Shown piece by piece: positions 1 through 64,000 of a stretch of DNA of 64,000 bases. Made by a program: the position numbers and the translations under genes. Location of the stretch: positions 372,001 to 436,000 of the forward strand of contig NZ_AWXE01000004.1 of assembly GCF_000469155.1 (NCBI RefSeq). The letters run 5' to 3'. Each line of letters begins with the position of its first letter. Positions within the stretch are counted from its first letter, which is position 1. This DNA is from Candidatus Micropelagos thuwalensis (lineage in GTDB: Bacteria > Pseudomonadota > Alphaproteobacteria > RS24). The notes under the pieces were generated by a model. It ran no database searches, was not told where the DNA came from, and saw nothing but the letters and a program-made list of their open reading frames with translations.

Positions 1-255
1 ATCTATTTCACCGGAAGTAAAAGCATCGAATACCATGGCATTAAGTTCAGTCTGCTCTGAGGGATGATCATCTGCATCAGGATCATTTTGAGCTTCTTGA
101 GCCTCGCCGGTTGCTTCAGCATCTATCGGGAGCGTGACATATTTCCGTGTTGCCTTGTCGGTCACCAAATCAGCAAGCAATGACTGAGCATCACTAGACA
201 AATGTGACATGCCGTCAGTTTCTTCACGAAATTCTTTGCGTTGCGACGAGGACAT
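1..255 (-). CDS. Hypothetical protein in the PilO position, partial (runs off the left edge)
   Basis: An open frame begins with ATG at 253-255 and runs without a stop to the left edge, giving 85 visible N-terminal residues that start MSSSQRKEFREE. It lies three bases after the stop of the PilM-PilN-like gene, so the two are probably translationally coupled. The visible part is hydrophilic and rich in Asp, Glu, Gln and Ala, with no membrane segment or known motif. In pilM-pilN-pilO loci the next gene is pilO or a pilP-like gene. That assignment here rests on position only. Confidence 0.55.
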   Translation of the reverse strand, partial: MSSSQRKEFREETDGMSHLSSDAQSLLADLVTDKATRKYVTLPIDAEATGEAQEAQNDPDADDHPSEQTELNAMVFDAFTSGEID

Positions 256-258
256 CCG

Positions 259-1899
259 CTAACCCTTCTGACGTATTATGGCGTTAATGGTGAAACGATA
301 ATAACCGCCGGTTTTTTGCTGTGTTATCGGCGCTTGTGTCGCGAGGCCGCTTTTCACCAATTCTGCAGCAAATGTGCTGATAGCAGAACTGCTCAGCGAC
401 AATCCCTCCAAGGTCACAGACCCATCGCTCTTAATGTCTAATTTTTGCAACTCAGCGTCTTGCGGTAACATGGTCGCAAGGCTGGACATAAAAATTGTAA
501 ACCCCTTAGGTTCAGTGAAGTCGCTGACTTTTTTCTCATTATCCCTGAGCTTCTCAAGTTTTTTGGTAAGACCTTTGTAGCGGATTGCTTCTGTCTGAGC
601 CTCCCCCTCTAACGCTTCATAAGCGGCAACTTTGGATGACGAATTGACCAGCTCTGGTATATTGGTAATTCCCATCATGAGAGCAGAAACAAGAAAAACC
701 ACACACACCGCCGCCATGAGTAATTTATTGACAGCCGCAAATTGTCGGAAAGTTCGAATATTCCCGCTATTAGGCAGGAAATTAATATCCAGTAATCTTT
801 TATAACGCAGGCTATCATCATAACCCGCAATATTGATGCTTTGAGTGGCAAGCCCTAGCGCCGAGGTAAATACGCTGCTGTTATTAAAATAATCCACGAA
901 TTTAGCTTGATCCGGAGGTACTTCAATATCGTCAAGCAACTCAATTTTCTTAAGCCGGAGATTACCGACCCTGTCGCGCAGAAGCGTTTCAACATTACCA
1001 ATATTTTTATGCTCGCTAACCAACCAAAAGGATTTAATCGTCGGAAAGTTTTTCACCTCATTGAGATAAGCAATCGCCTGATTGATGTGTTCACCTACCC
1101 TGATACCAACCTCATCCCAAAATTCGCCGGATATGTCGTCCAGTTCCTCAAGTTCTAACAGCAAAGCATCATCGAATTCACTGACGGAAATCGGGAAAAT
1201 TTCAATGTTATTTTTTGTAAAGCCAATAACTGCATTATGACCGGGACATAAATGAACGATGAGCTGGGGTTTTTGTAAATCATCAAATGATAATTTCGTG
1301 TAAATACCATTAACCAACGAAAAAGCTTCATTCTCAATATAAACAGGCATAAGCCCAGCTTCGATCAACAAATCCGTATAGCGCTTAACTGTGGTTTCAG
1401 GAATGCTTGAAAAAAGCACCGTTGTACGGTCTTCATTTTCATTAGCACTTAATATTTGGTAGCGCACAATCCTACCTTCAAGATCGTTTAATTCGGGATC
1501 ATTATCCCCCCAAAAACCTTCAATTTGTGCTTCATCTTCCAATTCTTCAGGCAACATGAAAGGCAAATTAAGTATCCGCGTGTCAAATTGGGAAAATGGA
1601 ATCGAAATACCTGCATCAAGACCGGTTACATTCGCTTCAATGCGGACTTGTCTGGTCTGATTGACGAGATACTCGAAATCTTCTTGAAGTGGCGCGTGCT
1701 CCACATCTCGACCAAGCGACCAGGTGACAATCCGGTCAAGGCACCAGCCATCGGGAGAAGAAGCATCCACAGCCGGGTCAAGTTGCAAAACCGAGATAGA
1801 GTCAGGATGGATTTTAACCGCAACAATGTTATCCTGAACTGAATGGATTTTACTTGCCGCTTGTACGGCACTACTGAGAAACGCCTCGGACCTACTCAT
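259..1899 (-). CDS. PilM-PilN-like fusion protein (type IV pilus or type II secretion inner-membrane platform)
   Basis: This 546-residue protein seems to join two proteins that are normally separate. Residues about 20-355 resemble the actin-like PilM/GspL cytoplasmic domain, including a stretch around FMLPEELEDEAQIEGFW (114-130) and the closing SALGLAT (346-352). Residues 366-546 look like PilN: the DINFLP signature (371-376), one membrane helix (about 392-412), a charged coiled segment (about 425-460) and a periplasmic ferredoxin-like tail. PilM binds the N-terminus of PilN, so fusion would fix their stoichiometry. The downstream gene starts within three bases. The domain split is read by eye. 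A GspL-type secretion protein is the main alternative, since GspL also combines these folds. Confidence 0.7.
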   Translation of the reverse strand: MSRSEAFLSSAVQAASKIHSVQDNIVAVKIHPDSISVLQLDPAVDASSPDGWCLDRIVTWSLGRDVEHAPLQEDFEYLVNQTRQVRIEANVTGLDAGISIPFSQFDTRILNLPFMLPEELEDEAQIEGFWGDNDPELNDLEGRIVRYQILSANENEDRTTVLFSSIPETTVKRYTDLLIEAGLMPVYIENEAFSLVNGIYTKLSFDDLQKPQLIVHLCPGHNAVIGFTKNNIEIFPISVSEFDDALLLELEELDDISGEFWDEVGIRVGEHINQAIAYLNEVKNFPTIKSFWLVSEHKNIGNVETLLRDRVGNLRLKKIELLDDIEVPPDQAKFVDYFNNSSVFTSALGLATQSINIAGYDDSLRYKRLLDINFLPNSGNIRTFRQFAAVNKLLMAAVCVVFLVSALMMGITNIPELVNSSSKVAAYEALEGEAQTEAIRYKGLTKKLEKLRDNEKKVSDFTEPKGFTIFMSSLATMLPQDAELQKLDIKSDGSVTLEGLSLSSSAISTFAAELVKSGLATQAPITQQKTGGYYRFTINAIIRQKG

Positions 1900-2050
1900 A
1901 TAAACTGCTCAATCAACAACACACCCCTAGCTTGTGAACGTGAAATGCTCAGAAACCAATAAAGCCAGTATTTGTTTCACCGTTAAGTGATTCGTTTCTT
2001 ATTAATTCCTAGCATATTCTGAGGGATAATTTTACAACAATATGAAGGAT

Positions 2051-2233
2051 TTAACCGTATCGGGAGTGGTTGCCATTAAGCAAAGCATCAGCCATGGCAC
2101 GGGTTTTTTCTCTCGAGCCACTTGATGACCCGAAAAAATACGCAATAACTTGGTCTGCTTTGGCAGAAACATAGCCGACGAGGGTGCCAGAAAAGGCCGC
2201 CGTCGTACTATCAAGATAATTGAGACCATTCAT
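2051..2233 (-). CDS. Small hypothetical protein (60 residues), doubtful
   Basis: The frame starts at ATG 2231-2233 and ends at TAA 2051-2053, beginning MNGLNYLDSTTAAF and ending NGNHSRYG. Codon choice (GGC, GCC, ACC, CTC, GAT) looks like the neighbouring coding regions, and the protein has a plausible mix of small hydrophobic residues followed by a charged end. There is no clear ribosome-binding site and I recognise no family. It diverges from the interrupted small membrane protein at 2257. The rest of 1900-2256 shows nothing else I can name. Confidence 0.3.
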   Translation of the reverse strand: MNGLNYLDSTTAAFSGTLVGYVSAKADQVIAYFFGSSSGSREKTRAMADALLNGNHSRYG

Positions 2234-2256
2234 CAAAATATAAGCAACTGTGGCAA

Positions 2257-2484
2257 ATGTTATCTAAAGTAAAAATTTTCTTGAAAGAAGTTATTGATTT
2301 GGGCCTTTTGGTTGTCGCTCTTGGTGTAATCCTATAGGTCATTTTTGGAAATTCCGTTCCATTCGTTGGCGGTGACATTGTGAATAATATGCTGAGCATT
2401 ATCGGGCAACTTGGCGATGGTGGTCTGGTTGGCTTGATTGCGCTTGGTATCATTATTTATCTTATAAATAAGCAAGCAGTCTGA
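2257..2484 (+). pseudogene. Small two-helix membrane protein interrupted by an in-frame TAG
   Basis: From ATG 2257 the frame reads MLSKVKIFLKEVIDLGLLVV and then ALGVIL, meets TAG at 2335-2337, and continues in the same frame as VIFGNSVPFVGGDIVNNML through a glycine-rich hydrophobic helix to TGA at 2482-2484. Without the TAG it would be a 75-residue protein with two membrane helices. The part after the stop is clearly protein-like, so a single C-to-T change from CAG (Gln) to TAG explains the break well. A strong terminator follows 25 bases after the TGA. It may be a recent pseudogene, a suppressed stop or a sequencing error. Confidence 0.5.
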
Positions 2485-2508
2485 TAAAAATCTAATTTTC
2501 GTATCTTA

Positions 2509-2540
2509 CCCCGTATCCTTCTGGGTACGGGGTTTTTTTT
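2509..2540 (+). terminator. Rho-independent terminator after the small membrane protein gene
   Basis: CCCCGTA at 2509-2515 pairs with TACGGGG at 2526-2532. The inner bases TCC and GGG extend the stem to a TTCT loop, and eight Ts follow (2533-2540). It closes transcription just before the GntR regulator gene. Confidence 0.9.
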
Positions 2541-2601
2541 GAAGCTTATGTCCAAAATTTATGTCACCTTAGGGGAGCTTTGCGCTAATAAAGGGGACGT
2601 T

Positions 2602-3267
2602 ATGCCAAAAGCTGCAGATCAAGCATATTTAATCATTCGTGAAGCCATTCTTAACGGTAAACTAAAAGAGGCTGAAAAAATTGTTGAGGAAGATCTGGTT
2701 GAGCTTTGTCAGGTCAGCCGTACTCCCGTCCGCGATGCATTGAAAAAACTGAATTATGAAGGTTTTATCACGCTCAAAGAAAATCAGGGGGGGTGGGTTC
2801 GTCAATGGTCAAAGGAAGAGGTCAGGGAAGTTTTTGAAGCCCGCGCCCTTGTAGAAGGCTATATTATCCAGCTCACTTCCGATAAGGTACAGGAGGAGGA
2901 TATCGCCTTTCTCACAAACAACGTTGCAGATCTAGAAAATAATATTTCCGCTCATATTGCTGACAATGAAAATGTCGAAAGCATTCTTCCTTTATTTTTG
3001 GAAAATAACCGTGCTTTTCATGACAAGCTCTATGAAATATGTCGCAATGACCGCCTTCGAAATTTAATGTTTGCGCTATCCCCGCCACCTCTTGTTCACC
3101 GGACGGCAAAGGTGTTTGATTTTGAGCGTATACAACAATCCTGCCATGACCATAAAATGATTGTCACGGCACTAAGGTCCAACGATAGAAAATGGGCACA
3201 ATCCGTCATGCAAGCGCATATTCTCGCTGCGGCTGATAGTTATGCCGAACATTTTAATGATTTCTGA
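2602..3267 (+). CDS. GntR-family transcriptional regulator, FCD subfamily
   Basis: The protein has 221 residues when started at ATG 2602, which has AAGGGGA five to six bases upstream. A longer in-frame TTG start at 2539 falls inside the terminator and is unlikely. Residues about 5-70 form the winged helix, with the typical SRTPVRDALKKL recognition-helix motif. The rest is an all-helical FCD ligand domain, including the FHDKLYEIC segment whose His is usually part of the metal/ligand site. FCD regulators respond to carboxylic or hydroxy acids. It lies just upstream of a CoA-transferase and HMG-CoA-lyase-like pair, and a perfect palindrome (3328-3339) sits between, so it probably represses that pair. 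Confidence 0.88.
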   Translation: MPKAADQAYLIIREAILNGKLKEAEKIVEEDLVELCQVSRTPVRDALKKLNYEGFITLKENQGGWVRQWSKEEVREVFEARALVEGYIIQLTSDKVQEEDIAFLTNNVADLENNISAHIADNENVESILPLFLENNRAFHDKLYEICRNDRLRNLMFALSPPPLVHRTAKVFDFERIQQSCHDHKMIVTALRSNDRKWAQSVMQAHILAAADSYAEHFNDF

Positions 3268-3327
3268 TTTTTCTGTTATTTACCTCTTTTTCTCTTGCCA
3301 AAGACGGCCGGTCAGAGTACCCATTAG

Positions 3328-3339
3328 ATTGTATACAAT
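3328..3339. promoter_or_regulatory. Probable GntR operator (ATTGTATACAAT palindrome)
   Basis: ATTGTATACAAT is a perfect 12-base palindrome 18 bases before the CoA-transferase start codon. FCD-type GntR regulators typically bind short palindromes of the TTGTATACAA type, and such a regulator is encoded immediately upstream. Related sequences lie before the TonB-dependent receptor gene. Confidence 0.6.
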
Positions 3340-3357
3340 TTAGTTAGGTTTAAATAT

Positions 3358-4518
3358 ATGAAAAAGCCACTAGAAGGCATAAAAATGCTCGATTTAACGC
3401 ATATGCTCTCCGGGCCATATGGCGCAATGATTATTGCTGACTTGGGAGCTGACACTGTTAAAGTTGAGCCCCCCAAAACAGGCGAAGGCACCCGTCGTCT
3501 GCTTGAAAAAGACCCAAATAATTCGATTGACGGCATGGGTGCATATTTTTTTACACTAAACAGAAATAAACGCAGTGTCACACTGGATTTGAAAAGTGAA
3601 GAAGGTCTGAGCCAGTTTTATGAGCTCGTGAAAGTTGCTGATGTCGTGATGAATAATTTTTCGGCAGGTGTCACTAAGAAATTAAAAATTGACTATGAAA
3701 CACTGTCGAAAGTTAATCCACGCATCATCACCTGTACCGTTACCGGTTTTGGTGAGACAGGCCCTGCATGTAAACGTCCAGCGTTTGATCAAATTGCCCA
3801 GGCACTTGGCGGTGGCATGTCTATAACAGGTAATAATCCCGAGGATGTAATTCGTGCTGGTATTCCTATTGGAGACCTGGGAGGCGGCATGTTCGCTGTA
3901 ATGGGTATTCTTGCTGCTATTAATGCTCGTCATACTACCGGCAGAGGCCAACATGTAGATATTTCAATGTTAGACTGCCAGCTTAGCATGATGAATTATA
4001 TGGCAACGATGCATTCCATGTCAGGTGATATTCCTGGACCGTTGGGCAATTCTCATTTTGTGCATGTGCCTTACAACACCTTTAAAACCAAAACAGACAT
4101 GATTGTAATTGCGTGTGTCGGAGACCAATTTTGGCCTCCACTATTAGACCTTCTGGACGATGAAGAATTGCGTGATAGTAGATTTGAATTTGCTCCATCA
4201 AGATTAAAAGAAAAAGCATATATTGAAGAGCGTATAAATAATGTTTTGATAAATGAAAGAGCTGGATACTGGTTAGAAAAACTTGAAGATAGCCGAATTC
4301 CCTGTGCAAGGGTAAATAATGTTTCCCAAGCCATGTCTGACCCACAAATTATAGCACGTAATATGGTCGTTGACCTTAAACACCCATTAAAAGGAAGTGC
4401 ACAAGTTCCAGGTAATCCAATAAAATTATCTGAAACAAATGAAGACAGTTATTCACCTCCACCTTTACTTGGTGCGCACAATGATGAAGTCTTGAAAGAA
4501 TGGTTGAATAAAGATTAA
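3358..4518 (+). CDS. Class III CoA-transferase (CaiB/BaiF family)
   Basis: This 386-residue enzyme should move CoA between carboxylic acids in the cytoplasm. The N-terminus has the family pattern LSGPYGAMIIADLGADTVKV (18-37). The expected catalytic aspartate that forms the mixed anhydride fits D173 in GIPIGDLGGG, followed by the conserved HVDISMLDCQ segment. Length is normal for the formyl-CoA/carnitine/succinyl-CoA transferase group. The next gene, 29 bases downstream, encodes an HMG-CoA-lyase-like enzyme. Together they suggest activation of a hydroxy-dicarboxylic acid (3-hydroxy-3-methylglutarate or similar) and then cleavage. That substrate is inferred. Confidence 0.9.
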   Translation: MKKPLEGIKMLDLTHMLSGPYGAMIIADLGADTVKVEPPKTGEGTRRLLEKDPNNSIDGMGAYFFTLNRNKRSVTLDLKSEEGLSQFYELVKVADVVMNNFSAGVTKKLKIDYETLSKVNPRIITCTVTGFGETGPACKRPAFDQIAQALGGGMSITGNNPEDVIRAGIPIGDLGGGMFAVMGILAAINARHTTGRGQHVDISMLDCQLSMMNYMATMHSMSGDIPGPLGNSHFVHVPYNTFKTKTDMIVIACVGDQFWPPLLDLLDDEELRDSRFEFAPSRLKEKAYIEERINNVLINERAGYWLEKLEDSRIPCARVNNVSQAMSDPQIIARNMVVDLKHPLKGSAQVPGNPIKLSETNEDSYSPPPLLGAHNDEVLKEWLNKD

Positions 4519-4547
4519 CAACTGAACAAAATTCGGAGCACCCCAAA

Positions 4548-5450
4548 ATGGATGATAATTTTATTTTTGTTAACGATGTCGGCCCACGTGATGGTTTACA
4601 AAATCAAACTATTGATGTTTCCCCTGAAACACGAGTTAAGCTTATTGAAAAACTTCTTGATGCAGGCGTTCCTGGAGTTGAGGTTGCAAGTTTTGTAAGC
4701 CCAAAAGCTGTGCCGCGCATGGCAGGTGCGGGAGATATTGTAAGCGAGCTTAAAGATAGTCCAGCAGCTCTTAGTGCGCTGGTGCCTAATTTAAAAGGCT
4801 ACGAAATGGCCCGAGTTTCCGGTGCAAAAATTATTTCTGTTGTGCCGTCTGCAACTGAAACCATGAACCGAAAAAATATTAATATGGGCTATGAGGACAT
4901 ACTGGCGCTCAGTTGTGATCTTATGCGACGTGCAAAAGATGACGGTATAAAAGGTCAAGCTTATGTCTCGGTGGCGTTTGAGTGTCCTTTTGAGGGGCAA
5001 GTATCTCAAGACCGTGTGATGGAGATGACAGAAACCCTGCTGGAGGCTGGGGCTCAAGAAATTATCATTGCCGACACCATCGGTGCTGCGAACCCAGCAC
5101 AGGTTAAAAGCTTATTTGACCGCCTCACTGCTTCATTCGATAAAGAAATTCTTGCAACACATTTTCATGATACCCGTGCAATGGGACTTGCCAATGCATA
5201 CGCTGCCATTGAGTGCGGTATCAGAAAATTCGATGCCTCGATTGGTGGTCTTGGTGGTTGTCCATTCGCACCGGGTGCAGCTGGTAACTTAGCTACGGAA
5301 GATCTTGTCAGCATGGCGCATCAAATGGGCTTTGAAACAGGCATTGATGAAAAGGCTCTGCTAGAGACTTCGCATTTTGCCGGTGAAATTATCGGACAGC
5401 AAATTGGTGGACGCATGGCCGGATGGATGACTTATCAGATGTCAAAATAA
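4548..5450 (+). CDS. Hydroxymethylglutaryl-CoA lyase-like enzyme
   Basis: This 300-residue TIM-barrel enzyme of the HMGL-like family cleaves a 3-hydroxyacyl-CoA, typically HMG-CoA to acetyl-CoA and acetoacetate. Visible motifs are the strand-1 DVGPRDGLQNQ (10-20) carrying the catalytic Arg and metal Asp, the metal pair H205/H207 in ATHFHDT, and the flexible loop GGLGGCPFAPGA with Cys238, then Asn246. It is probably co-transcribed with the CoA-transferase upstream. Members acting on 3-hydroxy-3-isohexenylglutaryl-CoA or related branched acids look very similar, so the exact substrate is open. A bidirectional-looking terminator follows. Confidence 0.9.
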   Translation: MDDNFIFVNDVGPRDGLQNQTIDVSPETRVKLIEKLLDAGVPGVEVASFVSPKAVPRMAGAGDIVSELKDSPAALSALVPNLKGYEMARVSGAKIISVVPSATETMNRKNINMGYEDILALSCDLMRRAKDDGIKGQAYVSVAFECPFEGQVSQDRVMEMTETLLEAGAQEIIIADTIGAANPAQVKSLFDRLTASFDKEILATHFHDTRAMGLANAYAAIECGIRKFDASIGGLGGCPFAPGAAGNLATEDLVSMAHQMGFETGIDEKALLETSHFAGEIIGQQIGGRMAGWMTYQMSK

Positions 5451-5471
5451 ACAAACAGTTTCTCAATAAAA

Positions 5472-5505
5472 AACCCCCGCCGCAAAACGCGACGGGGGTT
5501 TAATT
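5472..5505. terminator. Terminator between the convergent HMGL-like and TonB-receptor genes
   Basis: AACCCCCG (5472-5479) pairs with CGGGGGTT (5493-5500), with As before and Ts after the hairpin. It can therefore stop transcription from both sides, which fits two genes that end facing each other. Confidence 0.85.
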
Positions 5506-5521
5506 TTGTAGATAGTCTGGC

Positions 5522-7987
5522 TTAGAAACTCAGGCTGGCCTCAACACCGACCAGACGACGTGCGCCCGGTGATACGAAAGAACCGGCAAATTCTGCAGCA
5601 GGAATTACCTCAGCTAAAAACTTCTCATCAAATAGGTTTCTAGCATAAGCAGAGACCTTAAGATTACCGTTTGTGATACCTATACGTGCGTTCATTACTC
5701 CGTATTCATCACGTTCAGCGATTGAGAAATCACTAGGAGCAAAGCTAGCCCACTGCGATGTTGTAACACCCTGCACAGTATGGAAGACTGTAGGTCCGGT
5801 AATTCTATAATCAAAGCGGGCAGTTAGCTCTGAACCATTATTAAGTTCTTTTGAAAAATCCGCGCCAATATTAATAGTATACTCGGAAGTATAGGGTGAC
5901 TTGTTACCAACTGTTGATGGACGAGCTGAGTTAGAGGTAATTTCACTATCGAGATAGTTCACTGAACCAAACAAAGCTAACTCATCGTTAAGGTCATATT
6001 TTAAACTACCCTCTACACCCATAATTTCAACTTCATCAATGTTATTAACAACTCTCAATAGACCAAATGTACCGACGAAAAACTCAAAGAACTGCATATC
6101 TTCAACTTCTGTGTAATAACCAGCAAGCTCATAAGTAAGGTCTCCAGTGGTGCCTTTAACACCGAGTTCAAATGCTGTAGATGTTTCTTTCCGATAATTA
6201 TCAGCAATCGTAACCTCGGAATTCACAGGAACAGCATCAACTAAAGTAGGCCCGTTTACAAGATTATTCGATATAATCTGTGCAGCACCAGAGTTATTGA
6301 AACCACCTGACTTGAAACCAATACCTGCATTAGCATAGATATTTGTTTCATCATTAACTGCATAGTTCATAGAAATTTTAGGTTGCAGTTCGTCGTAAGT
6401 TTCACTGTCAGAAGGTATTGCAGTTAAAACGCCATCACCATCAACATCCTGACCTGGATTAAGAGCTCCCCCAGTAATTGGGTCAGCAACTAGAGGCACA
6501 AGATTATCTACTTCTCGATCTTCTTCATCATATCTAATTGCAAATCCAAGATTTAGGTTTTCTGATGCTTCGTAATCAATGGATGCAAATATAGCCGTAA
6601 CCTCAGTGGTAAAATCATCATGATACAACTGAGATGTTGGGTTAACTGATGTGGGGCCATTATACAGGCTGTAAAGCACACCCTGCCCGAGATCGGCGCC
6701 AAGGCTAACACCAACTTCCCTATCTATATCAAGATAGTAAACTCCAGCTTGCCATTGCAGAGGGCCATCTGAGTTACTAGCCAGTCTTGCCTCAACACTG
6801 AAATCTTTTTGATTTCTGACCTGATATTGTGAACCATCACATGTTGTTGGACTGTAAGGTCCATACGGGAGAGCAGCAATTGCAAGTGACCCAGGACTAT
6901 TTAGTGCAAATGCAGCGTTAGCAGCAGTCGTAGCTGCACATTGTGCGGCTGATTCAGTAGCAGCAGCTGTTCCAGAAACTGCGGCTAAAGAATACCGAGC
7001 AAAATCAGCTGAGGTTCCATCGGCCATCAAATCCTGCTCAACTTCATTGTAAAGCATCCAAGCCGTCAAGGTATGATTTTCCATTTCATGATCAACTTTA
7101 GCTGATATCTCAACTGTTTCCTGATCATTAGTAGGTATTATATTTCCGTAATAAGCGTCGCCATTTTCTTCAAAATCAATACTATTTACATCTTGAGTAA
7201 AGAGTGGACCAAACGCTGGTAACTGGAATGCTGCACGGAAGTTGATCGAAGCACTATCAACTTTTGCATATCGTGCCTTTAAATCCCAAGTAGTTGAGTC
7301 TAACTCAACCATCAAACGGGTATCAATTCCGTATTGCTCGGCATTGTCAACGACATCTTGGTTTAGGAACCTATTGGTATAAAATCCATCAGTTTCTGAT
7401 CTGTTAAATGAAACCACAAAACCAGAGTTAGTTCCCAAAGGACCTGAGAGGTAACCTGAAGCAGTTTGAGTGCCATGCTCTCCAAGACCGACTTTCAACT
7501 TACCAGTATATTCATCACTGGGCTTTAAAGTGGAGAGTACAACAGCACCAGCAGCAGCATTGCGTCCGTAAATAGCGCCTTGAGGTCCTTTAAGAATCTC
7601 AACCTGGCTCATAGTACCGTGGTTTTGGTTAAGTTGAGCTGTATTTGTTTTCAAAATTCCATCAACCACTAATGCGACAGAACTTTCAGCATCCCTTGCA
7701 CCATTCATGCCACGAATGTTGATTTGAGTGTCCCCAACTTCTGCAGTACCGGTAACAATGGTAACACCAGGAGTTAGTTGAACAAAATCTTCAGCGATTT
7801 GAGCACCAGTTTTTTCCAGAGCATCAGCTGTTAAAACGCTAACTGAAGCAGGAACATCACGAAGGCTCTCTGTTTGACGCCGCGCAGTAACAACGATTTC
7901 GTCGATACTTTGAGCACTTAATGGTAAAACTGGCATTACCACAGCCGCAGCACAACCAGACAAGATTAATGTCTTGAAGTTTTTCAT
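5522..7987 (-). CDS. TonB-dependent outer-membrane receptor
   Basis: This 821-residue receptor has a signal peptide (about residues 1-26, cleaved after PLSAQ), a TonB box DEIVVTA just after it, a plug domain (about 40-150) with the NIRGMNG motif, and a long beta barrel ending in the C-terminal phenylalanine needed for outer-membrane insertion. AGGGGG precedes the ATG. Such receptors import siderophores, vitamins, sugars or lipophilic organics. The catabolic neighbours rather than iron genes, and the GntR-like sites in the upstream AT-rich region, favour uptake of the substrate of the adjacent pathway. Nothing in the barrel fixes the ligand. Confidence 0.9.
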   Translation of the reverse strand: MKNFKTLILSGCAAAVVMPVLPLSAQSIDEIVVTARRQTESLRDVPASVSVLTADALEKTGAQIAEDFVQLTPGVTIVTGTAEVGDTQINIRGMNGARDAESSVALVVDGILKTNTAQLNQNHGTMSQVEILKGPQGAIYGRNAAAGAVVLSTLKPSDEYTGKLKVGLGEHGTQTASGYLSGPLGTNSGFVVSFNRSETDGFYTNRFLNQDVVDNAEQYGIDTRLMVELDSTTWDLKARYAKVDSASINFRAAFQLPAFGPLFTQDVNSIDFEENGDAYYGNIIPTNDQETVEISAKVDHEMENHTLTAWMLYNEVEQDLMADGTSADFARYSLAAVSGTAAATESAAQCAATTAANAAFALNSPGSLAIAALPYGPYSPTTCDGSQYQVRNQKDFSVEARLASNSDGPLQWQAGVYYLDIDREVGVSLGADLGQGVLYSLYNGPTSVNPTSQLYHDDFTTEVTAIFASIDYEASENLNLGFAIRYDEEDREVDNLVPLVADPITGGALNPGQDVDGDGVLTAIPSDSETYDELQPKISMNYAVNDETNIYANAGIGFKSGGFNNSGAAQIISNNLVNGPTLVDAVPVNSEVTIADNYRKETSTAFELGVKGTTGDLTYELAGYYTEVEDMQFFEFFVGTFGLLRVVNNIDEVEIMGVEGSLKYDLNDELALFGSVNYLDSEITSNSARPSTVGNKSPYTSEYTINIGADFSKELNNGSELTARFDYRITGPTVFHTVQGVTTSQWASFAPSDFSIAERDEYGVMNARIGITNGNLKVSAYARNLFDEKFLAEVIPAAEFAGSFVSPGARRLVGVEASLSF

Positions 7988-8391
7988 TTGAATCCCCCTA
8001 AGGATAAAAAGTATACAATTTTTATATCATTTTAGCCTAAGCGGATAATTTACGCATGTAAACTAAAATGGTACAGCCCATTAGTCATAAGTTTATTGTA
8101 TAAAATATCTAATTCGATATTGAATACAGTCAAATTCTTATAAGTTGTTATTATTAAAAGATTTTCTAACATAATAAAATATTTAATGGTTAAATTTATA
8201 AGATGCTAAATAACTTTCATTTCAGAGCTTTAAAAAAATTGTTGTTTTAATACAACACTTTTAACCACTGTTTGAGAAACCGAAATACCAACAAGTGATC
8301 AAATCTTGTTTTTTGTTAAATTAATTTGGCCGAGCGAATACATTAGTACATACTAATATGAAATTTTATTTATTTAAATTTAGTAAAAAAT
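7988..8391. promoter_or_regulatory. AT-rich intergenic region upstream of the TonB-receptor gene
   Basis: This stretch of about 400 bases has no credible gene. It should contain the receptor promoter, read leftward. Near the gene lies GTATAC (8011-8016), which on the minus strand reads TTGTATACTT and also offers a TATACT -10 box. Further out, ATTGTATAAAAT (8095-8106) matches 11 of 12 bases of the palindrome at 3328. The region beyond about 8110 is very AT-rich with runs of A and T, and I see nothing else definable in it. Confidence 0.5.
8009..8020 (-). promoter_or_regulatory. Possible GntR operator overlapping the TonB-receptor promoter
   Basis: On the minus strand the site reads AATTGTATACTT, sharing the GTATAC core and one full half-site with the palindrome at 3328-3339. 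It overlaps a TATACT -10-like hexamer, an arrangement expected for repression. The other half-site is imperfect and the background is AT-rich, so chance is possible. Confidence 0.35.
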
Positions 8392-9294
8392 TTAGCTTAA
8401 TAAAATCCAAACAGAAGTGATAATAAAGGCAATTCCTAGTATTTCTGTTTTTCCAATTTGTTCTTTGAAAAACCAGAAACCAAAAGCCATGCTGAAAATA
8501 ATCTCTACCTGACCCAGCATTCGCACTGGCGCGACACCAATCAGGCTAAAAGCCACAAACCACATAAAGGTGGTTATAGCTGCCACAGTTCCAGCAAAAA
8601 ATGAGACACGCCAACTGGCTAGACAAGCAAAAAATTCACCTTTACGCCAAATCAACAGAGCGGCTCCCATAATCAGCGTCTGTATTGCTACAGCCAGAAA
8701 AGATGTGAGCACAGCCCGATGAAGTACATCTAAGAAGGGTAAGTAATCCATCGCGATACGGAAGAAAACCGAACACCCACCTAGCGCAAGACCGGCAAGC
8801 AGACCAAGGGCAACAGAATTTGCCTTTTGTCGCCAATCAGATTCAGCGCTCTCTTTATTTCTGCTTAGAGATATAATGTAGACGCCCAGAAAACTGATTG
8901 AAATAGCAATAACGACCTTAATATCTGGTACAAGCGACAATAAAATGAGTTCAAAGAGGGCGGCCTGAATAGCATCGGTTTTGGACAGAGCAATCGAGGT
9001 GGCAAAATTTCTTTGTTCAAAGGCTTTGCCGAGAATAATCGTAAAAAGAATTTGAACAATCGCCGCAGGAACTAACCAAACATAAAATTCGACAGGCAAG
9101 TGAAGGGCTCGAACATCATAATCCTGGAAGATTAATATCAACAGAAGAAGCGATGCGGGAAAGCCGAAAAGGAAACGCACATAGGCACTGCCATAGAGGC
9201 CTAGTTCCTGCCGGTAACGTTTCTGAATAACGGATCTTAATGCTTGTCCAAAAGCCGCCGTGAAAGTGGCGAGGACCCAGAAAATACTCTCCAA
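8392..9294 (-). CDS. EamA/DMT-superfamily membrane transporter
   Basis: This 300-residue very hydrophobic protein has about ten predicted membrane helices in two repeated halves, the layout of EamA-family permeases (drug/metabolite transporters). Internal pieces such as LGKAFEQRNFATSIALSKTD and the second-half LGQVEIIFSMAFGFWFFKEQ fit the two EamA repeats, with the usual FKE near the end. Members export or import amino acids, nucleosides or other small metabolites. It starts 43 bases after the flavoprotein gene in the same direction and is probably in its operon. Direction and substrate are unknown. Confidence 0.85.
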   Translation of the reverse strand: MESIFWVLATFTAAFGQALRSVIQKRYRQELGLYGSAYVRFLFGFPASLLLLILIFQDYDVRALHLPVEFYVWLVPAAIVQILFTIILGKAFEQRNFATSIALSKTDAIQAALFELILLSLVPDIKVVIAISISFLGVYIISLSRNKESAESDWRQKANSVALGLLAGLALGGCSVFFRIAMDYLPFLDVLHRAVLTSFLAVAIQTLIMGAALLIWRKGEFFACLASWRVSFFAGTVAAITTFMWFVAFSLIGVAPVRMLGQVEIIFSMAFGFWFFKEQIGKTEILGIAFIITSVWILLS

Positions 9295-9318
9295 AGGAGA
9301 CTCATCCTTATCTTATTC

Positions 9319-9337
9319 AGTGCTTTTTTAAAGCACT
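9319..9337 (-). other. Stem-loop immediately after the flavoprotein stop codon
   Basis: AGTGCTTT (9319-9326) and AAAGCACT (9330-9337) form an eight-base perfect stem with a three-base loop, abutting the TAG stop at 9338-9340. On the transcribed minus strand no T-run follows, so it is not a standard terminator. It may stabilise or weaken the mRNA between the flavoprotein and transporter genes. Confidence 0.45.
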
Positions 9338-10882
9338 CTACTCTGCAGCCTTATTATCGGCATTATCAGAAACCAAGTCATCACCATGACAGCCTTTTGC
9401 ACAACAGCGTCCTGGCTGACGGTCAATCTTCATGCCCTTTCCAAGCTCAAGTGCATTGCGATCAAATAACGCCTGAACAAGGTCGCGTCTTGCCTGAACA
9501 TCATAGTTTCGTAAAATTTCAAGTTTCATAGCTTCTGGAGACCCGCCGCCATGGAGACTGATAACCGAATACCAACCGCCAGTTTCTGATGCTGTTAAAT
9601 CCTCAATAAAGCGCGCTACATTTGCTCTATGCTCATAGGTTACATCAGGGTTGCCGCGTAATACATCTTGCAGGACTGCTGCTGTTGTGGGGTTGTGGTC
9701 TTCATCTGGGCCAGGGAGGGCTACAACCAAACCACCGGAAAGATCATGCGCCAGACGATGCATGTCATAAATTTGGTTTGCTAGTAAAAGCTTGCCAATG
9801 TTGGCATAAATTTGGTCGGGGCGGAAATTACCCGCTTCATCATGAACACCCATCGTAGAGGCGGCGATACCGCAGGCATAAAAACCCTCTGTAATTTTAA
9901 TTAAATCGACCATTTTTTCGCGCATATGGCCTTTTTTCTCGACATCAAGCCCATTGGCTTCAGACATCATGGCACCTGCCCCAATCAGCAAATCACCAAA
10001 ACCTGCCCGTGCACCAATACAGCTATGGCGGTGATGCGTGGCGTAATGCGTTGTCATAATATGCGCTTCTTCAGTTTCGCCATCAATAAACACTTTATCG
10101 TAAGGCACGAATACATTATCAAAATGCGCAACACCGACTGCTTGAGCAAATTTGGCACTCATTTTGGCTGCAGGATTTTCAGGGCGACCAGCTGGACGCG
10201 CTACAATTGTAATGCCTTCCGCATCGACTGGAACGGCGCATGCTAAAGTAAAATCCTTATCGTCTTCCTGCATCCGGCGGCAGGGCATGACCAAAAACTC
10301 ATGCATATAAGGCGCGCCGGTAATGATGGCTTTCACGCCTGAAATCACAATGCCGTCTTTACGTCGCTCGGTGACGTGAACATAGGCGTCACGAACTTCT
10401 TGTTGGGACGGGCGTTTTGACCTATCACCTTTACCGTCTGTCATCGCCACACCGACAGAAAGATCATTTTCCTGGACATGTTGGATATAAGCCAGCAGAC
10501 GATCATGGTTTTCGCCACCCGTACGCTCGCTAATCCGCCATGTTGCTTCATAAAGCGCGTTAAACGCATCATGTGTCAAATAACGCTGGGCACAACCGGC
10601 AAATTGGCAGGTCAGGCGAACAGCTTCGAGTTTTTCAAGCAAATCCTGCCGACTGCGATTAATCGCTAGGAGACGGTTCGTCGTTTCGCCATTGACGCCT
10701 TTTGCTGTCATCATATCTTTATAATCATCGACAAGAGCGAAATCATAGGTGATTCCAGTGGCATTCACACCCGGTGCAAAGCCAGGTTCATCGGCTACTG
10801 ACTCCACCAGTTTACCACCTAAATAGACTTTTGGAGATAAGCGGCGGAGAGATTCTCTGTATTCTTCAGATGTCATGAGCAT
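9338..10882 (-). CDS. HpaB / 4-hydroxybutyryl-CoA dehydratase family flavoprotein lacking the iron-sulfur ligands
   Basis: This 514-residue protein belongs to the family uniting 4-hydroxyphenylacetate 3-monooxygenase (HpaB) and 4-hydroxybutyryl-CoA dehydratase (AbfD). It resembles AbfD along its length (MLMTSEEY start, DAFNA, QENDLSVGVAMTDGKGDRS, FDNVFVP). Of the AbfD cluster ligands only C97 and H284 are kept: Y101 and A291 replace two cysteines, and C288 and R292 replace the catalytic Tyr and Lys. It is therefore unlikely to be a radical dehydratase and more likely a FADH2-dependent monooxygenase or a new activity. The tail carries a cysteine-rich RCCAKGCH (492-499). No flavin reductase gene is nearby. 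It diverges from a CoA-transferase gene. Confidence 0.8.
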   Translation of the reverse strand: MLMTSEEYRESLRRLSPKVYLGGKLVESVADEPGFAPGVNATGITYDFALVDDYKDMMTAKGVNGETTNRLLAINRSRQDLLEKLEAVRLTCQFAGCAQRYLTHDAFNALYEATWRISERTGGENHDRLLAYIQHVQENDLSVGVAMTDGKGDRSKRPSQQEVRDAYVHVTERRKDGIVISGVKAIITGAPYMHEFLVMPCRRMQEDDKDFTLACAVPVDAEGITIVARPAGRPENPAAKMSAKFAQAVGVAHFDNVFVPYDKVFIDGETEEAHIMTTHYATHHRHSCIGARAGFGDLLIGAGAMMSEANGLDVEKKGHMREKMVDLIKITEGFYACGIAASTMGVHDEAGNFRPDQIYANIGKLLLANQIYDMHRLAHDLSGGLVVALPGPDEDHNPTTAAVLQDVLRGNPDVTYEHRANVARFIEDLTASETGGWYSVISLHGGGSPEAMKLEILRNYDVQARRDLVQALFDRNALELGKGMKIDRQPGRCCAKGCHGDDLVSDNADNKAAE

Positions 10883-10932
10883 AGCATCACCTTTACGTTT
10901 GAATTTTTAACATAGTTCAGTTATAGAAAACA

Positions 10933-10955
10933 GTCCAGCATATAGTCTGGACAAT
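10933..10955. promoter_or_regulatory. Inverted repeat in the divergent flavoprotein/CoA-transferase promoter
   Basis: GTCCAG (10933-10938) and CTGGAC (10947-10952) form an inverted repeat with an eight-base spacer, between two genes that start in opposite directions. The right half, AGTCTGGACAAT (10944-10955), matches 10 of 12 bases with AGTCCGGACTAT in the other divergent promoter at 20757. It is a candidate operator for the UTRA regulator encoded at 13068. Confidence 0.4.
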
Positions 10956-10966
10956 TGGAGAATATA

Positions 10967-12157
10967 ATGACGCAAGCTCAAACAGATGAAAATATCCGCC
11001 CGGCCCCCGGCGCGCTCAACGGCTTAAAAGTCCTGGATTTGGCAACTTTTATAGCTGGCCCTTATTGCGCGACATTTCTGGCAGAATTTGGCGCAGACGT
11101 TGTCAAAGTTGAACTCCCTGGCTCAGGCGATCCGGTAAGAAAATTCGGAACCCCTACCGAATGCGGGGATACGCTGGTCTGGATGAGCGAAGGCAGAAAC
11201 AAAAGATCGATTGAGTTAGATTTACGTTCTCCTGAAGGGGCGGATACACTTAAAAAACTTGCCGCTGAAGCAGATGTTTTGTGTGAAAATTTTCAAGTCG
11301 GCACCCTTGAAAAATGGGGGCTTGGCGCTGATGTCCTGCAAGAAATAAACCCTGGCCTGATTATTGCGCGAATAACCGCATATGGGCAGACTGGTCCTTA
11401 TCGAAATCGACCTGGCTTTGGACGTATTGCTAATGCATTTAGTGGTATATCATACCTGTGCGGCGAACCGGACGCCCCACCCGCCTCGCCTGGTACTGCA
11501 ACCTTGTCAGATTACATGTCGGGTGTTTATGCAGCATTAGGCGTTCTTGTCGCCCTGCAATCTCGCGAAAAAACAGGAAGCGGACAAATTGTCGACGTCG
11601 GCCTTTACGAAAGTGTTTTCAGAATTCTTGACGAGTTAGCGCCAGCTTATGCCTACAAAGATTTTGTACGCGAACGGATGGGCGCGGGAACAGTCAATGC
11701 TGTACCGCATAGTCATTACCCGTCCAAAGACAGATTGTGGGTGGCGATTGCGTGTACGAATGACAAAATTTTTAATCGCCTCGCCAACTTAATGGATAGA
11801 AATGACGTCACCGGTGACGGCATTTATGGGACAATCGCAATGCGCGAAGCGAAACGCGCTGAGGTGGATGCTTTTGTAACGAACTGGACAACAGGCTTAA
11901 CCCGCGATGAAATTCTGAAAGCCTGTGAAGGCGCCGAAGTACCCTGCGGCCCAGTTTATTCTATCGAGGAAATTTTCAACGACCCACAATATAAAGCGCG
12001 TGAAAATCTCGTCGAAATAAACGATCCCCGCCTTGGCTCTATAACACTACCAAATGTCTGCCCCCGCCTCACCGAGACACCTGGTCAAATTAGCTGGGCA
12101 GGTCGTGCATTGGGTGCAGATACGCAAGATGTTTTAAAAGACTGGCTCGGCGAATAG
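10967..12157 (+). CDS. Class III CoA-transferase (CaiB/BaiF family), second copy
   Basis: This 396-residue protein starts at ATG 10967, six bases after GGAG; the in-frame TTG at 10955 overlaps that ribosome-binding site and is rejected. It has the family N-terminus IAGPYCATFLAEFGADVVKV and the expected catalytic Asp (D182) in ATLSDYMSG. It is clearly divergent from the copy at 3358, so it is not a local duplication with the same job. It diverges from the HpaB-like gene and converges on a CitE-like lyase gene with 20 bases between stops. A reasonable reading is CoA activation of an acid made or used by these neighbours. Confidence 0.9.
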   Translation: MTQAQTDENIRPAPGALNGLKVLDLATFIAGPYCATFLAEFGADVVKVELPGSGDPVRKFGTPTECGDTLVWMSEGRNKRSIELDLRSPEGADTLKKLAAEADVLCENFQVGTLEKWGLGADVLQEINPGLIIARITAYGQTGPYRNRPGFGRIANAFSGISYLCGEPDAPPASPGTATLSDYMSGVYAALGVLVALQSREKTGSGQIVDVGLYESVFRILDELAPAYAYKDFVRERMGAGTVNAVPHSHYPSKDRLWVAIACTNDKIFNRLANLMDRNDVTGDGIYGTIAMREAKRAEVDAFVTNWTTGLTRDEILKACEGAEVPCGPVYSIEEIFNDPQYKARENLVEINDPRLGSITLPNVCPRLTETPGQISWAGRALGADTQDVLKDWLGE

Positions 12158-12177
12158 CTGCCAATTAGGATGGCGTT

Positions 12178-13065
12178 CTAGCCGTAAGTTTGTGCGAGCC
12201 GCCTAATGGCATACGCTTTTTCGACAATCGGATAATCAATAAAATAACCATCGACCTGAATGGAAGCAGATCCTGCCGCCTCGGCAGCCTCAAAAGCAGA
12301 GATAATTTTTTCCGCACGTTCAATCTCCGCTGTGTCCGGCATAAAGCCCTGATTCACAGAAGGCACCTGCTTAGGATGAATACATAATTTACCCTGGAAG
12401 CCGTATTTTACTCCGGTTTTGACAGACTCTTCAAAACTATCTTCATCTTTGAGATCGATGTGAACAGTGTCAATTGGTGGTTCCAAACCTGCATCACGTG
12501 CGATTAAAATCATGTGACCACGCACATAGGAAAGCTCACCCTCATCCGCACTCCACTTAATACCAACATCACGCGTAAAGTCACCGGCACCAAAAGAGAA
12601 GCGCTTCATTCTGCCGGGTTTTTTGCAAAGAGACTCAAGGTTTTTCATGCCCTTGGCGGTTTCGATAATGGGCATAAGATCAATACGACCCGGTGGCAAT
12701 TCGCGTTCTTTTTCATATTCCGTTATTGCCCAGTCAACTGCAAAAAGTTCTTCAGGGTTTTCAAGCTTTGGCAACACAATGCCATCCAGCCATGGGCCGA
12801 TAACTGTATCTAAATCGCGGAAGCAATAGGGCGTATCAATCGCATTGACCCGAACATACCCTTTGCCATCATGCGGCTTTTTCAAAACATCAATTACAGT
12901 TTGTCTTGCTTCGACTTTATCAGCATCCGCACAGGCATCCTCAAGATCAAGAATGACAGCGTCAGCACCATAAGTAAAAACCTTGGCCAACTTGTCAGGA
13001 TGATTTCCAGGCACGAATAGAAAACTTCGAATCCCTGTGAATGGTCGCAGATTATCTTGGGACAT
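12178..13065 (-). CDS. HpcH/HpaI-family CoA-ester lyase (CitE-like)
   Basis: This 295-residue TIM-barrel lyase is of the citrate-lyase-beta/malyl-CoA-lyase type. Visible motifs are FLFVPGN near the start, LDLEDA (39-44) with metal-site acids, Arg72 in YVRVNAID, Glu135 in PIIETAKG and Asp162 in GAGDFTRDVG. Stand-alone members cleave malyl-, citramalyl- or beta-methylmalyl-CoA. It starts two bases after the end of the GntR/UTRA regulator gene, with AGGAGAT before the ATG, so the two form an operon. Together with the adjacent CoA-transferase it suggests an activate-then-cleave route for a 3-hydroxyacid. Confidence 0.88.
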   Translation of the reverse strand: MSQDNLRPFTGIRSFLFVPGNHPDKLAKVFTYGADAVILDLEDACADADKVEARQTVIDVLKKPHDGKGYVRVNAIDTPYCFRDLDTVIGPWLDGIVLPKLENPEELFAVDWAITEYEKERELPPGRIDLMPIIETAKGMKNLESLCKKPGRMKRFSFGAGDFTRDVGIKWSADEGELSYVRGHMILIARDAGLEPPIDTVHIDLKDEDSFEESVKTGVKYGFQGKLCIHPKQVPSVNQGFMPDTAEIERAEKIISAFEAAEAAGSASIQVDGYFIDYPIVEKAYAIRRLAQTYG

Positions 13066-13067
13066 TC

Positions 13068-13799
13068 TTATCTCCTGTAACTCATATTAAAAGAATAGGT
13101 AAATCTGCTGGCTGGATGTTCACTAACCGATACTTCGAATAGACGCCCTCCCGCATCCCGGTAACGCCTGACAATTATGATTGAAGAACTCCCAGCTTCT
13201 ACATTCAATCTTGACGCACGTTCTTTGCCAAGGCTGCCTGCCATAATTTCAGCATTTATTTCATTTGCCCGTAGCCCAAAATTTTCTTCAATGATTTTAA
13301 ATACCGGTCGATCAGGTTTATTCACATCTTTTAGTGAGAGATTGATTTCTTTGGGAACATAAATATCAGTGATACAAAATGGCGTTTTATCCTGCGTAAC
13401 CCTGAGGCCTTCCAATCGCGTCCATTCTGTCCCGGGCGTGGTTTTTAAAAAATTTGCGAGTGAAATATCAGCTTCTATTGAACTGGATTTGGTCATATGC
13501 AAGACCGTGTCCTGCGGATATTGAAACAACTCCTCAAAACCCTTGATTTCTTGGACGATAAGTTCAACAGGCTTGTCGGATAAAAGAATAGTTCCGCGTC
13601 GCCTATGTCGGCTAATCATACCCATTTTTTCAATTTCTCTGAGTGCGGCTCTAATAGTAAAACGACTAACATTAAAGCTTTCAGACATGGCCTGTTCGGA
13701 GGGAAGTTGTTGTCCTAACTCATAATGACCACTTGTGATCTGGCTAACAAGTATATCGGAAATTTCCGAATATCTGGCTTTGTAAGTTTTTTTTTGCAT
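13068..13799 (-). CDS. GntR-family transcriptional regulator, HutC/UTRA subfamily
   Basis: This 243-residue regulator has an N-terminal winged helix (about 10-75; GQQLPSEQAMSESFNVSRFT and TIRAALREIEKMG) and a C-terminal UTRA ligand domain (about 95-240) ending with the usual RYRDAGGRLFEVSVSEHPA strands. UTRA proteins sense small molecules such as urocanate, sugars or phosphonates. It is the first gene of the lyase operon and faces hyuA across 115 bases, so it is placed to control both directions. No perfect operator is obvious in that gap. The repeats at 10933 and 20757 are candidates. Confidence 0.88.
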   Translation of the reverse strand: MQKKTYKARYSEISDILVSQITSGHYELGQQLPSEQAMSESFNVSRFTIRAALREIEKMGMISRHRRRGTILLSDKPVELIVQEIKGFEELFQYPQDTVLHMTKSSSIEADISLANFLKTTPGTEWTRLEGLRVTQDKTPFCITDIYVPKEINLSLKDVNKPDRPVFKIIEENFGLRANEINAEIMAGSLGKERASRLNVEAGSSSIIIVRRYRDAGGRLFEVSVSEHPASRFTYSFNMSYRR

Positions 13800-13914
13800 T
13801 TAAATAACAATCTAGCTTGATTTATTGGTCTGTATCATTGATGCTATTATTGTTAAACAAGCATTCAGAATATTACTAGTAGAAAATATCCTTTAACACT
13901 TGGGGGAATAAAAA

Positions 13915-15987
13915 ATGTTTAAAGTAGGAGTTGATGTAGGTGGAACTTTCACTGACGTATTGTTGGTCGATACAAAATCATCAAGTTTTTTTACATCCAA
14001 AGTACCATCAACACCTGAGGACAGTTCCAAAGGCGTTTTGAACGGTATTAAGAAAGCCTGTGACTTGGCCAATGTAGATATGGCAGATATTGAGGTCATC
14101 ACACACGGAACAACGGTCGCAACCAATGCTATTTTGACCGGGAGAGGCGCAAAAGTTGGTCTTGTAACAACAAAAGGATATGGACAGGTTCTGCAGATTG
14201 CGCGCTCTTATGTGCCGGGCGGTCTAGGTGGCTGGCTCTATTATCAAAAGACTCCTCCGCTTGCTCCATTGGAATATACAATTGAAGCTGATGAGCGTAT
14301 GGGCGCTGATGGTGTGGTTGTTCAGAATCTCGACGAGGATGCTCTCAGAACCTCACTGGAAGGTTTAAAAACAAAAAATATTGAAGCCCTGACAATTTGT
14401 CTCATCAACAGCTTCTCAAATGATGCCCACGAACGTCGCATCAGAGAGATTGCCAGCGAGGTCATGCCGGATATTCCTGCATCAATCTCAAGTGAAGTTA
14501 TTCCTGAACTTCAAGAATATGAAAGAACGATTACCACAGTTGCCAATTCTTATGTGCGTCCTGAGGTTGAAAAATATATATCTAATCTCGAAGCTGAATT
14601 TGGTGAAAAAATGAATGGCGCGAGCTTGTCGATCCTGAGATCCGACGGTGGTCTTGCAACCGCCCCTTCAGCGGCCAATTTTCCGGTGAACCTCCTTATG
14701 AGTGGTCCGGCTGGTGGCGTTTCAGGCGCGATCTGGGTTGGTGAACAGGCTGGCATTAATAATGTCATAACCTTTGATATGGGTGGCACATCCACAGATG
14801 TGGCGCTGATTGAAAACGGTCAGGCCCTTGTCCGCCGTGAAACAACTGTAGGTGATGTGACTGTCCGCGCCAGTGCGTTGGATGTGCGCTCTATCGGTGC
14901 CGGCGGCGGTTCAATCGCCCACGTACCAGAATTAACCAAAGCTCTGCGTGTCGGCCCTGAATCTGCCGGCGCTGTCCCCGGGCCTGCGGCTTATGATAAG
15001 GGCGGTGAAAACCCGACGGTTACCGATGCCAATGTCGTCCTCGGCTATCTGCCTGAAAACCAGAAGCTCGGCGGCGACATGAATATTCGTAAAGATTTAG
15101 CCGAAAAAGCTGTTCAGAAAGTTGCTGATGCGTTGGGATTGACTGTTAACGAAGCCGCTGAAGGTATTGTCAAAATCGTCAATGAGCGCATGTTTGGAGC
15201 CGTTCGTCTTGTATCGATTGAAAAAGGGTATGACCCTCGTGACTTCTCCTTGATGGCGTTTGGTGGTGCTGGACCTCTGCATGCCAATGCACTTGGTGAG
15301 TTGACGCAATCATGGCCTGTTATAGTACCGCCAGGTCCAGGCATTCTTTGCGCATATGGTGATGCGACAACACGTTTGAGAAACGAAGCGTCAAAAACCA
15401 TCATCGTTAATATGAAAAATGCTGATGGCGGTAAAATCGCTAACGATCTTAGTGAATTAGCGCAAAGTGCTGGAGACGGCCTGACTATTTCCGGTAATAA
15501 TGATGCCGTTAACCTCGATCCGAAAACTCTGGAATATCGTTATGAGATAGATATCAGATATTCCGGTCAGGGTCTGGTACTTACCGTGCCCGTGTCTCTG
15601 GACGATGTAAAAGCCGGCAAATTTGAAGCCGTCGCTCAAGATTTCGACGAGATGCACGAACAACTTTTCACATTCCGTCTGGATGCTGAAAAAGAATTCG
15701 TCAATTTACGCGCTATCGTTCTCGGCCCGCCATCGGATGTTGAATTATCCGACTCGGGCGAAGCGTCGTCCGGATCGGTTGATGACGCGATTATTATGGA
15801 TCATGAAATTTTCCATAATGGGGAAATGCATAAAGCGAAAGTTTATGACCGCGCCAAACTTGACCCCGGGCACATTGTTAACGGCCCAGCCGTGATCACT
15901 GAAATGGACTCAACAACAGTTGTGTTCCCTGGCCATGAAGCCAAAGTTGACAGCCGTCGCAATTTGTTGCTGTCACCTAAATCCTGA
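13915..15987 (+). CDS. hyuA: Hydantoinase/oxoprolinase subunit A (HyuA family)
   Basis: This 690-residue ATP-dependent subunit belongs to the N-methylhydantoinase/5-oxoprolinase/acetone-carboxylase family. The actin-like ATPase fold starts with VGVDVGGTFTDVLLVD and continues with ITHGTTVATNAIL, LMSGPAGGVSGAIW, FDMGGTSTDVALI and FGGAGPLHA. GGGGG precedes the ATG. With HyuB it would open a cyclic amide at the cost of ATP or, in carboxylase members, carboxylate a ketone. The nearby isochorismatase-fold amidases favour hydantoin or lactam hydrolysis. The acetone-carboxylase gamma subunit is absent. Confidence 0.9.
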   Translation: MFKVGVDVGGTFTDVLLVDTKSSSFFTSKVPSTPEDSSKGVLNGIKKACDLANVDMADIEVITHGTTVATNAILTGRGAKVGLVTTKGYGQVLQIARSYVPGGLGGWLYYQKTPPLAPLEYTIEADERMGADGVVVQNLDEDALRTSLEGLKTKNIEALTICLINSFSNDAHERRIREIASEVMPDIPASISSEVIPELQEYERTITTVANSYVRPEVEKYISNLEAEFGEKMNGASLSILRSDGGLATAPSAANFPVNLLMSGPAGGVSGAIWVGEQAGINNVITFDMGGTSTDVALIENGQALVRRETTVGDVTVRASALDVRSIGAGGGSIAHVPELTKALRVGPESAGAVPGPAAYDKGGENPTVTDANVVLGYLPENQKLGGDMNIRKDLAEKAVQKVADALGLTVNEAAEGIVKIVNERMFGAVRLVSIEKGYDPRDFSLMAFGGAGPLHANALGELTQSWPVIVPPGPGILCAYGDATTRLRNEASKTIIVNMKNADGGKIANDLSELAQSAGDGLTISGNNDAVNLDPKTLEYRYEIDIRYSGQGLVLTVPVSLDDVKAGKFEAVAQDFDEMHEQLFTFRLDAEKEFVNLRAIVLGPPSDVELSDSGEASSGSVDDAIIMDHEIFHNGEMHKAKVYDRAKLDPGHIVNGPAVITEMDSTTVVFPGHEAKVDSRRNLLLSPKS

Positions 15988-16006
15988 AAATTGGGAGATT
16001 AATATC

Positions 16007-17884
16007 ATGCATGAGAAAATTCTCGAGACAAACAAAACCCCTTACAACCGGTTAGATGTTGACCCCATCACACTGGATATTATCGAAAACGCGCTTCGTA
16101 ATACGCGTGAACAGATGGATGCAACACTTTTCCGCACAGCCATGTCACCGGGCATTCGTGAACAGGGCGACGCCTTTCCGATGATTGCCAATGTCGATGG
16201 CAAAATGGTTGTTGGACAATTCGGTTCGTTTATTCACGGCTTCATGGAAGCTTTTGAAGGCGTCATTGAAGAAGGCGATATGATCTTCACCAACGACCCT
16301 TATAGCTGTGGCGGTGCGGTGAGTCACTTGAATGACTATCTTGTCATTAAACCGGTTTATAAAGATGGTCGCCACCTCTGCTGGGCGGCGCATTTTGGTC
16401 ACATGACCGATATTGGCGGTCGTGCACCAGGTTCATTGCCGAACGAAGCTCGTGAGATTTTTGAAGAAGGTGTGGCTGTGCCACCCGTCAAGATTTTCAG
16501 AAAAGGCGAATTACAAGACGATATTATTAAAATTGTTCTGCGTAACTCGCGTATGCCGCATTGGAACGAAGGTGACTTCAAAGGCGTTATTGCCGCCTGT
16601 AACATTGCAGAACGTCGTTGCATTGAAATGGCCGAACGTTTTGGTGATGATGTTTTTTATTCTGCACTTGACGAATTGCTGGAACGGAATTGCCGCGCCA
16701 TGCAAAAACTAATCATGGAAACAGTGCCAGAGGAGGTTCAAACCTTCGAAGATTACATTTGTGATGATGCGCTGGGATCCGGGCCATATAAAATCAAATG
16801 CTCAATGTGGCGTGAAGGCGAAAAAGTCATTTTCGACTTTGACGGAACCGACCCTCAAAGTCCCGGCTCGATTAACTTCCTGCTGAATGAGGAAATGTTC
16901 AAGATGTTCTGCGGTACATTTATGATTTCCGCATTTGATCCACAAATTCTCTTCAATGACGGTTTTTACGACTATATGGATGTCCGCATCCCTGAGGGGT
17001 CTTTGCTGAAACCAACACGTCCAGCAGCACTTTCATGCCGGACACATGCACTGGGACGTATCTTTGATGTTCTCAGTGGGTTGCTTGGTCAAGGAAATCC
17101 TGACTTCCTTTGTGGTGCCGGGTTCTCTGACAGTCCGCACTTCATGTATTCCGGTTATGATAAAAATGGCGAATGGTATCAGCTTTACCAAATTGGTTTT
17201 GGTGGTATTCCGGCAAGGCCAATTGGTGACGGGCCTGATGGCCATTCACTATGGCCAGGCTTTAAAAACGTGCCTAACGAGTTTCTTGAGGCCTATTTCC
17301 CGCTTCGCATTGAAACCTATGAGTCAATTACAGACTCAGGCGGTGCTGGATATAACCGGGGTGGAAACGGCATTCGCATGGGTTACAGATTCCTTGAGGA
17401 TGGAGAAATCTCAATTCATGATGACCGTTGGTTAACCTACCCATGGGGCGTTAACGGCGCTAATCCTGGCTGGCGTAGTACAAAAGAATTGGTGCGTGCT
17501 ACCGGTGAAACAGAAATGCTTCCGTCAAAATGTGACCGTTTTGAAGTGAAAAGCGGTGACATTCTCTACTTCAACACATGGGGTGGCGGCGGTGTCGGCG
17601 ACCCGCTAACAAGAGAAACAGAGCGCGTCCTGAAAGATGTAAACTCAGGTCTTGTCAGTCTGGAAGCCGCAAATGACATTTATGGTGTGGTTATCTCAAA
17701 TGGTGCCGTTGATGAAGCCGCTACGGAAAAATTGAGAGCTGAAAAAGCAGCTAATAAGTCCGAGGCTAAACTGTTTAACTTTGGCGATGAACTCGAAGAA
17801 CTTCGATCCAACTGCCTCAAAGAAACAGGTCTGGAGCCACCTGCAGCACCAGATTTTTCAAAAAGCCGCATGGCCGCTGAATAA
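16007..17884 (+). CDS. hyuB: Hydantoinase/oxoprolinase subunit B (HyuB family)
   Basis: The 625-residue start at ATG 16007 has GGGAG eight bases upstream; earlier in-frame starts lie inside hyuA and give an unnatural Cys-rich leader. Family motifs include DPITLDIIENALRN at the start, NDPYSCGGAVSHLND, AAHFGHMTDIGGRAPGS, and the glycine-rich SGGAGYNRGGNGIRMGYRF and WGGGGVGDP near the end. HyuB carries the metal-bound hydrolase or carboxylase site and pairs with HyuA. The genes are 19 bases apart and end in a strong hairpin terminator, suggesting that hyuAB is one transcription unit. Confidence 0.9.
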   Translation: MHEKILETNKTPYNRLDVDPITLDIIENALRNTREQMDATLFRTAMSPGIREQGDAFPMIANVDGKMVVGQFGSFIHGFMEAFEGVIEEGDMIFTNDPYSCGGAVSHLNDYLVIKPVYKDGRHLCWAAHFGHMTDIGGRAPGSLPNEAREIFEEGVAVPPVKIFRKGELQDDIIKIVLRNSRMPHWNEGDFKGVIAACNIAERRCIEMAERFGDDVFYSALDELLERNCRAMQKLIMETVPEEVQTFEDYICDDALGSGPYKIKCSMWREGEKVIFDFDGTDPQSPGSINFLLNEEMFKMFCGTFMISAFDPQILFNDGFYDYMDVRIPEGSLLKPTRPAALSCRTHALGRIFDVLSGLLGQGNPDFLCGAGFSDSPHFMYSGYDKNGEWYQLYQIGFGGIPARPIGDGPDGHSLWPGFKNVPNEFLEAYFPLRIETYESITDSGGAGYNRGGNGIRMGYRFLEDGEISIHDDRWLTYPWGVNGANPGWRSTKELVRATGETEMLPSKCDRFEVKSGDILYFNTWGGGGVGDPLTRETERVLKDVNSGLVSLEAANDIYGVVISNGAVDEAATEKLRAEKAANKSEAKLFNFGDELEELRSNCLKETGLEPPAAPDFSKSRMAAE

Positions 17885-17888
17885 CATT

Positions 17889-17925
17889 AAACCCACATTG
17901 TCGTGTAAGCGGCAATGTGGGTTTT
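17889..17925 (+). terminator. Hairpin terminator after hyuB
   Basis: AAACCCACATTG (17889-17900) and CAATGTGGGTTT (17913-17924) form a perfect 12-base stem with a 12-base loop, ending in TTTT. The T-run is short, so it may be leaky towards the YrdC-like gene. Confidence 0.75.
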
Positions 17926-17951
17926 ACACATTTTCATAGAGGGAATTTATT

Positions 17952-18635
17952 ATGGGCGTTTTAGCTATTGAGAAAGACGCAAAGCAGGCCTTTGACGTCA
18001 TTATGGGCGGCGGCACTTGTATTCTACCAATGGATGTTGGCTATGCTTTCTTGGGCAAGGGGCTTGACCCTGTTATGCATATTTTCAATACCAAGCAGCG
18101 TGCAAATACGAAATATAATGCACTTATCGGAAATATGGACCACCATCGCTCCTTACATGAATGCACAAGCCGGGGGCGCGAAATCGTTTCCGCTATTGTT
18201 GAAGACTATGATTTGCCATTGGGCATCATCGCGCCCTGTAATCCTGAACATGAGTTGTTTGGTACGATTGAAGAAGAGCTTTATACGCGCAGCACGGTAG
18301 ACAATACACTTGCCATGCTTACAAATGCCGGACGATTTCATGCAGAAATTACACGTCTTTCTTTCGAAGCCGGTCAACTTTTCTTTGGTTCATCCGCCAA
18401 TGTTTCAACAACTGGCACACGCTTCCGTGTTGAAGATATTCAAGATGAGATTAAAGACGCCGCAGACTTTATCGTGAATTACGGCCCTGTGAAATATACC
18501 CATCAGGGCATGTCCTCGACTCTTTTAAATGTCGAAACTCTAGAGGTGGTTCGTTTTGGCTGTTGCTACGAGAACATCAGCGACATTCTAAAACGGCATT
18601 TCAATATTGATTTACCACCCAGACCACCCGAATAG
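17952..18635 (+). CDS. Stand-alone YrdC/Sua5-domain protein
   Basis: This 227-residue protein covers one YrdC domain. Recognisable pieces are the nucleotide-site K48 and R50 in TKQRANTKYNAL, the GSSANVSTTG motif (146-155) and a C-terminal STLLN/VVRFG pair like the STVVD/ILR.G of Sua5. YrdC proteins bind ATP and bicarbonate or carbamoyl compounds and form carbamoyl-type adenylates (tRNA threonylcarbamoylation; carbamoyl transfer in HypF and TobZ). It differs from housekeeping TsaC and sits in a catabolic cluster with HyuAB, so a carbamoyl-handling role is tempting but unproven. No C-terminal Sua5 domain is present. Confidence 0.75.
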   Translation: MGVLAIEKDAKQAFDVIMGGGTCILPMDVGYAFLGKGLDPVMHIFNTKQRANTKYNALIGNMDHHRSLHECTSRGREIVSAIVEDYDLPLGIIAPCNPEHELFGTIEEELYTRSTVDNTLAMLTNAGRFHAEITRLSFEAGQLFFGSSANVSTTGTRFRVEDIQDEIKDAADFIVNYGPVKYTHQGMSSTLLNVETLEVVRFGCCYENISDILKRHFNIDLPPRPPE

Positions 18636-18725
18636 AGCATGGCAAATATCGCCCTGCTGAATTGATGCAAACCGATTAAAGCACAATCATGCGCGTTTAC
18701 CGCAATTTATGAGTGAGAGATAATT

Positions 18726-20096
18726 ATGTCTGAAGCAACCCGTATTATATCGGAATTCTGTGAAAACATTACCTATGAGGATATCCCTCAGGAGGTCATT
18801 GACCGCACCAAGCTTCTTCTTCTGGATACGATTGGCATTATTGTCCGCGCCCGGCATGACAGCGAGTCGACAGATAGTTTACTCGCGGGTATCGACAAGC
18901 TTGGCCTGACAAACGGCAATTGCAGCGTTTTTGGTGACACCCAAAATTATGCCCCCGCAGCAGCGGCCCTCATTAATGGCACGCTGGCCCATTCGCTCGA
19001 TTTCGATGACACACATGCCGAAGCTTCGGTTCATGCCAGCGCTCCAATTATTCCAGCAGCGATTGCCGCCGCGCAATTAACGGGCGCTTCTGGTCGTGAG
19101 CTTTTGACCGCTTGTGTCGTTGGTTACGAAACCCATATCCGCTTAGGCGAGGCAGTTGGTGCAGCTGACCATTATGAGCGTGGCTTTCACCCGTCGGCAA
19201 CATGCGGGATTTTTGCTGCCGCTGCTGCTGCCGGTAAAATTCTCAAGCTCACTGGGGAGCAGTTTAGATATGCTTTTGGTATCGCGCTTAGTCAGTCTGC
19301 TGGCTCCATGCAATTTTTAACGGATGGTGCCTGGACAAAAAGACTGCATGTCGGTCAGGCCTCCCAAAATGGGTTGATGGCCGCTTTCTATGCCCATGAA
19401 GGTTTCAAAGGACCTGAAGAGGCCTTTGAAGGCAAATGGGGCTTTTTTAACAGCTACAGCAGTGTCGCCAATCATGATCGGGCAACAGAAGGTCTCGGCA
19501 AAAGTTGGAAGACAATGACACTGGGTGTAAAGCCCTACCCGTCTTGCCGTTACAGCCATGCCGCGATTGACGGGATTCTAGATATTCTTGATGAAAACAA
19601 TCTCAACGCACACAGCGGTATTAAAATCGATGTCGGTCTTTCCAAAAGAGGTTATGGCATTATCGGCAATCCGCTAGATCAAAAACAACAGCCCAAAAGT
19701 ATTGTGGATGGTCAATTCTCCATGCCTTTCAGTGCCGCTGTTGCTTTTAAAAAGCAGGGATTGGTCTGGGATGATTACCGAGAATGTCTTGACGATAATG
19801 AAACACTGGAACTCTGCAAAAATATCAATGTTTATATTGATGAAGAAGCCGAGTCTTTTAGCCCTGAAAATATGAGCGCCAAGGTTAAAATCCATGCTGG
19901 TGAGGACAGCTATGAACGCTTTGTCCAAATTCCAAAGGGCGAGCCAGAAAACTTCATGTCCGGCGATGAATTTTTATTTAAGTTTAACAGCCTGTGCGCA
20001 CCCTATATGACGGATGGCGATATGGCACGGCTTTCGGATAGTATTCTGACTCTTGAAAGCCGGAACAATATCGCTGAAGCTCTTTTTTCCGCTTAA
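18726..20096 (+). CDS. MmgE/PrpD family protein
   Basis: This 456-residue protein belongs to the family of 2-methylcitrate dehydratase, cis-aconitate decarboxylase and iminodisuccinate epimerase. The all-helical N-terminal domain carries the family signature INGTLAHSLDFDDTHAEASV and HASAPIIPAAIAAA; the C-terminal domain contains KPYPSCRYSHAAIDGILD. Family members work on small tricarboxylic or amino-dicarboxylic acids with no cofactor. The genomic partners (HyuAB, cysteine hydrolases) do not resemble the methylcitrate cycle, so the PrpD name would be misleading. It converges closely on the first isochorismatase-fold gene. Confidence 0.88.
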   Translation: MSEATRIISEFCENITYEDIPQEVIDRTKLLLLDTIGIIVRARHDSESTDSLLAGIDKLGLTNGNCSVFGDTQNYAPAAAALINGTLAHSLDFDDTHAEASVHASAPIIPAAIAAAQLTGASGRELLTACVVGYETHIRLGEAVGAADHYERGFHPSATCGIFAAAAAAGKILKLTGEQFRYAFGIALSQSAGSMQFLTDGAWTKRLHVGQASQNGLMAAFYAHEGFKGPEEAFEGKWGFFNSYSSVANHDRATEGLGKSWKTMTLGVKPYPSCRYSHAAIDGILDILDENNLNAHSGIKIDVGLSKRGYGIIGNPLDQKQQPKSIVDGQFSMPFSAAVAFKKQGLVWDDYRECLDDNETLELCKNINVYIDEEAESFSPENMSAKVKIHAGEDSYERFVQIPKGEPENFMSGDEFLFKFNSLCAPYMTDGDMARLSDSILTLESRNNIAEALFSA

Positions 20097-20110
20097 GGCT
20101 TAAGTCAGGC

Positions 20111-20722
20111 TTAACTTAAAGCTGAAATGATTTCCGAACATGTCATGATGTCGGCATACCGTCTGCCAACATCTCTGATGTTGTCCGCATGCGCATCCGC
20201 ATCCTGATCGCCACAACAATCTTCGGCAACAATAGTTCTGTAGCCATATGAGAAACTGTCAATCACAGAAGCGCGGATACATCCGCTTGTCGTACATCCG
20301 GTTATGATCGTTGTGTCAATATTATGCTTAGTCAACCATGTAAGTAGCGGGGTCAAGAAGAATATGGACGGTGCGGATTTAATGAATTCAAAATGATTAT
20401 CCGGATCCGAAAGGCGCGGATCAATTTCTGTAAATTTATGCCCATGGAAAAACCCACCTTCGAAAAGCGGCGCAACCTTCCAATAAGACATTTCTTCAGG
20501 CCCACTCCAACTTGTCCGGCAGGAGGCAATAGGCATATCTACGCTTCTCGCAAATTTCACAAGTTTCACGGTTTTATCAACCGCTGCATTTACATGCGAC
20601 GACCCACCGATCTGGCTGGACGAGTCGGTAAACCCGTTTTGAAAATCAACAATCAAAAGCGCACATTTCTCGCCTATGCCGATATTGTACGATCCATAAC
20701 CTGCTTTATCAAAATTACTCAT
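20111..20722 (-). CDS. Isochorismatase-fold cysteine hydrolase (N-carbamoylsarcosine amidase/maleamate amidase-like)
   Basis: The 203-residue protein starts at ATG 20722, preceded by GGGGGATAGG; the ATG twelve bases earlier has no such site. It has the full catalytic triad: D26 in VDFQNGF, K115 in FIKSAPS and C148 in TGCTTSGCIRASVIDS. The C-terminal part resembles N-carbamoylsarcosine amidase and maleamate amidase more than true isochorismatases. With HyuAB it could complete a cyclic amide to N-carbamoyl acid to amino acid route. It diverges from a second such hydrolase across about 65 bases containing a perfect palindrome. Confidence 0.85.
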   Translation of the reverse strand: MSNFDKAGYGSYNIGIGEKCALLIVDFQNGFTDSSSQIGGSSHVNAAVDKTVKLVKFARSVDMPIASCRTSWSGPEEMSYWKVAPLFEGGFFHGHKFTEIDPRLSDPDNHFEFIKSAPSIFFLTPLLTWLTKHNIDTTIITGCTTSGCIRASVIDSFSYGYRTIVAEDCCGDQDADAHADNIRDVGRRYADIMTCSEIISALS

Positions 20723-20756
20723 CCTATCCCCCATTAATTACCATTATCATATTGAA

Positions 20757-20766
20757 AGTCCGGACT
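20757..20766. promoter_or_regulatory. Palindromic candidate operator (AGTCCGGACT)
   Basis: AGTCCGGACT is a perfect 10-base palindrome in the divergent promoter of the two isochorismatase-fold genes. The extended AGTCCGGACTAT agrees in 10 of 12 bases with AGTCTGGACAAT at 10944-10955 in the other divergent promoter of this module. A shared regulator, perhaps the UTRA protein, is possible. Confidence 0.4.
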
Positions 20767-20786
20767 ATTGTCATTAATTTGTAAGC

Positions 20787-21461
20787 ATGACCCAACCAAC
20801 TTTTATTGATGCATTCACACAACCCATAGAAATTAACCCATCTTCAACAGCGCTTATCGTTGTTGACATGCAAAACGCCACAGGCAACCGAAATATGGGG
20901 CTTGGCAAATTGCTTGCAGAAAGCGGTAAAGCCGAGCAAGCCGGCTACAGGTTTGACCGCATCGAACAATTACTTGTGCCAAATATTCAAAAACTTCTTG
21001 CCGCCTTTCGGGATAATGACTGGCCGGTCATTTACGTTACTTACGGCGCCGAAACACCCGACGCGCATGATGTACCTCAGCATTTGAAGCCAATCGTCAC
21101 CGCAACAAATAATATCGAAGGCCAGCAGGAACATGAAATCGTAGCCGATTTAACACCGTTACCCAATGAGCCGGTACTTAACAAAACCACCATGGGTGCT
21201 TTTTGTTCCACCAAAATCGACACGGTGCTGCGTGCCACCGGTGTGGACACGCTCGTCTGCGTTGGTGTTTCGACAAATAATTGTGTCGGTATGACCGCCA
21301 TGGAAGCTTGTGACCTACAATATAAGGTTATTGTTGTGAGCGATGCCACAGGCACGGATAGTCAGGAAATGCAAGACAGCACCTTGAGCATGCTCGGGCG
21401 ATTATGGGCGCGGATTATGACCACGGATGAAGTTATCTCCACCGTCAATAGCTCGCCGTAA
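20787..21461 (+). CDS. Isochorismatase-fold cysteine hydrolase, second copy
   Basis: This 224-residue protein has the family triad: D27 in IVVDMQN, K133 in LNKTTMGAF and C166 in GVSTNNCVGMTAMEACD. It is only distantly related to the hydrolase encoded on the other strand just upstream, so the two probably act on different bonds or substrates. Close family members hydrolyse ureidoacrylate, biuret, peroxyureidoacrylate or nicotinamide. Placement beside HyuAB makes an N-carbamoyl or amide intermediate plausible. Confidence 0.85.
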   Translation: MTQPTFIDAFTQPIEINPSSTALIVVDMQNATGNRNMGLGKLLAESGKAEQAGYRFDRIEQLLVPNIQKLLAAFRDNDWPVIYVTYGAETPDAHDVPQHLKPIVTATNNIEGQQEHEIVADLTPLPNEPVLNKTTMGAFCSTKIDTVLRATGVDTLVCVGVSTNNCVGMTAMEACDLQYKVIVVSDATGTDSQEMQDSTLSMLGRLWARIMTTDEVISTVNSSP

Positions 21462-21479
21462 AATCAAAAAACCTATTCT

Positions 21480-21508
21480 CTGAAACAGTTTCGTAACAAT
21501 TCGGTCAT
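21480..21508 (+). promoter_or_regulatory. Possible PhoB-binding repeats upstream of arsC
   Basis: Three units in 11-base phase, CTGAAAC, TCGTAAC and CGGTCAT, with AGTT and AATT spacers, resemble degenerate CTGTCAY Pho-box repeats (5, 4 and 6 of 7 matches). They lie just upstream of a TTGACA/TTTAAT promoter. The match is imperfect and judged by eye. Confidence 0.35.
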
Positions 21509-21515
21509 AAGACTT

Positions 21516-21543
21516 TTGACAGTTTGGTCTCATTGCATTTAAT
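21516..21543 (+). promoter_or_regulatory. Sigma-70-type promoter for arsC-aqpS
   Basis: TTGACA at 21516-21521 is followed after a 16-base spacer by TTTAAT (21538-21543), about 60 bases before the arsC start codon. It is the clearest consensus-like promoter noted in the accessory part of the window. Confidence 0.55.
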
Positions 21544-21600
21544 GAATCAACCGTTTTGCGCCTGTATATAGGCGCTCAGAGCAATTTGAATGGCGTATCC

Positions 21601-22047
21601 ATGAAGCATATTCTTTTTTTATGTACTGGAAATAGTTGCAGATCCATTCTGGCTGAGGCCTATGTTAACCATCAATATAAGAATGTCTGGCAAGCTCATA
21701 GCGCCGGAAGCACCCCGACTGGGGCTGTTCATCCAATGGCTCTGGACGTGTTAAAAGGCCGAGATATTTCAGTAGATGGTTATCACTCCAAAAACTGGGA
21801 TGTTTTCGGTTTGCAAAGTGGCAAGATTCCTATGGTAGAAATGGATTATATTGTCACAGTTTGTGACAATGCCGCTGGGGAAGCCTGTCCTGTTTGGCCA
21901 GGACATCCGGCGACCCATCACTGGCCCTTCCCTGATCCTGCAAAATTTTCTGGAGACAAGGCATCCACTCGAGAATATTTCGAGGATGTTTGCGACATGA
22001 TTATCCGTAAAATTGACGATGAATTAACAACCAGGTTGAAAAGCTAA
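21601..22047 (+). CDS. arsC: Arsenate reductase, thioredoxin-coupled LMW-phosphatase type
   Basis: The protein has 148 residues from ATG 21601; the in-frame upstream extension lacks family similarity. The phosphatase loop C8-TGNSC-R14-S, the HSAG segment after the first helix and the redox cysteines C88 and C96 (VCDNAAGEACP) identify the thioredoxin-type arsenate reductases, which turn As(V) into As(III). A DP loop is present as HWPFPDPAK. The next gene is an aquaglyceroporin that can release arsenite. No arsR, arsB or acr3 lies nearby, and the Pho-like repeats upstream hint at control by phosphate status instead of arsenite. Confidence 0.9.
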   Translation: MKHILFLCTGNSCRSILAEAYVNHQYKNVWQAHSAGSTPTGAVHPMALDVLKGRDISVDGYHSKNWDVFGLQSGKIPMVEMDYIVTVCDNAAGEACPVWPGHPATHHWPFPDPAKFSGDKASTREYFEDVCDMIIRKIDDELTTRLKS

Positions 22048-22099
22048 AGCCGGGTTTCAAATTAAAGCCGGGTTTCAAATTAAAGCCGGGTTTCAAATT
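22046..22099 (+). repeat. Three tandem 18-base repeats between arsC and aqpS
   Basis: The unit AAAGCCGGGTTTCAAATT occurs three times without mismatch at 22046, 22064 and 22082, starting inside the arsC stop codon. It is followed by AAAGAAAGCC just before the aqpS start. The unit length is a multiple of three but no sensible protein uses it. Slippage expansion is likely; it lengthens the arsC-aqpS spacer by two units. Confidence 0.9.
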
Positions 22100-22115
22100 A
22101 AAGAAAGCCATAATA

Positions 22116-22781
22116 ATGATTTTTGATGTGCGTAAACTTGCCAGCGAATTTATCGGCACCCTTTTTCTGGTTGCCACAGTTATCGGTTCAGGAATCATGG
22201 CCGAGTCACTTGCTGAAGGTAATGCGGCAGTGGCTTTACTCGGCAACACGCTTGCCACCGCAGGCATACTTTATGTGCTGATAACCTGTTTAGGGCCGAT
22301 TTCAGGTGCTCATTTTAATCCGGCAGTCAGTTTTGTATTTTGGCTTAAAAGGGAACTCAGCACAGCTCGTTGTGCACTATATATTATCTTTCAGTGCTTA
22401 GGGGCCATCGCGGGGGTGATACTTGCCCATGCTATGTTTGACCAAAGCTTGATTCAGACCGGTGTCAAAATTCGATTTGGAAGCAATATATGGCTCTCAG
22501 AGAGTATCGCGACTTTTGGTCTTGTCGCTACGATACTGACAGGTCTAAGGCATAAACCCGAAAGTGTCCCCAGTCTGGTCAGTCTTTATATCACGGCAGG
22601 TTACTGGTTCACCTCATCAACGAGTTTTGCCAATCCGGCAGTAACATTGGGGCGAAGCTTTACGGATAGCTTTTCAGGCATCAGGCTGGTTGACATGCCC
22701 TTTTTCGTCATTTCTCAATTTTTAGGCGCGGCCTTTGCTTATTATCTGGTGAGGAAATTATTATCGACGAATAGAAGCTAA
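22116..22781 (+). CDS. aqpS: MIP-family channel, AqpS-like (probable arsenite exit channel)
   Basis: This 221-residue protein has six hydrophobic helices and two half-helix signature motifs: NPA at 68-70 (GAHFNPAVSF) and NPA at 173-175 (FANPAVTLGR), with the selectivity-filter Arg at 180. It follows arsC in the same direction. In rhizobia AqpS replaces the ArsB pump, letting arsenite leave down its gradient after ArsC reduces incoming arsenate. The context supports that role. A general glycerol or water channel is the alternative. Confidence 0.82.
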   Translation: MIFDVRKLASEFIGTLFLVATVIGSGIMAESLAEGNAAVALLGNTLATAGILYVLITCLGPISGAHFNPAVSFVFWLKRELSTARCALYIIFQCLGAIAGVILAHAMFDQSLIQTGVKIRFGSNIWLSESIATFGLVATILTGLRHKPESVPSLVSLYITAGYWFTSSTSFANPAVTLGRSFTDSFSGIRLVDMPFFVISQFLGAAFAYYLVRKLLSTNRS

Positions 22782-22806
22782 CAAACGCTTACATTTAACC
22801 CTCGAC

Positions 22807-22824
22807 TTGTCACAATTTTGTAAT
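22807..22824 (+). promoter_or_regulatory. Pho-box-like direct repeat upstream of plcP
   Basis: TTGTCAC-AATT-TTGTAAT has the 7-4-7 layout of a Pho box, with 6 and 5 of 7 matches to CTGTCAY. It ends 22 bases before the plcP start, which implies a very short or leaderless transcript if it acts as a -35 substitute. Confidence 0.4.
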
Positions 22825-22846
22825 CGAATCCAACTATGAGATAGGC

Positions 22847-23677
22847 ATGGTTGATTCGCGTTTGTCTTTTGTAAATAACGACCAAATTGGACCGGCTAAA
22901 TATCGCACAATTTGGATCTCTGATATTCACCTCGGTACTGCAGGGTGCAAAGCAGCAAGTCTGCTTGATTTTCTCAAACGCACTGAAGCTGACACAATTT
23001 ATCTTGTCGGCGATATTATTGACGGCTGGCGTCTTAAAAAGAAATTTTTCTGGCCTCAGACCCATAATGATGTGATTCAAAAAATTCTTAGGAAAGCACG
23101 TAAAGGAGCGCGTGTTGTTTATGTGCCTGGTAATCATGATGAGGCGGCGCGTCAGTTTGTCGATATGAAATTTGGCGATATCGAAATTCTTGATGAAGCT
23201 ATCCACGAAACTGTCGATGGAAAGCGTCTCTGGGTCGTTCATGGCGACAAGTTTGATGGCATTATGCAACATGCGCGCTGGGTCGCTCATTTAGGAGATA
23301 TTGCCTATACAACTCTTCTGATCGTTAATAACTATCTCAACTCATTAAGGCGGTTGTTAAAAATGCCTTATTGGTCGCTTTCACAATATCTTAAGCATAA
23401 AGTTAAAGGCGCCATTTCATTTATTAGCACTTATGAAAAAGTGATGGTCACGCAAACCAAACGTAAAGGCTGCGACGGGGTCGTGTGCGGGCATATTCAT
23501 AAGGCTGAAATTCGTGACATTGATGGCATTCTTTATGCCAATGATGGAGATTGGGTGGAGTCCCTGTCAGCCTTGGTCGAGCATTATGATGGTCGTCTCG
23601 AAATTATCTATTGGGATCACATCGTAGAAATTCTGCCTGACGATGAAGACCTACCGGAAACGGCACTGGCCAGTTAA
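22847..23677 (+). CDS. plcP: Metallophosphoesterase of the LpxH-like/PlcP family (probable phospholipase C for lipid remodelling)
   Basis: This 276-residue calcineurin-like phosphoesterase has all metal motifs: SDIHLG (D26, H28), GDIID (D56), GNHDE (N96, H97), VHGD (H132) and GHIHK (H216, H218). Annotation pipelines usually call it UDP-2,3-diacylglucosamine diphosphatase. However, in marine alphaproteobacteria the same family sitting next to a GT4 glycosyltransferase is PlcP, which removes phospholipid headgroups during phosphate starvation to give diacylglycerol. The glycosyltransferase starts four bases after the stop here, and a Pho-box-like repeat lies upstream. A role in lipid A synthesis is the alternative. 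Confidence 0.8.
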   Translation: MVDSRLSFVNNDQIGPAKYRTIWISDIHLGTAGCKAASLLDFLKRTEADTIYLVGDIIDGWRLKKKFFWPQTHNDVIQKILRKARKGARVVYVPGNHDEAARQFVDMKFGDIEILDEAIHETVDGKRLWVVHGDKFDGIMQHARWVAHLGDIAYTTLLIVNNYLNSLRRLLKMPYWSLSQYLKHKVKGAISFISTYEKVMVTQTKRKGCDGVVCGHIHKAEIRDIDGILYANDGDWVESLSALVEHYDGRLEIIYWDHIVEILPDDEDLPETALAS

Positions 23678-23680
23678 ATT

Positions 23681-24751
23681 ATGAAAATTCTTATCATTAC
23701 CGACGCTTGGTTCCCTCAGGTAAATGGAGTGGTTCGCACATTGTTTAAAACCCGTGAGTGCCTTATTGCCGCCGGACACGATGTCGAGATGATCACCCCG
23801 GAGCCTTTTTTCTCCGTTCCTTTACCCAGTTATCCTGAAATACGTATTGCCCCTTTTGCAAACTCTGCCATACGGAAAAAAATCAGGGACTATGAGCCTG
23901 ATGCGCTTCATATCGCAACAGAAGGGCCTCTTGGCCTCGCCGCCCGTCGCTATGCAGTTAAAATAAATATGCCTTTCACAACCGCCTATCACACACGGTT
24001 TCCGGAATATGTTAAAGCCCGAACAGGCATCCCGCTGAGTGTTAGTTATGCATTCTTGCGTTGGTTTCATAAAAAATCAGAAAGAGTCATGGTGCCAACC
24101 CCTGCTGTAATCACGGCTTTAAAGGATTGGCGGATCGGCAATCCTGTTTTATGGCCACGCGGCGTAGATTTAGACCTTTTTAGCCCGGGAAAAGCCACAT
24201 TTCCGAGTAAGAAAAACCCTGTATATCTCTCGATTGGCAGGGTTGCAGTTGAAAAAAATTTAGAAGCATTTCTCTCGCTTGATTTGGAAGGTGAAAAATG
24301 GGTGGTCGGTGATGGCCCTGATTTGGAATCGCTTAAGAAAAAATACCCAGATGTTACCTTTTTCGGCATGAAATCAATGGAAGAACTGCCGGATTATTAC
24401 CGATCTGCAGATGTTTTTGTTTTTCCCAGCAAAACCGATACATTCGGTCTCGTTATGCTCGAAGCAATGGGATGCGGATTACCGGTTGCGGCTTATCCAG
24501 TAGATGGTCCGATTGATGTGTTAGGAAACACCAAATCTGCGGTCATGGACAATGATTTAAAAAAGGCTTGTGAGTCGGCATTACATATTTCCAGGAAATC
24601 AGCTCGAAAATATGCGGAAAACTTCAGCTGGCAGAGCGCAACAGAGATTTTTGCCTCCCATCTTGAAACCCGTTTAAAAAATTCAACAGCACCTCGCCCC
24701 AAAAAAAGCAGTGAAAATAAAATAGATTACAAGGTTTCGGCTCAATCATAA
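23681..24751 (+). CDS. agt: GT4 glycosyltransferase (probable Agt, diacylglycerol glycosyltransferase)
   Basis: This 356-residue GT-B enzyme opens with MKILIITDAWFPQVNGVVRT, typical of the MgtA/SqdX/Agt group. It carries the donor-site EX7E-like stretch DTFGLVMLEAMGCGLPV in the C-terminal half. It follows plcP by three bases, so they are co-translated. In the PlcP-Agt system it adds glucose or glucuronate to the diacylglycerol released by PlcP, making glycolipids that replace phospholipids. The sugar donor cannot be told from sequence. It lacks a signal peptide and should work at the inner face of the membrane. Confidence 0.8.
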   Translation: MKILIITDAWFPQVNGVVRTLFKTRECLIAAGHDVEMITPEPFFSVPLPSYPEIRIAPFANSAIRKKIRDYEPDALHIATEGPLGLAARRYAVKINMPFTTAYHTRFPEYVKARTGIPLSVSYAFLRWFHKKSERVMVPTPAVITALKDWRIGNPVLWPRGVDLDLFSPGKATFPSKKNPVYLSIGRVAVEKNLEAFLSLDLEGEKWVVGDGPDLESLKKKYPDVTFFGMKSMEELPDYYRSADVFVFPSKTDTFGLVMLEAMGCGLPVAAYPVDGPIDVLGNTKSAVMDNDLKKACESALHISRKSARKYAENFSWQSATEIFASHLETRLKNSTAPRPKKSSENKIDYKVSAQS

Positions 24752-24865
24752 TGACGCCAGAAAACCCTTAATCCCGCTTGACTTGGCAAGTTGGAAATGT
24801 ATATTGCGCCATTAACTGTGCGATTAAGTATCGCGCAGTGTTTTGCCTATTTAAGGATGTATATC

Positions 24866-25264
24866 ATGTATGCCGTAATACGGTCCGGTGGGAAACAATA
24901 CCGGGTAGTTAAAGATGATGTTTTGGAACTGGAACGCCTTGACGGTGAATCCGGCGACAAAATCAAGCTGGATGAAGTTTTGATGATTGGTGAGGCCGGT
25001 AAATCTCCAACAATTGGAGATCCTCTTGTAAAGGGTGCCAGCGTTACGCTTGAAGTCCTCGATCAGGTTCGTGGCGATAAAATCGATGTGATTAAATTCA
25101 AACGACGTCAGAATTACCACCGTCAACTCGGTCACAAACAGCATCTTACAAAGGTAAAAATTGCGGCGATTAGTAAATCAGCAAGCAAGGCTAAAGCAAA
25201 GGCGAAAGCTGCTGACGAAGCCCCTTCTGAATCCGCATCCGACGCACAAGCTGATAAGGAGTAA
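24866..25264 (+). CDS. rplU: 50S ribosomal protein L21
   Basis: The 132-residue protein starts at ATG 24866 ([14 protein letters not shown]) after AAGGA; the longer in-frame start at 24791 adds residues foreign to L21. The conserved core [16 protein letters not shown], which contacts 23S rRNA, is present. The last 30 or so residues are an Ala/Lys/Ser/Glu-rich tail seen in several alphaproteobacteria. It is followed by rpmA after five bases, the usual L21-L27 operon. Confidence 0.96.
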
Positions 25265-25269
25265 TTGAT

Positions 25270-25542
25270 ATGGCTCATAAAAAAGCAGGTGGTTCATCCC
25301 GTAACGGTCGCGATAGTGCCGGACGACGCCTCGGCGTTAAAAAATTCGGCGGTGAACATGTTATTCCCGGCAATATCATCATTCGTCAGCGCGGCACCAA
25401 ATGGCATCCCGGCGAAAATGTTGGTATAGGCAAAGACCACACAATTTTTGCCCTGACTGAAGGTAAAGTCAGCTTCTCCAAATCAACCGGAGACCGGACT
25501 TATGTGTCTGTTGATACAGCACCGGAGAGTCCTGCGGAATAA
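25270..25542 (+). CDS. rpmA: 50S ribosomal protein L27
   Basis: The 90-residue protein begins [16 protein letters not shown], the standard L27 N-terminus that reaches the peptidyl-transferase centre, and contains [15 protein letters not shown]. It needs no N-terminal cleavage motif of the Firmicutes type. It is co-transcribed with rplU and ends before a perfect hairpin terminator. Confidence 0.97.
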
Positions 25543-25572
25543 AGTGACGCAGCTAAACGACCTAAGAATTTT

Positions 25573-25601
25573 AAAGGGAGATCGCTGTGTCTCCCTTTTT
25601 T
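25573..25601 (+). terminator. Rho-independent terminator after rpmA
   Basis: AAAGGGAGA (25573-25581) pairs perfectly with TCTCCCTTT (25590-25598), with further Ts following. It separates the ribosomal-protein unit from obg, which starts 32 bases later. Confidence 0.88.
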
Positions 25602-25633
25602 ATTTGATAGACAAATCTGTATAATGAACTGTT

Positions 25634-26662
25634 ATGAAATTTCTTGATCAGGCCAAAGTATTTATTCAATCCGGTGACGGCGGCGCGGGGTGCATTAGCT
25701 TTCGGCGTGAGAAGTATGTCGAATTTGGTGGCCCTGATGGTGGCGATGGGGGCTGTGGGGGAGATGTTATTGTCAGATGTGTAGATGGCCTCAACACCTT
25801 AATTGACTATAGATACCAGCAGCACTTCAAAGCCGGAACCGGCACACATGGTATGGGTAAAAATCGTACTGGCGCAGATGGCCCTGACAAAATTTTAAAA
25901 GTACCGGTCGGAACACAAATTTTTGCAGAGGACGGAAAAACACTTATCGGGGATTTAACCGAGATTGGCGACGAGATTGTGCTGGCCAAAGGTGGCAATG
26001 GTGGTTTTGGTAATGCACGCTTTAAAGGGCCGGTTAATCAGTCCCCCCGTCATGCAAATCCGGGGCAACCAGGACGGGAAGCTTGGATATGGTTGCGCAT
26101 GAAACTCATTGCGGATGCCGGTCTGGTTGGTCTTCCTAATGCTGGTAAATCTACTTTTCTGGCCTCTGTCAGTCGCGCCAAACCAAAAATTGCCGATTAT
26201 CCTTTTACGACCCTGCATCCAAATCTCGGTGTTGTTGCGGTTAAAGGCAATGAATTTGTAATTGCGGATATTCCCGGTCTCATTGAAGGCGCAAGCGAGG
26301 GGGCTGGGCTGGGGTATAGATTTCTCGGTCATGTTGAGAGATGTGAGATACTCTTGCATCTGGTAGATGCCTCACAAGATGATGTGGTCGGTGACTGGGA
26401 AACAATTCGAGAGGAAATTGCCGCTTATGAGAATGGCTTGACGGATAAAAAGGAAATTCTGGCGCTTAACAAATGTGATTTAATTGACTCTGAAATCTTG
26501 AAAGAGAAACAATCAGCACTTTCAAAAGCCAGCGGCAAAGACGTACAATTAATCTCGGGAGCAACAGGCGATGGCGTTAAACAAGTTCTCTCGGATATCC
26601 TGGAGCATGTTTCACAAAGAAACGCAGCTATAGACCTTCAAAGCGGAAGCTGGAAACCTTAA
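25634..26662 (+). CDS. obg: GTPase Obg/CgtA
   Basis: This 342-residue GTPase has the glycine-rich Obg fold first (about 1-158; [17 protein letters not shown]). The G domain follows with [11 protein letters not shown] (G1), DYPFTTL (switch I), [12 protein letters not shown] (G3) and NKCD (G4). It acts in 50S assembly and growth control at the ribosome. It lacks the C-terminal OCT domain found in some Gram-positives. It follows rplU-rpmA, the conserved bacterial order, and leads into proBA. Confidence 0.97.
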
Positions 26663-26676
26663 CGCTCGTAAACAAG

Positions 26677-27846
26677 ATGAATACAGAGATACAACATAAA
26701 ACAGCCACGACGCTAACGCAGGCCAAGAGACTGATTGTAAAAGTTGGCTCGTCATTGCTGATGCAGGGAAAAGACGGGTCGCTTAACACGGCTTGGATGG
26801 CAACGCTGGGCGAGGACCTCGCCGCCGCACGTGCGCGCGGTCAAGATGTTATTCTGGTCTCATCAGGTGCGATAGCGCTTGGACAAGGATGTCTTGGTCT
26901 CTCAGATGCACCTTTATCTTTGGAACAAAGTCAGGCCGCTGCAGCTGCAGGACAAATTTCTCTGGCACATGCTTGGCAAGAGGCGCTGAGTCCCCAAGGC
27001 ATGACAATTGCGCAGATTCTCCTCACTCTCGAGGATACCGAGCAAAGACGCCGTTATCTGAATGCAAGAAGCACACTCAATGCTTTACTGGATTTAGGCG
27101 CCGTACCGGTGATTAATGAAAATGATACCGTCGCAACGCAGGAAATTCGCTATGGCGATAATGACCGGCTGGCGGCGCGCGTAACAAGCATGGTCTCGGG
27201 GGATTGTCTGGTTTTACTATCCGATATTGACGGGCTTTACAGCGATGCCGACCGCATTGGCGATGCTAAGGCCCATATTGCGGAGATACCTGATATTACA
27301 CAGGATGTACTCGCTATGGCAGGAGAAAATGCCGGACATTTTGGGAGCGGTGGAATGAAAACCAAGCTCGAGGCAGCTCGTATAGCAACCGATGCCGGCG
27401 CATCCATGATACTTGCGAGTGGTCGTGAAGCTCACCCCATATGCAACATTTTGGATGGAAAGGGCAAAAGCACTCTATTCGGTGCTAAAGCCAGCCCGCG
27501 CACAGCTCGAAAGGATTGGATTGCCGCCAGCCTTCAACTTGGCGGATATGTTCATATAGATCTCGGCGCGGTCAACGCTTTGCAAGACGGAAAAAGTCTA
27601 TTGCCGATTGGGATAAAAAGTATCTCAGGGGACTTTGAAAGAGGTGATTGTGTTGCCATATTAGGGCCAGATGGTGTTGAAATTGCACGCGGTTTGGTGG
27701 AGCATTCATCCGAGACTGGCCTAAAAATTATGGGCAAGCAAACCACAGAAATAGTTAATGAACTATCATATGACGGTCGAACTGAGATGGTACATAGAGA
27801 TAATCTGGTAATGACACAAAATCGAGGAGGAGAGGATGACGCTTAA
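26677..27846 (+). CDS. proB: Glutamate 5-kinase
   Basis: This 389-residue enzyme carries out the first step of proline synthesis, phosphorylating glutamate. The amino-acid kinase domain starts with RLIVKVGSSLL and contains SSGAIALG, NENDTVAT and GSGGMKTKLEAA. A C-terminal PUA domain (about 290-375) ends the protein, as in the long proteobacterial form that is feedback-inhibited by proline. Its last 11 bases overlap the start of proA, so translation of the two is coupled. Confidence 0.96.
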   Translation: MNTEIQHKTATTLTQAKRLIVKVGSSLLMQGKDGSLNTAWMATLGEDLAAARARGQDVILVSSGAIALGQGCLGLSDAPLSLEQSQAAAAAGQISLAHAWQEALSPQGMTIAQILLTLEDTEQRRRYLNARSTLNALLDLGAVPVINENDTVATQEIRYGDNDRLAARVTSMVSGDCLVLLSDIDGLYSDADRIGDAKAHIAEIPDITQDVLAMAGENAGHFGSGGMKTKLEAARIATDAGASMILASGREAHPICNILDGKGKSTLFGAKASPRTARKDWIAASLQLGGYVHIDLGAVNALQDGKSLLPIGIKSISGDFERGDCVAILGPDGVEIARGLVEHSSETGLKIMGKQTTEIVNELSYDGRTEMVHRDNLVMTQNRGGEDDA

Positions 27847-29110
27847 CACTTCACTTGAAGAAATAATGAACGCTATGGGCACACAAGCAGCTATTGCCGC
27901 ACGCGAACTAGGGAGAGCAACGACCGAGCAAAAAAATAATGCACTTATTGCCGCCGCGCAAAATTTGCGCGCGCAAACCGAAGAGCTGCTGACTGCTAAC
28001 AGGCTGGATATGGATATTGCCAAAGAAGCAGGTCTGAATAATGCACGTCTGGATCGTATCGCACTAGATGCAGGCCGCGTTGAAGGTATCGCCAAAGCTC
28101 TGGAAGACGTCGCCGCCCTGCCTGACCCTGTGGGAGATGTGATGGCACGCTGGGATCGCCCGAACGGGCTGGATATTTCTCGTGTGCGTGTGCCTCTGGG
28201 CGTGATTGGGGTGATTTATGAAAGCCGCCCGAATGTGACTGCTGATGCCGCCGCACTGTGCCTAAAATCCGGCAATGCAGTTATTCTGCGCGGCAGTTCT
28301 GAAATTCAAAATTCAGCGAAGGCCGTCGCAGCTTGTTTTGACGCAGCGCTTGAAGGTGTTGGCTTGCCTAAAACATGCGTCCAGCTTGTCCCAACCCCCG
28401 ACAGACAAGCCGTTGGCATGATGCTGGCAGGGCTAGAGGGCACGATTGATGTCATTGTTCCACGCGGCGGTAAAAGCCTTGTAGAGCGTGTGCAAAATGA
28501 TGCGCGTGTCCCTGTTTTCTCGCATCTGGATGGCATTTGTCACACCTATATTCATGCCTCTGCTGATATTGAGATGGCGAAAGACATCACGTTAAATGCC
28601 AAATTGCGCCGTACAGGTATTTGTGGGGCGACGGAGACCTTGTTGATAGACCGCCAATGCGCCGATACGCATTTAAAGCCGCTTATCGAAGCCTTACTGG
28701 ATGAAGGATGCGAAGTCCGCGGTGATGAGGATGTCGCAAATGTGGATAAGCGTGTTGTTCCGGCGACAGCGCAAGATTGGGACACGGAATATCTCGATAG
28801 CATTATTTCCGTTAAACTTATTGAGGGTGTTGAAGATGCGATTTCCCATATTGCTTCTCATGGCTCGGGCCACACCGAAGCCATCATCGCAGAAGATGCA
28901 TCTGCCGCAGAAGCCTATCTCAATGGTGTTGATAGCGCGATTGTTATGCATAATGCCTCAACGCAATTTGCCGATGGTGGTGAATTTGGCATGGGGGCAG
29001 AAATTGGCATTGCGACGGGACGCTTCCACGCACGAGGCCCTGTCGGGTTAGAACAACTAACAACATTCAAATACCAGGTACGGGGTAGCGGGCAAACACG
29101 CCCCCGATAG
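27836..29110 (+). CDS. proA: Glutamate-5-semialdehyde dehydrogenase (gamma-glutamyl phosphate reductase)
   Basis: This 424-residue NADPH-dependent enzyme of the aldehyde-dehydrogenase fold reduces glutamyl phosphate to the semialdehyde. Visible features are VPLGVIGVIYESRPNVTADA, the nucleotide-site VPRGGKSLV, the catalytic Cys in RTGICGATETLLID and the closing GPVGLEQLTTFKY. It overlaps proB and is followed by nadD after two bases, making a tight proB-proA-nadD unit. Confidence 0.96.
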   Translation: MTLNTSLEEIMNAMGTQAAIAARELGRATTEQKNNALIAAAQNLRAQTEELLTANRLDMDIAKEAGLNNARLDRIALDAGRVEGIAKALEDVAALPDPVGDVMARWDRPNGLDISRVRVPLGVIGVIYESRPNVTADAAALCLKSGNAVILRGSSEIQNSAKAVAACFDAALEGVGLPKTCVQLVPTPDRQAVGMMLAGLEGTIDVIVPRGGKSLVERVQNDARVPVFSHLDGICHTYIHASADIEMAKDITLNAKLRRTGICGATETLLIDRQCADTHLKPLIEALLDEGCEVRGDEDVANVDKRVVPATAQDWDTEYLDSIISVKLIEGVEDAISHIASHGSGHTEAIIAEDASAAEAYLNGVDSAIVMHNASTQFADGGEFGMGAEIGIATGRFHARGPVGLEQLTTFKYQVRGSGQTRPR

Positions 29111-29112
29111 AA

Positions 29113-29712
29113 ATGCTCAACAGGCGCAAACTTTTTACACCCGGCATGACAGTCGGTCTGTTCGGAGGAAGTTTTGACCCGCCGCATAAAGGACATTCTC
29201 TGGTAAGTGCTAAACTACAAGCAGCACTCGGCCTTGACGTGGTTTGGTGGCTGGTCGCGCCTCAAAACCCTCTTAAAACCAGCAGTCCAGACTCGATGGA
29301 AAACCGCCTAAATGCCTGTCGGGAATTAGTTGGTTCTTTTAATAACCGCGTTTACATCTCTGATGAAGAAACCCGTCTTGGCACGCGAAATACAGTCGAT
29401 ACCGTCAGAAAACTGAAGCAAATTTATCCGCAGGTGAAATTTATTTGGCTGATGGGGGCGGATAATATGGCTTCTCTCCATCACTGGAAAGACTGGCAGG
29501 TTTTAATGCACGATATTCCGATGGCGATTTATCCACGCCCGGGATATGTGGTCAAAGCCGGTCTCAGCCCGGCAGCGCAGCAATTTGGCGATTATCGCAT
29601 TGCTATCGACCAAGCCGCAAACCTCAAAACCATTGATGCGCCTGCATGGGTGTTGCTTACCGGCAAGATGGATGACATCTCATCAACTACCCTTAGAAAT
29701 AAATCTTCTTAA
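29113..29712 (+). CDS. nadD: Nicotinate-nucleotide adenylyltransferase
   Basis: This 199-residue enzyme makes nicotinate adenine dinucleotide in NAD synthesis. The class signature VGLFGGSFDPPHKGH carries the nucleotide-binding His residues. The family segments WWLVAPQNPLK, FIWLMGADNMASLHHWKDW and the C-terminal SSTTLRNK are all present. It starts two bases after proA and precedes rsfS, the usual nadD-rsfS-rlmH order. Confidence 0.95.
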   Translation: MLNRRKLFTPGMTVGLFGGSFDPPHKGHSLVSAKLQAALGLDVVWWLVAPQNPLKTSSPDSMENRLNACRELVGSFNNRVYISDEETRLGTRNTVDTVRKLKQIYPQVKFIWLMGADNMASLHHWKDWQVLMHDIPMAIYPRPGYVVKAGLSPAAQQFGDYRIAIDQAANLKTIDAPAWVLLTGKMDDISSTTLRNKSS

Positions 29713-29785
29713 AATATTGAAAAATTCCGAATATTAAGGCTAAATAAAAAAATGCTTCTAACCAGAGCCCATAAAAAATATAAGG

Positions 29786-30151
29786 ATGAAACGTTTGTTG
29801 CCTGACGACGAGTCCAGTCTCATCCAAAATATCCTTCAAAGCCTTGATGATGACCAGGCTCAAGAGATTCTAACCATAGACCTGCGCGGAAAAACAGCTT
29901 TTGCTGACTATATGGTGGTTGCATCGGGGCGGTCTCAACGTCATGTCGGCGCGGTGGCGGATCACCTCCTTAGAAATTTAAAAAGTCGTGGCCTAAAAAA
30001 TATTCAGGTTGAGGGGCTACCAAATTGTGATTGGGTGTTGGTAGATGCCGGTGACGTTGTGGTTCATATTTTCAGGCCTGAGGTCAGAGATTTCTACAAT
30101 CTGGAAAAAATGTGGGATGTGGATATTCCCAATGAGTCAGCCGTTACCTAA
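29786..30151 (+). CDS. rsfS: Ribosomal silencing factor RsfS
   Basis: This 121-residue protein of the Iojap/RsfS family binds L14 on the 50S subunit and blocks joining with 30S when nutrients run low. Core motifs are DYMVVASGRSQRHVGAVADH, GLPNCDWVLVDAGDVVVHIF and a closing FYNLEKMW. AGGATGA at the start provides the ribosome site. It is followed four bases later by rlmH, the typical pairing. Confidence 0.95.
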   Translation: MKRLLPDDESSLIQNILQSLDDDQAQEILTIDLRGKTAFADYMVVASGRSQRHVGAVADHLLRNLKSRGLKNIQVEGLPNCDWVLVDAGDVVVHIFRPEVRDFYNLEKMWDVDIPNESAVT

Positions 30152-30155
30152 TTAA

Positions 30156-30632
30156 ATGCGCCTCATCATAAGTGCCATTGGCCTCCTAAAAAAAGGCCCC
30201 GAATCTGAGCTCGTTGCGGATTATCTCAAAAGATTACGCGGGCAAGCCAAGCAAATCGGTATTTCGCATATAGATATCCTTGAGGCCAAAGAACGCACCA
30301 GTGGCGATGACAAAAAAAACCTTGAAGCTGAACTTCTCATCTCACAAATACCAAGTAATCGGAAACTCATTGCGCTTGACGAGCATGGTAGACATATAAC
30401 CAGCCGAGAACTGGCAAATTTAGTACAAAAAAATCTCGACCAGGGTGTTCAAAATCTTTGTTTTGTTATTGGTGGCGCGGACGGTTTATCCGAAATTGTG
30501 CTTGAATTGGCAGAAGATAAAATATGCCTTGGTAAAATGACATGGCCGCATCAGCTTGTTCGTGTCATGTTGATTGAGCAGTTGTGGCGTGGCGTGTCTA
30601 TTCTAACCAATCACCCCTATCACAGGGATTAA
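30156..30632 (+). CDS. rlmH: 23S rRNA pseudouridine-1915 N3-methyltransferase
   Basis: This 158-residue SPOUT methyltransferase modifies pseudouridine 1915 in helix 69 of 23S rRNA. The knotted C-terminal half is clear: LDEHGRHITSRELA, FVIGGADGLSEIV for the SAM-binding loop and the ending LIEQLWRGVSILTNHPYH. The length equals the family norm. It is packed between rsfS and an envC-like gene. Confidence 0.96.
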   Translation: MRLIISAIGLLKKGPESELVADYLKRLRGQAKQIGISHIDILEAKERTSGDDKKNLEAELLISQIPSNRKLIALDEHGRHITSRELANLVQKNLDQGVQNLCFVIGGADGLSEIVLELAEDKICLGKMTWPHQLVRVMLIEQLWRGVSILTNHPYHRD

Positions 30633-30651
30633 AGCGCTTTTGGAGACCGTT

Positions 30652-31806
30652 TTGAAATCAAGAGTGATTGTCGCATTTCTTTTATTTGGCTCATGCATAG
30701 CTTTTGCTATGCCGGACATGGCGATACATCCGGCTCATGCTCAGACGAAAGAAAAACGCCAATTAAAGAGCCTTGAAAAAGAAATAAGAGAGAGAGACGA
30801 GAAAAGAGTTCAACTCGAAAAGCAGGCTGAGCAAATTGCGACGCAACGCCGAAAACTTCAGTTAAATATGATTTTCATTGCCGAGCAAATCCGGGCTAAT
30901 GAGCAAAGACAAATCAATATCAACAAAAAACTAGATGCGCTATTAATGACACAAGACAATTTAATCGCAGCTCTAAATAAAGACCGCGTGAATCTTTCTC
31001 AGTCTTTAGCTGCGCTGCAACGTTTTGAAAAATCTATCCCGCCAGCGCTTGCTGTCAGGCCGGATGACGCACTAGAGGGCATTCGCGGCGCACTCGCCAT
31101 GGCAGGTATTGTACCAAACCTTAAACAAAAAGTAGATGAAATCCATGCGCGGCTGGATGAGTTGTCTGCCATTCGTCGCCAGATTGTCAAACGTCAAAAA
31201 GAACTAGACGATGCTTTAATCAAAGCTGAAAATGATCGCGCAAAACTTGATGTGCTCGTGGCAGAAAAACAACAGGCTGAAGCCTCACGACGTCAGGAAG
31301 CGGCAAGCGAGCAGGCCGCAATAAAAGAACTGGCTGCCAAGGCCAGAAACCTGAAGGATCTCGTCACCAAGCTGGAGAAACGCCGCGCCAGACAGCATAA
31401 TCAAATTAAAGGGTTCTCTCGCACCAGAGGGAAGCTCCCCCTTCCCGTTTCTGGAAAATTGCTTTCCAGACCGGAGACTATCCGCAAAAACACCGAAACC
31501 GGGCGTGAGGGCGCGTATATGACGACCCGCGTACAATCACTTGTAACTGCCCCGTATGACGCGCAGGTACTCTATGCGGGTCCTTTTCGCGATTATGGTA
31601 ATATGCTCATTCTCGGAGTCGGCAAAAACTATCATTTGCTTTTTGCAGGCCTAAGTGAGATTTCCGTGGATGTTGGTCAAGTTATTCTGGCTGGGGAACC
31701 TGTCGGACAAATTATCCCCGAACCCCTTACAAATGCACCAAAAACGCTTTATATGGAAATAAGATATAAAGGTCAGCCTCAAGACGCGCTTTCATGGTAT
31801 AGATAG
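30652..31806 (+). CDS. envC: EnvC-like murein hydrolase activator (degenerate LytM/M23 domain)
   Basis: The 384-residue protein probably starts at TTG 30652, six bases after GGAG at 30642-30645, giving a normal signal peptide (KSRVIVAFLLFGSCIAFA). Long coiled coils follow (about 35-250), then a LytM domain (about 275-384). The catalytic zinc ligands of active M23 peptidases are missing: the usual HxxxD region reads EGAYMTTR and the HxH is replaced. So it should activate amidases at the septum and not cut murein itself. The order rlmH-envC-ctpA is common in alphaproteobacteria. Confidence 0.85.
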   Translation: MKSRVIVAFLLFGSCIAFAMPDMAIHPAHAQTKEKRQLKSLEKEIRERDEKRVQLEKQAEQIATQRRKLQLNMIFIAEQIRANEQRQININKKLDALLMTQDNLIAALNKDRVNLSQSLAALQRFEKSIPPALAVRPDDALEGIRGALAMAGIVPNLKQKVDEIHARLDELSAIRRQIVKRQKELDDALIKAENDRAKLDVLVAEKQQAEASRRQEAASEQAAIKELAAKARNLKDLVTKLEKRRARQHNQIKGFSRTRGKLPLPVSGKLLSRPETIRKNTETGREGAYMTTRVQSLVTAPYDAQVLYAGPFRDYGNMLILGVGKNYHLLFAGLSEISVDVGQVILAGEPVGQIIPEPLTNAPKTLYMEIRYKGQPQDALSWYR

Positions 31807-31867
31807 ACATGAAATCATGTGGTTTCAGCTGGTCGATTTAGTCGAAGATAGGTCACATAAGATAGAT

Positions 31868-33343
31868 ATGAAACGCACTCCCTCCTTAATCACTTTTACA
31901 GTTTTACTAACATGCCTGCTCGCGCCCACTCTCACTTTTAGGGCGATGGCGGAGGATGTTCAGCCTGCATCCAACGCCAAATCTGAGTCGGAAGATTTAT
32001 ACGAACAGCTAAAAATATTTGGCGGTGTTCTCGAAAGAGTACAGCGCGAATATGTAGATGAACCGGAAAACCGCGAGCTAATTGAAGCCGCAATGATTGG
32101 TATGTTGCAATCACTTGATCCCCATTCTGCCTATATGCCGCCGAAAAATTTCGAGGACATGAAAGTTCAAACAAAGGGGGAATTTGGCGGGCTTGGCATT
32201 GAAGTCACTATGGAAAGAGGCCTGGTGAAAGTCGTTGCCCCTATTGCTGACACACCTGCAGAGCGCGCGGGCATTCTCACAAATGACCTCATCGCAAGAT
32301 TGGACGGGGAGGATGTTCTCGGCCTCACACTCTCAGAAGCCGTTGATATTATGCGCGGCAAGATTGGTACTAAGATTACCCTAACGGTGTTGCGCGAAGG
32401 CGAAGAAGACCCCCTCGAAATTGATATTATTCGCGATATCATTGAAATTAAAGCCGTACGTTATCGTGCTGAAGGCCCTGAAGGTCAAATCGCCTATATT
32501 CGGCTAACAACTTTTAATGAAAACACCACCAAAAATCTGCGCAAAGCAATGGCGGAGCTTTCTGCTGCTGCAGGAAAAGAGAAATTCGCTGGCTATATTC
32601 TTGATTTACGGAATAATCCCGGCGGCTTATTGGGGGAAGCAGTAAAGGTTTCTGACAGCTTCCTCAGTCAAGGTGAGATTGTTTCCACACGCGCACGCAA
32701 AGCCGAAGACAATATCCGCTTTAATGCACGTCGCGGAGATATGTCCAAAGGAGCACCGGTGCTGGTTTTGATAAATGGCGGTTCGGCCTCAGCATCTGAA
32801 ATTGTTGCTGGTGCCTTGCAAGATCACCATCGTGCCTTAGTTGTCGGCACGCAAAGTTTCGGCAAGGGGTCTGTCCAAACTGTTATTCCACTTCCAAATG
32901 ATGGTGCGTTAAGACTGACGACAGCACGTTATTTTACACCTTCAGGTCGTTCAATTCAGGCTTTAGGTGTAACGCCTGACGTGATTATTGATCAGGAACT
33001 GCCTGAAGATATAAAAGCCCGCCCCAGACGAAGCGAGGCAAGTTTAAGAGGGCATCTCAGTAGCAGTCCGGAAAATGATAAAGAAACCCCAGACGCAAAA
33101 ACAAATAAGTCTGAAGATGACTCAAATGATAAGAGCAACACAGATACAAAAGATGACAATGAGTATAAATCAGACGAGTCATCTGAAGGTAACGCGGACG
33201 TCAAAGCTAAAGACAAAACCAAAGAAAAAGGTAAATCTTTTGCATATGTTCCCCGGGAGCTTGAAAAAGACAAGCAACTCCAGAAAGCTATTGAAATTAT
33301 GCTGGCAATGGATGCCTCAAAACAACGTCTTCTAGAGAACTGA
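31868..33343 (+). CDS. ctpA: C-terminal processing peptidase, S41 family
   Basis: The 491-residue protein starts at ATG 31868 with a clear signal sequence (KRTPSLITFTVLLTCLLAPT). A PDZ domain (about 90-175; GGLGIEVTMERG) precedes the S41 protease core with the catalytic Ser in NGGSASASEIVAGAL and Lys in SFGKGSVQT. It trims periplasmic proteins, including cell-wall hydrolases. Unusually, after the fold ends there is a tail of about 60 residues dominated by Asp, Glu, Lys, Ser and Asn repeats before a last helical segment. The polysaccharide deacetylase gene often found next to ctpA in this group is absent. Confidence 0.92.
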   Translation: MKRTPSLITFTVLLTCLLAPTLTFRAMAEDVQPASNAKSESEDLYEQLKIFGGVLERVQREYVDEPENRELIEAAMIGMLQSLDPHSAYMPPKNFEDMKVQTKGEFGGLGIEVTMERGLVKVVAPIADTPAERAGILTNDLIARLDGEDVLGLTLSEAVDIMRGKIGTKITLTVLREGEEDPLEIDIIRDIIEIKAVRYRAEGPEGQIAYIRLTTFNENTTKNLRKAMAELSAAAGKEKFAGYILDLRNNPGGLLGEAVKVSDSFLSQGEIVSTRARKAEDNIRFNARRGDMSKGAPVLVLINGGSASASEIVAGALQDHHRALVVGTQSFGKGSVQTVIPLPNDGALRLTTARYFTPSGRSIQALGVTPDVIIDQELPEDIKARPRRSEASLRGHLSSSPENDKETPDAKTNKSEDDSNDKSNTDTKDDNEYKSDESSEGNADVKAKDKTKEKGKSFAYVPRELEKDKQLQKAIEIMLAMDASKQRLLEN

Positions 33344-33346
33344 TAA

Positions 33347-33856
33347 ATGTCACAAACAGACATCACTTTACCTTACCGTCCCTGTGTCGGTATTGTATTG
33401 ATTAATCGCGATGGGCTGGTGTGGTCTGGGCACCGGGTCATGGGCGACTTGCCCCCAGATGCCCCGCGTTGGCAATTGCCACAAGGTGGTATTGACACTG
33501 GTGAAGTCCCCGAAACCGCCGCCAGACGCGAACTAGCAGAGGAAACGGGCGTCACTAAGGCGCGTGTGATTTATGAAATACCGGGATGGCTGACCTATGA
33601 TTTGCCGCCAGAACTTATCGGCAAAGCGTTGAAAGGCCGCTTTCGAGGTCAGCGACAAAAATGGTTCGCTATGCAATTTGAAGGCACAGATGAAGATATA
33701 AATATCTCAGCTACCGAACCTAAGGAATTTGACGATTGGACATGGCGACACCTTGGTGAATGCCCCGATATGGTGGTGGATTTCAAGCACGATATTTATT
33801 TGAGTATCGCAGCACAGTTTGCCCCTTTTGTTGCATCCGGCAACGTACGGGCTTAA
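33347..33856 (+). CDS. rppH: RNA pyrophosphohydrolase
   Basis: This 169-residue Nudix hydrolase converts 5'-triphosphate mRNA ends to monophosphate to start decay. The Nudix box is complete: GGIDTGEVPETAARRELAEE, followed by TGV. Typical flanks are YRPCVGIVLINRDGLVW at the start and RGQRQKWFAMQFEG. It begins three bases after ctpA, so it is likely part of the same transcript. Confidence 0.95.
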   Translation: MSQTDITLPYRPCVGIVLINRDGLVWSGHRVMGDLPPDAPRWQLPQGGIDTGEVPETAARRELAEETGVTKARVIYEIPGWLTYDLPPELIGKALKGRFRGQRQKWFAMQFEGTDEDINISATEPKEFDDWTWRHLGECPDMVVDFKHDIYLSIAAQFAPFVASGNVRA

Positions 33857-33865
33857 AAAGGCTTC

Positions 33866-34870
33866 ATGCCTAATTCAAGCTTACCGATAATAGACATCTC
33901 CCTATCTGAGGGTTCTCAGGACGCGCAAAAGAAGAAAATCGCGGCTGATATTGATAATGCGGCACGTCAATATGGTTTTTTTTATCTCACTGGCTATCAA
34001 ATCCCAGAACATCTTATCGCCGAGTGCTTTCAGGCAGCGACAAAGTTTTTTGACCTTCCCACCGACGAGAAGAATAAAATTGCTATTGAAAACTCGCAAT
34101 GTCATCGGGGGTGGTATGCGATAGGCGGCGAGGTTCTCGACCCGGTTCATCAACAGGAAGGGGATATTAAAGAGGGTCTTAAAATCGGTAACGACCTGCC
34201 TCTCACCCACCCACTTGTGACCAACGGCACGCCGCTACACGGCCCAAATCAGTGGCCTGAAATAAGTTCAGAAACAATGCCAGCAATGGACTCAACCTTA
34301 TGGAAAAAGACCATGTTGACGACTTATGATTATTTTTGTGAAACCGGACTCGAGGTGATGCGGTATTTTGCCATGGCGTTAAACCTTGAGACTGATTATT
34401 TTGATCACTGGCTCACCCGTCCAGACTCCGAACCAATGGCAACACTCAGCCCTATTCGCTACCCGGCGCTCAACCAAGCTGAAACCGCCCTGAGTGCCGG
34501 CGCACATACGGATTTTGGGTGCCTGACCCTGCTCGCTCAAGACAATAATGAAGGCCTTGAAATCGCCATACCAGACGGCACATGGTTGAGTGTTCCCCCC
34601 ATTGAAAATACACTTATCGTTAATATTGGGGACATGTTAGCATTTTGGTCCGGTGGTAAATATCGTTCTACACTTCATAAGGTGAATAACCGAAGCGGAC
34701 GAACACGGCAAAGTTTAGCTTTTTTTTACGACCCTGCTTATAATACACCTTTAATAAATTTAACGGATGGTCTCTCTAATTCGTCTGAAACAGCCAATGA
34801 GACCAAAACGGCTTTAGACCACCTGTTACAAAAAATCGGTGACAGCTTTAGCTATCAAAAAAATAGGTAA
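33866..34870 (+). CDS. 2-oxoglutarate/Fe(II)-dependent dioxygenase, isopenicillin-N-synthase-like
   Basis: This 334-residue enzyme has the double-stranded beta-helix iron site H214-x-D216 (AHTDFG) and H271 (STLHKV), and the co-substrate RxS motif at R281 (RQSLAFF). The N-terminal DIOX_N region (LPIIDISL; YGFFYLTGYQIP) is intact. Bacterial members oxidise diverse small molecules or act in pyrimidine/nucleoside salvage and metabolite repair. It sits between rppH and purU; its end is only seven bases before the purU start codon. The substrate is not predictable from sequence. Confidence 0.88.
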   Translation: MPNSSLPIIDISLSEGSQDAQKKKIAADIDNAARQYGFFYLTGYQIPEHLIAECFQAATKFFDLPTDEKNKIAIENSQCHRGWYAIGGEVLDPVHQQEGDIKEGLKIGNDLPLTHPLVTNGTPLHGPNQWPEISSETMPAMDSTLWKKTMLTTYDYFCETGLEVMRYFAMALNLETDYFDHWLTRPDSEPMATLSPIRYPALNQAETALSAGAHTDFGCLTLLAQDNNEGLEIAIPDGTWLSVPPIENTLIVNIGDMLAFWSGGKYRSTLHKVNNRSGRTRQSLAFFYDPAYNTPLINLTDGLSNSSETANETKTALDHLLQKIGDSFSYQKNR

Positions 34871-34877
34871 TCCTGAA

Positions 34878-35735
34878 ATGAAAAAATTCACCCTACTTTT
34901 ATCTTGTATTGACCGCCCGGGTATTGTTGCCACAGTAAGCTCATTTCTCCATCAAGCCGGTTTGAATATTCTAGAAAGCAATCAATTTGGGGACTTAAAA
35001 ACCGGACGCTTTTTTATGCGCGTCGCCTTTACGACAGCAGACCCTTCATCGGATGTGAAACAGGCGGATTTAAAAGAAGAGTTTAAAGAAATTTCTGACC
35101 AATTCGGGATGGACTGGAAATTATTTGATATGAACGTCAACACCCCAGCCGTTATTATGGTCTCAAAATTCGATCACTGCCTCGTTGATTTGCTTTATCG
35201 CAGACGTATCGGCACATTAAAAATGGATATTGCGGCTATTATTTCCAATCATGATACCACCCGCGAAATCGTAAACCGCGAAAATATTCCCTTCCACCAT
35301 ATTCCTGTTACATCCGATACCAAACAGGATGCAGAAGATAAAACCAGGAAAATCATTGCAGATACAGGAGCTGAATTGATAATTCTTGCCAGATATATGC
35401 AAATTCTCTCAACGGATATGGCCAATAGCTATCCTGGACAGATTATCAATATCCATCACTCATTCCTGCCTAGCTTTAAAGGAGCTGAACCTTACAGTCA
35501 GGCCTATCACCGCGGCGTCAAAATGATTGGTGCAACAGCTCATTATGTAACGCCTAATCTCGATGAAGGTCCAATTATTGCACAACAGGTTGTTCCAGTA
35601 AGGCATGATATGTCTGTTGAGGACATGATTGGTGCAGGGCAAGAAATTGAACAAAGCGTTATGGCAAAGGCGATACGCGCACACACCGAACACCGTATAC
35701 TTTTAAATGAAGGTAAAACAGTCGTTTTCGACTAG
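34878..35735 (+). CDS. purU: Formyltetrahydrofolate deformylase
   Basis: The 285-residue enzyme starts at ATG 34878 (MKKFTLLLSCIDRPGIVATV); an upstream in-frame start overlaps the oxygenase gene and lacks similarity. An N-terminal ACT domain (about 1-80) is followed by the formyltransferase-like domain with MVSKFDHCLVDLLYR, ISNHD, the catalytic stretch INIHHSFLPSFKGA and the C-terminal GATAHYVTPNLDEGPIIAQ. It releases formate from 10-formyl-THF, balancing one-carbon pools. It ends facing the ATP synthase operon. Confidence 0.95.
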   Translation: MKKFTLLLSCIDRPGIVATVSSFLHQAGLNILESNQFGDLKTGRFFMRVAFTTADPSSDVKQADLKEEFKEISDQFGMDWKLFDMNVNTPAVIMVSKFDHCLVDLLYRRRIGTLKMDIAAIISNHDTTREIVNRENIPFHHIPVTSDTKQDAEDKTRKIIADTGAELIILARYMQILSTDMANSYPGQIINIHHSFLPSFKGAEPYSQAYHRGVKMIGATAHYVTPNLDEGPIIAQQVVPVRHDMSVEDMIGAGQEIEQSVMAKAIRAHTEHRILLNEGKTVVFD

Positions 35736-35761
35736 ATAGAAGTTCTCTTAGAGCTTAAGTT

Positions 35762-36148
35762 TTACAGGATTTCTTCTAAAACCCTTAAAACGCTTTCAGC
35801 TTCGGCTTTCTTCTGTTCGTCAGTCTCTGACTCAACACGGCTTCTCGCCTCGGTAACCGCATTTTGCAGCGCGTCTTTATCGTCACCATCTAGCGCAAGC
35901 GCTTGCTCGGCTAGAATGGTCAAGCCATCCGGGGTCACATCCGCAAATCCACCCTGAACAAAATATCGCGTGGTTGTTCCACCGTCTTCGACCAGCACAA
36001 TGCCCGGACGCAACACCGACATCATCGGGCTGTGATTGACAAGCACCCCAAAATCGCCTTCGCTTCCCGGCACGGTGACAACATCAACCTCTGCAGAAAA
36101 CAGATGTTTCTCAGGAGACACCATATCGAATGTAAGACGTTCGCTCAT
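35762..36148 (-). CDS. atpC: ATP synthase F1 subunit epsilon
   Basis: This 128-residue subunit of the rotor stalk has the N-terminal beta-sandwich (LTFDMVSPEKHLFSAEVDVV, GDFGVLVNHSPMMSVLRPG) and a short C-terminal helical hairpin (about 90-128). It is the last gene of atpHAGDC and starts five bases after the beta-subunit stop. Epsilon brakes ATP hydrolysis and couples the stalk to the c-ring. Order and length are standard for alphaproteobacteria. Confidence 0.96.
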   Translation of the reverse strand: MSERLTFDMVSPEKHLFSAEVDVVTVPGSEGDFGVLVNHSPMMSVLRPGIVLVEDGGTTTRYFVQGGFADVTPDGLTILAEQALALDGDDKDALQNAVTEARSRVESETDEQKKAEAESVLRVLEEIL

Positions 36149-36153
36149 AATGC

Positions 36154-37605
<1,452 letters not shown>

Positions 37606-37632
37606 TCATTAAGTTGGTTCAGTTAAGAGCAA

Positions 37633-38511
37633 TTATAGTGCTTCTGCTCCAGATATAATTTCAATCAATTCCTTTGTGATTTGCGCCTGTCTTGACCTGT
37701 TATAGGTAATCGTCAGACTGTCAATCATTTCACCGGCATTCCGAGTCGCATTATCCATGGCGCTCATACGCGCACCTTGTTCACTCGCGGAGTTTTCAAG
37801 CAGAGCTCGTAAAATTTGGATAGAAATATTGCGCGGCAGAAGCGCATCCAAGATTTCATTTTCCTCTGGTTCGTAATCATAAGACGCACCGCCCAAATCA
37901 AGTGTGGTGTCTTCATCAAGATGTGCAGGAATAATCTGCAATTCTTTAGGGTTTTGCGTAATAACATTCACAAATTCTGAATAATAAAGCGAACAAACAT
38001 CAAAGGCCTCTGTTTCAAAAAGCTCCAGAATTTGCGTAGCAACTTCTTGTGCCTGTTCAAAACCGACAGATTTCAATCCTTGATATGTCACTGTTTCGAG
38101 CATGACGTCTTCAAAATCGCGCTTCAGCAAATCTCCGCCTTTACGCCCGATACACAAAATTTTGACTGTTTTGCCTTCAGCTTTAAGGGCAAGGGCACGC
38201 TCCTTCGCCAATTTAGCGATGGAAGCGTTAAAACCGCCGCACAAACCACGTTCCGCTGTGGCAACTACCAATAAATGTGTGTCTTCTTTACCTGTACCAG
38301 AAAGAAGCGCAGGTGCACCATCTTGACCGGCAACACCAGCAGCAAGATTGGCAAGTACAAGGCTCATACGTTCCGCATAAGGACGCGCCGCCTCAGCGGC
38401 CTCCTGAGCGCGGCGAAGCTTGGAAGCCGCAACCATCTGCATGGCACGTGTGATTTTCTGCGTTGCTTTAACGCTTGAAATCCTATTCCGAAGTTCTTTT
38501 AAAGATGCCAT
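37633..38511 (-). CDS. atpG: ATP synthase F1 subunit gamma
   Basis: This 292-residue central shaft protein has the N-terminal helix [20 protein letters not shown] and [11 protein letters not shown], the middle [11 protein letters not shown] motif and the C-terminal helix [18 protein letters not shown] with [15 protein letters not shown]. These are hallmark gamma features. It lies between atpA and atpD with short gaps. The length is typical. Confidence 0.97.
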
Positions 38512-38540
38512 CTGCTCTTCTTTTGCCTAAAACCGATCAA

Positions 38541-40073
38541 TCAGGCAGCAAATTTAGCTGCGAAACCTTCAATGACAGATTTAAGTTTGGACTCTGTATC
38601 ATCCGAAAGGGCTTTTTCAGTCCGAATGGTTGAAAGCAGGTCGCTTTCCTTCGCATGAACATGCGTCAGCAATTCTTGTTCAAAACGTCCAACAGCGGCA
38701 ACAGGCAATTCATCCAAATAACCATTCACACCCGCATAAATCACGACAACTTGTTCTTCGGCCTGAAGCGGAGAAAACTGGCCTTGTTTCAGCAATTCTG
38801 TCAACTTGGCACCGCGATTAAGCAAGCGTTGAGTCGCTGCATCCAGGTCAGAACCAAACTGAGCAAAAGCCGCCATTTCACGATATTGCGCCAATTCACC
38901 TTTAATCTTACCCGCTACCTGCTTCATAGCTTTAATCTGAGCCGCAGACCCCACACGTGAAACCGATAGACCGACATTCACTGCAGGGCGAATACCTTGA
39001 TAGAACAAATCTGTTTCTAGGAAGATCTGACCATCGGTAATTGAAATCACATTGGTCGGGATATACGCCGATACGTCATTGGCCTGCGTTTCAATAATCG
39101 GAAGTGCCGTCATGGAACCGGCGCCAAATTCATCATTCATTTTCGCAGCACGTTCGAGAAGACGTGAGTGCAAGAAGAAAACATCACCCGGATAGGCCTC
39201 ACGTCCTGGTGGACGACGCAGCAGGAGTGACATTTGTCTATAGGCAACAGCCTGTTTTGACAAATCATCATAGGTAATCATGGCGTGCATGCCATTATCC
39301 CTAAAATATTCCGCCATGGTGCAACCCGCAAATGGCGCAAGATATTGCAGCGGTGCAGCTTCTGAGGCCGTTGCAGCAACAACGATTGAATATTTTAGCG
39401 CATCATTTTCTTCGAGGGTCTTCACAATTTGGGCAACTGTTGAACGCTTTTGCCCAATAGCGACATAAACGCAGTAAAGCTTGGCACTTTCATCATCGCC
39501 CTCATTTACGGCGCGCTGGTTCAAAATCGCATCAACAGCAATAGCTGTTTTACCTGTTTGGCGGTCACCAATAATCAATTCACGCTGACCCCGACCGATT
39601 GGAATAAGCGCATCAACGGCTTTGAGACCGGTTTGCATTGGCTCATGCACAGATTTACGTGGAATAATACCCGGGGCTTTCACATCCACTTTACGGTTCT
39701 CAGAGGCGTTAATCGGCCCTTTACCATCCAAAGGGTTGCCCAGCGGATCGACCACACGGCCCAGAAGTTCTTTACCGACGGGCACAGACACAATATCGCC
39801 TGTCCGTTTTACGGTATCACCCTCACGAATATCGCGGTCAGAACCAAAAATTACAGCCCCGACATTATCTTCTTCAAGGTTAAGCGCCATGCCACGAATT
39901 CCACCTGGGAATTCAACCATCTCACCAGCCTGAACATTATCCAGACCATAAATTCTTGCAATACCATCACCGACAGAAAGAACCTGTCCAATCTCAGAAA
40001 CCTCGGACTTACTGTCAAAGTCCTTAATTTGTTGTTTTAGGATGGAAGTTATTTCAGATGCTTTAATGTCCAT
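38541..40073 (-). CDS. atpA: ATP synthase F1 subunit alpha
   Basis: This 510-residue subunit holds the non-catalytic nucleotide sites. Walker A is GDRQTGKT; other landmarks are the N-terminal delta-binding helix ([18 protein letters not shown]), [13 protein letters not shown] and the arginine-finger segment [15 protein letters not shown]. Its start overlaps the atpH stop by one base, so the two are translated together. Confidence 0.97.
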
Positions 40074-40666
40074 TATCCCGCCTCATTCATGGCTTGTTTC
40101 AATGTAAAAAGTTTTGTTCGTAGAGAGTCGTCAATCATCCGGCTACCGACACGCACAATCATGCCTGCCAATAATGTCTGATCGACCTCGGCAATGACAC
40201 TAATGTCCTGTCCGAATTTATTTTTAAGCTGCTGCTTTAATTTATTTTCGTGCTGTTCTGAAAGCTTGCTCGCAGTCGTCACATGTGCGGTCATTTCACC
40301 GCGCGCTTTAGCCTCCAGCGCTTTAAAGGCTCTGCAAATATCCTGTAACAGAAAAGAACGGCGATTTTTAACAACAAGCACCGCGAAATTAGTCACGGTT
40401 TGACCGATTGACGCTTTTGAAAAAATTTTCACCAGCGAGTTTTCTTTATCTTCGACTGAAATTACGGGGCTAACGAGCATATCCCCGAAGCTTTGGTCTA
40501 CCCCGAACAAACCTGAAAGAACATCCATTGAATTGCTGATGTCTTTTTGGTCGGTATCAGGAGCTTCTTGCATAAGCTCAAAAAGCGCAGAGGCGTAACG
40601 ACCGGAGAGACCCGAGACGGAACCTTCAAATTCTGGTTTGGATGAATCAACACTTGAAGAACTCAT
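40073..40666 (-). CDS. atpH: ATP synthase F1 subunit delta (OSCP)
   Basis: This 197-residue stator subunit links the F1 head to the b-subunits. The N-terminal helical bundle begins near [17 protein letters not shown], and the C-terminal part carries the family stretch [29 protein letters not shown]. It is the first gene of the F1 operon. The F0 genes are not in this window, as is normal in alphaproteobacteria, where F0 is a separate locus. The 195 bases upstream should hold the promoter. Confidence 0.95.
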
Positions 40667-40861
40667 ATCAGAACCAATGATATACCTTTGTGCGCTGACT
40701 GCTGTATTTGCCTTAAAATACGAGCAAATATAAGCAGGAATGACATCAATATTTTGAGTGAGTTAGCACAGCATGCGCCCGCTTGCAATAGAGGATGAGG
40801 GCGTTTTGACACAGCTTTTGGGGATTAATTTACGTTAACTGTCTGTAGTTTAGAATTGGGC

Positions 40862-43057
40862 TTATAAGAAACTATAAGGGTCAATATCTATCGCCAGCCG
40901 AATCTGGCTTGGTATTTTTATTTTAGACAGCCATAGAGCGATAAATTGCTGGACTTTCGCCTGTTTTCCGGCTTTTACAAGAAATCTTAGCCTGTATCGG
41001 TTGCGGATGCGCGCAATGGGTGCAGGTGCGGGGCCAAGAACACGCACCTCATCCGAGGTAGGTATCACCGCAGCCAAATCTCTGGCAAAATGATTCAGGG
41101 TAGCTAAATCCTGGCCAGACAAAACAAGACCTGCCAAACGCCCAAAAGGGGGCATACCGGACTGCGATCGCATTTCTGCCTCACGCTCAAAAAATAAATC
41201 ACGTTCCCCCGCAATCAAAGCCTGTAAAACCGGATGGTCAGGCATATAACTTTGAAGCATCGCAGTGCCTTTTGAGGCTTCCCGCCCCGCCCTACCGGAC
41301 ACTTGAAGCAATGTGTGATAGGTGCGTTCCGCCGCCCGTAAATCTCCATTGCCAAGCCCTAAATCAGCATCGACAACGCCCGCAAAACCCAATTCAGGGA
41401 AGTGATGACCTTTGGCGATAATCTGAGTACCAATAATAATATCTATCTCCCCATTTTGAATAAGTTTGAGCTGACGCTGAAGTTCGCCAGACTGTCCGAC
41501 CATATCGGAGGATAAAACAGCCGCTTTTTTATCGGGAAACACCTGCCCGACTTCCTCCAGCACACGCTCCACACCTGGCCCGCAAGCTGTCAGGCAGTCA
41601 ACCTCACCACATTCTTCGCATTTATCGGGGATATCCCGCACACTCCCACATTGATGGCAGGCCATAATGTTTTTGCTCCGATGTTCAACAAGCCATGAAT
41701 CACAATCTGAGCAAGCATAACGATGCCCACAATTTCTGCATAAGGTAAGCGGGGCATACCCTCTGCGGTTGAGAAACAGCAAAGCCTGTTTTCCCCGGTT
41801 AAGTGCGTCTTGCATGGACGACACCATCGCTGGAGATAACCATTGCCCCCGTGCAGGCGGGTCCAGCCGCATATCAATCAAAGATAAATCCGGCATGCCT
41901 GCCGCGCCATGCCGGCTCGAGAGTTTGACAAGATAATACCGCCCATCCCGCGCATTGATATAGCTTTCCAGCGACGGCGTTGCAGATGATAGAATAACTG
42001 TCGCATCAGCTAGCCGCCCCCGCACGACCGCCATATCACGCGCATTATAAATCACCCCTTCTTCCTGCTTGAAACCAGGGTCATGTTCCTCATCTACAAC
42101 AATCACACCCAGATTCCGCCACGGCAAAAACAAACCCGAACGTGCAGCAATCATTACCTTGACCTTACCCTCCGCTATGGCACGCCACGTTCGCCGACGT
42201 TCTGATGGGGTCAGCCCGGAATGCCATAAAGCAGGCGCACAGCCAAATCGATCACCAAACCGCGCCAATAATTGCTCCGTCAGGGCAATCTCTGGTAAAA
42301 GGACAAGAGCAGATTTTCCATTGGCAAGTGCCGCGGCGATAGCCTCAAAAAAAACTTCCGTTTTGCCTGATCCGGTCACACCATCGAGTAAATAGCATCG
42401 AAAGCCCCTTTTCTCTAAATTATCAGTTAGCTTAGTAACGGCTTCAGTCTGTTCATTAGAAAATTGCACCCGGCGATAGTTAGGGTCTGGCGTACCAAAT
42501 AAAATTTCTGCAGGTAGGTCGGACTTTATCAGGGCCCCTTCTTTTGCCAGCGATGTCAGCGTAGAAGCCGACACCGATGCTGCTTCAGTCAAATCTCCGG
42601 TTCGCAGGGTCATCCCAGGTAAAAGCGATGCAAAGACTCGTCGTCTGGCATCAGTCATCCGCGACGGACGTTTGTCAGACACCTGCCAACCAGTCACAGG
42701 TTTTTCAGGTGCAAGCGCATCAGGCACACTCAACAATAATTTAAGCACTGCCCCTTGTGGACTCATCACATAAGACGATACCCAATCAACAAATTGCCGA
42801 TTTTCTTCAGAAAGTGGCGGGATATCATAAATCTGTTCAACTGATTTCAGCTTGTCTTTAGGCGGGTCACTTTTCTGCCATGGGCGTTGCGCTTCCCATA
42901 TAACACCAGGAAGTTTTTTTCTGCCAAACGGAACAAGTACAAATTGCCCGGGCGAAAGTTCTGTATTTTGCGGCACAGCATAACGAAATATTTTAGGCAC
43001 ATTAGCGGCCAGGCAAACAGCAACAATCATTATGTTGTCATTCTCTGTCATTGGCAT
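40862..43057 (-). CDS. priA: Primosomal protein N', replication restart helicase
   Basis: This 731-residue helicase restarts collapsed replication forks. Walker A is GVTGSGKTEVF, the DEAH-type box is VDEEHDPGFKQ, and the zinc-binding cysteines come in pairs (CRNCGHRYACSDC, CHQCGSV, CEECGE). The RAGREA motif VI region is intact. Start choice among three nearby ATGs is uncertain because none has a strong ribosome site. It diverges from xerC and precedes the ATP synthase operon. Confidence 0.95.
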   Translation of the reverse strand: MPMTENDNIMIVAVCLAANVPKIFRYAVPQNTELSPGQFVLVPFGRKKLPGVIWEAQRPWQKSDPPKDKLKSVEQIYDIPPLSEENRQFVDWVSSYVMSPQGAVLKLLLSVPDALAPEKPVTGWQVSDKRPSRMTDARRRVFASLLPGMTLRTGDLTEAASVSASTLTSLAKEGALIKSDLPAEILFGTPDPNYRRVQFSNEQTEAVTKLTDNLEKRGFRCYLLDGVTGSGKTEVFFEAIAAALANGKSALVLLPEIALTEQLLARFGDRFGCAPALWHSGLTPSERRRTWRAIAEGKVKVMIAARSGLFLPWRNLGVIVVDEEHDPGFKQEEGVIYNARDMAVVRGRLADATVILSSATPSLESYINARDGRYYLVKLSSRHGAAGMPDLSLIDMRLDPPARGQWLSPAMVSSMQDALNRGKQALLFLNRRGYAPLTLCRNCGHRYACSDCDSWLVEHRSKNIMACHQCGSVRDIPDKCEECGEVDCLTACGPGVERVLEEVGQVFPDKKAAVLSSDMVGQSGELQRQLKLIQNGEIDIIIGTQIIAKGHHFPELGFAGVVDADLGLGNGDLRAAERTYHTLLQVSGRAGREASKGTAMLQSYMPDHPVLQALIAGERDLFFEREAEMRSQSGMPPFGRLAGLVLSGQDLATLNHFARDLAAVIPTSDEVRVLGPAPAPIARIRNRYRLRFLVKAGKQAKVQQFIALWLSKIKIPSQIRLAIDIDPYSFL

Positions 43058-43174
43058 AATGTTGCGTGTCCCATTCTTGGTTTTATGGCATAATTAGATT
43101 CATCATAAGTGAAGCTTGGATTTTGACCAAATGTTACCAGGAAAACATCTACCCTCATTTCATGGTTTTTTTTC

Positions 43175-44104
43175 ATGACAGCCAATGCTGACCTACAAAC
43201 TTTGATTGATGATTGGTTGAGTGAACTCAATCAAAGAGACCTTAGTAGGCATACGGTTGAAGCCTATCTGCGCGATGTCACACAATTCATTGCCTTCCTC
43301 GCCGAACATTCTGGGCAGGAAGTCAGTCCGGCTTCCTTTGATACTCTAAAAGCCATGGATGTAAGAAGCTTTTTAGCCAAACGGCGTAATGTAGAAGCCA
43401 CACAAAGCCGATCACTCGCCCGAAGCTTGTCGGGTCTTCGCTCTTTCACACTTTATCTTTCAGAAAAAAACTATCCTGTAAGTGCGGCTTTCAAAATTGT
43501 GAATTCACCCAGAATTCCCAAATCTTTACCCCGCCCCATGTCTCAAAGCGATGCCTTACAAATGATATCACTTGCAGGTGATATGTCTTCACACCCATGG
43601 GAGAATTTACGAAATCAAGCTTTGCTGGTGCTGATTTATGGATGCGGGTTACGTATTTCAGAAGCTCTCAACCTGTCGTATGGCGACCGCCCTAAACCAG
43701 ATAATATTTCTATCCGCATAATGGGCAAAGGCAAAAAGCAACGGGATGCGCCAATCCTGCCGCTCATCGAAAATGCCATTCAACAATATATTCAAGCCGC
43801 CCCATTTGTTTTTAAAGATGACGACCCCCTTTTCAGAGGGGTTAGAGGCGGGCGTTTTTCCGCCCGACAAGTTCAGATGATAGTGGAGAAGTGTCGCCGC
43901 TCTATGGGGCTTCCAGATACCGTGACCCCACATGCCTTTAGACACAGTTTTGCCACGCACTTATTGGCGGCGGGCGGTGACTTAAGAACCATTCAGGAAT
44001 TGCTCGGTCACACCAGTCTCAGCTCAACACAAATTTATACTGAAATCGAAGACACTGAACTGGGGCGTATTTATAAAAACGCCCATCCAAGATCAAAGCT
44101 TTAA
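43175..44104 (+). CDS. xerC: Tyrosine recombinase XerC
   Basis: This 309-residue site-specific recombinase resolves chromosome dimers at dif with XerD. Catalytic residues are visible: R160 in GCGLRISEAL, the GKGKKQR loop (184-190), H253 and R256 in HAFRHSFATHLL, H279 in LGHTSLSSTQIY, and Tyr288. The N-terminal SAM-like domain spans about 1-110. It diverges from priA and its stop lies three bases from the end of the convergent lpd gene. No dif-like site was identified here. Confidence 0.93.
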   Translation: MTANADLQTLIDDWLSELNQRDLSRHTVEAYLRDVTQFIAFLAEHSGQEVSPASFDTLKAMDVRSFLAKRRNVEATQSRSLARSLSGLRSFTLYLSEKNYPVSAAFKIVNSPRIPKSLPRPMSQSDALQMISLAGDMSSHPWENLRNQALLVLIYGCGLRISEALNLSYGDRPKPDNISIRIMGKGKKQRDAPILPLIENAIQQYIQAAPFVFKDDDPLFRGVRGGRFSARQVQMIVEKCRRSMGLPDTVTPHAFRHSFATHLLAAGGDLRTIQELLGHTSLSSTQIYTEIEDTELGRIYKNAHPRSKL

Positions 44105-44107
44105 AAC

Positions 44108-45523
44108 TTACATGTGAATCGCACGGTCTTCCACCGCCAGCGCAGCTTCTTTAACAGCTTCTGTCAATGTTGGATGCGCGTGGCATGTCCGCGCTAAATC
44201 TTCTGCGCTACCGCCAAATTCCATCGCAACCGCAGCCTCGGCAATCATATTTCCCGCTTCAGGCCCGACAATATGAACACCCAAAATGCGGTCCGTTTTG
44301 GTATCTGCCAAAATTTTCACAAAGCCATCCGTCGTGTGGTTTACTTTTGCGCGACCATTCGCCATAAACGGGAATTTCCCGATGCGATAATCAACGCCTT
44401 TCTGGGTCAGCTCTTCTTCATTAAGCCCCACCCAAGCAACTTCTGGCGCAGTATAAATCACTCCCGGTATCACATCATAGTTCACATGACCTGATTTACC
44501 GGCCAGCATCTCAGCAACCGCGATGCCCTCATCTTCTGCCTTGTGCGCGAGCATAGGGCCTGAAATAACATCACCAATCGCATAAATACCGTCAACATTT
44601 GTCTTGAAACCATTGGTTTCAATGCGGCCTGCAACATCCAGTTGAACACCAACTGATTCCAAGCCAAGCCCTTCTGTATAAGGACGACGACCAATGGATA
44701 CCAATACCTTGTCAACTGATAGAGTTTCCGCCTCACCCTCAGATTGTGCGGGTTCTATCGTCACCTTGACACTTGCCTTTAGGGGTTTGACCTCAGTGAC
44801 TTTTTTACCGAGCAGGAACTTGAAACCTTGTTTTTGGAGAATCCGCTGGAATTGTTTTGCCACTTCTTCATCAACACCGGGGGTGATCCGGTCCAAAAAT
44901 TCAACGACTGTCACTTCAGCGCCCAGACGCGCCCAGACCGAGCCGAGTTCCAACCCGATAATACCGGCGCCAACAATCAATAAATGTTTCGGAACGGCGT
45001 CAAATTCGAGCGCACCGGTGGACGTCACAACAAGTTTCTCATCAATCTCAACGCCTTGAAGCGGGGTGCTCTCAGAACCCGTCGCAATGACAATATTTTT
45101 CGTGTTTAGGGTGCGCGTTCCCCCTGCCAACAAGCTGACCTCAATCTTGCCTGAGGCGACAATCATCGCCGACCCGTGCAGCGCCTCGACCTTATTTTTC
45201 TTAAAGAGAAAATCAATCCCTTGCGTATTACCGGTAATGCCATTTTCTTTGTATGTCATCATTGCCGGTAAATCGAGTTTCGGCTTACCAAGTTGGATAC
45301 CCATATCGCCTGCATGTGCGGCCTCTGCAAACACCTCTGAAGCATGCAAAAGAGCTTTGGAGGGGATACAGCCGATATTTAAACATGTCCCGCCATGACT
45401 GCCGCGTTTATCAACACAAGCTACCCGAAGGCCTAATTGTGCAGCTCGGATGGCACAAACATATCCACCTGGGCCTGAGCCAATAACCACAAGATCAAAA
45501 TCATCACCAACTTCTTCAGACAT
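44108..45523 (-). CDS. lpd: Dihydrolipoyl dehydrogenase (2-oxoglutarate dehydrogenase E3)
   Basis: This 471-residue FAD enzyme reoxidises the lipoyl arms of E2. The FAD fold [17 protein letters not shown] is followed by the redox-active disulfide [13 protein letters not shown]. The NAD-binding [18 protein letters not shown] and the C-terminal catalytic HAHPTLTEA complete the family pattern. It sits directly after odhB, so it is dedicated to the 2-oxoglutarate dehydrogenase complex, though it may be shared. Confidence 0.96.
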
Positions 45524-45532
45524 TTAATTCTC

Positions 45533-46792
45533 CTAGAGGTTTAATAAGAGACGTTCAGGATTTTCCAACCCTTCTTTGACGCGCACAAGGAAGGTCACGG
45601 CTTCCTTACCGTCGACTATTCGGTGGTCATAGCTTAAGGCAAGATACATCATGGGACGGACGACAATTTCCCCATCGACAACAATCGGACGCTCCTGAAT
45701 TTTATGCATGCCCAGAATACCGGATTGCGGGCTGTTCAGAATTGGCGTCGACATGAGAGAGCCATAAACCCCGCCATTGGAAATGGTGAATGTACCCCCC
45801 TGCAAATCATCAATCGCCAGAGAGCCTTCGCGGGCTTTTTGTCCATATTCAGCAATGGTGGTTTCAATTTCTGCAAAGCCCATCAGATGGGCATTGCGGA
45901 CAACCGGCACAACAAGTCCTTTATCAGTGCCAACGGCAACACCCATATTCACATAATGCTTATAGACAATGTCTGTTCCGTCAATTTCGGCATTAACTGC
46001 AGGGATTTCCTGCAAGGCAACAACACACGCTTTCACAAAGAAACTCATAAAGCCGAGTTTGGCACCGTGTTTTTTCTCAAACTGCTCTTTATAAGCGCTG
46101 CGAACCGACATTAATTCCGACATATCAACTTCATTAAAAGTCGTCAGCATAGCAGCCGTGTTTTGAGACTCTTTCAAACGCTTGGCGATTGTTTGGCGCA
46201 AGCGAGTCATTTTCACACGTTCTTCAAGCTGCGGTAGACCTGATGAGTCATCAGATCTCGCACTGACCAGAGGCGCAGGAATTTCAGCAGATGTTGTGAC
46301 GCCTTTTTCAACGGCCTCAAGCACATCGCCTTTCGTTAAGCGTCCTCCTTTGCCGGAGCCTGACAATGCGGCAGCATCAAGGCCATGCTCATCGACCAAA
46401 CGACGGACAGATGGTGCCAATACCCCTTCTTCGGTAGCAGATTTTACAGCAGGTTCTTGCTTTGGGGCTTCACTTGTATCTGTAGCCCGAGGCTCCGATG
46501 GTGCTGAAACAGGCGCATCGTTTGAAGGCGAGGACGCTATGGCACCTGCCCCTGTGCCTTCAAGAATTTCACCAAGCAAGGCGCCAACTTCAACAGTTGC
46601 GCCATCCTCAACCGCTACATCTCCCATAACGCCGGCAGAAGGTGCAGGAACTTCAATAGTTACCTTATCCGTTTCAAGCTCACAGAGTGGTTCATCGGCA
46701 GAAACGGCTTCACCGGGTTTTTTGTACCATTGGGCGACTGTCGCCTCTGTGATGGACTCACCTAAAGTTGGAACGCGGATTTCAGTACTCAT
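45533..46792 (-). CDS. odhB: Dihydrolipoyllysine succinyltransferase (2-oxoglutarate dehydrogenase E2)
   Basis: This 419-residue E2 has one lipoyl domain (about 1-75) with the lipoylated lysine in [11 protein letters not shown], a Pro/Ala/Ser-rich linker, a peripheral-subunit-binding domain (about 120-160; [18 protein letters not shown]) and the acyltransferase core ending with the active-site [12 protein letters not shown]. It passes succinyl groups to CoA. It lies between sucA and lpd. Confidence 0.96.
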
Positions 46793-46830
46793 TTTATGTC
46801 CTCACTCTTTTCATTTTACGCGGGTCATTG

Positions 46831-46854
46831 ACTGTGTCATCTACTGTGTCATCT
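46831..46854. repeat. Twelve-base tandem repeat between sucA and odhB
   Basis: ACTGTGTCATCT occurs twice head to tail in the 91-base gap between sucA and odhB. It has no evident coding or regulatory role and looks like a small duplication in the spacer. Confidence 0.8.
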
Positions 46855-46883
46855 CAAGCCGAAAGGCTTTTTGTGGATAATCT

Positions 46884-49877
46884 CTATGCCGATAGTCCGA
46901 GCGCATCATTTATGAAGCTCTCCATTTCCGCCTGATGGCGTGCCATCAAACCTGTTGCAGTTGAAGCAGAAGCTGCCCTGCCCGAATAAACAGGCCGGGT
47001 ATACTTAGCGTCAATCGACAAGAGGGTTTGTTCAAGATAAGGCTCAATAAATGTCCAAGCCCCCATATTTTTTGGCTCTTCTTGACACCAAATCATCTCT
47101 GCCTGAGGGAAAGCGCTCAGCATTTGTTTGACTGCAGTTTCAGGATAGGGGTAAAGCTGCTCGATCCGCATAATGTAAACATCATTTAGCCCAGCTTCAT
47201 TCCGCGCCTTGCTCAAATCATAATAGACCTTGCCGCTACACATCACCACGCGGCGGATTTTGTCAGCCTCTTTGAGATGTCCGTCGAGACGTATATCATC
47301 ATTATCCCAAAATACGCGATGGAATGAAGAACCAAGCGACATATCCTCAAGTGAGGAAATACATTCTTTATGTCGTAACAGTGATTTTGGTGTCATCAGA
47401 ATAAGCGGCTTGCGGTAATTTCTATGGAGTTGACGCCGCAAAATATGAAAATAATTTGCCGGGGTTGTCACATTGGCGACCTGCATATTTTCTTCAGCAC
47501 AGGATTGCAAATATCGCTCCAATCGCGCAGAGCTGTGCTCCGGCCCTTGCCCCTCATAGCCATGCGGCAGAAGCATCACCAAACCCGACATGCGCAGCCA
47601 TTTGGCTTCGGAAGAAGAAATAAACTGATCCACCATAACCTGAGCACCATTAGCGAAATCACCAAATTGTGCTTCCCATAATACCAGCGCGTTCGGTTCA
47701 GCCAGCGAATAACCATATTCAAACCCAAGCACTGCAGCCTCGGACAACATGGAATTAATCACCTCATAAGAGCCTTGATCATCGGACAGGTTTTGCAGAG
47801 GCTTATAACGATCCTCATTTTGTTGGTCTGTCCAAACAGAATGACGTTGGGAGAATGTGCCGCGCTCACTATCCTGACCAGACAAGCGAACCGGAAACCC
47901 TTCTCGCATCAAACTACCAAATGCCAATGCTTCAGCGGTTGACCAATCGAAACCTTGGCCAGTCTCGAACATTTTCTGCTTATTCTTTAACTGGCGCGTA
48001 AGAGATTTATGTAAATTAAAGCCATCAGGCACTGATGTCAGTCTTTCACCAATATCACGCAAACGATCGGCATCTACACCCGTTTCGCCTCTAACGAATT
48101 CTTCACGGCGCTTGCTTTCAAGACCTGACCAGCGACCGTCAAGCCAGTCAGGCTTATTCGGTTTGAACTCATTGGCAGACTCGAATTCGGTTTCAAGCAT
48201 CGCACGGTAATTACTGAGCTGTGCGTTTACCTCGTCTTGTGAAAACAGGCCTTCTTCAACGAGCTGGCGACCATAAACGCTCACAACAGAAGGATGTTCT
48301 TTAATGCGGGCATACATAAGTGGTTGCGTAAAGGCAGGCTCATCCCCTTCATTGTGGCCAAATCTGCGATAGCAGAACATGTCAATCACAACGGGTTTAA
48401 GGAATTTTTGTCTGAACTCGGTTGCCACCTTCGTCGCATAGACAACTGCCTCGGGATCATCACCATTTACATGGAAAATCGGCGCCTCGACCATTTTCGC
48501 AACATCTGAGGGATAAGGTGAGGAACGCGAAAACCTCGGATTGGTTGTAAAACCAATTTGATTGTTAACAATAAAGTGGATAGACCCGCCGGATTTGTGC
48601 CCGACAAGACCGGAGAGGCCAAAACATTCCGCCACTATGCCCTGACCGGCAAACGCCGCGTCACCATGGAGAAGCAAAGGAATAACACTTGAACGGTCTG
48701 ATTTACCGTTTTCAAGTTTATAAGTATCTTGTTTCGCCCGCGCTTTACCAAGTACGACAGGGTCAACCGCTTCAAGATGTGATGGGTTAGCTGTTAGAGA
48801 AAGGTGAACCTTATTGCCATCAAATTCACGGTCAGATGAGGTCCCCAAATGGTATTTCACATCGCCAGACCCCTCAACCGTATCAGGATGCGCGGCACCG
48901 CCTTTAAATTCGCTAAACAGTGCTCGGAAAGGTTTGGACATTACATTTGTCAGGACATTCAACCGGCCTCTATGAGGCATGCCAATGACAATTTCCTTAA
49001 CACCGAGGTTCCCCCCGCGTTTGATAATCTGTTCAAGCGCAGGTACAATTGACTCCGCACCATCAAGTCCAAACCGCTTCGTGCCGGTATATTTAACGTC
49101 GATAAACTTCTCTAACCCCTCAGCTTCGACAAGCTTCGAGAAAATCGCCTTCTTACCTTCAGGGGTAAAACTGATTTCCTTATCGGGGCCTTCCATGCGT
49201 TCCTGTAACCAGCTCTTTTCATCTGGGTCACTAATATGCATGAACTCCAGTGCCAAACGTCCGCAATAGGTACGCTTAAGGATTTTAAGCATCTCTCTGA
49301 TAGAAGCAAATTCGAGCCCCAGAACATAGTCAATGAAAATTTTTCGATCATAATCGGTCTGAGTGAAACCGTAGCTTTCCGGCTCCAGCTCAGGATGCGA
49401 TTTGGGTGGCTCAAGACCCAGCGGATCCAAATCCGCGGCCAGATGCCCACGTGCGCGATACGCCCTAATCATCATAATCGCGCGGACAGAGTCAATCGTT
49501 GCCGAGCGAAGCGACTCTTCATTAAGAACCACGCCATTTTCGTCTGAACGGGTAGCGATTTTCTCGGCAATCTGTCCGGCAATTTGAACTGGGGATGCAT
49601 CATCCCCCCAGTTACCATCTAAAGCAGAGGTAATCTCCCCATTCGGTGTTTCTGGCCAATGCGATTTTTCCCAGCTTGGGCGTAACCGTTCATTGCCTTT
49701 TTCAGCAGCACCAAGATTGTCAAAAAATTCTTTCCAGCCCCGATCCACAGATGCAGGCGCGGAAAGATATTGTTCATAAAGCTGCTCGATATAATAGGCA
49801 TTCGCACCATCGAGAAAAGCAGTGCGGTGACCGGCTTCTCCTGTCACCATGTTGTCATCTTCATTCTGTGTACTCAT
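46884..49877 (-). CDS. sucA: 2-oxoglutarate dehydrogenase E1 component
   Basis: This 997-residue thiamine-diphosphate enzyme decarboxylates 2-oxoglutarate and succinylates the E2 lipoyl arm. The N-terminal helix AYYIEQLYEQYLSAPASVD anchors to the complex. Other landmarks are GMPHRGRLNVLTNV, the ThDP motif region GDAAFAGQGIVAE and NNQIGFTTNP, and the transketolase-like GYSLAEPNALVLWEAQFGDF near the C-terminal half. The gene order sucCD-sucA-odhB-lpd places the TCA-cycle steps in one minus-strand run. Confidence 0.97.
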   Translation of the reverse strand: MSTQNEDDNMVTGEAGHRTAFLDGANAYYIEQLYEQYLSAPASVDRGWKEFFDNLGAAEKGNERLRPSWEKSHWPETPNGEITSALDGNWGDDASPVQIAGQIAEKIATRSDENGVVLNEESLRSATIDSVRAIMMIRAYRARGHLAADLDPLGLEPPKSHPELEPESYGFTQTDYDRKIFIDYVLGLEFASIREMLKILKRTYCGRLALEFMHISDPDEKSWLQERMEGPDKEISFTPEGKKAIFSKLVEAEGLEKFIDVKYTGTKRFGLDGAESIVPALEQIIKRGGNLGVKEIVIGMPHRGRLNVLTNVMSKPFRALFSEFKGGAAHPDTVEGSGDVKYHLGTSSDREFDGNKVHLSLTANPSHLEAVDPVVLGKARAKQDTYKLENGKSDRSSVIPLLLHGDAAFAGQGIVAECFGLSGLVGHKSGGSIHFIVNNQIGFTTNPRFSRSSPYPSDVAKMVEAPIFHVNGDDPEAVVYATKVATEFRQKFLKPVVIDMFCYRRFGHNEGDEPAFTQPLMYARIKEHPSVVSVYGRQLVEEGLFSQDEVNAQLSNYRAMLETEFESANEFKPNKPDWLDGRWSGLESKRREEFVRGETGVDADRLRDIGERLTSVPDGFNLHKSLTRQLKNKQKMFETGQGFDWSTAEALAFGSLMREGFPVRLSGQDSERGTFSQRHSVWTDQQNEDRYKPLQNLSDDQGSYEVINSMLSEAAVLGFEYGYSLAEPNALVLWEAQFGDFANGAQVMVDQFISSSEAKWLRMSGLVMLLPHGYEGQGPEHSSARLERYLQSCAEENMQVANVTTPANYFHILRRQLHRNYRKPLILMTPKSLLRHKECISSLEDMSLGSSFHRVFWDNDDIRLDGHLKEADKIRRVVMCSGKVYYDLSKARNEAGLNDVYIMRIEQLYPYPETAVKQMLSAFPQAEMIWCQEEPKNMGAWTFIEPYLEQTLLSIDAKYTRPVYSGRAASASTATGLMARHQAEMESFINDALGLSA

Positions 49878-49907
49878 GAACGTAAATTCCCTTACGGTCT
49901 AAAACAG

Positions 49908-50783
49908 CTATCCGTTTAAAATTTGGGACAATGTGGTGCCTAATGCTGCAGGCGACGGAGACACCGTGATGCCCGCAGAACGCATAGCTTCCATTTTATC
50001 TTCAGCACCACCTTTGCCGCCCGAAATAATGGCACCAGCATGGCCCATACGACGTCCGGGAGGTGCTGTAACACCTGCAATAAAACCCACTACCGGCTTT
50101 TTAACCGATGACGATTTAAGGAACTCTGCAGCTTCCTCTTCCGCCGAACCGCCAATTTCACCAATCATAATGATGGACTCGGTTTGGTCATCGCCCAGAA
50201 ACAATTCCAGACAATCAATAAAGTTCGTACCGTTTACAGGGTCGCCACCAATACCGATACATGTCGACTGACCAAGCCCCGCCGCAGTGGTTTGTGCCAC
50301 AGCTTCGTAAGTCAATGTACCGGAACGCGAAACAATACCAACACTGCCGGGACGGTGAATATGACCGGGCATAATACCGATTTTACATTCACCAGGTGTA
50401 ATCACACCTGGGCAGTTCGGACCAACAAGCCTTGTCTTGGAACCCTGCAGAGCACTTTTGACCTTAATCATATCCATAACCGGAATACCTTCGGTAATAC
50501 AGACAGCGAGTTCAATCTCAGCTTCAATGGCTTCAAGAATTGCATTGGCAGCAAAAGGGGGCGGCACATAAATCGCGCTCGCCGTAGCGCCGGTTTTGTC
50601 AACAGCTTCCGCGACTGTGTCAAAAACGGGCAGTCCGAGATGGGTTTCCCCACCCCGCTTAGGTGTGACACCGCCAACCATTTGAGTGCCGTAAGCAATT
50701 GCCTGTTCAGAGTGGAATGTGCCCTGGCTACCAGTGAAGCCCTGACAAATAACTTTGGTATCTTTTCCAACAAGTACTGACAT
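49908..50783 (-). CDS. sucD: Succinyl-CoA synthetase subunit alpha
   Basis: This 291-residue subunit binds CoA and carries the phosphohistidine. It contains [35 protein letters not shown] and the His loop [14 protein letters not shown]. The ATG at 50783 shares one base with the sucC stop (TGATG), which decides the start over an upstream GTG. It forms succinate and a nucleoside triphosphate together with SucC. Confidence 0.97.
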
Positions 50784-51952
50784 CACCCGGCCTCCCTTAC
50801 AGCGGCAACAATTTTTTCCGCAGCATCCTCAAGATTATCGGCAGGAATAATGGCCAGACCGGAAGCTGCCATAATCTCCTTACCTTGTTCGACATTCGTC
50901 CCTTCAAGACGAACCACCAGAGGCACAGAGAGCGCAAGCTCAGATGCCGCAGCAATGACGCCTTCCGCGATAATGTCACAACGCATAATGCCGCCAAAAA
51001 TATTCACCAGAATACCTTTAACGTTTGGATCAGACAGAATGATTTTAAAAGCTTCAGTAACTTTTTCCTTCGACGCGCCGCCCCCTACATCAAGGAAGTT
51101 CGCAGGTTCTTCACCATAAAGTTTGATAATATCCATGGTTGCCATAGCAAGACCGGCACCATTCACCATACAACCGATTGAGCCGTCCAGCTTGACATAG
51201 CTGAGATCGTATTTAGACGCCTCAACTTCAGCAGGATCTTCCTCAGAGAGGTCGCGCAATTCAACAATATCGTCATGGCGATATAATGCATTGCTATCAA
51301 AATTGACTTTCGCATCGAGGCAAATCAAATCACCGGCACCATTAACAACCAGCGGATTAATCTCAAGCAGACTCATATCTGTATCAACAAACGCTTTATA
51401 AAGATTTTTAACCAGTGTCACACATTGATCAACCTGATTGCCGGTCAGCTTAAGAGCTGCAGCGATTTCTTGGCCATTCGCATCGGTTATGCCAGCAACC
51501 GGGTCAATACCAACGGTTAAAATCTTCTCAGGGGTTTCAGCAGCTACTTCTTCAATATCCATACCGCCTTCTGTAGAGGCAATGAATGACACTTTAGATG
51601 TCGCCCGATCAACGAGAATGGAGAGATAAAGCTCACGGTCAATTTGAGAGCCTTCTTCAATATAAACCCTGCCGACCTCCTTGCCCTCTGAGCCTGTTTG
51701 ATGAGTAATCAGGGTCATTCCGAGCATACGATCTGCTTCAGCGCGAACATCGTCCACAGATTTAACAACTTTAACACCGCCGCCTTTACCGCGACCACCG
51801 GCGTGAATTTGTGCCTTAACAACCCATACCTGACCGCCAAGGCTTTCAGCATGCTGAACTGCCTCATCCGGAGAAAAAGCAATGCCTCCCCGCGGCACAG
51901 ATACGCCAAAGCTCTTCAACACAGCTTTAGCCTGATACTCGTGAATATTCAT
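50783..51952 (-). CDS. sucC: Succinyl-CoA synthetase subunit beta
   Basis: This 389-residue subunit has an N-terminal ATP-grasp domain ([33 protein letters not shown]) for nucleotide binding and a C-terminal CoA-ligase domain with [17 protein letters not shown] and [15 protein letters not shown]. It opens the sucCD pair after mdh. Nucleotide specificity (ATP or GTP) cannot be decided from what I can see. Confidence 0.97.
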
Positions 51953-52036
51953 TATTTACCCTCAGATTAATTTTATTTCACCCAAGGCTAACTGATTGAC
52001 CAAATGCAAACAAGCTTAATCGGCGCAGAAAACCGC

Positions 52037-52060
52037 AAAAAAAAGCTTTTTTATCAGCTT
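52037..52060 (-). terminator. Weak terminator after mdh or within the mdh-sucC gap
   Basis: Read on the minus strand, AAGCT (52060-52056) and AGCTT (52047-52043) form a short stem with a loop of about eight bases, followed by a T-run (52042-52037). It lies downstream of the mdh stop and before sucC. The five-base stem is short, so readthrough is likely. Confidence 0.45.
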
Positions 52061-52149
52061 AAGCCCTTGGCTCAACTATTTTTAGTAAATTAAGTATTAC
52101 TTATTGCGAAATGCCTAAAGAAATTTCCTCAAATCGCTGGGCAGAGGTC

Positions 52150-53145
<996 letters not shown>

Positions 53146-53190
53146 TTACCTTTTTTAGAAGCCTGATGCAACCCTGATGCGCTTTCCAAT

Positions 53191-54309
53191 TCAGACTTCA
53201 TCAGTAATGTCTGCGCCTGAATTATGCCCGAGACTGAAATAGTCTTCGGATTGCATCTCATATAACCTTGAAGCCGTCCGGCGAAACTCAAAGGCAGAGT
53301 CTCCCAAAGGATAAAGTTCAGACGGATCAGCCTCCGCAGACGCCAACAATTTTACCTTATGCTCGTAAAGCGCATCTATCAGATTTACAAATCTGATAGC
53401 TTCATTGCGGCGTTCGGGTGACAGTATGGGAATATTATCGATGAAGACCGTATGGAAAATTCGTGCCAATTCAAGATAATCAGCAGCACCTAAATTAGCT
53501 GTACACAAATCGGTAAATTCAAATCGTGCAACCCCTTGTGCCGAATTTGGGATAACCACCTCGCGACCTTTAACTGAAAGTGTAGCGCGTATGGCATCCG
53601 CACCACCTGTCATGCGTATAAAGGCATTATCCATTTCATTACGAGCTGCTGAACCAATAGGCTTGAACCAGACGGGATAACCTTTCAATCTGTCGAGGCG
53701 ATAGTCTGTCGGGCTGTCGAGATACAGCACATCAACACGTGTTTTTAACAAATCAATAAATGGCAAAAAGCGATGGCGGTTTAACCCACCTTGATAAAGC
53801 TCATCCGGGATACGATTTGAAGTTGCCACCACAATCACCCCTGCGGAAAACAAAGCTTCGAATAAACGACCCAGAATAGACGCATCGGCAATATCCTTGA
53901 CTTGAAACTCATCAAAACAAAGCAGTCGGGCCGATTTTGACAAGTCAGAAGCGACTGGCGGAATAGGGTCATCCCCTTTTACGAGACCTTTTTTTAATTG
54001 CTGACGATAGTCATGTATCCGTTCATGCACCTCCTGCATGAAAGCATGAAAATGTACACGTCTTTTTCTTTTCTCCTCGGCACTCTCATAAAACAAATCC
54101 ATCAGCATGGACTTGCCACGCCCAACATCACCATGAATATAAATCCCGCGCGGTGACGGCTTTTTTTTGAAAATTTGGGTGAAGCTTGTTGGCTTGAGCA
54201 TTTCATTTAAGCTATTAAGCCGCACAACAACATCCGCTTGACCGCTATCAGGCTGCAGAATACCGCTCTCAATCAGCGCGTTATATTTTGCGAGAGGCTC
54301 CGAGTTCAT
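53191..54309 (-). CDS. zapE: Cell division protein ZapE (AFG1-like ATPase)
   Basis: This 372-residue P-loop ATPase has Walker A GDVGRGKSMLMDLF (about 56-69) and Walker B LLCFDEFQVKDIADA, and shares TSNRIPDELYQGGLNR with the AFG1/ZapE family. ZapE modulates Z-ring constriction in E. coli, and mitochondrial AFG1 helps clear respiratory-chain subunits. Its conserved place between sdhB and mdh in alphaproteobacteria suggests a link with respiratory-complex upkeep, which is inference. Confidence 0.94.
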   Translation of the reverse strand: MNSEPLAKYNALIESGILQPDSGQADVVVRLNSLNEMLKPTSFTQIFKKKPSPRGIYIHGDVGRGKSMLMDLFYESAEEKRKRRVHFHAFMQEVHERIHDYRQQLKKGLVKGDDPIPPVASDLSKSARLLCFDEFQVKDIADASILGRLFEALFSAGVIVVATSNRIPDELYQGGLNRHRFLPFIDLLKTRVDVLYLDSPTDYRLDRLKGYPVWFKPIGSAARNEMDNAFIRMTGGADAIRATLSVKGREVVIPNSAQGVARFEFTDLCTANLGAADYLELARIFHTVFIDNIPILSPERRNEAIRFVNLIDALYEHKVKLLASAEADPSELYPLGDSAFEFRRTASRLYEMQSEDYFSLGHNSGADITDEV

Positions 54310-54366
54310 AATGAGGGTTTACTGATTTCGGTGCCATTTGACCAGCCCAGAAATAAACAAGAGGCA

Positions 54367-55146
54367 CTAGACCTCGCGGGTTACCATCATTTTTTTAATC
54401 TCGGAAATGGCCTTAGCAGGAGACAATCCCTTCGGGCAGGCCTTGGCACAATTCATAATTGTATGACAACGATAGACGCGGAATGGGTCTTCAAGATCAT
54501 CAAGACGCTCTCCCGTCGCCTCATCCCGACTGTCAATGAGCCAGCGATAAGCTTGGAGTAATACAGCAGGGCCGAGATATTTATCGGAATTCCACCAGTA
54601 AGATGGGCAGGATGTCGAACAACAAGCGCATAAAATACATTCATAAAGACCGTCAAGCTTTTCACGATCTTCGCGGGATTGTTTCCATTCACTTTGCGGT
54701 TGCGGCGTATCGGTTTTCAGCCATGGTTCGATAGATTGATACTGCGCGTAAAGGTTAGTTAAATCAGGTACCAAATCTTTAATGACAGGCATATGAGGCA
54801 AAGGACGTACAGTAATTTTACCTTTGGTCTCATCCAGACCTTTAGTACAAGCCAAGGTGTTTTGACCGTCAATATTCATGGCGCAAGATCCGCAAATACC
54901 TTCACGGCAAGATCTGCGGAAAGTTAGTGTCGGATCAATCTCGTTCTTGATTTTAATGAGCGCATCCAAAAGCATTGGGCCACAATCCGCAGCATCAATC
55001 TCATAAGTATCCATGCGTGGGTTTGCTGGATCTTCCGGATCCCAACGATAAATTTTTAGTGTCCGGGGTTTTTCAAGCTTTTTATCGGCTTTGTGAACAA
55101 CGCCTTTTTGAACACGGGAATTTTTGGGCAGGGCAATCTCAACCAT
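54367..55146 (-). CDS. sdhB: Succinate dehydrogenase iron-sulfur subunit
   Basis: This 259-residue subunit carries the three clusters linking FAD to quinone. The N-terminal 2Fe-2S ligands are in [21 protein letters not shown]. The C-terminal 4Fe-4S and 3Fe-4S ligands are in [17 protein letters not shown] and [15 protein letters not shown]. It ends the sdhCDAB operon just after sdhA. Confidence 0.97.
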
Positions 55147-55164
55147 AACTGCTTCCTTAATTGC

Positions 55165-56961
55165 TTAGTAAACGCGCGCTTTGGGTTCAATATAGCTAAC
55201 TTCATTTGTCAGCGTATGCTCATGGACAGGACGATAACCAATCGTCGGGGTGGCACCTTCGCGTGTGCTACCAACCCAGACAAGCGTATGCTTCATCCAG
55301 TCGTCATCATTGCGGTCTGGGAAGTCCTCACGAGCATGACCGCCTCGGCTTTCCTCTCGCGCATTCGCACCTTCAACCGTTGTGACAGCCTGAACCACCA
55401 AATTGTCAAACTCAAGCGTTTCAATCAAATCGGAATTCCATATCAATGAACGATCTGATACTGAAATATCTGACATGCCTTCAACAACCTTGCGCATGCG
55501 CTGGCAACCCTCTTCCAGCACTTCACCGGAACGGAATACGGCACAATTTTCCTGCATGGTACGTTGCATTTCAAGTCGCAGTTCTGAGGTCGGTGTGCTG
55601 CCATCAGCGTGACGGAAGTGATCAAGACGATCAATAGCATTCTGACCGGCATCAGCAGGCATCGCAGCGTGTGATTGCCCCGGTGAAACCAACTCAGCCG
55701 CCCGAATGGCAGACGCACGACCAAACACAACGAGATCAATCAGTGAATTAGAACCCAGACGATTAGCACCGTGGACGGACACACATGCCGCTTCACCAAT
55801 CGCCATAAGGCCGGGAACGGTTCGATCTGGTTCGCTTTCCGTCGGGTTAAGCACTTCACCGTGATAATTGGTTGGGATACCACCCATATTATAATGCACA
55901 GTTGGCAAGACAGGAATTGGCTCTTTTGTGACATCCACACCGGCGAAAATACGCGCACTCTCAGAAATACCCGGTAGACGTTCTGCCAAAACATCGGGGT
56001 CAAGGTGATCAAGATGCAAATAGATGTGATCCTTTTGTGGCCCGACACCACGCCCTTCACGAATTTCAATCGTCATGGAGCGTGAAACAACATCACGAGA
56101 TGCCAAATCCTTTGCTGAGGGGGCGTAACGTTCCATAAAACGCTCACCTTCAGAATTAATGAGGATACCACCTTCACCGCGAGAGCCTTCAGTAATCAGA
56201 CAACCTGCACCATAAATTCCTGTTGGGTGGAATTGGACAAACTCCATATCCTGAAGGGGTAATCCAGCACGAACTGCCATGGCAGAACCGTCACCTGTAC
56301 AGGTATGGGCAGACGTTGCCGAGAAATAAGCCCGCCCGTAACCTCCGGTTGCCAAAATGGTCTCATGCGCTCTGAAACGGTGAAGTGACCCATCAGCCAT
56401 GCACAGAGCTGTGATACCAATGCATCGGCCTTCATCATCCATCATCAAATCCAGGGCGAAATACTCGATGAAAAACTCCGTCGAATGACGCAGTGATTGT
56501 CCATAAAGCGTATGCAGAATGGCATGACCCGTCCGGTCAGCAGCAGCGCAAGTACGCTGGGCAATTCCTTCACCAAAATTGGTGGTCATGCCGCCAAACG
56601 GACGTTGATAAATCTTACCTTCTTCGGTTCGAGAGAAAGGTACACCAAAATGTTCAAGCTCGTAAACTGCTTCGGGCGCGTTACGGCACAGATATTCAAT
56701 CGCGTCTTGATCGCCAAGCCAGTCTGACCCCTTCACGGTATCATACATGTGCCAGCGCCAGTCATCATCACCCATATTACCTAGGGCGGCTGAAATACCG
56801 CCCTGTGCTGCAACCGTATGAGAACGGGTGGGGAAAACTTTCGAAATACAGGCGGTTTTAAGGCCCCGTTCGGAACAACCAAGCGCAGCGCGCAAGCCAG
56901 AACCACCGGCGCCAACAACAACGACATCATAAGTGTGGTCTATAAATTCGTATTCACTCAT
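55165..56961 (-). CDS. sdhA: Succinate dehydrogenase flavoprotein subunit
   Basis: This 598-residue subunit oxidises succinate to fumarate. The FAD fold is [20 protein letters not shown]; the flavinylated His is in [17 protein letters not shown]; substrate residues lie around [20 protein letters not shown], and the closing [19 protein letters not shown] binds FAD. The order sdhC-sdhD-sdhA-sdhB with small gaps is standard. Confidence 0.97.
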
Positions 56962-56984
56962 TCTTTACTCCACGGGAGGCCGCT

Positions 56985-57365
56985 TCAGGCCAGTGTAAGT
57001 TTCAAAATGGCCAGCACACTTGCGGTGCCGACAGCTAAGGCAAAAAAGGTATTCAGAATAAGCGCCAAGAGTTTGGCCATATGACCATGGATATAGTCTT
57101 CTATAACGACTTGTAAACCCAAACGCATGTGCCAAACCATACTTAAAATCAGTAAAAGCATGACCAGCGCCACAATCGGGCGAGACAGGAAGGCTGTGAC
57201 GGTCACATAATCAGCCCCTGCATGTGCAACCATTGCACTAACAAAAAAGACGGCAAGCGGAATATTAGCCAACGCTGTGACACGTTGAAGCCAAAAATGC
57301 TCCGTGCCTTTTTTAGCAGATCCCAGGCCCCGCACGCGAGAAAGCGGTGTACGCATTTCAGACAT
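56985..57365 (-). CDS. sdhD: Succinate dehydrogenase membrane anchor subunit
   Basis: This 126-residue protein has three membrane helices and a basic N-terminus (RTPLSRVRGLGSAKKGTEHF). The haem-ligand region is likely the second helix, with MVWHMRLGLQVVIEDYIHG carrying conserved His residues. It overlaps the sdhC stop by one base. With SdhC it forms the quinone site of complex II. Confidence 0.93.
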   Translation of the reverse strand: MSEMRTPLSRVRGLGSAKKGTEHFWLQRVTALANIPLAVFFVSAMVAHAGADYVTVTAFLSRPIVALVMLLLILSMVWHMRLGLQVVIEDYIHGHMAKLLALILNTFFALAVGTASVLAILKLTLA

Positions 57366-57790
57366 TAAAATGCCCCCATGAATTTATAAGCCAAAACCCA
57401 ACTGATAAGCGTCAGCAGGATAGGTATCAAAGTCGCACCGCGTGAAATCCACTCAACCGTGGAAAGCTCAAACCCAGCGCCAGTATCCCAAATAAAATGC
57501 TTAATCCCACCAAACATGTGATGAAACAGCGCCCATGTGTAACCAAACAGAACCAGTCGTCCTATCCAGCTTCCAGCAACATTTTGAAAAAAGGCAAAAG
57601 CCTCAGGCCCGGTTGCCGCCGCCATCAACCACCAGACAAGCAACAGAGTACCCGCATAAAGAGCTATCCCTGTTGCGCGGTGCAAAATGGACAGAAACAT
57701 TGTCAGCGTCCAGCGATAAATCTGGATATGAGGCGATAGCGGTCTCTGACGGGTTTCGCCGTTAACTATTTTGTCTGTTGTATCTGACAT
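57365..57790 (-). CDS. sdhC: Succinate dehydrogenase cytochrome b556 subunit
   Basis: This 141-residue anchor starts at ATG 57790 (MSDTTDKIVNGETRQRPLSP), with GGGAAG upstream; an in-frame GTG six bases before is less likely. Family features are RPLSPHIQIYRWTLTMFLSI, the SILHRATGIALY helix and the haem-ligand HHMFGGIKHFIWD. Three membrane helices are seen. It is the first gene of the sdh operon. Confidence 0.94.
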   Translation of the reverse strand: MSDTTDKIVNGETRQRPLSPHIQIYRWTLTMFLSILHRATGIALYAGTLLLVWWLMAAATGPEAFAFFQNVAGSWIGRLVLFGYTWALFHHMFGGIKHFIWDTGAGFELSTVEWISRGATLIPILLTLISWVLAYKFMGAF

Positions 57791-57903
57791 TCTCACTTCC
57801 CAAGTTCATTTCCTCTTATACTCTTCACATTTGATTATGTCATCCCTGCCAGTGCGACAGGTCGGCGCAGGTATCAGACAGAAATAGGGGGGTAAATTAG
57901 CTT

Positions 57904-58788
57904 TTAACTCTCTATTTCTTGTATCGCCGCCGCAATAGCAACTATGCGCTTAGCCTGTTGCAAGTGAAGTAATTCGGTCATTTTTCCGTTCACTTTAATG
58001 ACGCCTTTACCGGCATTTTCTGGACTCTGAAAGGCCGCAATAATGTTTTCCGCCTCACCAATCTCGTCTGATGTCGGCGCAAAAAGCCTGTTTGCCGTTT
58101 CAATCTGTTGAGGGTGTATTAGCGTCTTTCCGTCAAAACCAAGTGCAATGCCGTGTTCACATTCTTGACCAAGACCATCTAGGTCATTGATATCATTAAA
58201 TACCCCATCAAGAACGCTGATGTGATGCGCCCGCGCAGCTGTGACCATTTTCGAAAGGGCATAGAGCATTCCCTCTCTTTTGGATTGACGGTCAGATGCC
58301 AACCGAATCTGCATGTCTTTCGCTAAATCATTTATGCCTGCAATGAGGCAGGTTACCCTCGGATGCGCAGCGATTTCAGCACAATTTAAAACCGCAGGCG
58401 CGGTCTCAACCATCACCCAAAGGGGTAGTTCCGCCGGCAGTCCGGTAATATCTAAATCAGCCTTGCCATTTATTTTTGGCAATAATATCGCATCCGGTAG
58501 CTCATCACCACTAAGCGCGGTAATTGCGGCAATATCCGCCTGCCCAATTGCATCTGATGGATCATTGATTCGTACAATGCGTTCCCGCTTGCCAAAACCG
58601 CCCTGTTGCAGATGTGAAACTGCCGTATCACGCGCGAGCTGTTTGTCTTCTGGTGAGACCGCATCTTCAAAATCAATAATGATACAATCTGCGGGCAGTG
58701 TCCGCGCCTTTGTGAGCGCCCTATCATTGCTACCCGGCATAAAGAGCGCACTTCGCCTTGGATGAAGACGGGTGTCGGATAAGCTCAT
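57904..58788 (-). CDS. HpcH/HpaI-family CoA-ester lyase (CitE/malyl-CoA-lyase-like)
   Basis: This 294-residue lyase is distinct from the copy at 12178. It has RRSALFMPGSNDRAL at the start, IDFEDAVSPEDK (38-49) with metal acids, Arg73 in IVRIND, and a later Glu in VMVETAPAV. Such stand-alone enzymes cleave malyl-CoA, citramalyl-CoA or beta-methylmalyl-CoA. It begins one base before the asd stop region and lies upstream of sdhC, so it may be co-expressed with central carbon genes. Glyoxylate and acetyl-CoA assimilation or C5-CoA detoxification are possible roles. Confidence 0.87.
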   Translation of the reverse strand: MSLSDTRLHPRRSALFMPGSNDRALTKARTLPADCIIIDFEDAVSPEDKQLARDTAVSHLQQGGFGKRERIVRINDPSDAIGQADIAAITALSGDELPDAILLPKINGKADLDITGLPAELPLWVMVETAPAVLNCAEIAAHPRVTCLIAGINDLAKDMQIRLASDRQSKREGMLYALSKMVTAARAHHISVLDGVFNDINDLDGLGQECEHGIALGFDGKTLIHPQQIETANRLFAPTSDEIGEAENIIAAFQSPENAGKGVIKVNGKMTELLHLQQAKRIVAIAAAIQEIES

Positions 58789-58789
58789 T

Positions 58790-59812
58790 TTAGGTTTTTG
58801 CCTTTAAGTGACGCTCGACAAGTTCTTCAGCGATTTGAACAGCATTCAGCGCCGCACCTTTTCTTAGATTGTCAGAAACCACCCAAATATTCAGCCCGTT
58901 TTCAACAGTCGGGTCTTTTCGGATACGCGACACAAAAGTCGCATAGTCGCCAACACATTCAACCGGCGTGACATAGCCCCCATCTTCTCTTTTATCGACA
59001 ACGAGCAATCCGGGTGCCTCACGCAAAGCCTCACGCGCCTGTTTCTCGTCAATTGGCTTGGCGAATTCAATCGTCACCGCCTCTGAATGCCCGACAAATA
59101 CCGGCACGCGCACGCAGGTCGTGGTCATCTCAATGGCTGGATCAAGAATTTTTTTCGTCTCAACCACCATTTTCCATTCTTCTTTGGTGCTGCCATCATC
59201 CATAAAAACATCAATATGAGGAATGACATTAAAAGCAATCTGCTTCGTGAAGTTCTCCTTCACCATCTCATCATTCACAAATATGCCACGGGTCTGAGTG
59301 AATAACTCATCCATAGCAGCATTACCTGCACCCGATACGGATTGATAAGTTGACACCACAACGCGTTTGATTTGTGCGATATCATGAAGGGGTTTTAACG
59401 CGACAACCAGTTGTGCAGTCGAGCAATTTGGATTGGCGATTATATTTTTCTTGGTGTAGCCCGCCAATGCCTCGACATTAACTTCTGGGACAATCAACGG
59501 CACATCCTCATCCATGCGGTAGAGAGAGCTATTGTCAATTACCACACAACCCGCCGCCGCCGCTTTCGGCGCAAATTCTTTGGTCGCAGACGAACCGCAG
59601 GCAAACAAAGCGATATCGGCTTTCGACCAGTCAAAATTTTCCATAGCGGAAGCTTTAAGCGTCTGGTCGCCAAAGCTTATTTCTTTGCCCTGTGAACGAC
59701 GTGACGCCAAGCCAAAAACTTCCGTTGCCGGAAACCCGCGTTCCGACAGAATATTTAGAATTTCTCTGCCGACATTTCCGGTCGCGCCAGCAATGGCAAT
59801 ACGATAACCCAT
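58790..59812 (-). CDS. asd: Aspartate-semialdehyde dehydrogenase
   Basis: This 340-residue NADPH enzyme makes aspartate semialdehyde for lysine, threonine, methionine and cell-wall diaminopimelate. The Rossmann motif is AIAGATGNVGREILNIL, the catalytic Cys is in ANPNCSTAQLVVAL, and the C-terminal catalytic His region is RVPVFVGHSEAVTIEF. Its start overlaps the leuB stop by one base, so it is in the leuCDB transcript. Confidence 0.96.
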   Translation of the reverse strand: MGYRIAIAGATGNVGREILNILSERGFPATEVFGLASRRSQGKEISFGDQTLKASAMENFDWSKADIALFACGSSATKEFAPKAAAAGCVVIDNSSLYRMDEDVPLIVPEVNVEALAGYTKKNIIANPNCSTAQLVVALKPLHDIAQIKRVVVSTYQSVSGAGNAAMDELFTQTRGIFVNDEMVKENFTKQIAFNVIPHIDVFMDDGSTKEEWKMVVETKKILDPAIEMTTTCVRVPVFVGHSEAVTIEFAKPIDEKQAREALREAPGLLVVDKREDGGYVTPVECVGDYATFVSRIRKDPTVENGLNIWVVSDNLRKGAALNAVQIAEELVERHLKAKT

Positions 59813-60924
59813 TATGAATATTGCTCCTGCAACTCATTCAGCGATGCCAGTATTGCATCACTCATTCCCACTGTGCCGACTTTCTCCATACCGGGTTGCA
59901 TAATATCGCCACAGCGAATGCCCTTATCCAAAACATGTGTCACAGCGGCTTCCAACAAATCTGCGTCCTGACCGCGATTAAAACTATATCTCAGCGCCAT
60001 AGCAAAAGACATAATCGTAGCAATCGGATTAGCAATGCCCTGTCCAGCAATATCTGGCGCTGAGCCGTGCACGGGTTCATACATAGCTTTAGAACGACCT
60101 TCAGAGTCCGCAGCGCCAAGCGCCGCAGACGGCAACATGCCGAGTGAGCCGGTCAACATCGCCGCGACATCTGACAGTAAATCACCAAACAGGTTATCTG
60201 TGACCAGCACATCATATTGTTTCGGATTTCTGACAAGTTGCATCGCGCAATTATCAGCTAGCACATGTTCCAACTCAAGTTCAGGAAACTCATTTCCGAT
60301 GACGCGGGTGACTTCTTCATTCCAGAGGAGACCACTTTCCATCACATTGCGTTTTTCTGCCGACGCCAATCGCTTGTCGCGTTTCATGGCAAGGTCACCA
60401 GCGACGCGGGCAATGCGTTCGATTTCGTAGGTCTCGTAAACCTGCGTGTTCACGCCGCGTCTTTGACCGTCACCGAGATCTTCAATCCCGCGCGGCTCCC
60501 CAAAATAAACGCCACCGGTCAGTTCGCGCACAATCAGAATATCCAGACCTTCGATAATATCGCGTTTTAAAGAAGACGCATCAGCAAGGGCAGCAAAACA
60601 AATCGCGGGACGTAAATTTGCAAACAGCCCCAATTCACCTCGCAATCTGAGAAGCCCTGCCTCGGGACGCACATCATAGGCAACGCCATCCCATTGCGGG
60701 CCACCGACAGCACCAAGCATTACCGCGTCGGATTGATGCGCTTTTTCCATCGCCGCATCGGAAATCGCCTGACCATGCTCGTCATAGGCACAGCCGCCAA
60801 CAAGATCTTCATCAATTGTGACATCAAATCCACGCTGTGTACCATACCAATCAATGATACGCCGCACTTCGGCCATCACTTCCGTACCAATACCGTCGCC
60901 CGGAAGCATTAATATTTTCCCCAT
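59812..60924 (-). CDS. leuB: 3-Isopropylmalate dehydrogenase
   Basis: This 370-residue NAD-dependent decarboxylating dehydrogenase serves leucine synthesis. It has the N-terminal [18 protein letters not shown], the substrate loop [14 protein letters not shown], the metal Asp region [17 protein letters not shown] and the NAD-site [17 protein letters not shown]. It is followed at once by asd and preceded by leuD. Confidence 0.97.
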
Positions 60925-60970
60925 GAGGTTACCTCTTATAAATAGTCAGATTATCTCAAATTAAGGATAT

Positions 60971-61573
60971 CTAGCACCATGCAAGCTGATTGCGTTCAGC
61001 TTCAAAAGCGTCAATTTTTTCACTTTTTTTAAGGGTCAGACCAATATCGTCCAAACCTTCTATCAGACAATTCTTTCTGAACGGGTCAACGTCGAAAGAA
61101 ATCGTTTCGCCATTTGGACGCGCAATGGTTTGTGCCTCCAGATTGATTGTCAGAACGGTGCCATTACCCTGCTTGGCATCGGACATTAATTTGTCAACTT
61201 CAGCTTGAGGTAAAGCAATCGGCAAAATGCCGTTTTTAAAGCAATTATTAAAGAAAATATCGGCAAAGCTCGGCGCGATAACACAACGGAAGCCGAAATC
61301 TAGCAACGCCCATGGCGCATGTTCCCGGCTTGACCCACAACCGAAATTATCACCAGCAACCAGAATTTGCGACTGACGGTAGTCTGGCAAGTTGAGAACA
61401 AAATCTTCAATTTCAGAGCCGTCAGGGCGAAAGCGCATTTCATCAAAAACATTTGCACCCAGACCGGAGCGCTTAATTGTTTTCAAAAACTGTTTAGGCA
61501 CAATCATATCCGTATCGACATTTATCATATCAAGCGGAGCGGCAATTCCTTCGAGGGTTGTAAATTTTTCCAT
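60971..61573 (-). CDS. leuD: 3-Isopropylmalate dehydratase small subunit
   Basis: This 200-residue subunit completes the isopropylmalate isomerase active site with LeuC. Core motifs are [14 protein letters not shown], the [14 protein letters not shown] loop that binds the substrate carboxylate and [19 protein letters not shown]. The start follows the leuC stop by 15 bases. The length is the family norm. Confidence 0.97.
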
Positions 61574-61588
61574 TAGGGTAGCCTCCGA

Positions 61589-62998
61589 TTAAAAGTCACG
61601 AATATCGACAAAATGACCGCGAATAGCGGCTGCCGCCGCCATGGCTGGCGAAACAAGATGCGTCCGGCCCTCGCGCCCCTGACGCCCCTCGAAATTTCTG
61701 TTCGACGTCGACGCGCAACGCTCTTGCGGGGATAACTTATCCGCATTCATAGCGAGACACATGGAACAACCCGGATCACGCCATTCAAATCCAGCATCGA
61801 GGAAAATCTTATCAAGCCCCTCTGCCTCGGCCTGTTTTTTAACAAGACCTGAACCAGGCACAACCATGGCATTCACACGGTCAGAAACTTTTTTCCCGTC
61901 AATCACTTTTGCTGCGGCGCGCAAATCTTCAATCCGGCTATTGGTGCAAGAGCCGATGAAAACGCGGTCAATCTCGATTGACTGAACAGGCATATTAGCT
62001 TCCAGACCCATATAGGACAGCGCACGCTCGGTTGCTTTGCGACGCGCTTCATTATCAATTTCTGCCGGATCCGGGACACGACCATTAATGGAAATCACAT
62101 CCTGCGGACTTGTTCCCCAAGTAACAAGTGGCGGCAAATTCGCTGAATCAATCGTGATTTCTCGATCAAAAACAGCTTCAGGGTCAGACCGCAATGTCTG
62201 CCAATAGGCAACAGCAGCATCCCAATCTGCACCTTTTGGCGCTCTTGGTTTGTCTTTTAAATACTCAAATGTCTTTTCATCCGGCGCAATCAGTCCTGCA
62301 CGTGCACCCGCCTCAATAGACATATTACAAAGCGTCATCCGCCCTTCCATAGTCAGCGCTTCAATTGCCGGGCCTGCATACTCCAGAACATAACCTGTAC
62401 CGCCGGCTGTACCAATTTCACCGATAACAGCAAGCGCGATATCTTTAGCCGTGATGTAATCAGGCGCTTCGCCAATAACATTGACGCGGAAATTCTTCGC
62501 TTTGCGTTGAGCCAGCGTCTGCGTAGCAAGCACATGCTCAACCTCAGAAGTACCAATGCCATGTGCAAGTGCACCAAACGCACCATGTGTTGATGTATGG
62601 CTATCACCGCAAACAATGGTTAAGCCCGGCAGGGTAAATCCTTCCTCAGGGCCGGTGACATGCACAATGCCCTGGCGCAAGTCCATCATACCAATATGGT
62701 CAATACCGAAGTCAGCGCAGTTTTTTTCAAGTGTCTCGATTTGAATACGGCTTTGCTCGTCTTCAATGGCCTCAATACCGCCGGCACGATTGGTTGTTGG
62801 GATATTATGGTCAGCAACGGCAAGTGTTTTGGATGGAACACGTACCTGACGACCTGACATTCTTAGCCCTTCAAAAGCCTGCGGGCTGGTGACCTCATGA
62901 ATGAGATGCCTGTCAATATAAAGGAGGCAATTGCCGTCATCCTGTTCATCCACAAGATGCGCCTGCCAGATTTTATCATAGAGCGTCGTATGAGACAT
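61589..62998 (-). CDS. leuC: 3-Isopropylmalate dehydratase large subunit
   Basis: This 469-residue aconitase-family enzyme carries a 4Fe-4S cluster. Ligand cysteines are in [15 protein letters not shown] and in CSMCLAMN. Other landmarks are [20 protein letters not shown] and [19 protein letters not shown]. It is first of leuC-leuD-leuB-asd. No attenuator hairpin was recognised in the 100 bases upstream. Confidence 0.97.
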
Positions 62999-63098
62999 GA
63001 GTTCACCTCTCCAAAACAGCCCTGAATTGAATGAATTTTAACTGCCAGGGCACAAACAAAAAGATACCACAATGAATGGCATTCAAGAAACCAGCGGC

Positions 63099-63563
63099 TT
63101 ATTCAGTGCCACCTTCAGTAGGTGTAATAGCTTCAGCCGTGTCAATTTGAGATTCTTCTTGTACCGGCTGGGCATCCACAGCAGGATTTTCAGCGACTTT
63201 ACGCGCTGTCCGGCGCTCAGTAATTCTGGCTGCTTTACCAGTCAATCCGCGCAGGTAATAAAGTTTTGCGCGACGGACGCGTCCACGACGTACCACCTCA
63301 ATGCTGTCAACCAGCGGGCTGTAAATGGGAAAAACACGCTCAACACCTTCACCATAGCTAATCTTACGTACGGTAAAGCTGGAATTGAGGCCACTGCCTG
63401 AGCGGGCAATACACACACCTTCATAGGCCTGAATACGCTCGCGCGTGCCTTCCTTAACCTTCACATTCACCTTTAACGTATCTCCAGCTTGGAAATCCGG
63501 CACGTTTTTGTCTGCAGCAATTTCTGCAATATGTTCGCGGTTCAGTTCATCAATCAAGTTCAT
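63099..63563 (-). CDS. rplS: 50S ribosomal protein L19
   Basis: The 154-residue protein probably starts at ATG 63563 ([12 protein letters not shown]), which has GGATGAT just upstream; an ATG 12 bases earlier is possible. The L19 core includes [29 protein letters not shown] and [17 protein letters not shown]. The C-terminal 30 or so residues form an acidic Glu/Gln/Ala tail beyond the usual 115-residue core. It is followed downstream by leuC and preceded by trmD. Confidence 0.95.
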
Positions 63564-63809
63564 GGCATCATCCATTATAAACTGGCTAAAAACAGCCCGC
63601 AGGCCACCTATTAAGCCTAGCCGAATATGTTTGGTACAGTTATCGGCATCAAAAAATTTCTACTTTGAAAACACAGTTTCAAACCGAATGGGGGCAATTA
63701 ACACGGAAACTCACCCTTGTCACCCCTTTTTGCCCATAAAAACAGGTAATTTCACCATATAAATGCACAATATATGCTGTAGGTGTTAAAATCGGTAAAA
63801 TACACCCGA

Positions 63810-64000
63810 TTAGGGCTTTTTTTTGTAGATTTCCCACAAATCTGGTCGTCTTTCGCGGGTAATTTGTTCAGACATCTCCTGCCGCCAGGCCTCTACCTTA
63901 GCGTGGTCGCCAGACGTCAGAATTTCGGGGATGCTATGCCCTTCAAACTCTGCCGGTCGTGTATAATGCGGGTATTCCAACAAACCCGCTGAGAAACTTT
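63810..64000 (-). CDS. trmD: tRNA (guanine-37-N1)-methyltransferase, 3' end only
   Basis: The last 63 or so residues are visible, ending at TAA 63810-63812. The text reads [20 protein letters not shown], then [16 protein letters not shown] and [13 protein letters not shown], a clear TrmD C-terminus. The N-terminal SPOUT domain lies beyond the right edge. TrmD methylates G37 to prevent frameshifts. The trmD-rplS order is universal in this group. Confidence 0.93.

Follow-up and report, generated by a model that had tools for sequence, protein, structure and literature searches.

A predicted PhoB-controlled plcP-agt lipid-remodelling operon behind an arsC-aqp pair in Candidatus Micropelagos thuwalensis

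Genomes of marine alphaproteobacteria may contain a metallophosphoesterase gene, named by automatic annotation as a lipid A enzyme, immediately ahead of a glycosyltransferase gene. Does such a pair in Candidatus Micropelagos thuwalensis belong to lipid A synthesis, or does it encode PlcP and Agt, which together exchange phospholipids for glycolipids when phosphate is scarce? We analysed a 64,000-nucleotide stretch of this genome (NZ_AWXE01000004.1, positions 372,001 to 436,000; hereafter the window), from an assembly of 1.96 Mb in five contigs that is 99.4% complete. The original prediction favoured the second answer, and our analysis supports the finding as real and that interpretation as largely right. 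The function of PlcP and Agt in low phosphate has been described previously (PMC4796936, PMC8231724, PMC8528852), and the pathway is therefore a known one, of which this locus is a new instance from the PS1 clade. A limited literature search, confined to main texts, found no PS1-clade account of the lipid swap.

Table 1. Genes and regulatory sites of the locus, in window coordinates
Feature	Position	Strand	Description
Pho-box-like site before arsC	21491..21508	+	TCGTAAC-AATT-CGGTCAT; weak and degenerate, 9/14
arsC	21601..22047	+	thioredoxin-type (LMW-phosphatase family) arsenate reductase; PF01451
aqp	22116..22781	+	aquaporin-type channel; PF00230, two NPA motifs
Pho box of plcP	22807..22824	+	TTGTCAC-AATT-TTGTAAT; 22 bases before the ATG
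plcP	22847..23677	+	metallophosphoesterase-type phospholipase C; 276 aa
agt	23681..24751	+	putative GT4 diacylglycerol glycosyltransferase; 356 aa

Exactly three bases (ATT) separate the plcP stop from the agt start, as had been predicted. The linkage was claimed to be tight, and it is: agt adjoins plcP in 68 of the 70 plcP loci of a class-wide set, a sample biased to close homologues of the window's PlcP. Proteins 90-93% identical to this PlcP are present in IMCC14465 and MED-G50, both of the PS1 clade, and in UBA6963, a metagenome-assembled genome (MAG) filed as Rhodobiaceae; another alphaproteobacterial MAG encodes a PlcP that is 88% identical.

Identity of the phosphoesterase and the glycosyltransferase

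The phosphoesterase carries the full set of metallophosphoesterase ligands claimed for it (D26, H28, D56, N96, H97, H132, H216 and H218), and all eight are invariant across 37 relatives. It shares 52% identity with a PlcP orthologue from S. meliloti whose gene adjoins sinI/sinR-type genes (an acyl-homoserine-lactone synthase and a LuxR regulator), the location of the characterised S. meliloti PlcP, SMc00171. Identity to P. aeruginosa PA3219 is 53%, and the neighbours of that protein fit PA3219-PA3218. E. coli LpxH, by comparison, aligns at about 25% identity over 118 residues. We constructed a tree of 49 proteins, as the original prediction had proposed; several of its branches are long and its deep part is rough, and within it five LpxH proteins split from the PlcP group with support of 100/99, the window protein clustering with characterised PlcP. 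The calcineurin-type metal site is complete and includes GNHDE, a motif found in the window protein and in both characterised PlcPs, whereas all five LpxH proteins have GNRDF.

The competing reading follows automatic annotation and takes the protein for a lipid A enzyme of the LpxH type. LpxH proteins are indeed the nearest solved folds to PlcP (Foldseek E 2.5e-11, 20% identity), the best NCBIfam match is an LpxH model, and database records give PlcP homologues an LpxH-type name, those annotated in a plasmid collection being labelled 'UDP-2,3-diacylglucosamine diphosphatase'. Fold similarity at about 20% identity fits a shared superfamily, however, and the NCBIfam match is below threshold, with two LpxH models scoring 42 bits against a cut-off of 134 and 34 against a cut-off of 190. 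The genome also encodes LpxI (144 bits) between lpxA and lpxB, in an lpxA-lpxI-lpxB block, and its sole other PF00149 protein does not resemble LpxH; we take that protein to resemble YmdB. With LpxI available for that step, plcP has no part left to play in lipid A synthesis. LpxH thus has the fold superfamily and metal motifs in common with PlcP, but it forms a separate clade with GNRDF in place of GNHDE, and the lipid A step is covered here by LpxI. Given the tree, the motif, the model scores and the presence of LpxI, we rejected membership in LpxH, a reading that we regard as extremely improbable. By sequence comparison the gene is assigned to the PlcP phospholipase family, in agreement with the original prediction; two outcomes named there as refuting it, placement within true LpxH and a genome with no other lpxH/lpxI, did not occur. 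That prediction had also expected the pair to be mis-annotated as LpxH plus a mannosyltransferase; the first label was encountered as described, but the second was not, the records examined reading 'glycosyltransferase family 1 protein' or 'glycosyltransferase family protein'.

The second protein was compared with the SAR11 glycosyltransferase GTcp, for which the motifs GRVAXEKN and FPSXTDTFG, a His104/Asp256 catalytic dyad and thirteen positions at which mutation destroys all or almost all activity have been described. The window protein contains GRVAVEKN and FPSKTDTFG, and its dyad corresponds to H104 and D253, offset by three from Asp256. Each of the thirteen functionally tested residues is kept, those in the C-terminal half being shifted throughout by the same three positions. 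Its identity to P. aeruginosa Agt1 (PA3218) is 49% over 327 aa, and its predicted fold is GT-B, for which the nearest structures are MshA, sucrose-phosphate synthase, BshA and PimB'. These features place the product, as predicted, in the Agt/GTcp group of GT4, an assignment made on motifs and homology. Its sugar specificity is not readable from sequence, since PA3218 is reported to make a glucosyl lipid only (PMC8528852), whereas GTcp makes three kinds of lipid.

Genes for both sugar donors appear to be present in the genome: a UDP-sugar dehydrogenase scores over its model cut-off, and GalU just under. A second nucleotide-sugar dehydrogenase gene (G000:C2:18124-19367; L110, L111) looks broken in the assembly, where it occupies two frames and contains two stops. 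DgkA, a diacylglycerol recycler, was sought in the host genome and none was found. Elsewhere, dgkA lies directly 3' of agt in three genomes (L081, L082 and L119) and near plcP in a fourth (L078). The assembly AG-915-O07, from an uncultured alphaproteobacterium, has a single ORF of 468 aa that joins Agt to a DgkA-like diacylglycerol kinase (L008, 947-2353).

Pho boxes and PhoB

The 7-4-7 Pho-box-like repeat that had been reported ahead of plcP is present at precisely the spacing claimed. It matches the generic consensus CTGTCATNNNNCTGTCAT at 10 of 14 positions. Sites scoring at least 10/14 number 49 in the window on both strands, and a shuffle test gave p ~0.13; by the generic consensus alone, the plcP box is not significant. 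We therefore dropped this score as sole evidence for a Pho box.

Two other observations put the plcP box beyond chance, namely its match to the pstS core and its conservation before plcP. The plcP box shares its 7+6 core, TGTCACANNNNTGTAAT, with the pstS promoter of the host genome. Only 0.08 occurrences of this core are expected per genome and three were found in the genome-wide scan that the original prediction had called for: one each at pstS, at plcP and ahead of a gene for a small outer-membrane-like protein. The site before plcP is kept in all five genomes of the genus that bear the gene, where it forms a conserved island in the intergenic alignment. A slightly wider pattern gave 20 matches across six genus genomes, located before plcP (five genomes), pstS (four), arsC (three), gspD (two) and the outer-membrane-like gene (two), with few elsewhere; a reversed-pattern control gave none. 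In a class-wide scan upstream of plcP, 6 of 42 loci had a Pho-box score with p < 0.05.

The genome encodes PhoB (307 bits, above the cut-off) in a region ordered phoR-box-pstS...pstB-phoU-phoB, and this, with the 7-4-7 box upstream of plcP, makes the pair a predicted member of the Pho regulon. It could alternatively be argued that the pair makes glycolipids constantly, with no response to phosphate starvation, and a 10/14 box is by itself not rare. Given that the plcP box is of the conserved pstS type and that the reversed pattern is absent, constant expression seems very improbable, and regulation of plcP-agt by PhoB is the reading we retain.

Other genes were also preceded by such sites. Three tandem Pho-box half-repeats lie ahead of a gspD-like gene, which encodes the secretin in a type II secretion operon (L054/L055, G000:C4:856895-856922), and another genome of the genus has kept one of these sites (L100). 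The small outer-membrane-like protein gene is preceded by a perfect pstS-like Pho box (L049, G000:C3:154267-154283), which recurs in another genome of the genus (G006, L096), and its product is possibly a phosphate-starvation outer-membrane protein.

The arsC-aqp pair and its distribution

Immediately upstream of the plcP box are two genes that, together with their own Pho-box-like site, the original prediction missed. The best model for the first, arsC_pI258_fam, scores 87 bits, below the 174-bit cut-off of this curated equivalog, and the protein has the motifs of the thioredoxin type, with a CX5R loop (CTGNSCRS) and a C-x7-CP cysteine pair. The aquaporin-type channel probably acts as an exit for arsenite, a role like that of AqpS. 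The arsC box is degenerate in the window and clear in relatives (ATGTCAC-AATC-GTGTCAT), with the exact pattern found before arsC in three of five genus genomes.

Each of the five plcP-bearing genomes of the genus keeps the order arsC-aqp-plcP-agt, as do two genomes from another genus in the family. In a family member that lacks plcP, arsC-aqp is preceded by a 12/14 box, which suggests that the arsenic pair is an older unit than the four-gene arrangement; the ArsC tree, which bears on whether arsC has a single origin in the family, is short and weakly supported. The genes might instead be chance neighbours with no shared role. Consistent with this, arsC and aqp each lie within ~6 kb of plcP in a minority of the class-wide loci (5 of 70 for either gene), and the arrangement of the two pairs varies between families. 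The constant order in two genera, the Pho boxes on both halves, the boxed arsC-aqp of the plcP-less genome and the occurrence of arsC and/or aqp near plcP in four other families all argue against it, and we consider chance proximity unlikely. The two pairs are better read, from their order and boxes, as one putative PhoB-driven low-phosphate block that would counter arsenate and strip phosphate from the membrane.

The same types of gene are clustered, in rearranged form, in several other families of alphaproteobacteria with small genomes. In a second family (L078), pst, phoU, phoB, arsC, aqp, dgkA, plcP and agt all fall within 10 kb. In a third family (L079), one genome has two plcP-agt pairs: an aquaporin gene follows the first, arsC is near the second, ppx- and ppk-like genes lie between them, and pst-like genes are also present at the locus. 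In our trees, plcP and agt of the genus group with another lineage (f9), apart from the family's other genera. A single origin of plcP-agt in the family gave p-AU values of 0.07 for PlcP and 0.03 for Agt, the group having been named once the first tree had been seen, so that the disfavouring of one shared origin is suggestive only. If a shared origin is disfavoured, this gene order may have come together on two occasions in the family. Because the plcP-agt pairs that stand behind arsC-aqp in two genera of the family are apparently not sisters, and rearranged forms occur in other families, we give roughly even chances to the broader proposal that the two pairs form one recurring PhoB-driven block of streamlined alphaproteobacteria that was assembled more than once.

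Proposed role and comparison with known systems

Taking together the family memberships, catalytic residues, gene order, conserved Pho boxes, PhoB, pst, LpxI and the sugar-donor genes, we propose that plcP-agt is very probably a PhoB-controlled operon for membrane lipid remodelling, with arsC-aqp co-induced upstream. When phosphate is scarce, phosphorylated PhoB would bind the box before plcP and switch on the pair. PlcP would then remove the phosphate headgroup of membrane phospholipids, yielding diacylglycerol and freed phosphate, and Agt would add sugar from UDP-glucose and/or UDP-glucuronate to the diacylglycerol, producing glycolipids that replace phospholipids. Under the same starvation signal, the second Pho box may turn on arsC-aqp; arsenate entering through the induced phosphate pump would be converted by ArsC to arsenite, which would exit the cell.

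These data put the poorly studied PS1 clade with the marine bacteria in which glycolipids are expected to take the place of phospholipids, and illustrate how standard annotation hides this swap behind a lipid A label. The link to arsC-aqp also provides a testable idea, that cells in low phosphate face arsenate entry and the phosphate cost of their membrane together.

Among known systems, PA3219-PA3218 of P. aeruginosa (PlcP-Agt1) has the same gene order and a Pho box, with identities of 53% and 49% to the window proteins, but neither arsC nor aqp is among the annotated neighbours examined, and Agt1 is reported to form a monoglucosyl lipid only (PMC8528852). In SAR11, an LMWPc_ArsC-aquaporin pair is described as an arsenic resistance module that is commonest in low-phosphate waters; the same two families stand side by side in bacteria of the low-phosphate ocean (PMC6426599). 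A limited search of that paper and of the lipid-remodelling papers found no tie between the SAR11 arsC-aquaporin pair and plcP-agt. The lipid genes also resemble the type 2 PlcP-Agt cluster of marine alphaproteobacteria, described in SAR11 HTCC7211 and Erythrobacter NAP1 (PMC4796936), which likewise has plcP directly followed by a GT4 agt and a putative Pho box upstream. The PS1 pair differs from that cluster in being preceded by a Pho-boxed arsC-aqp pair, and the PS1-clade proteins form their own branch in our trees.
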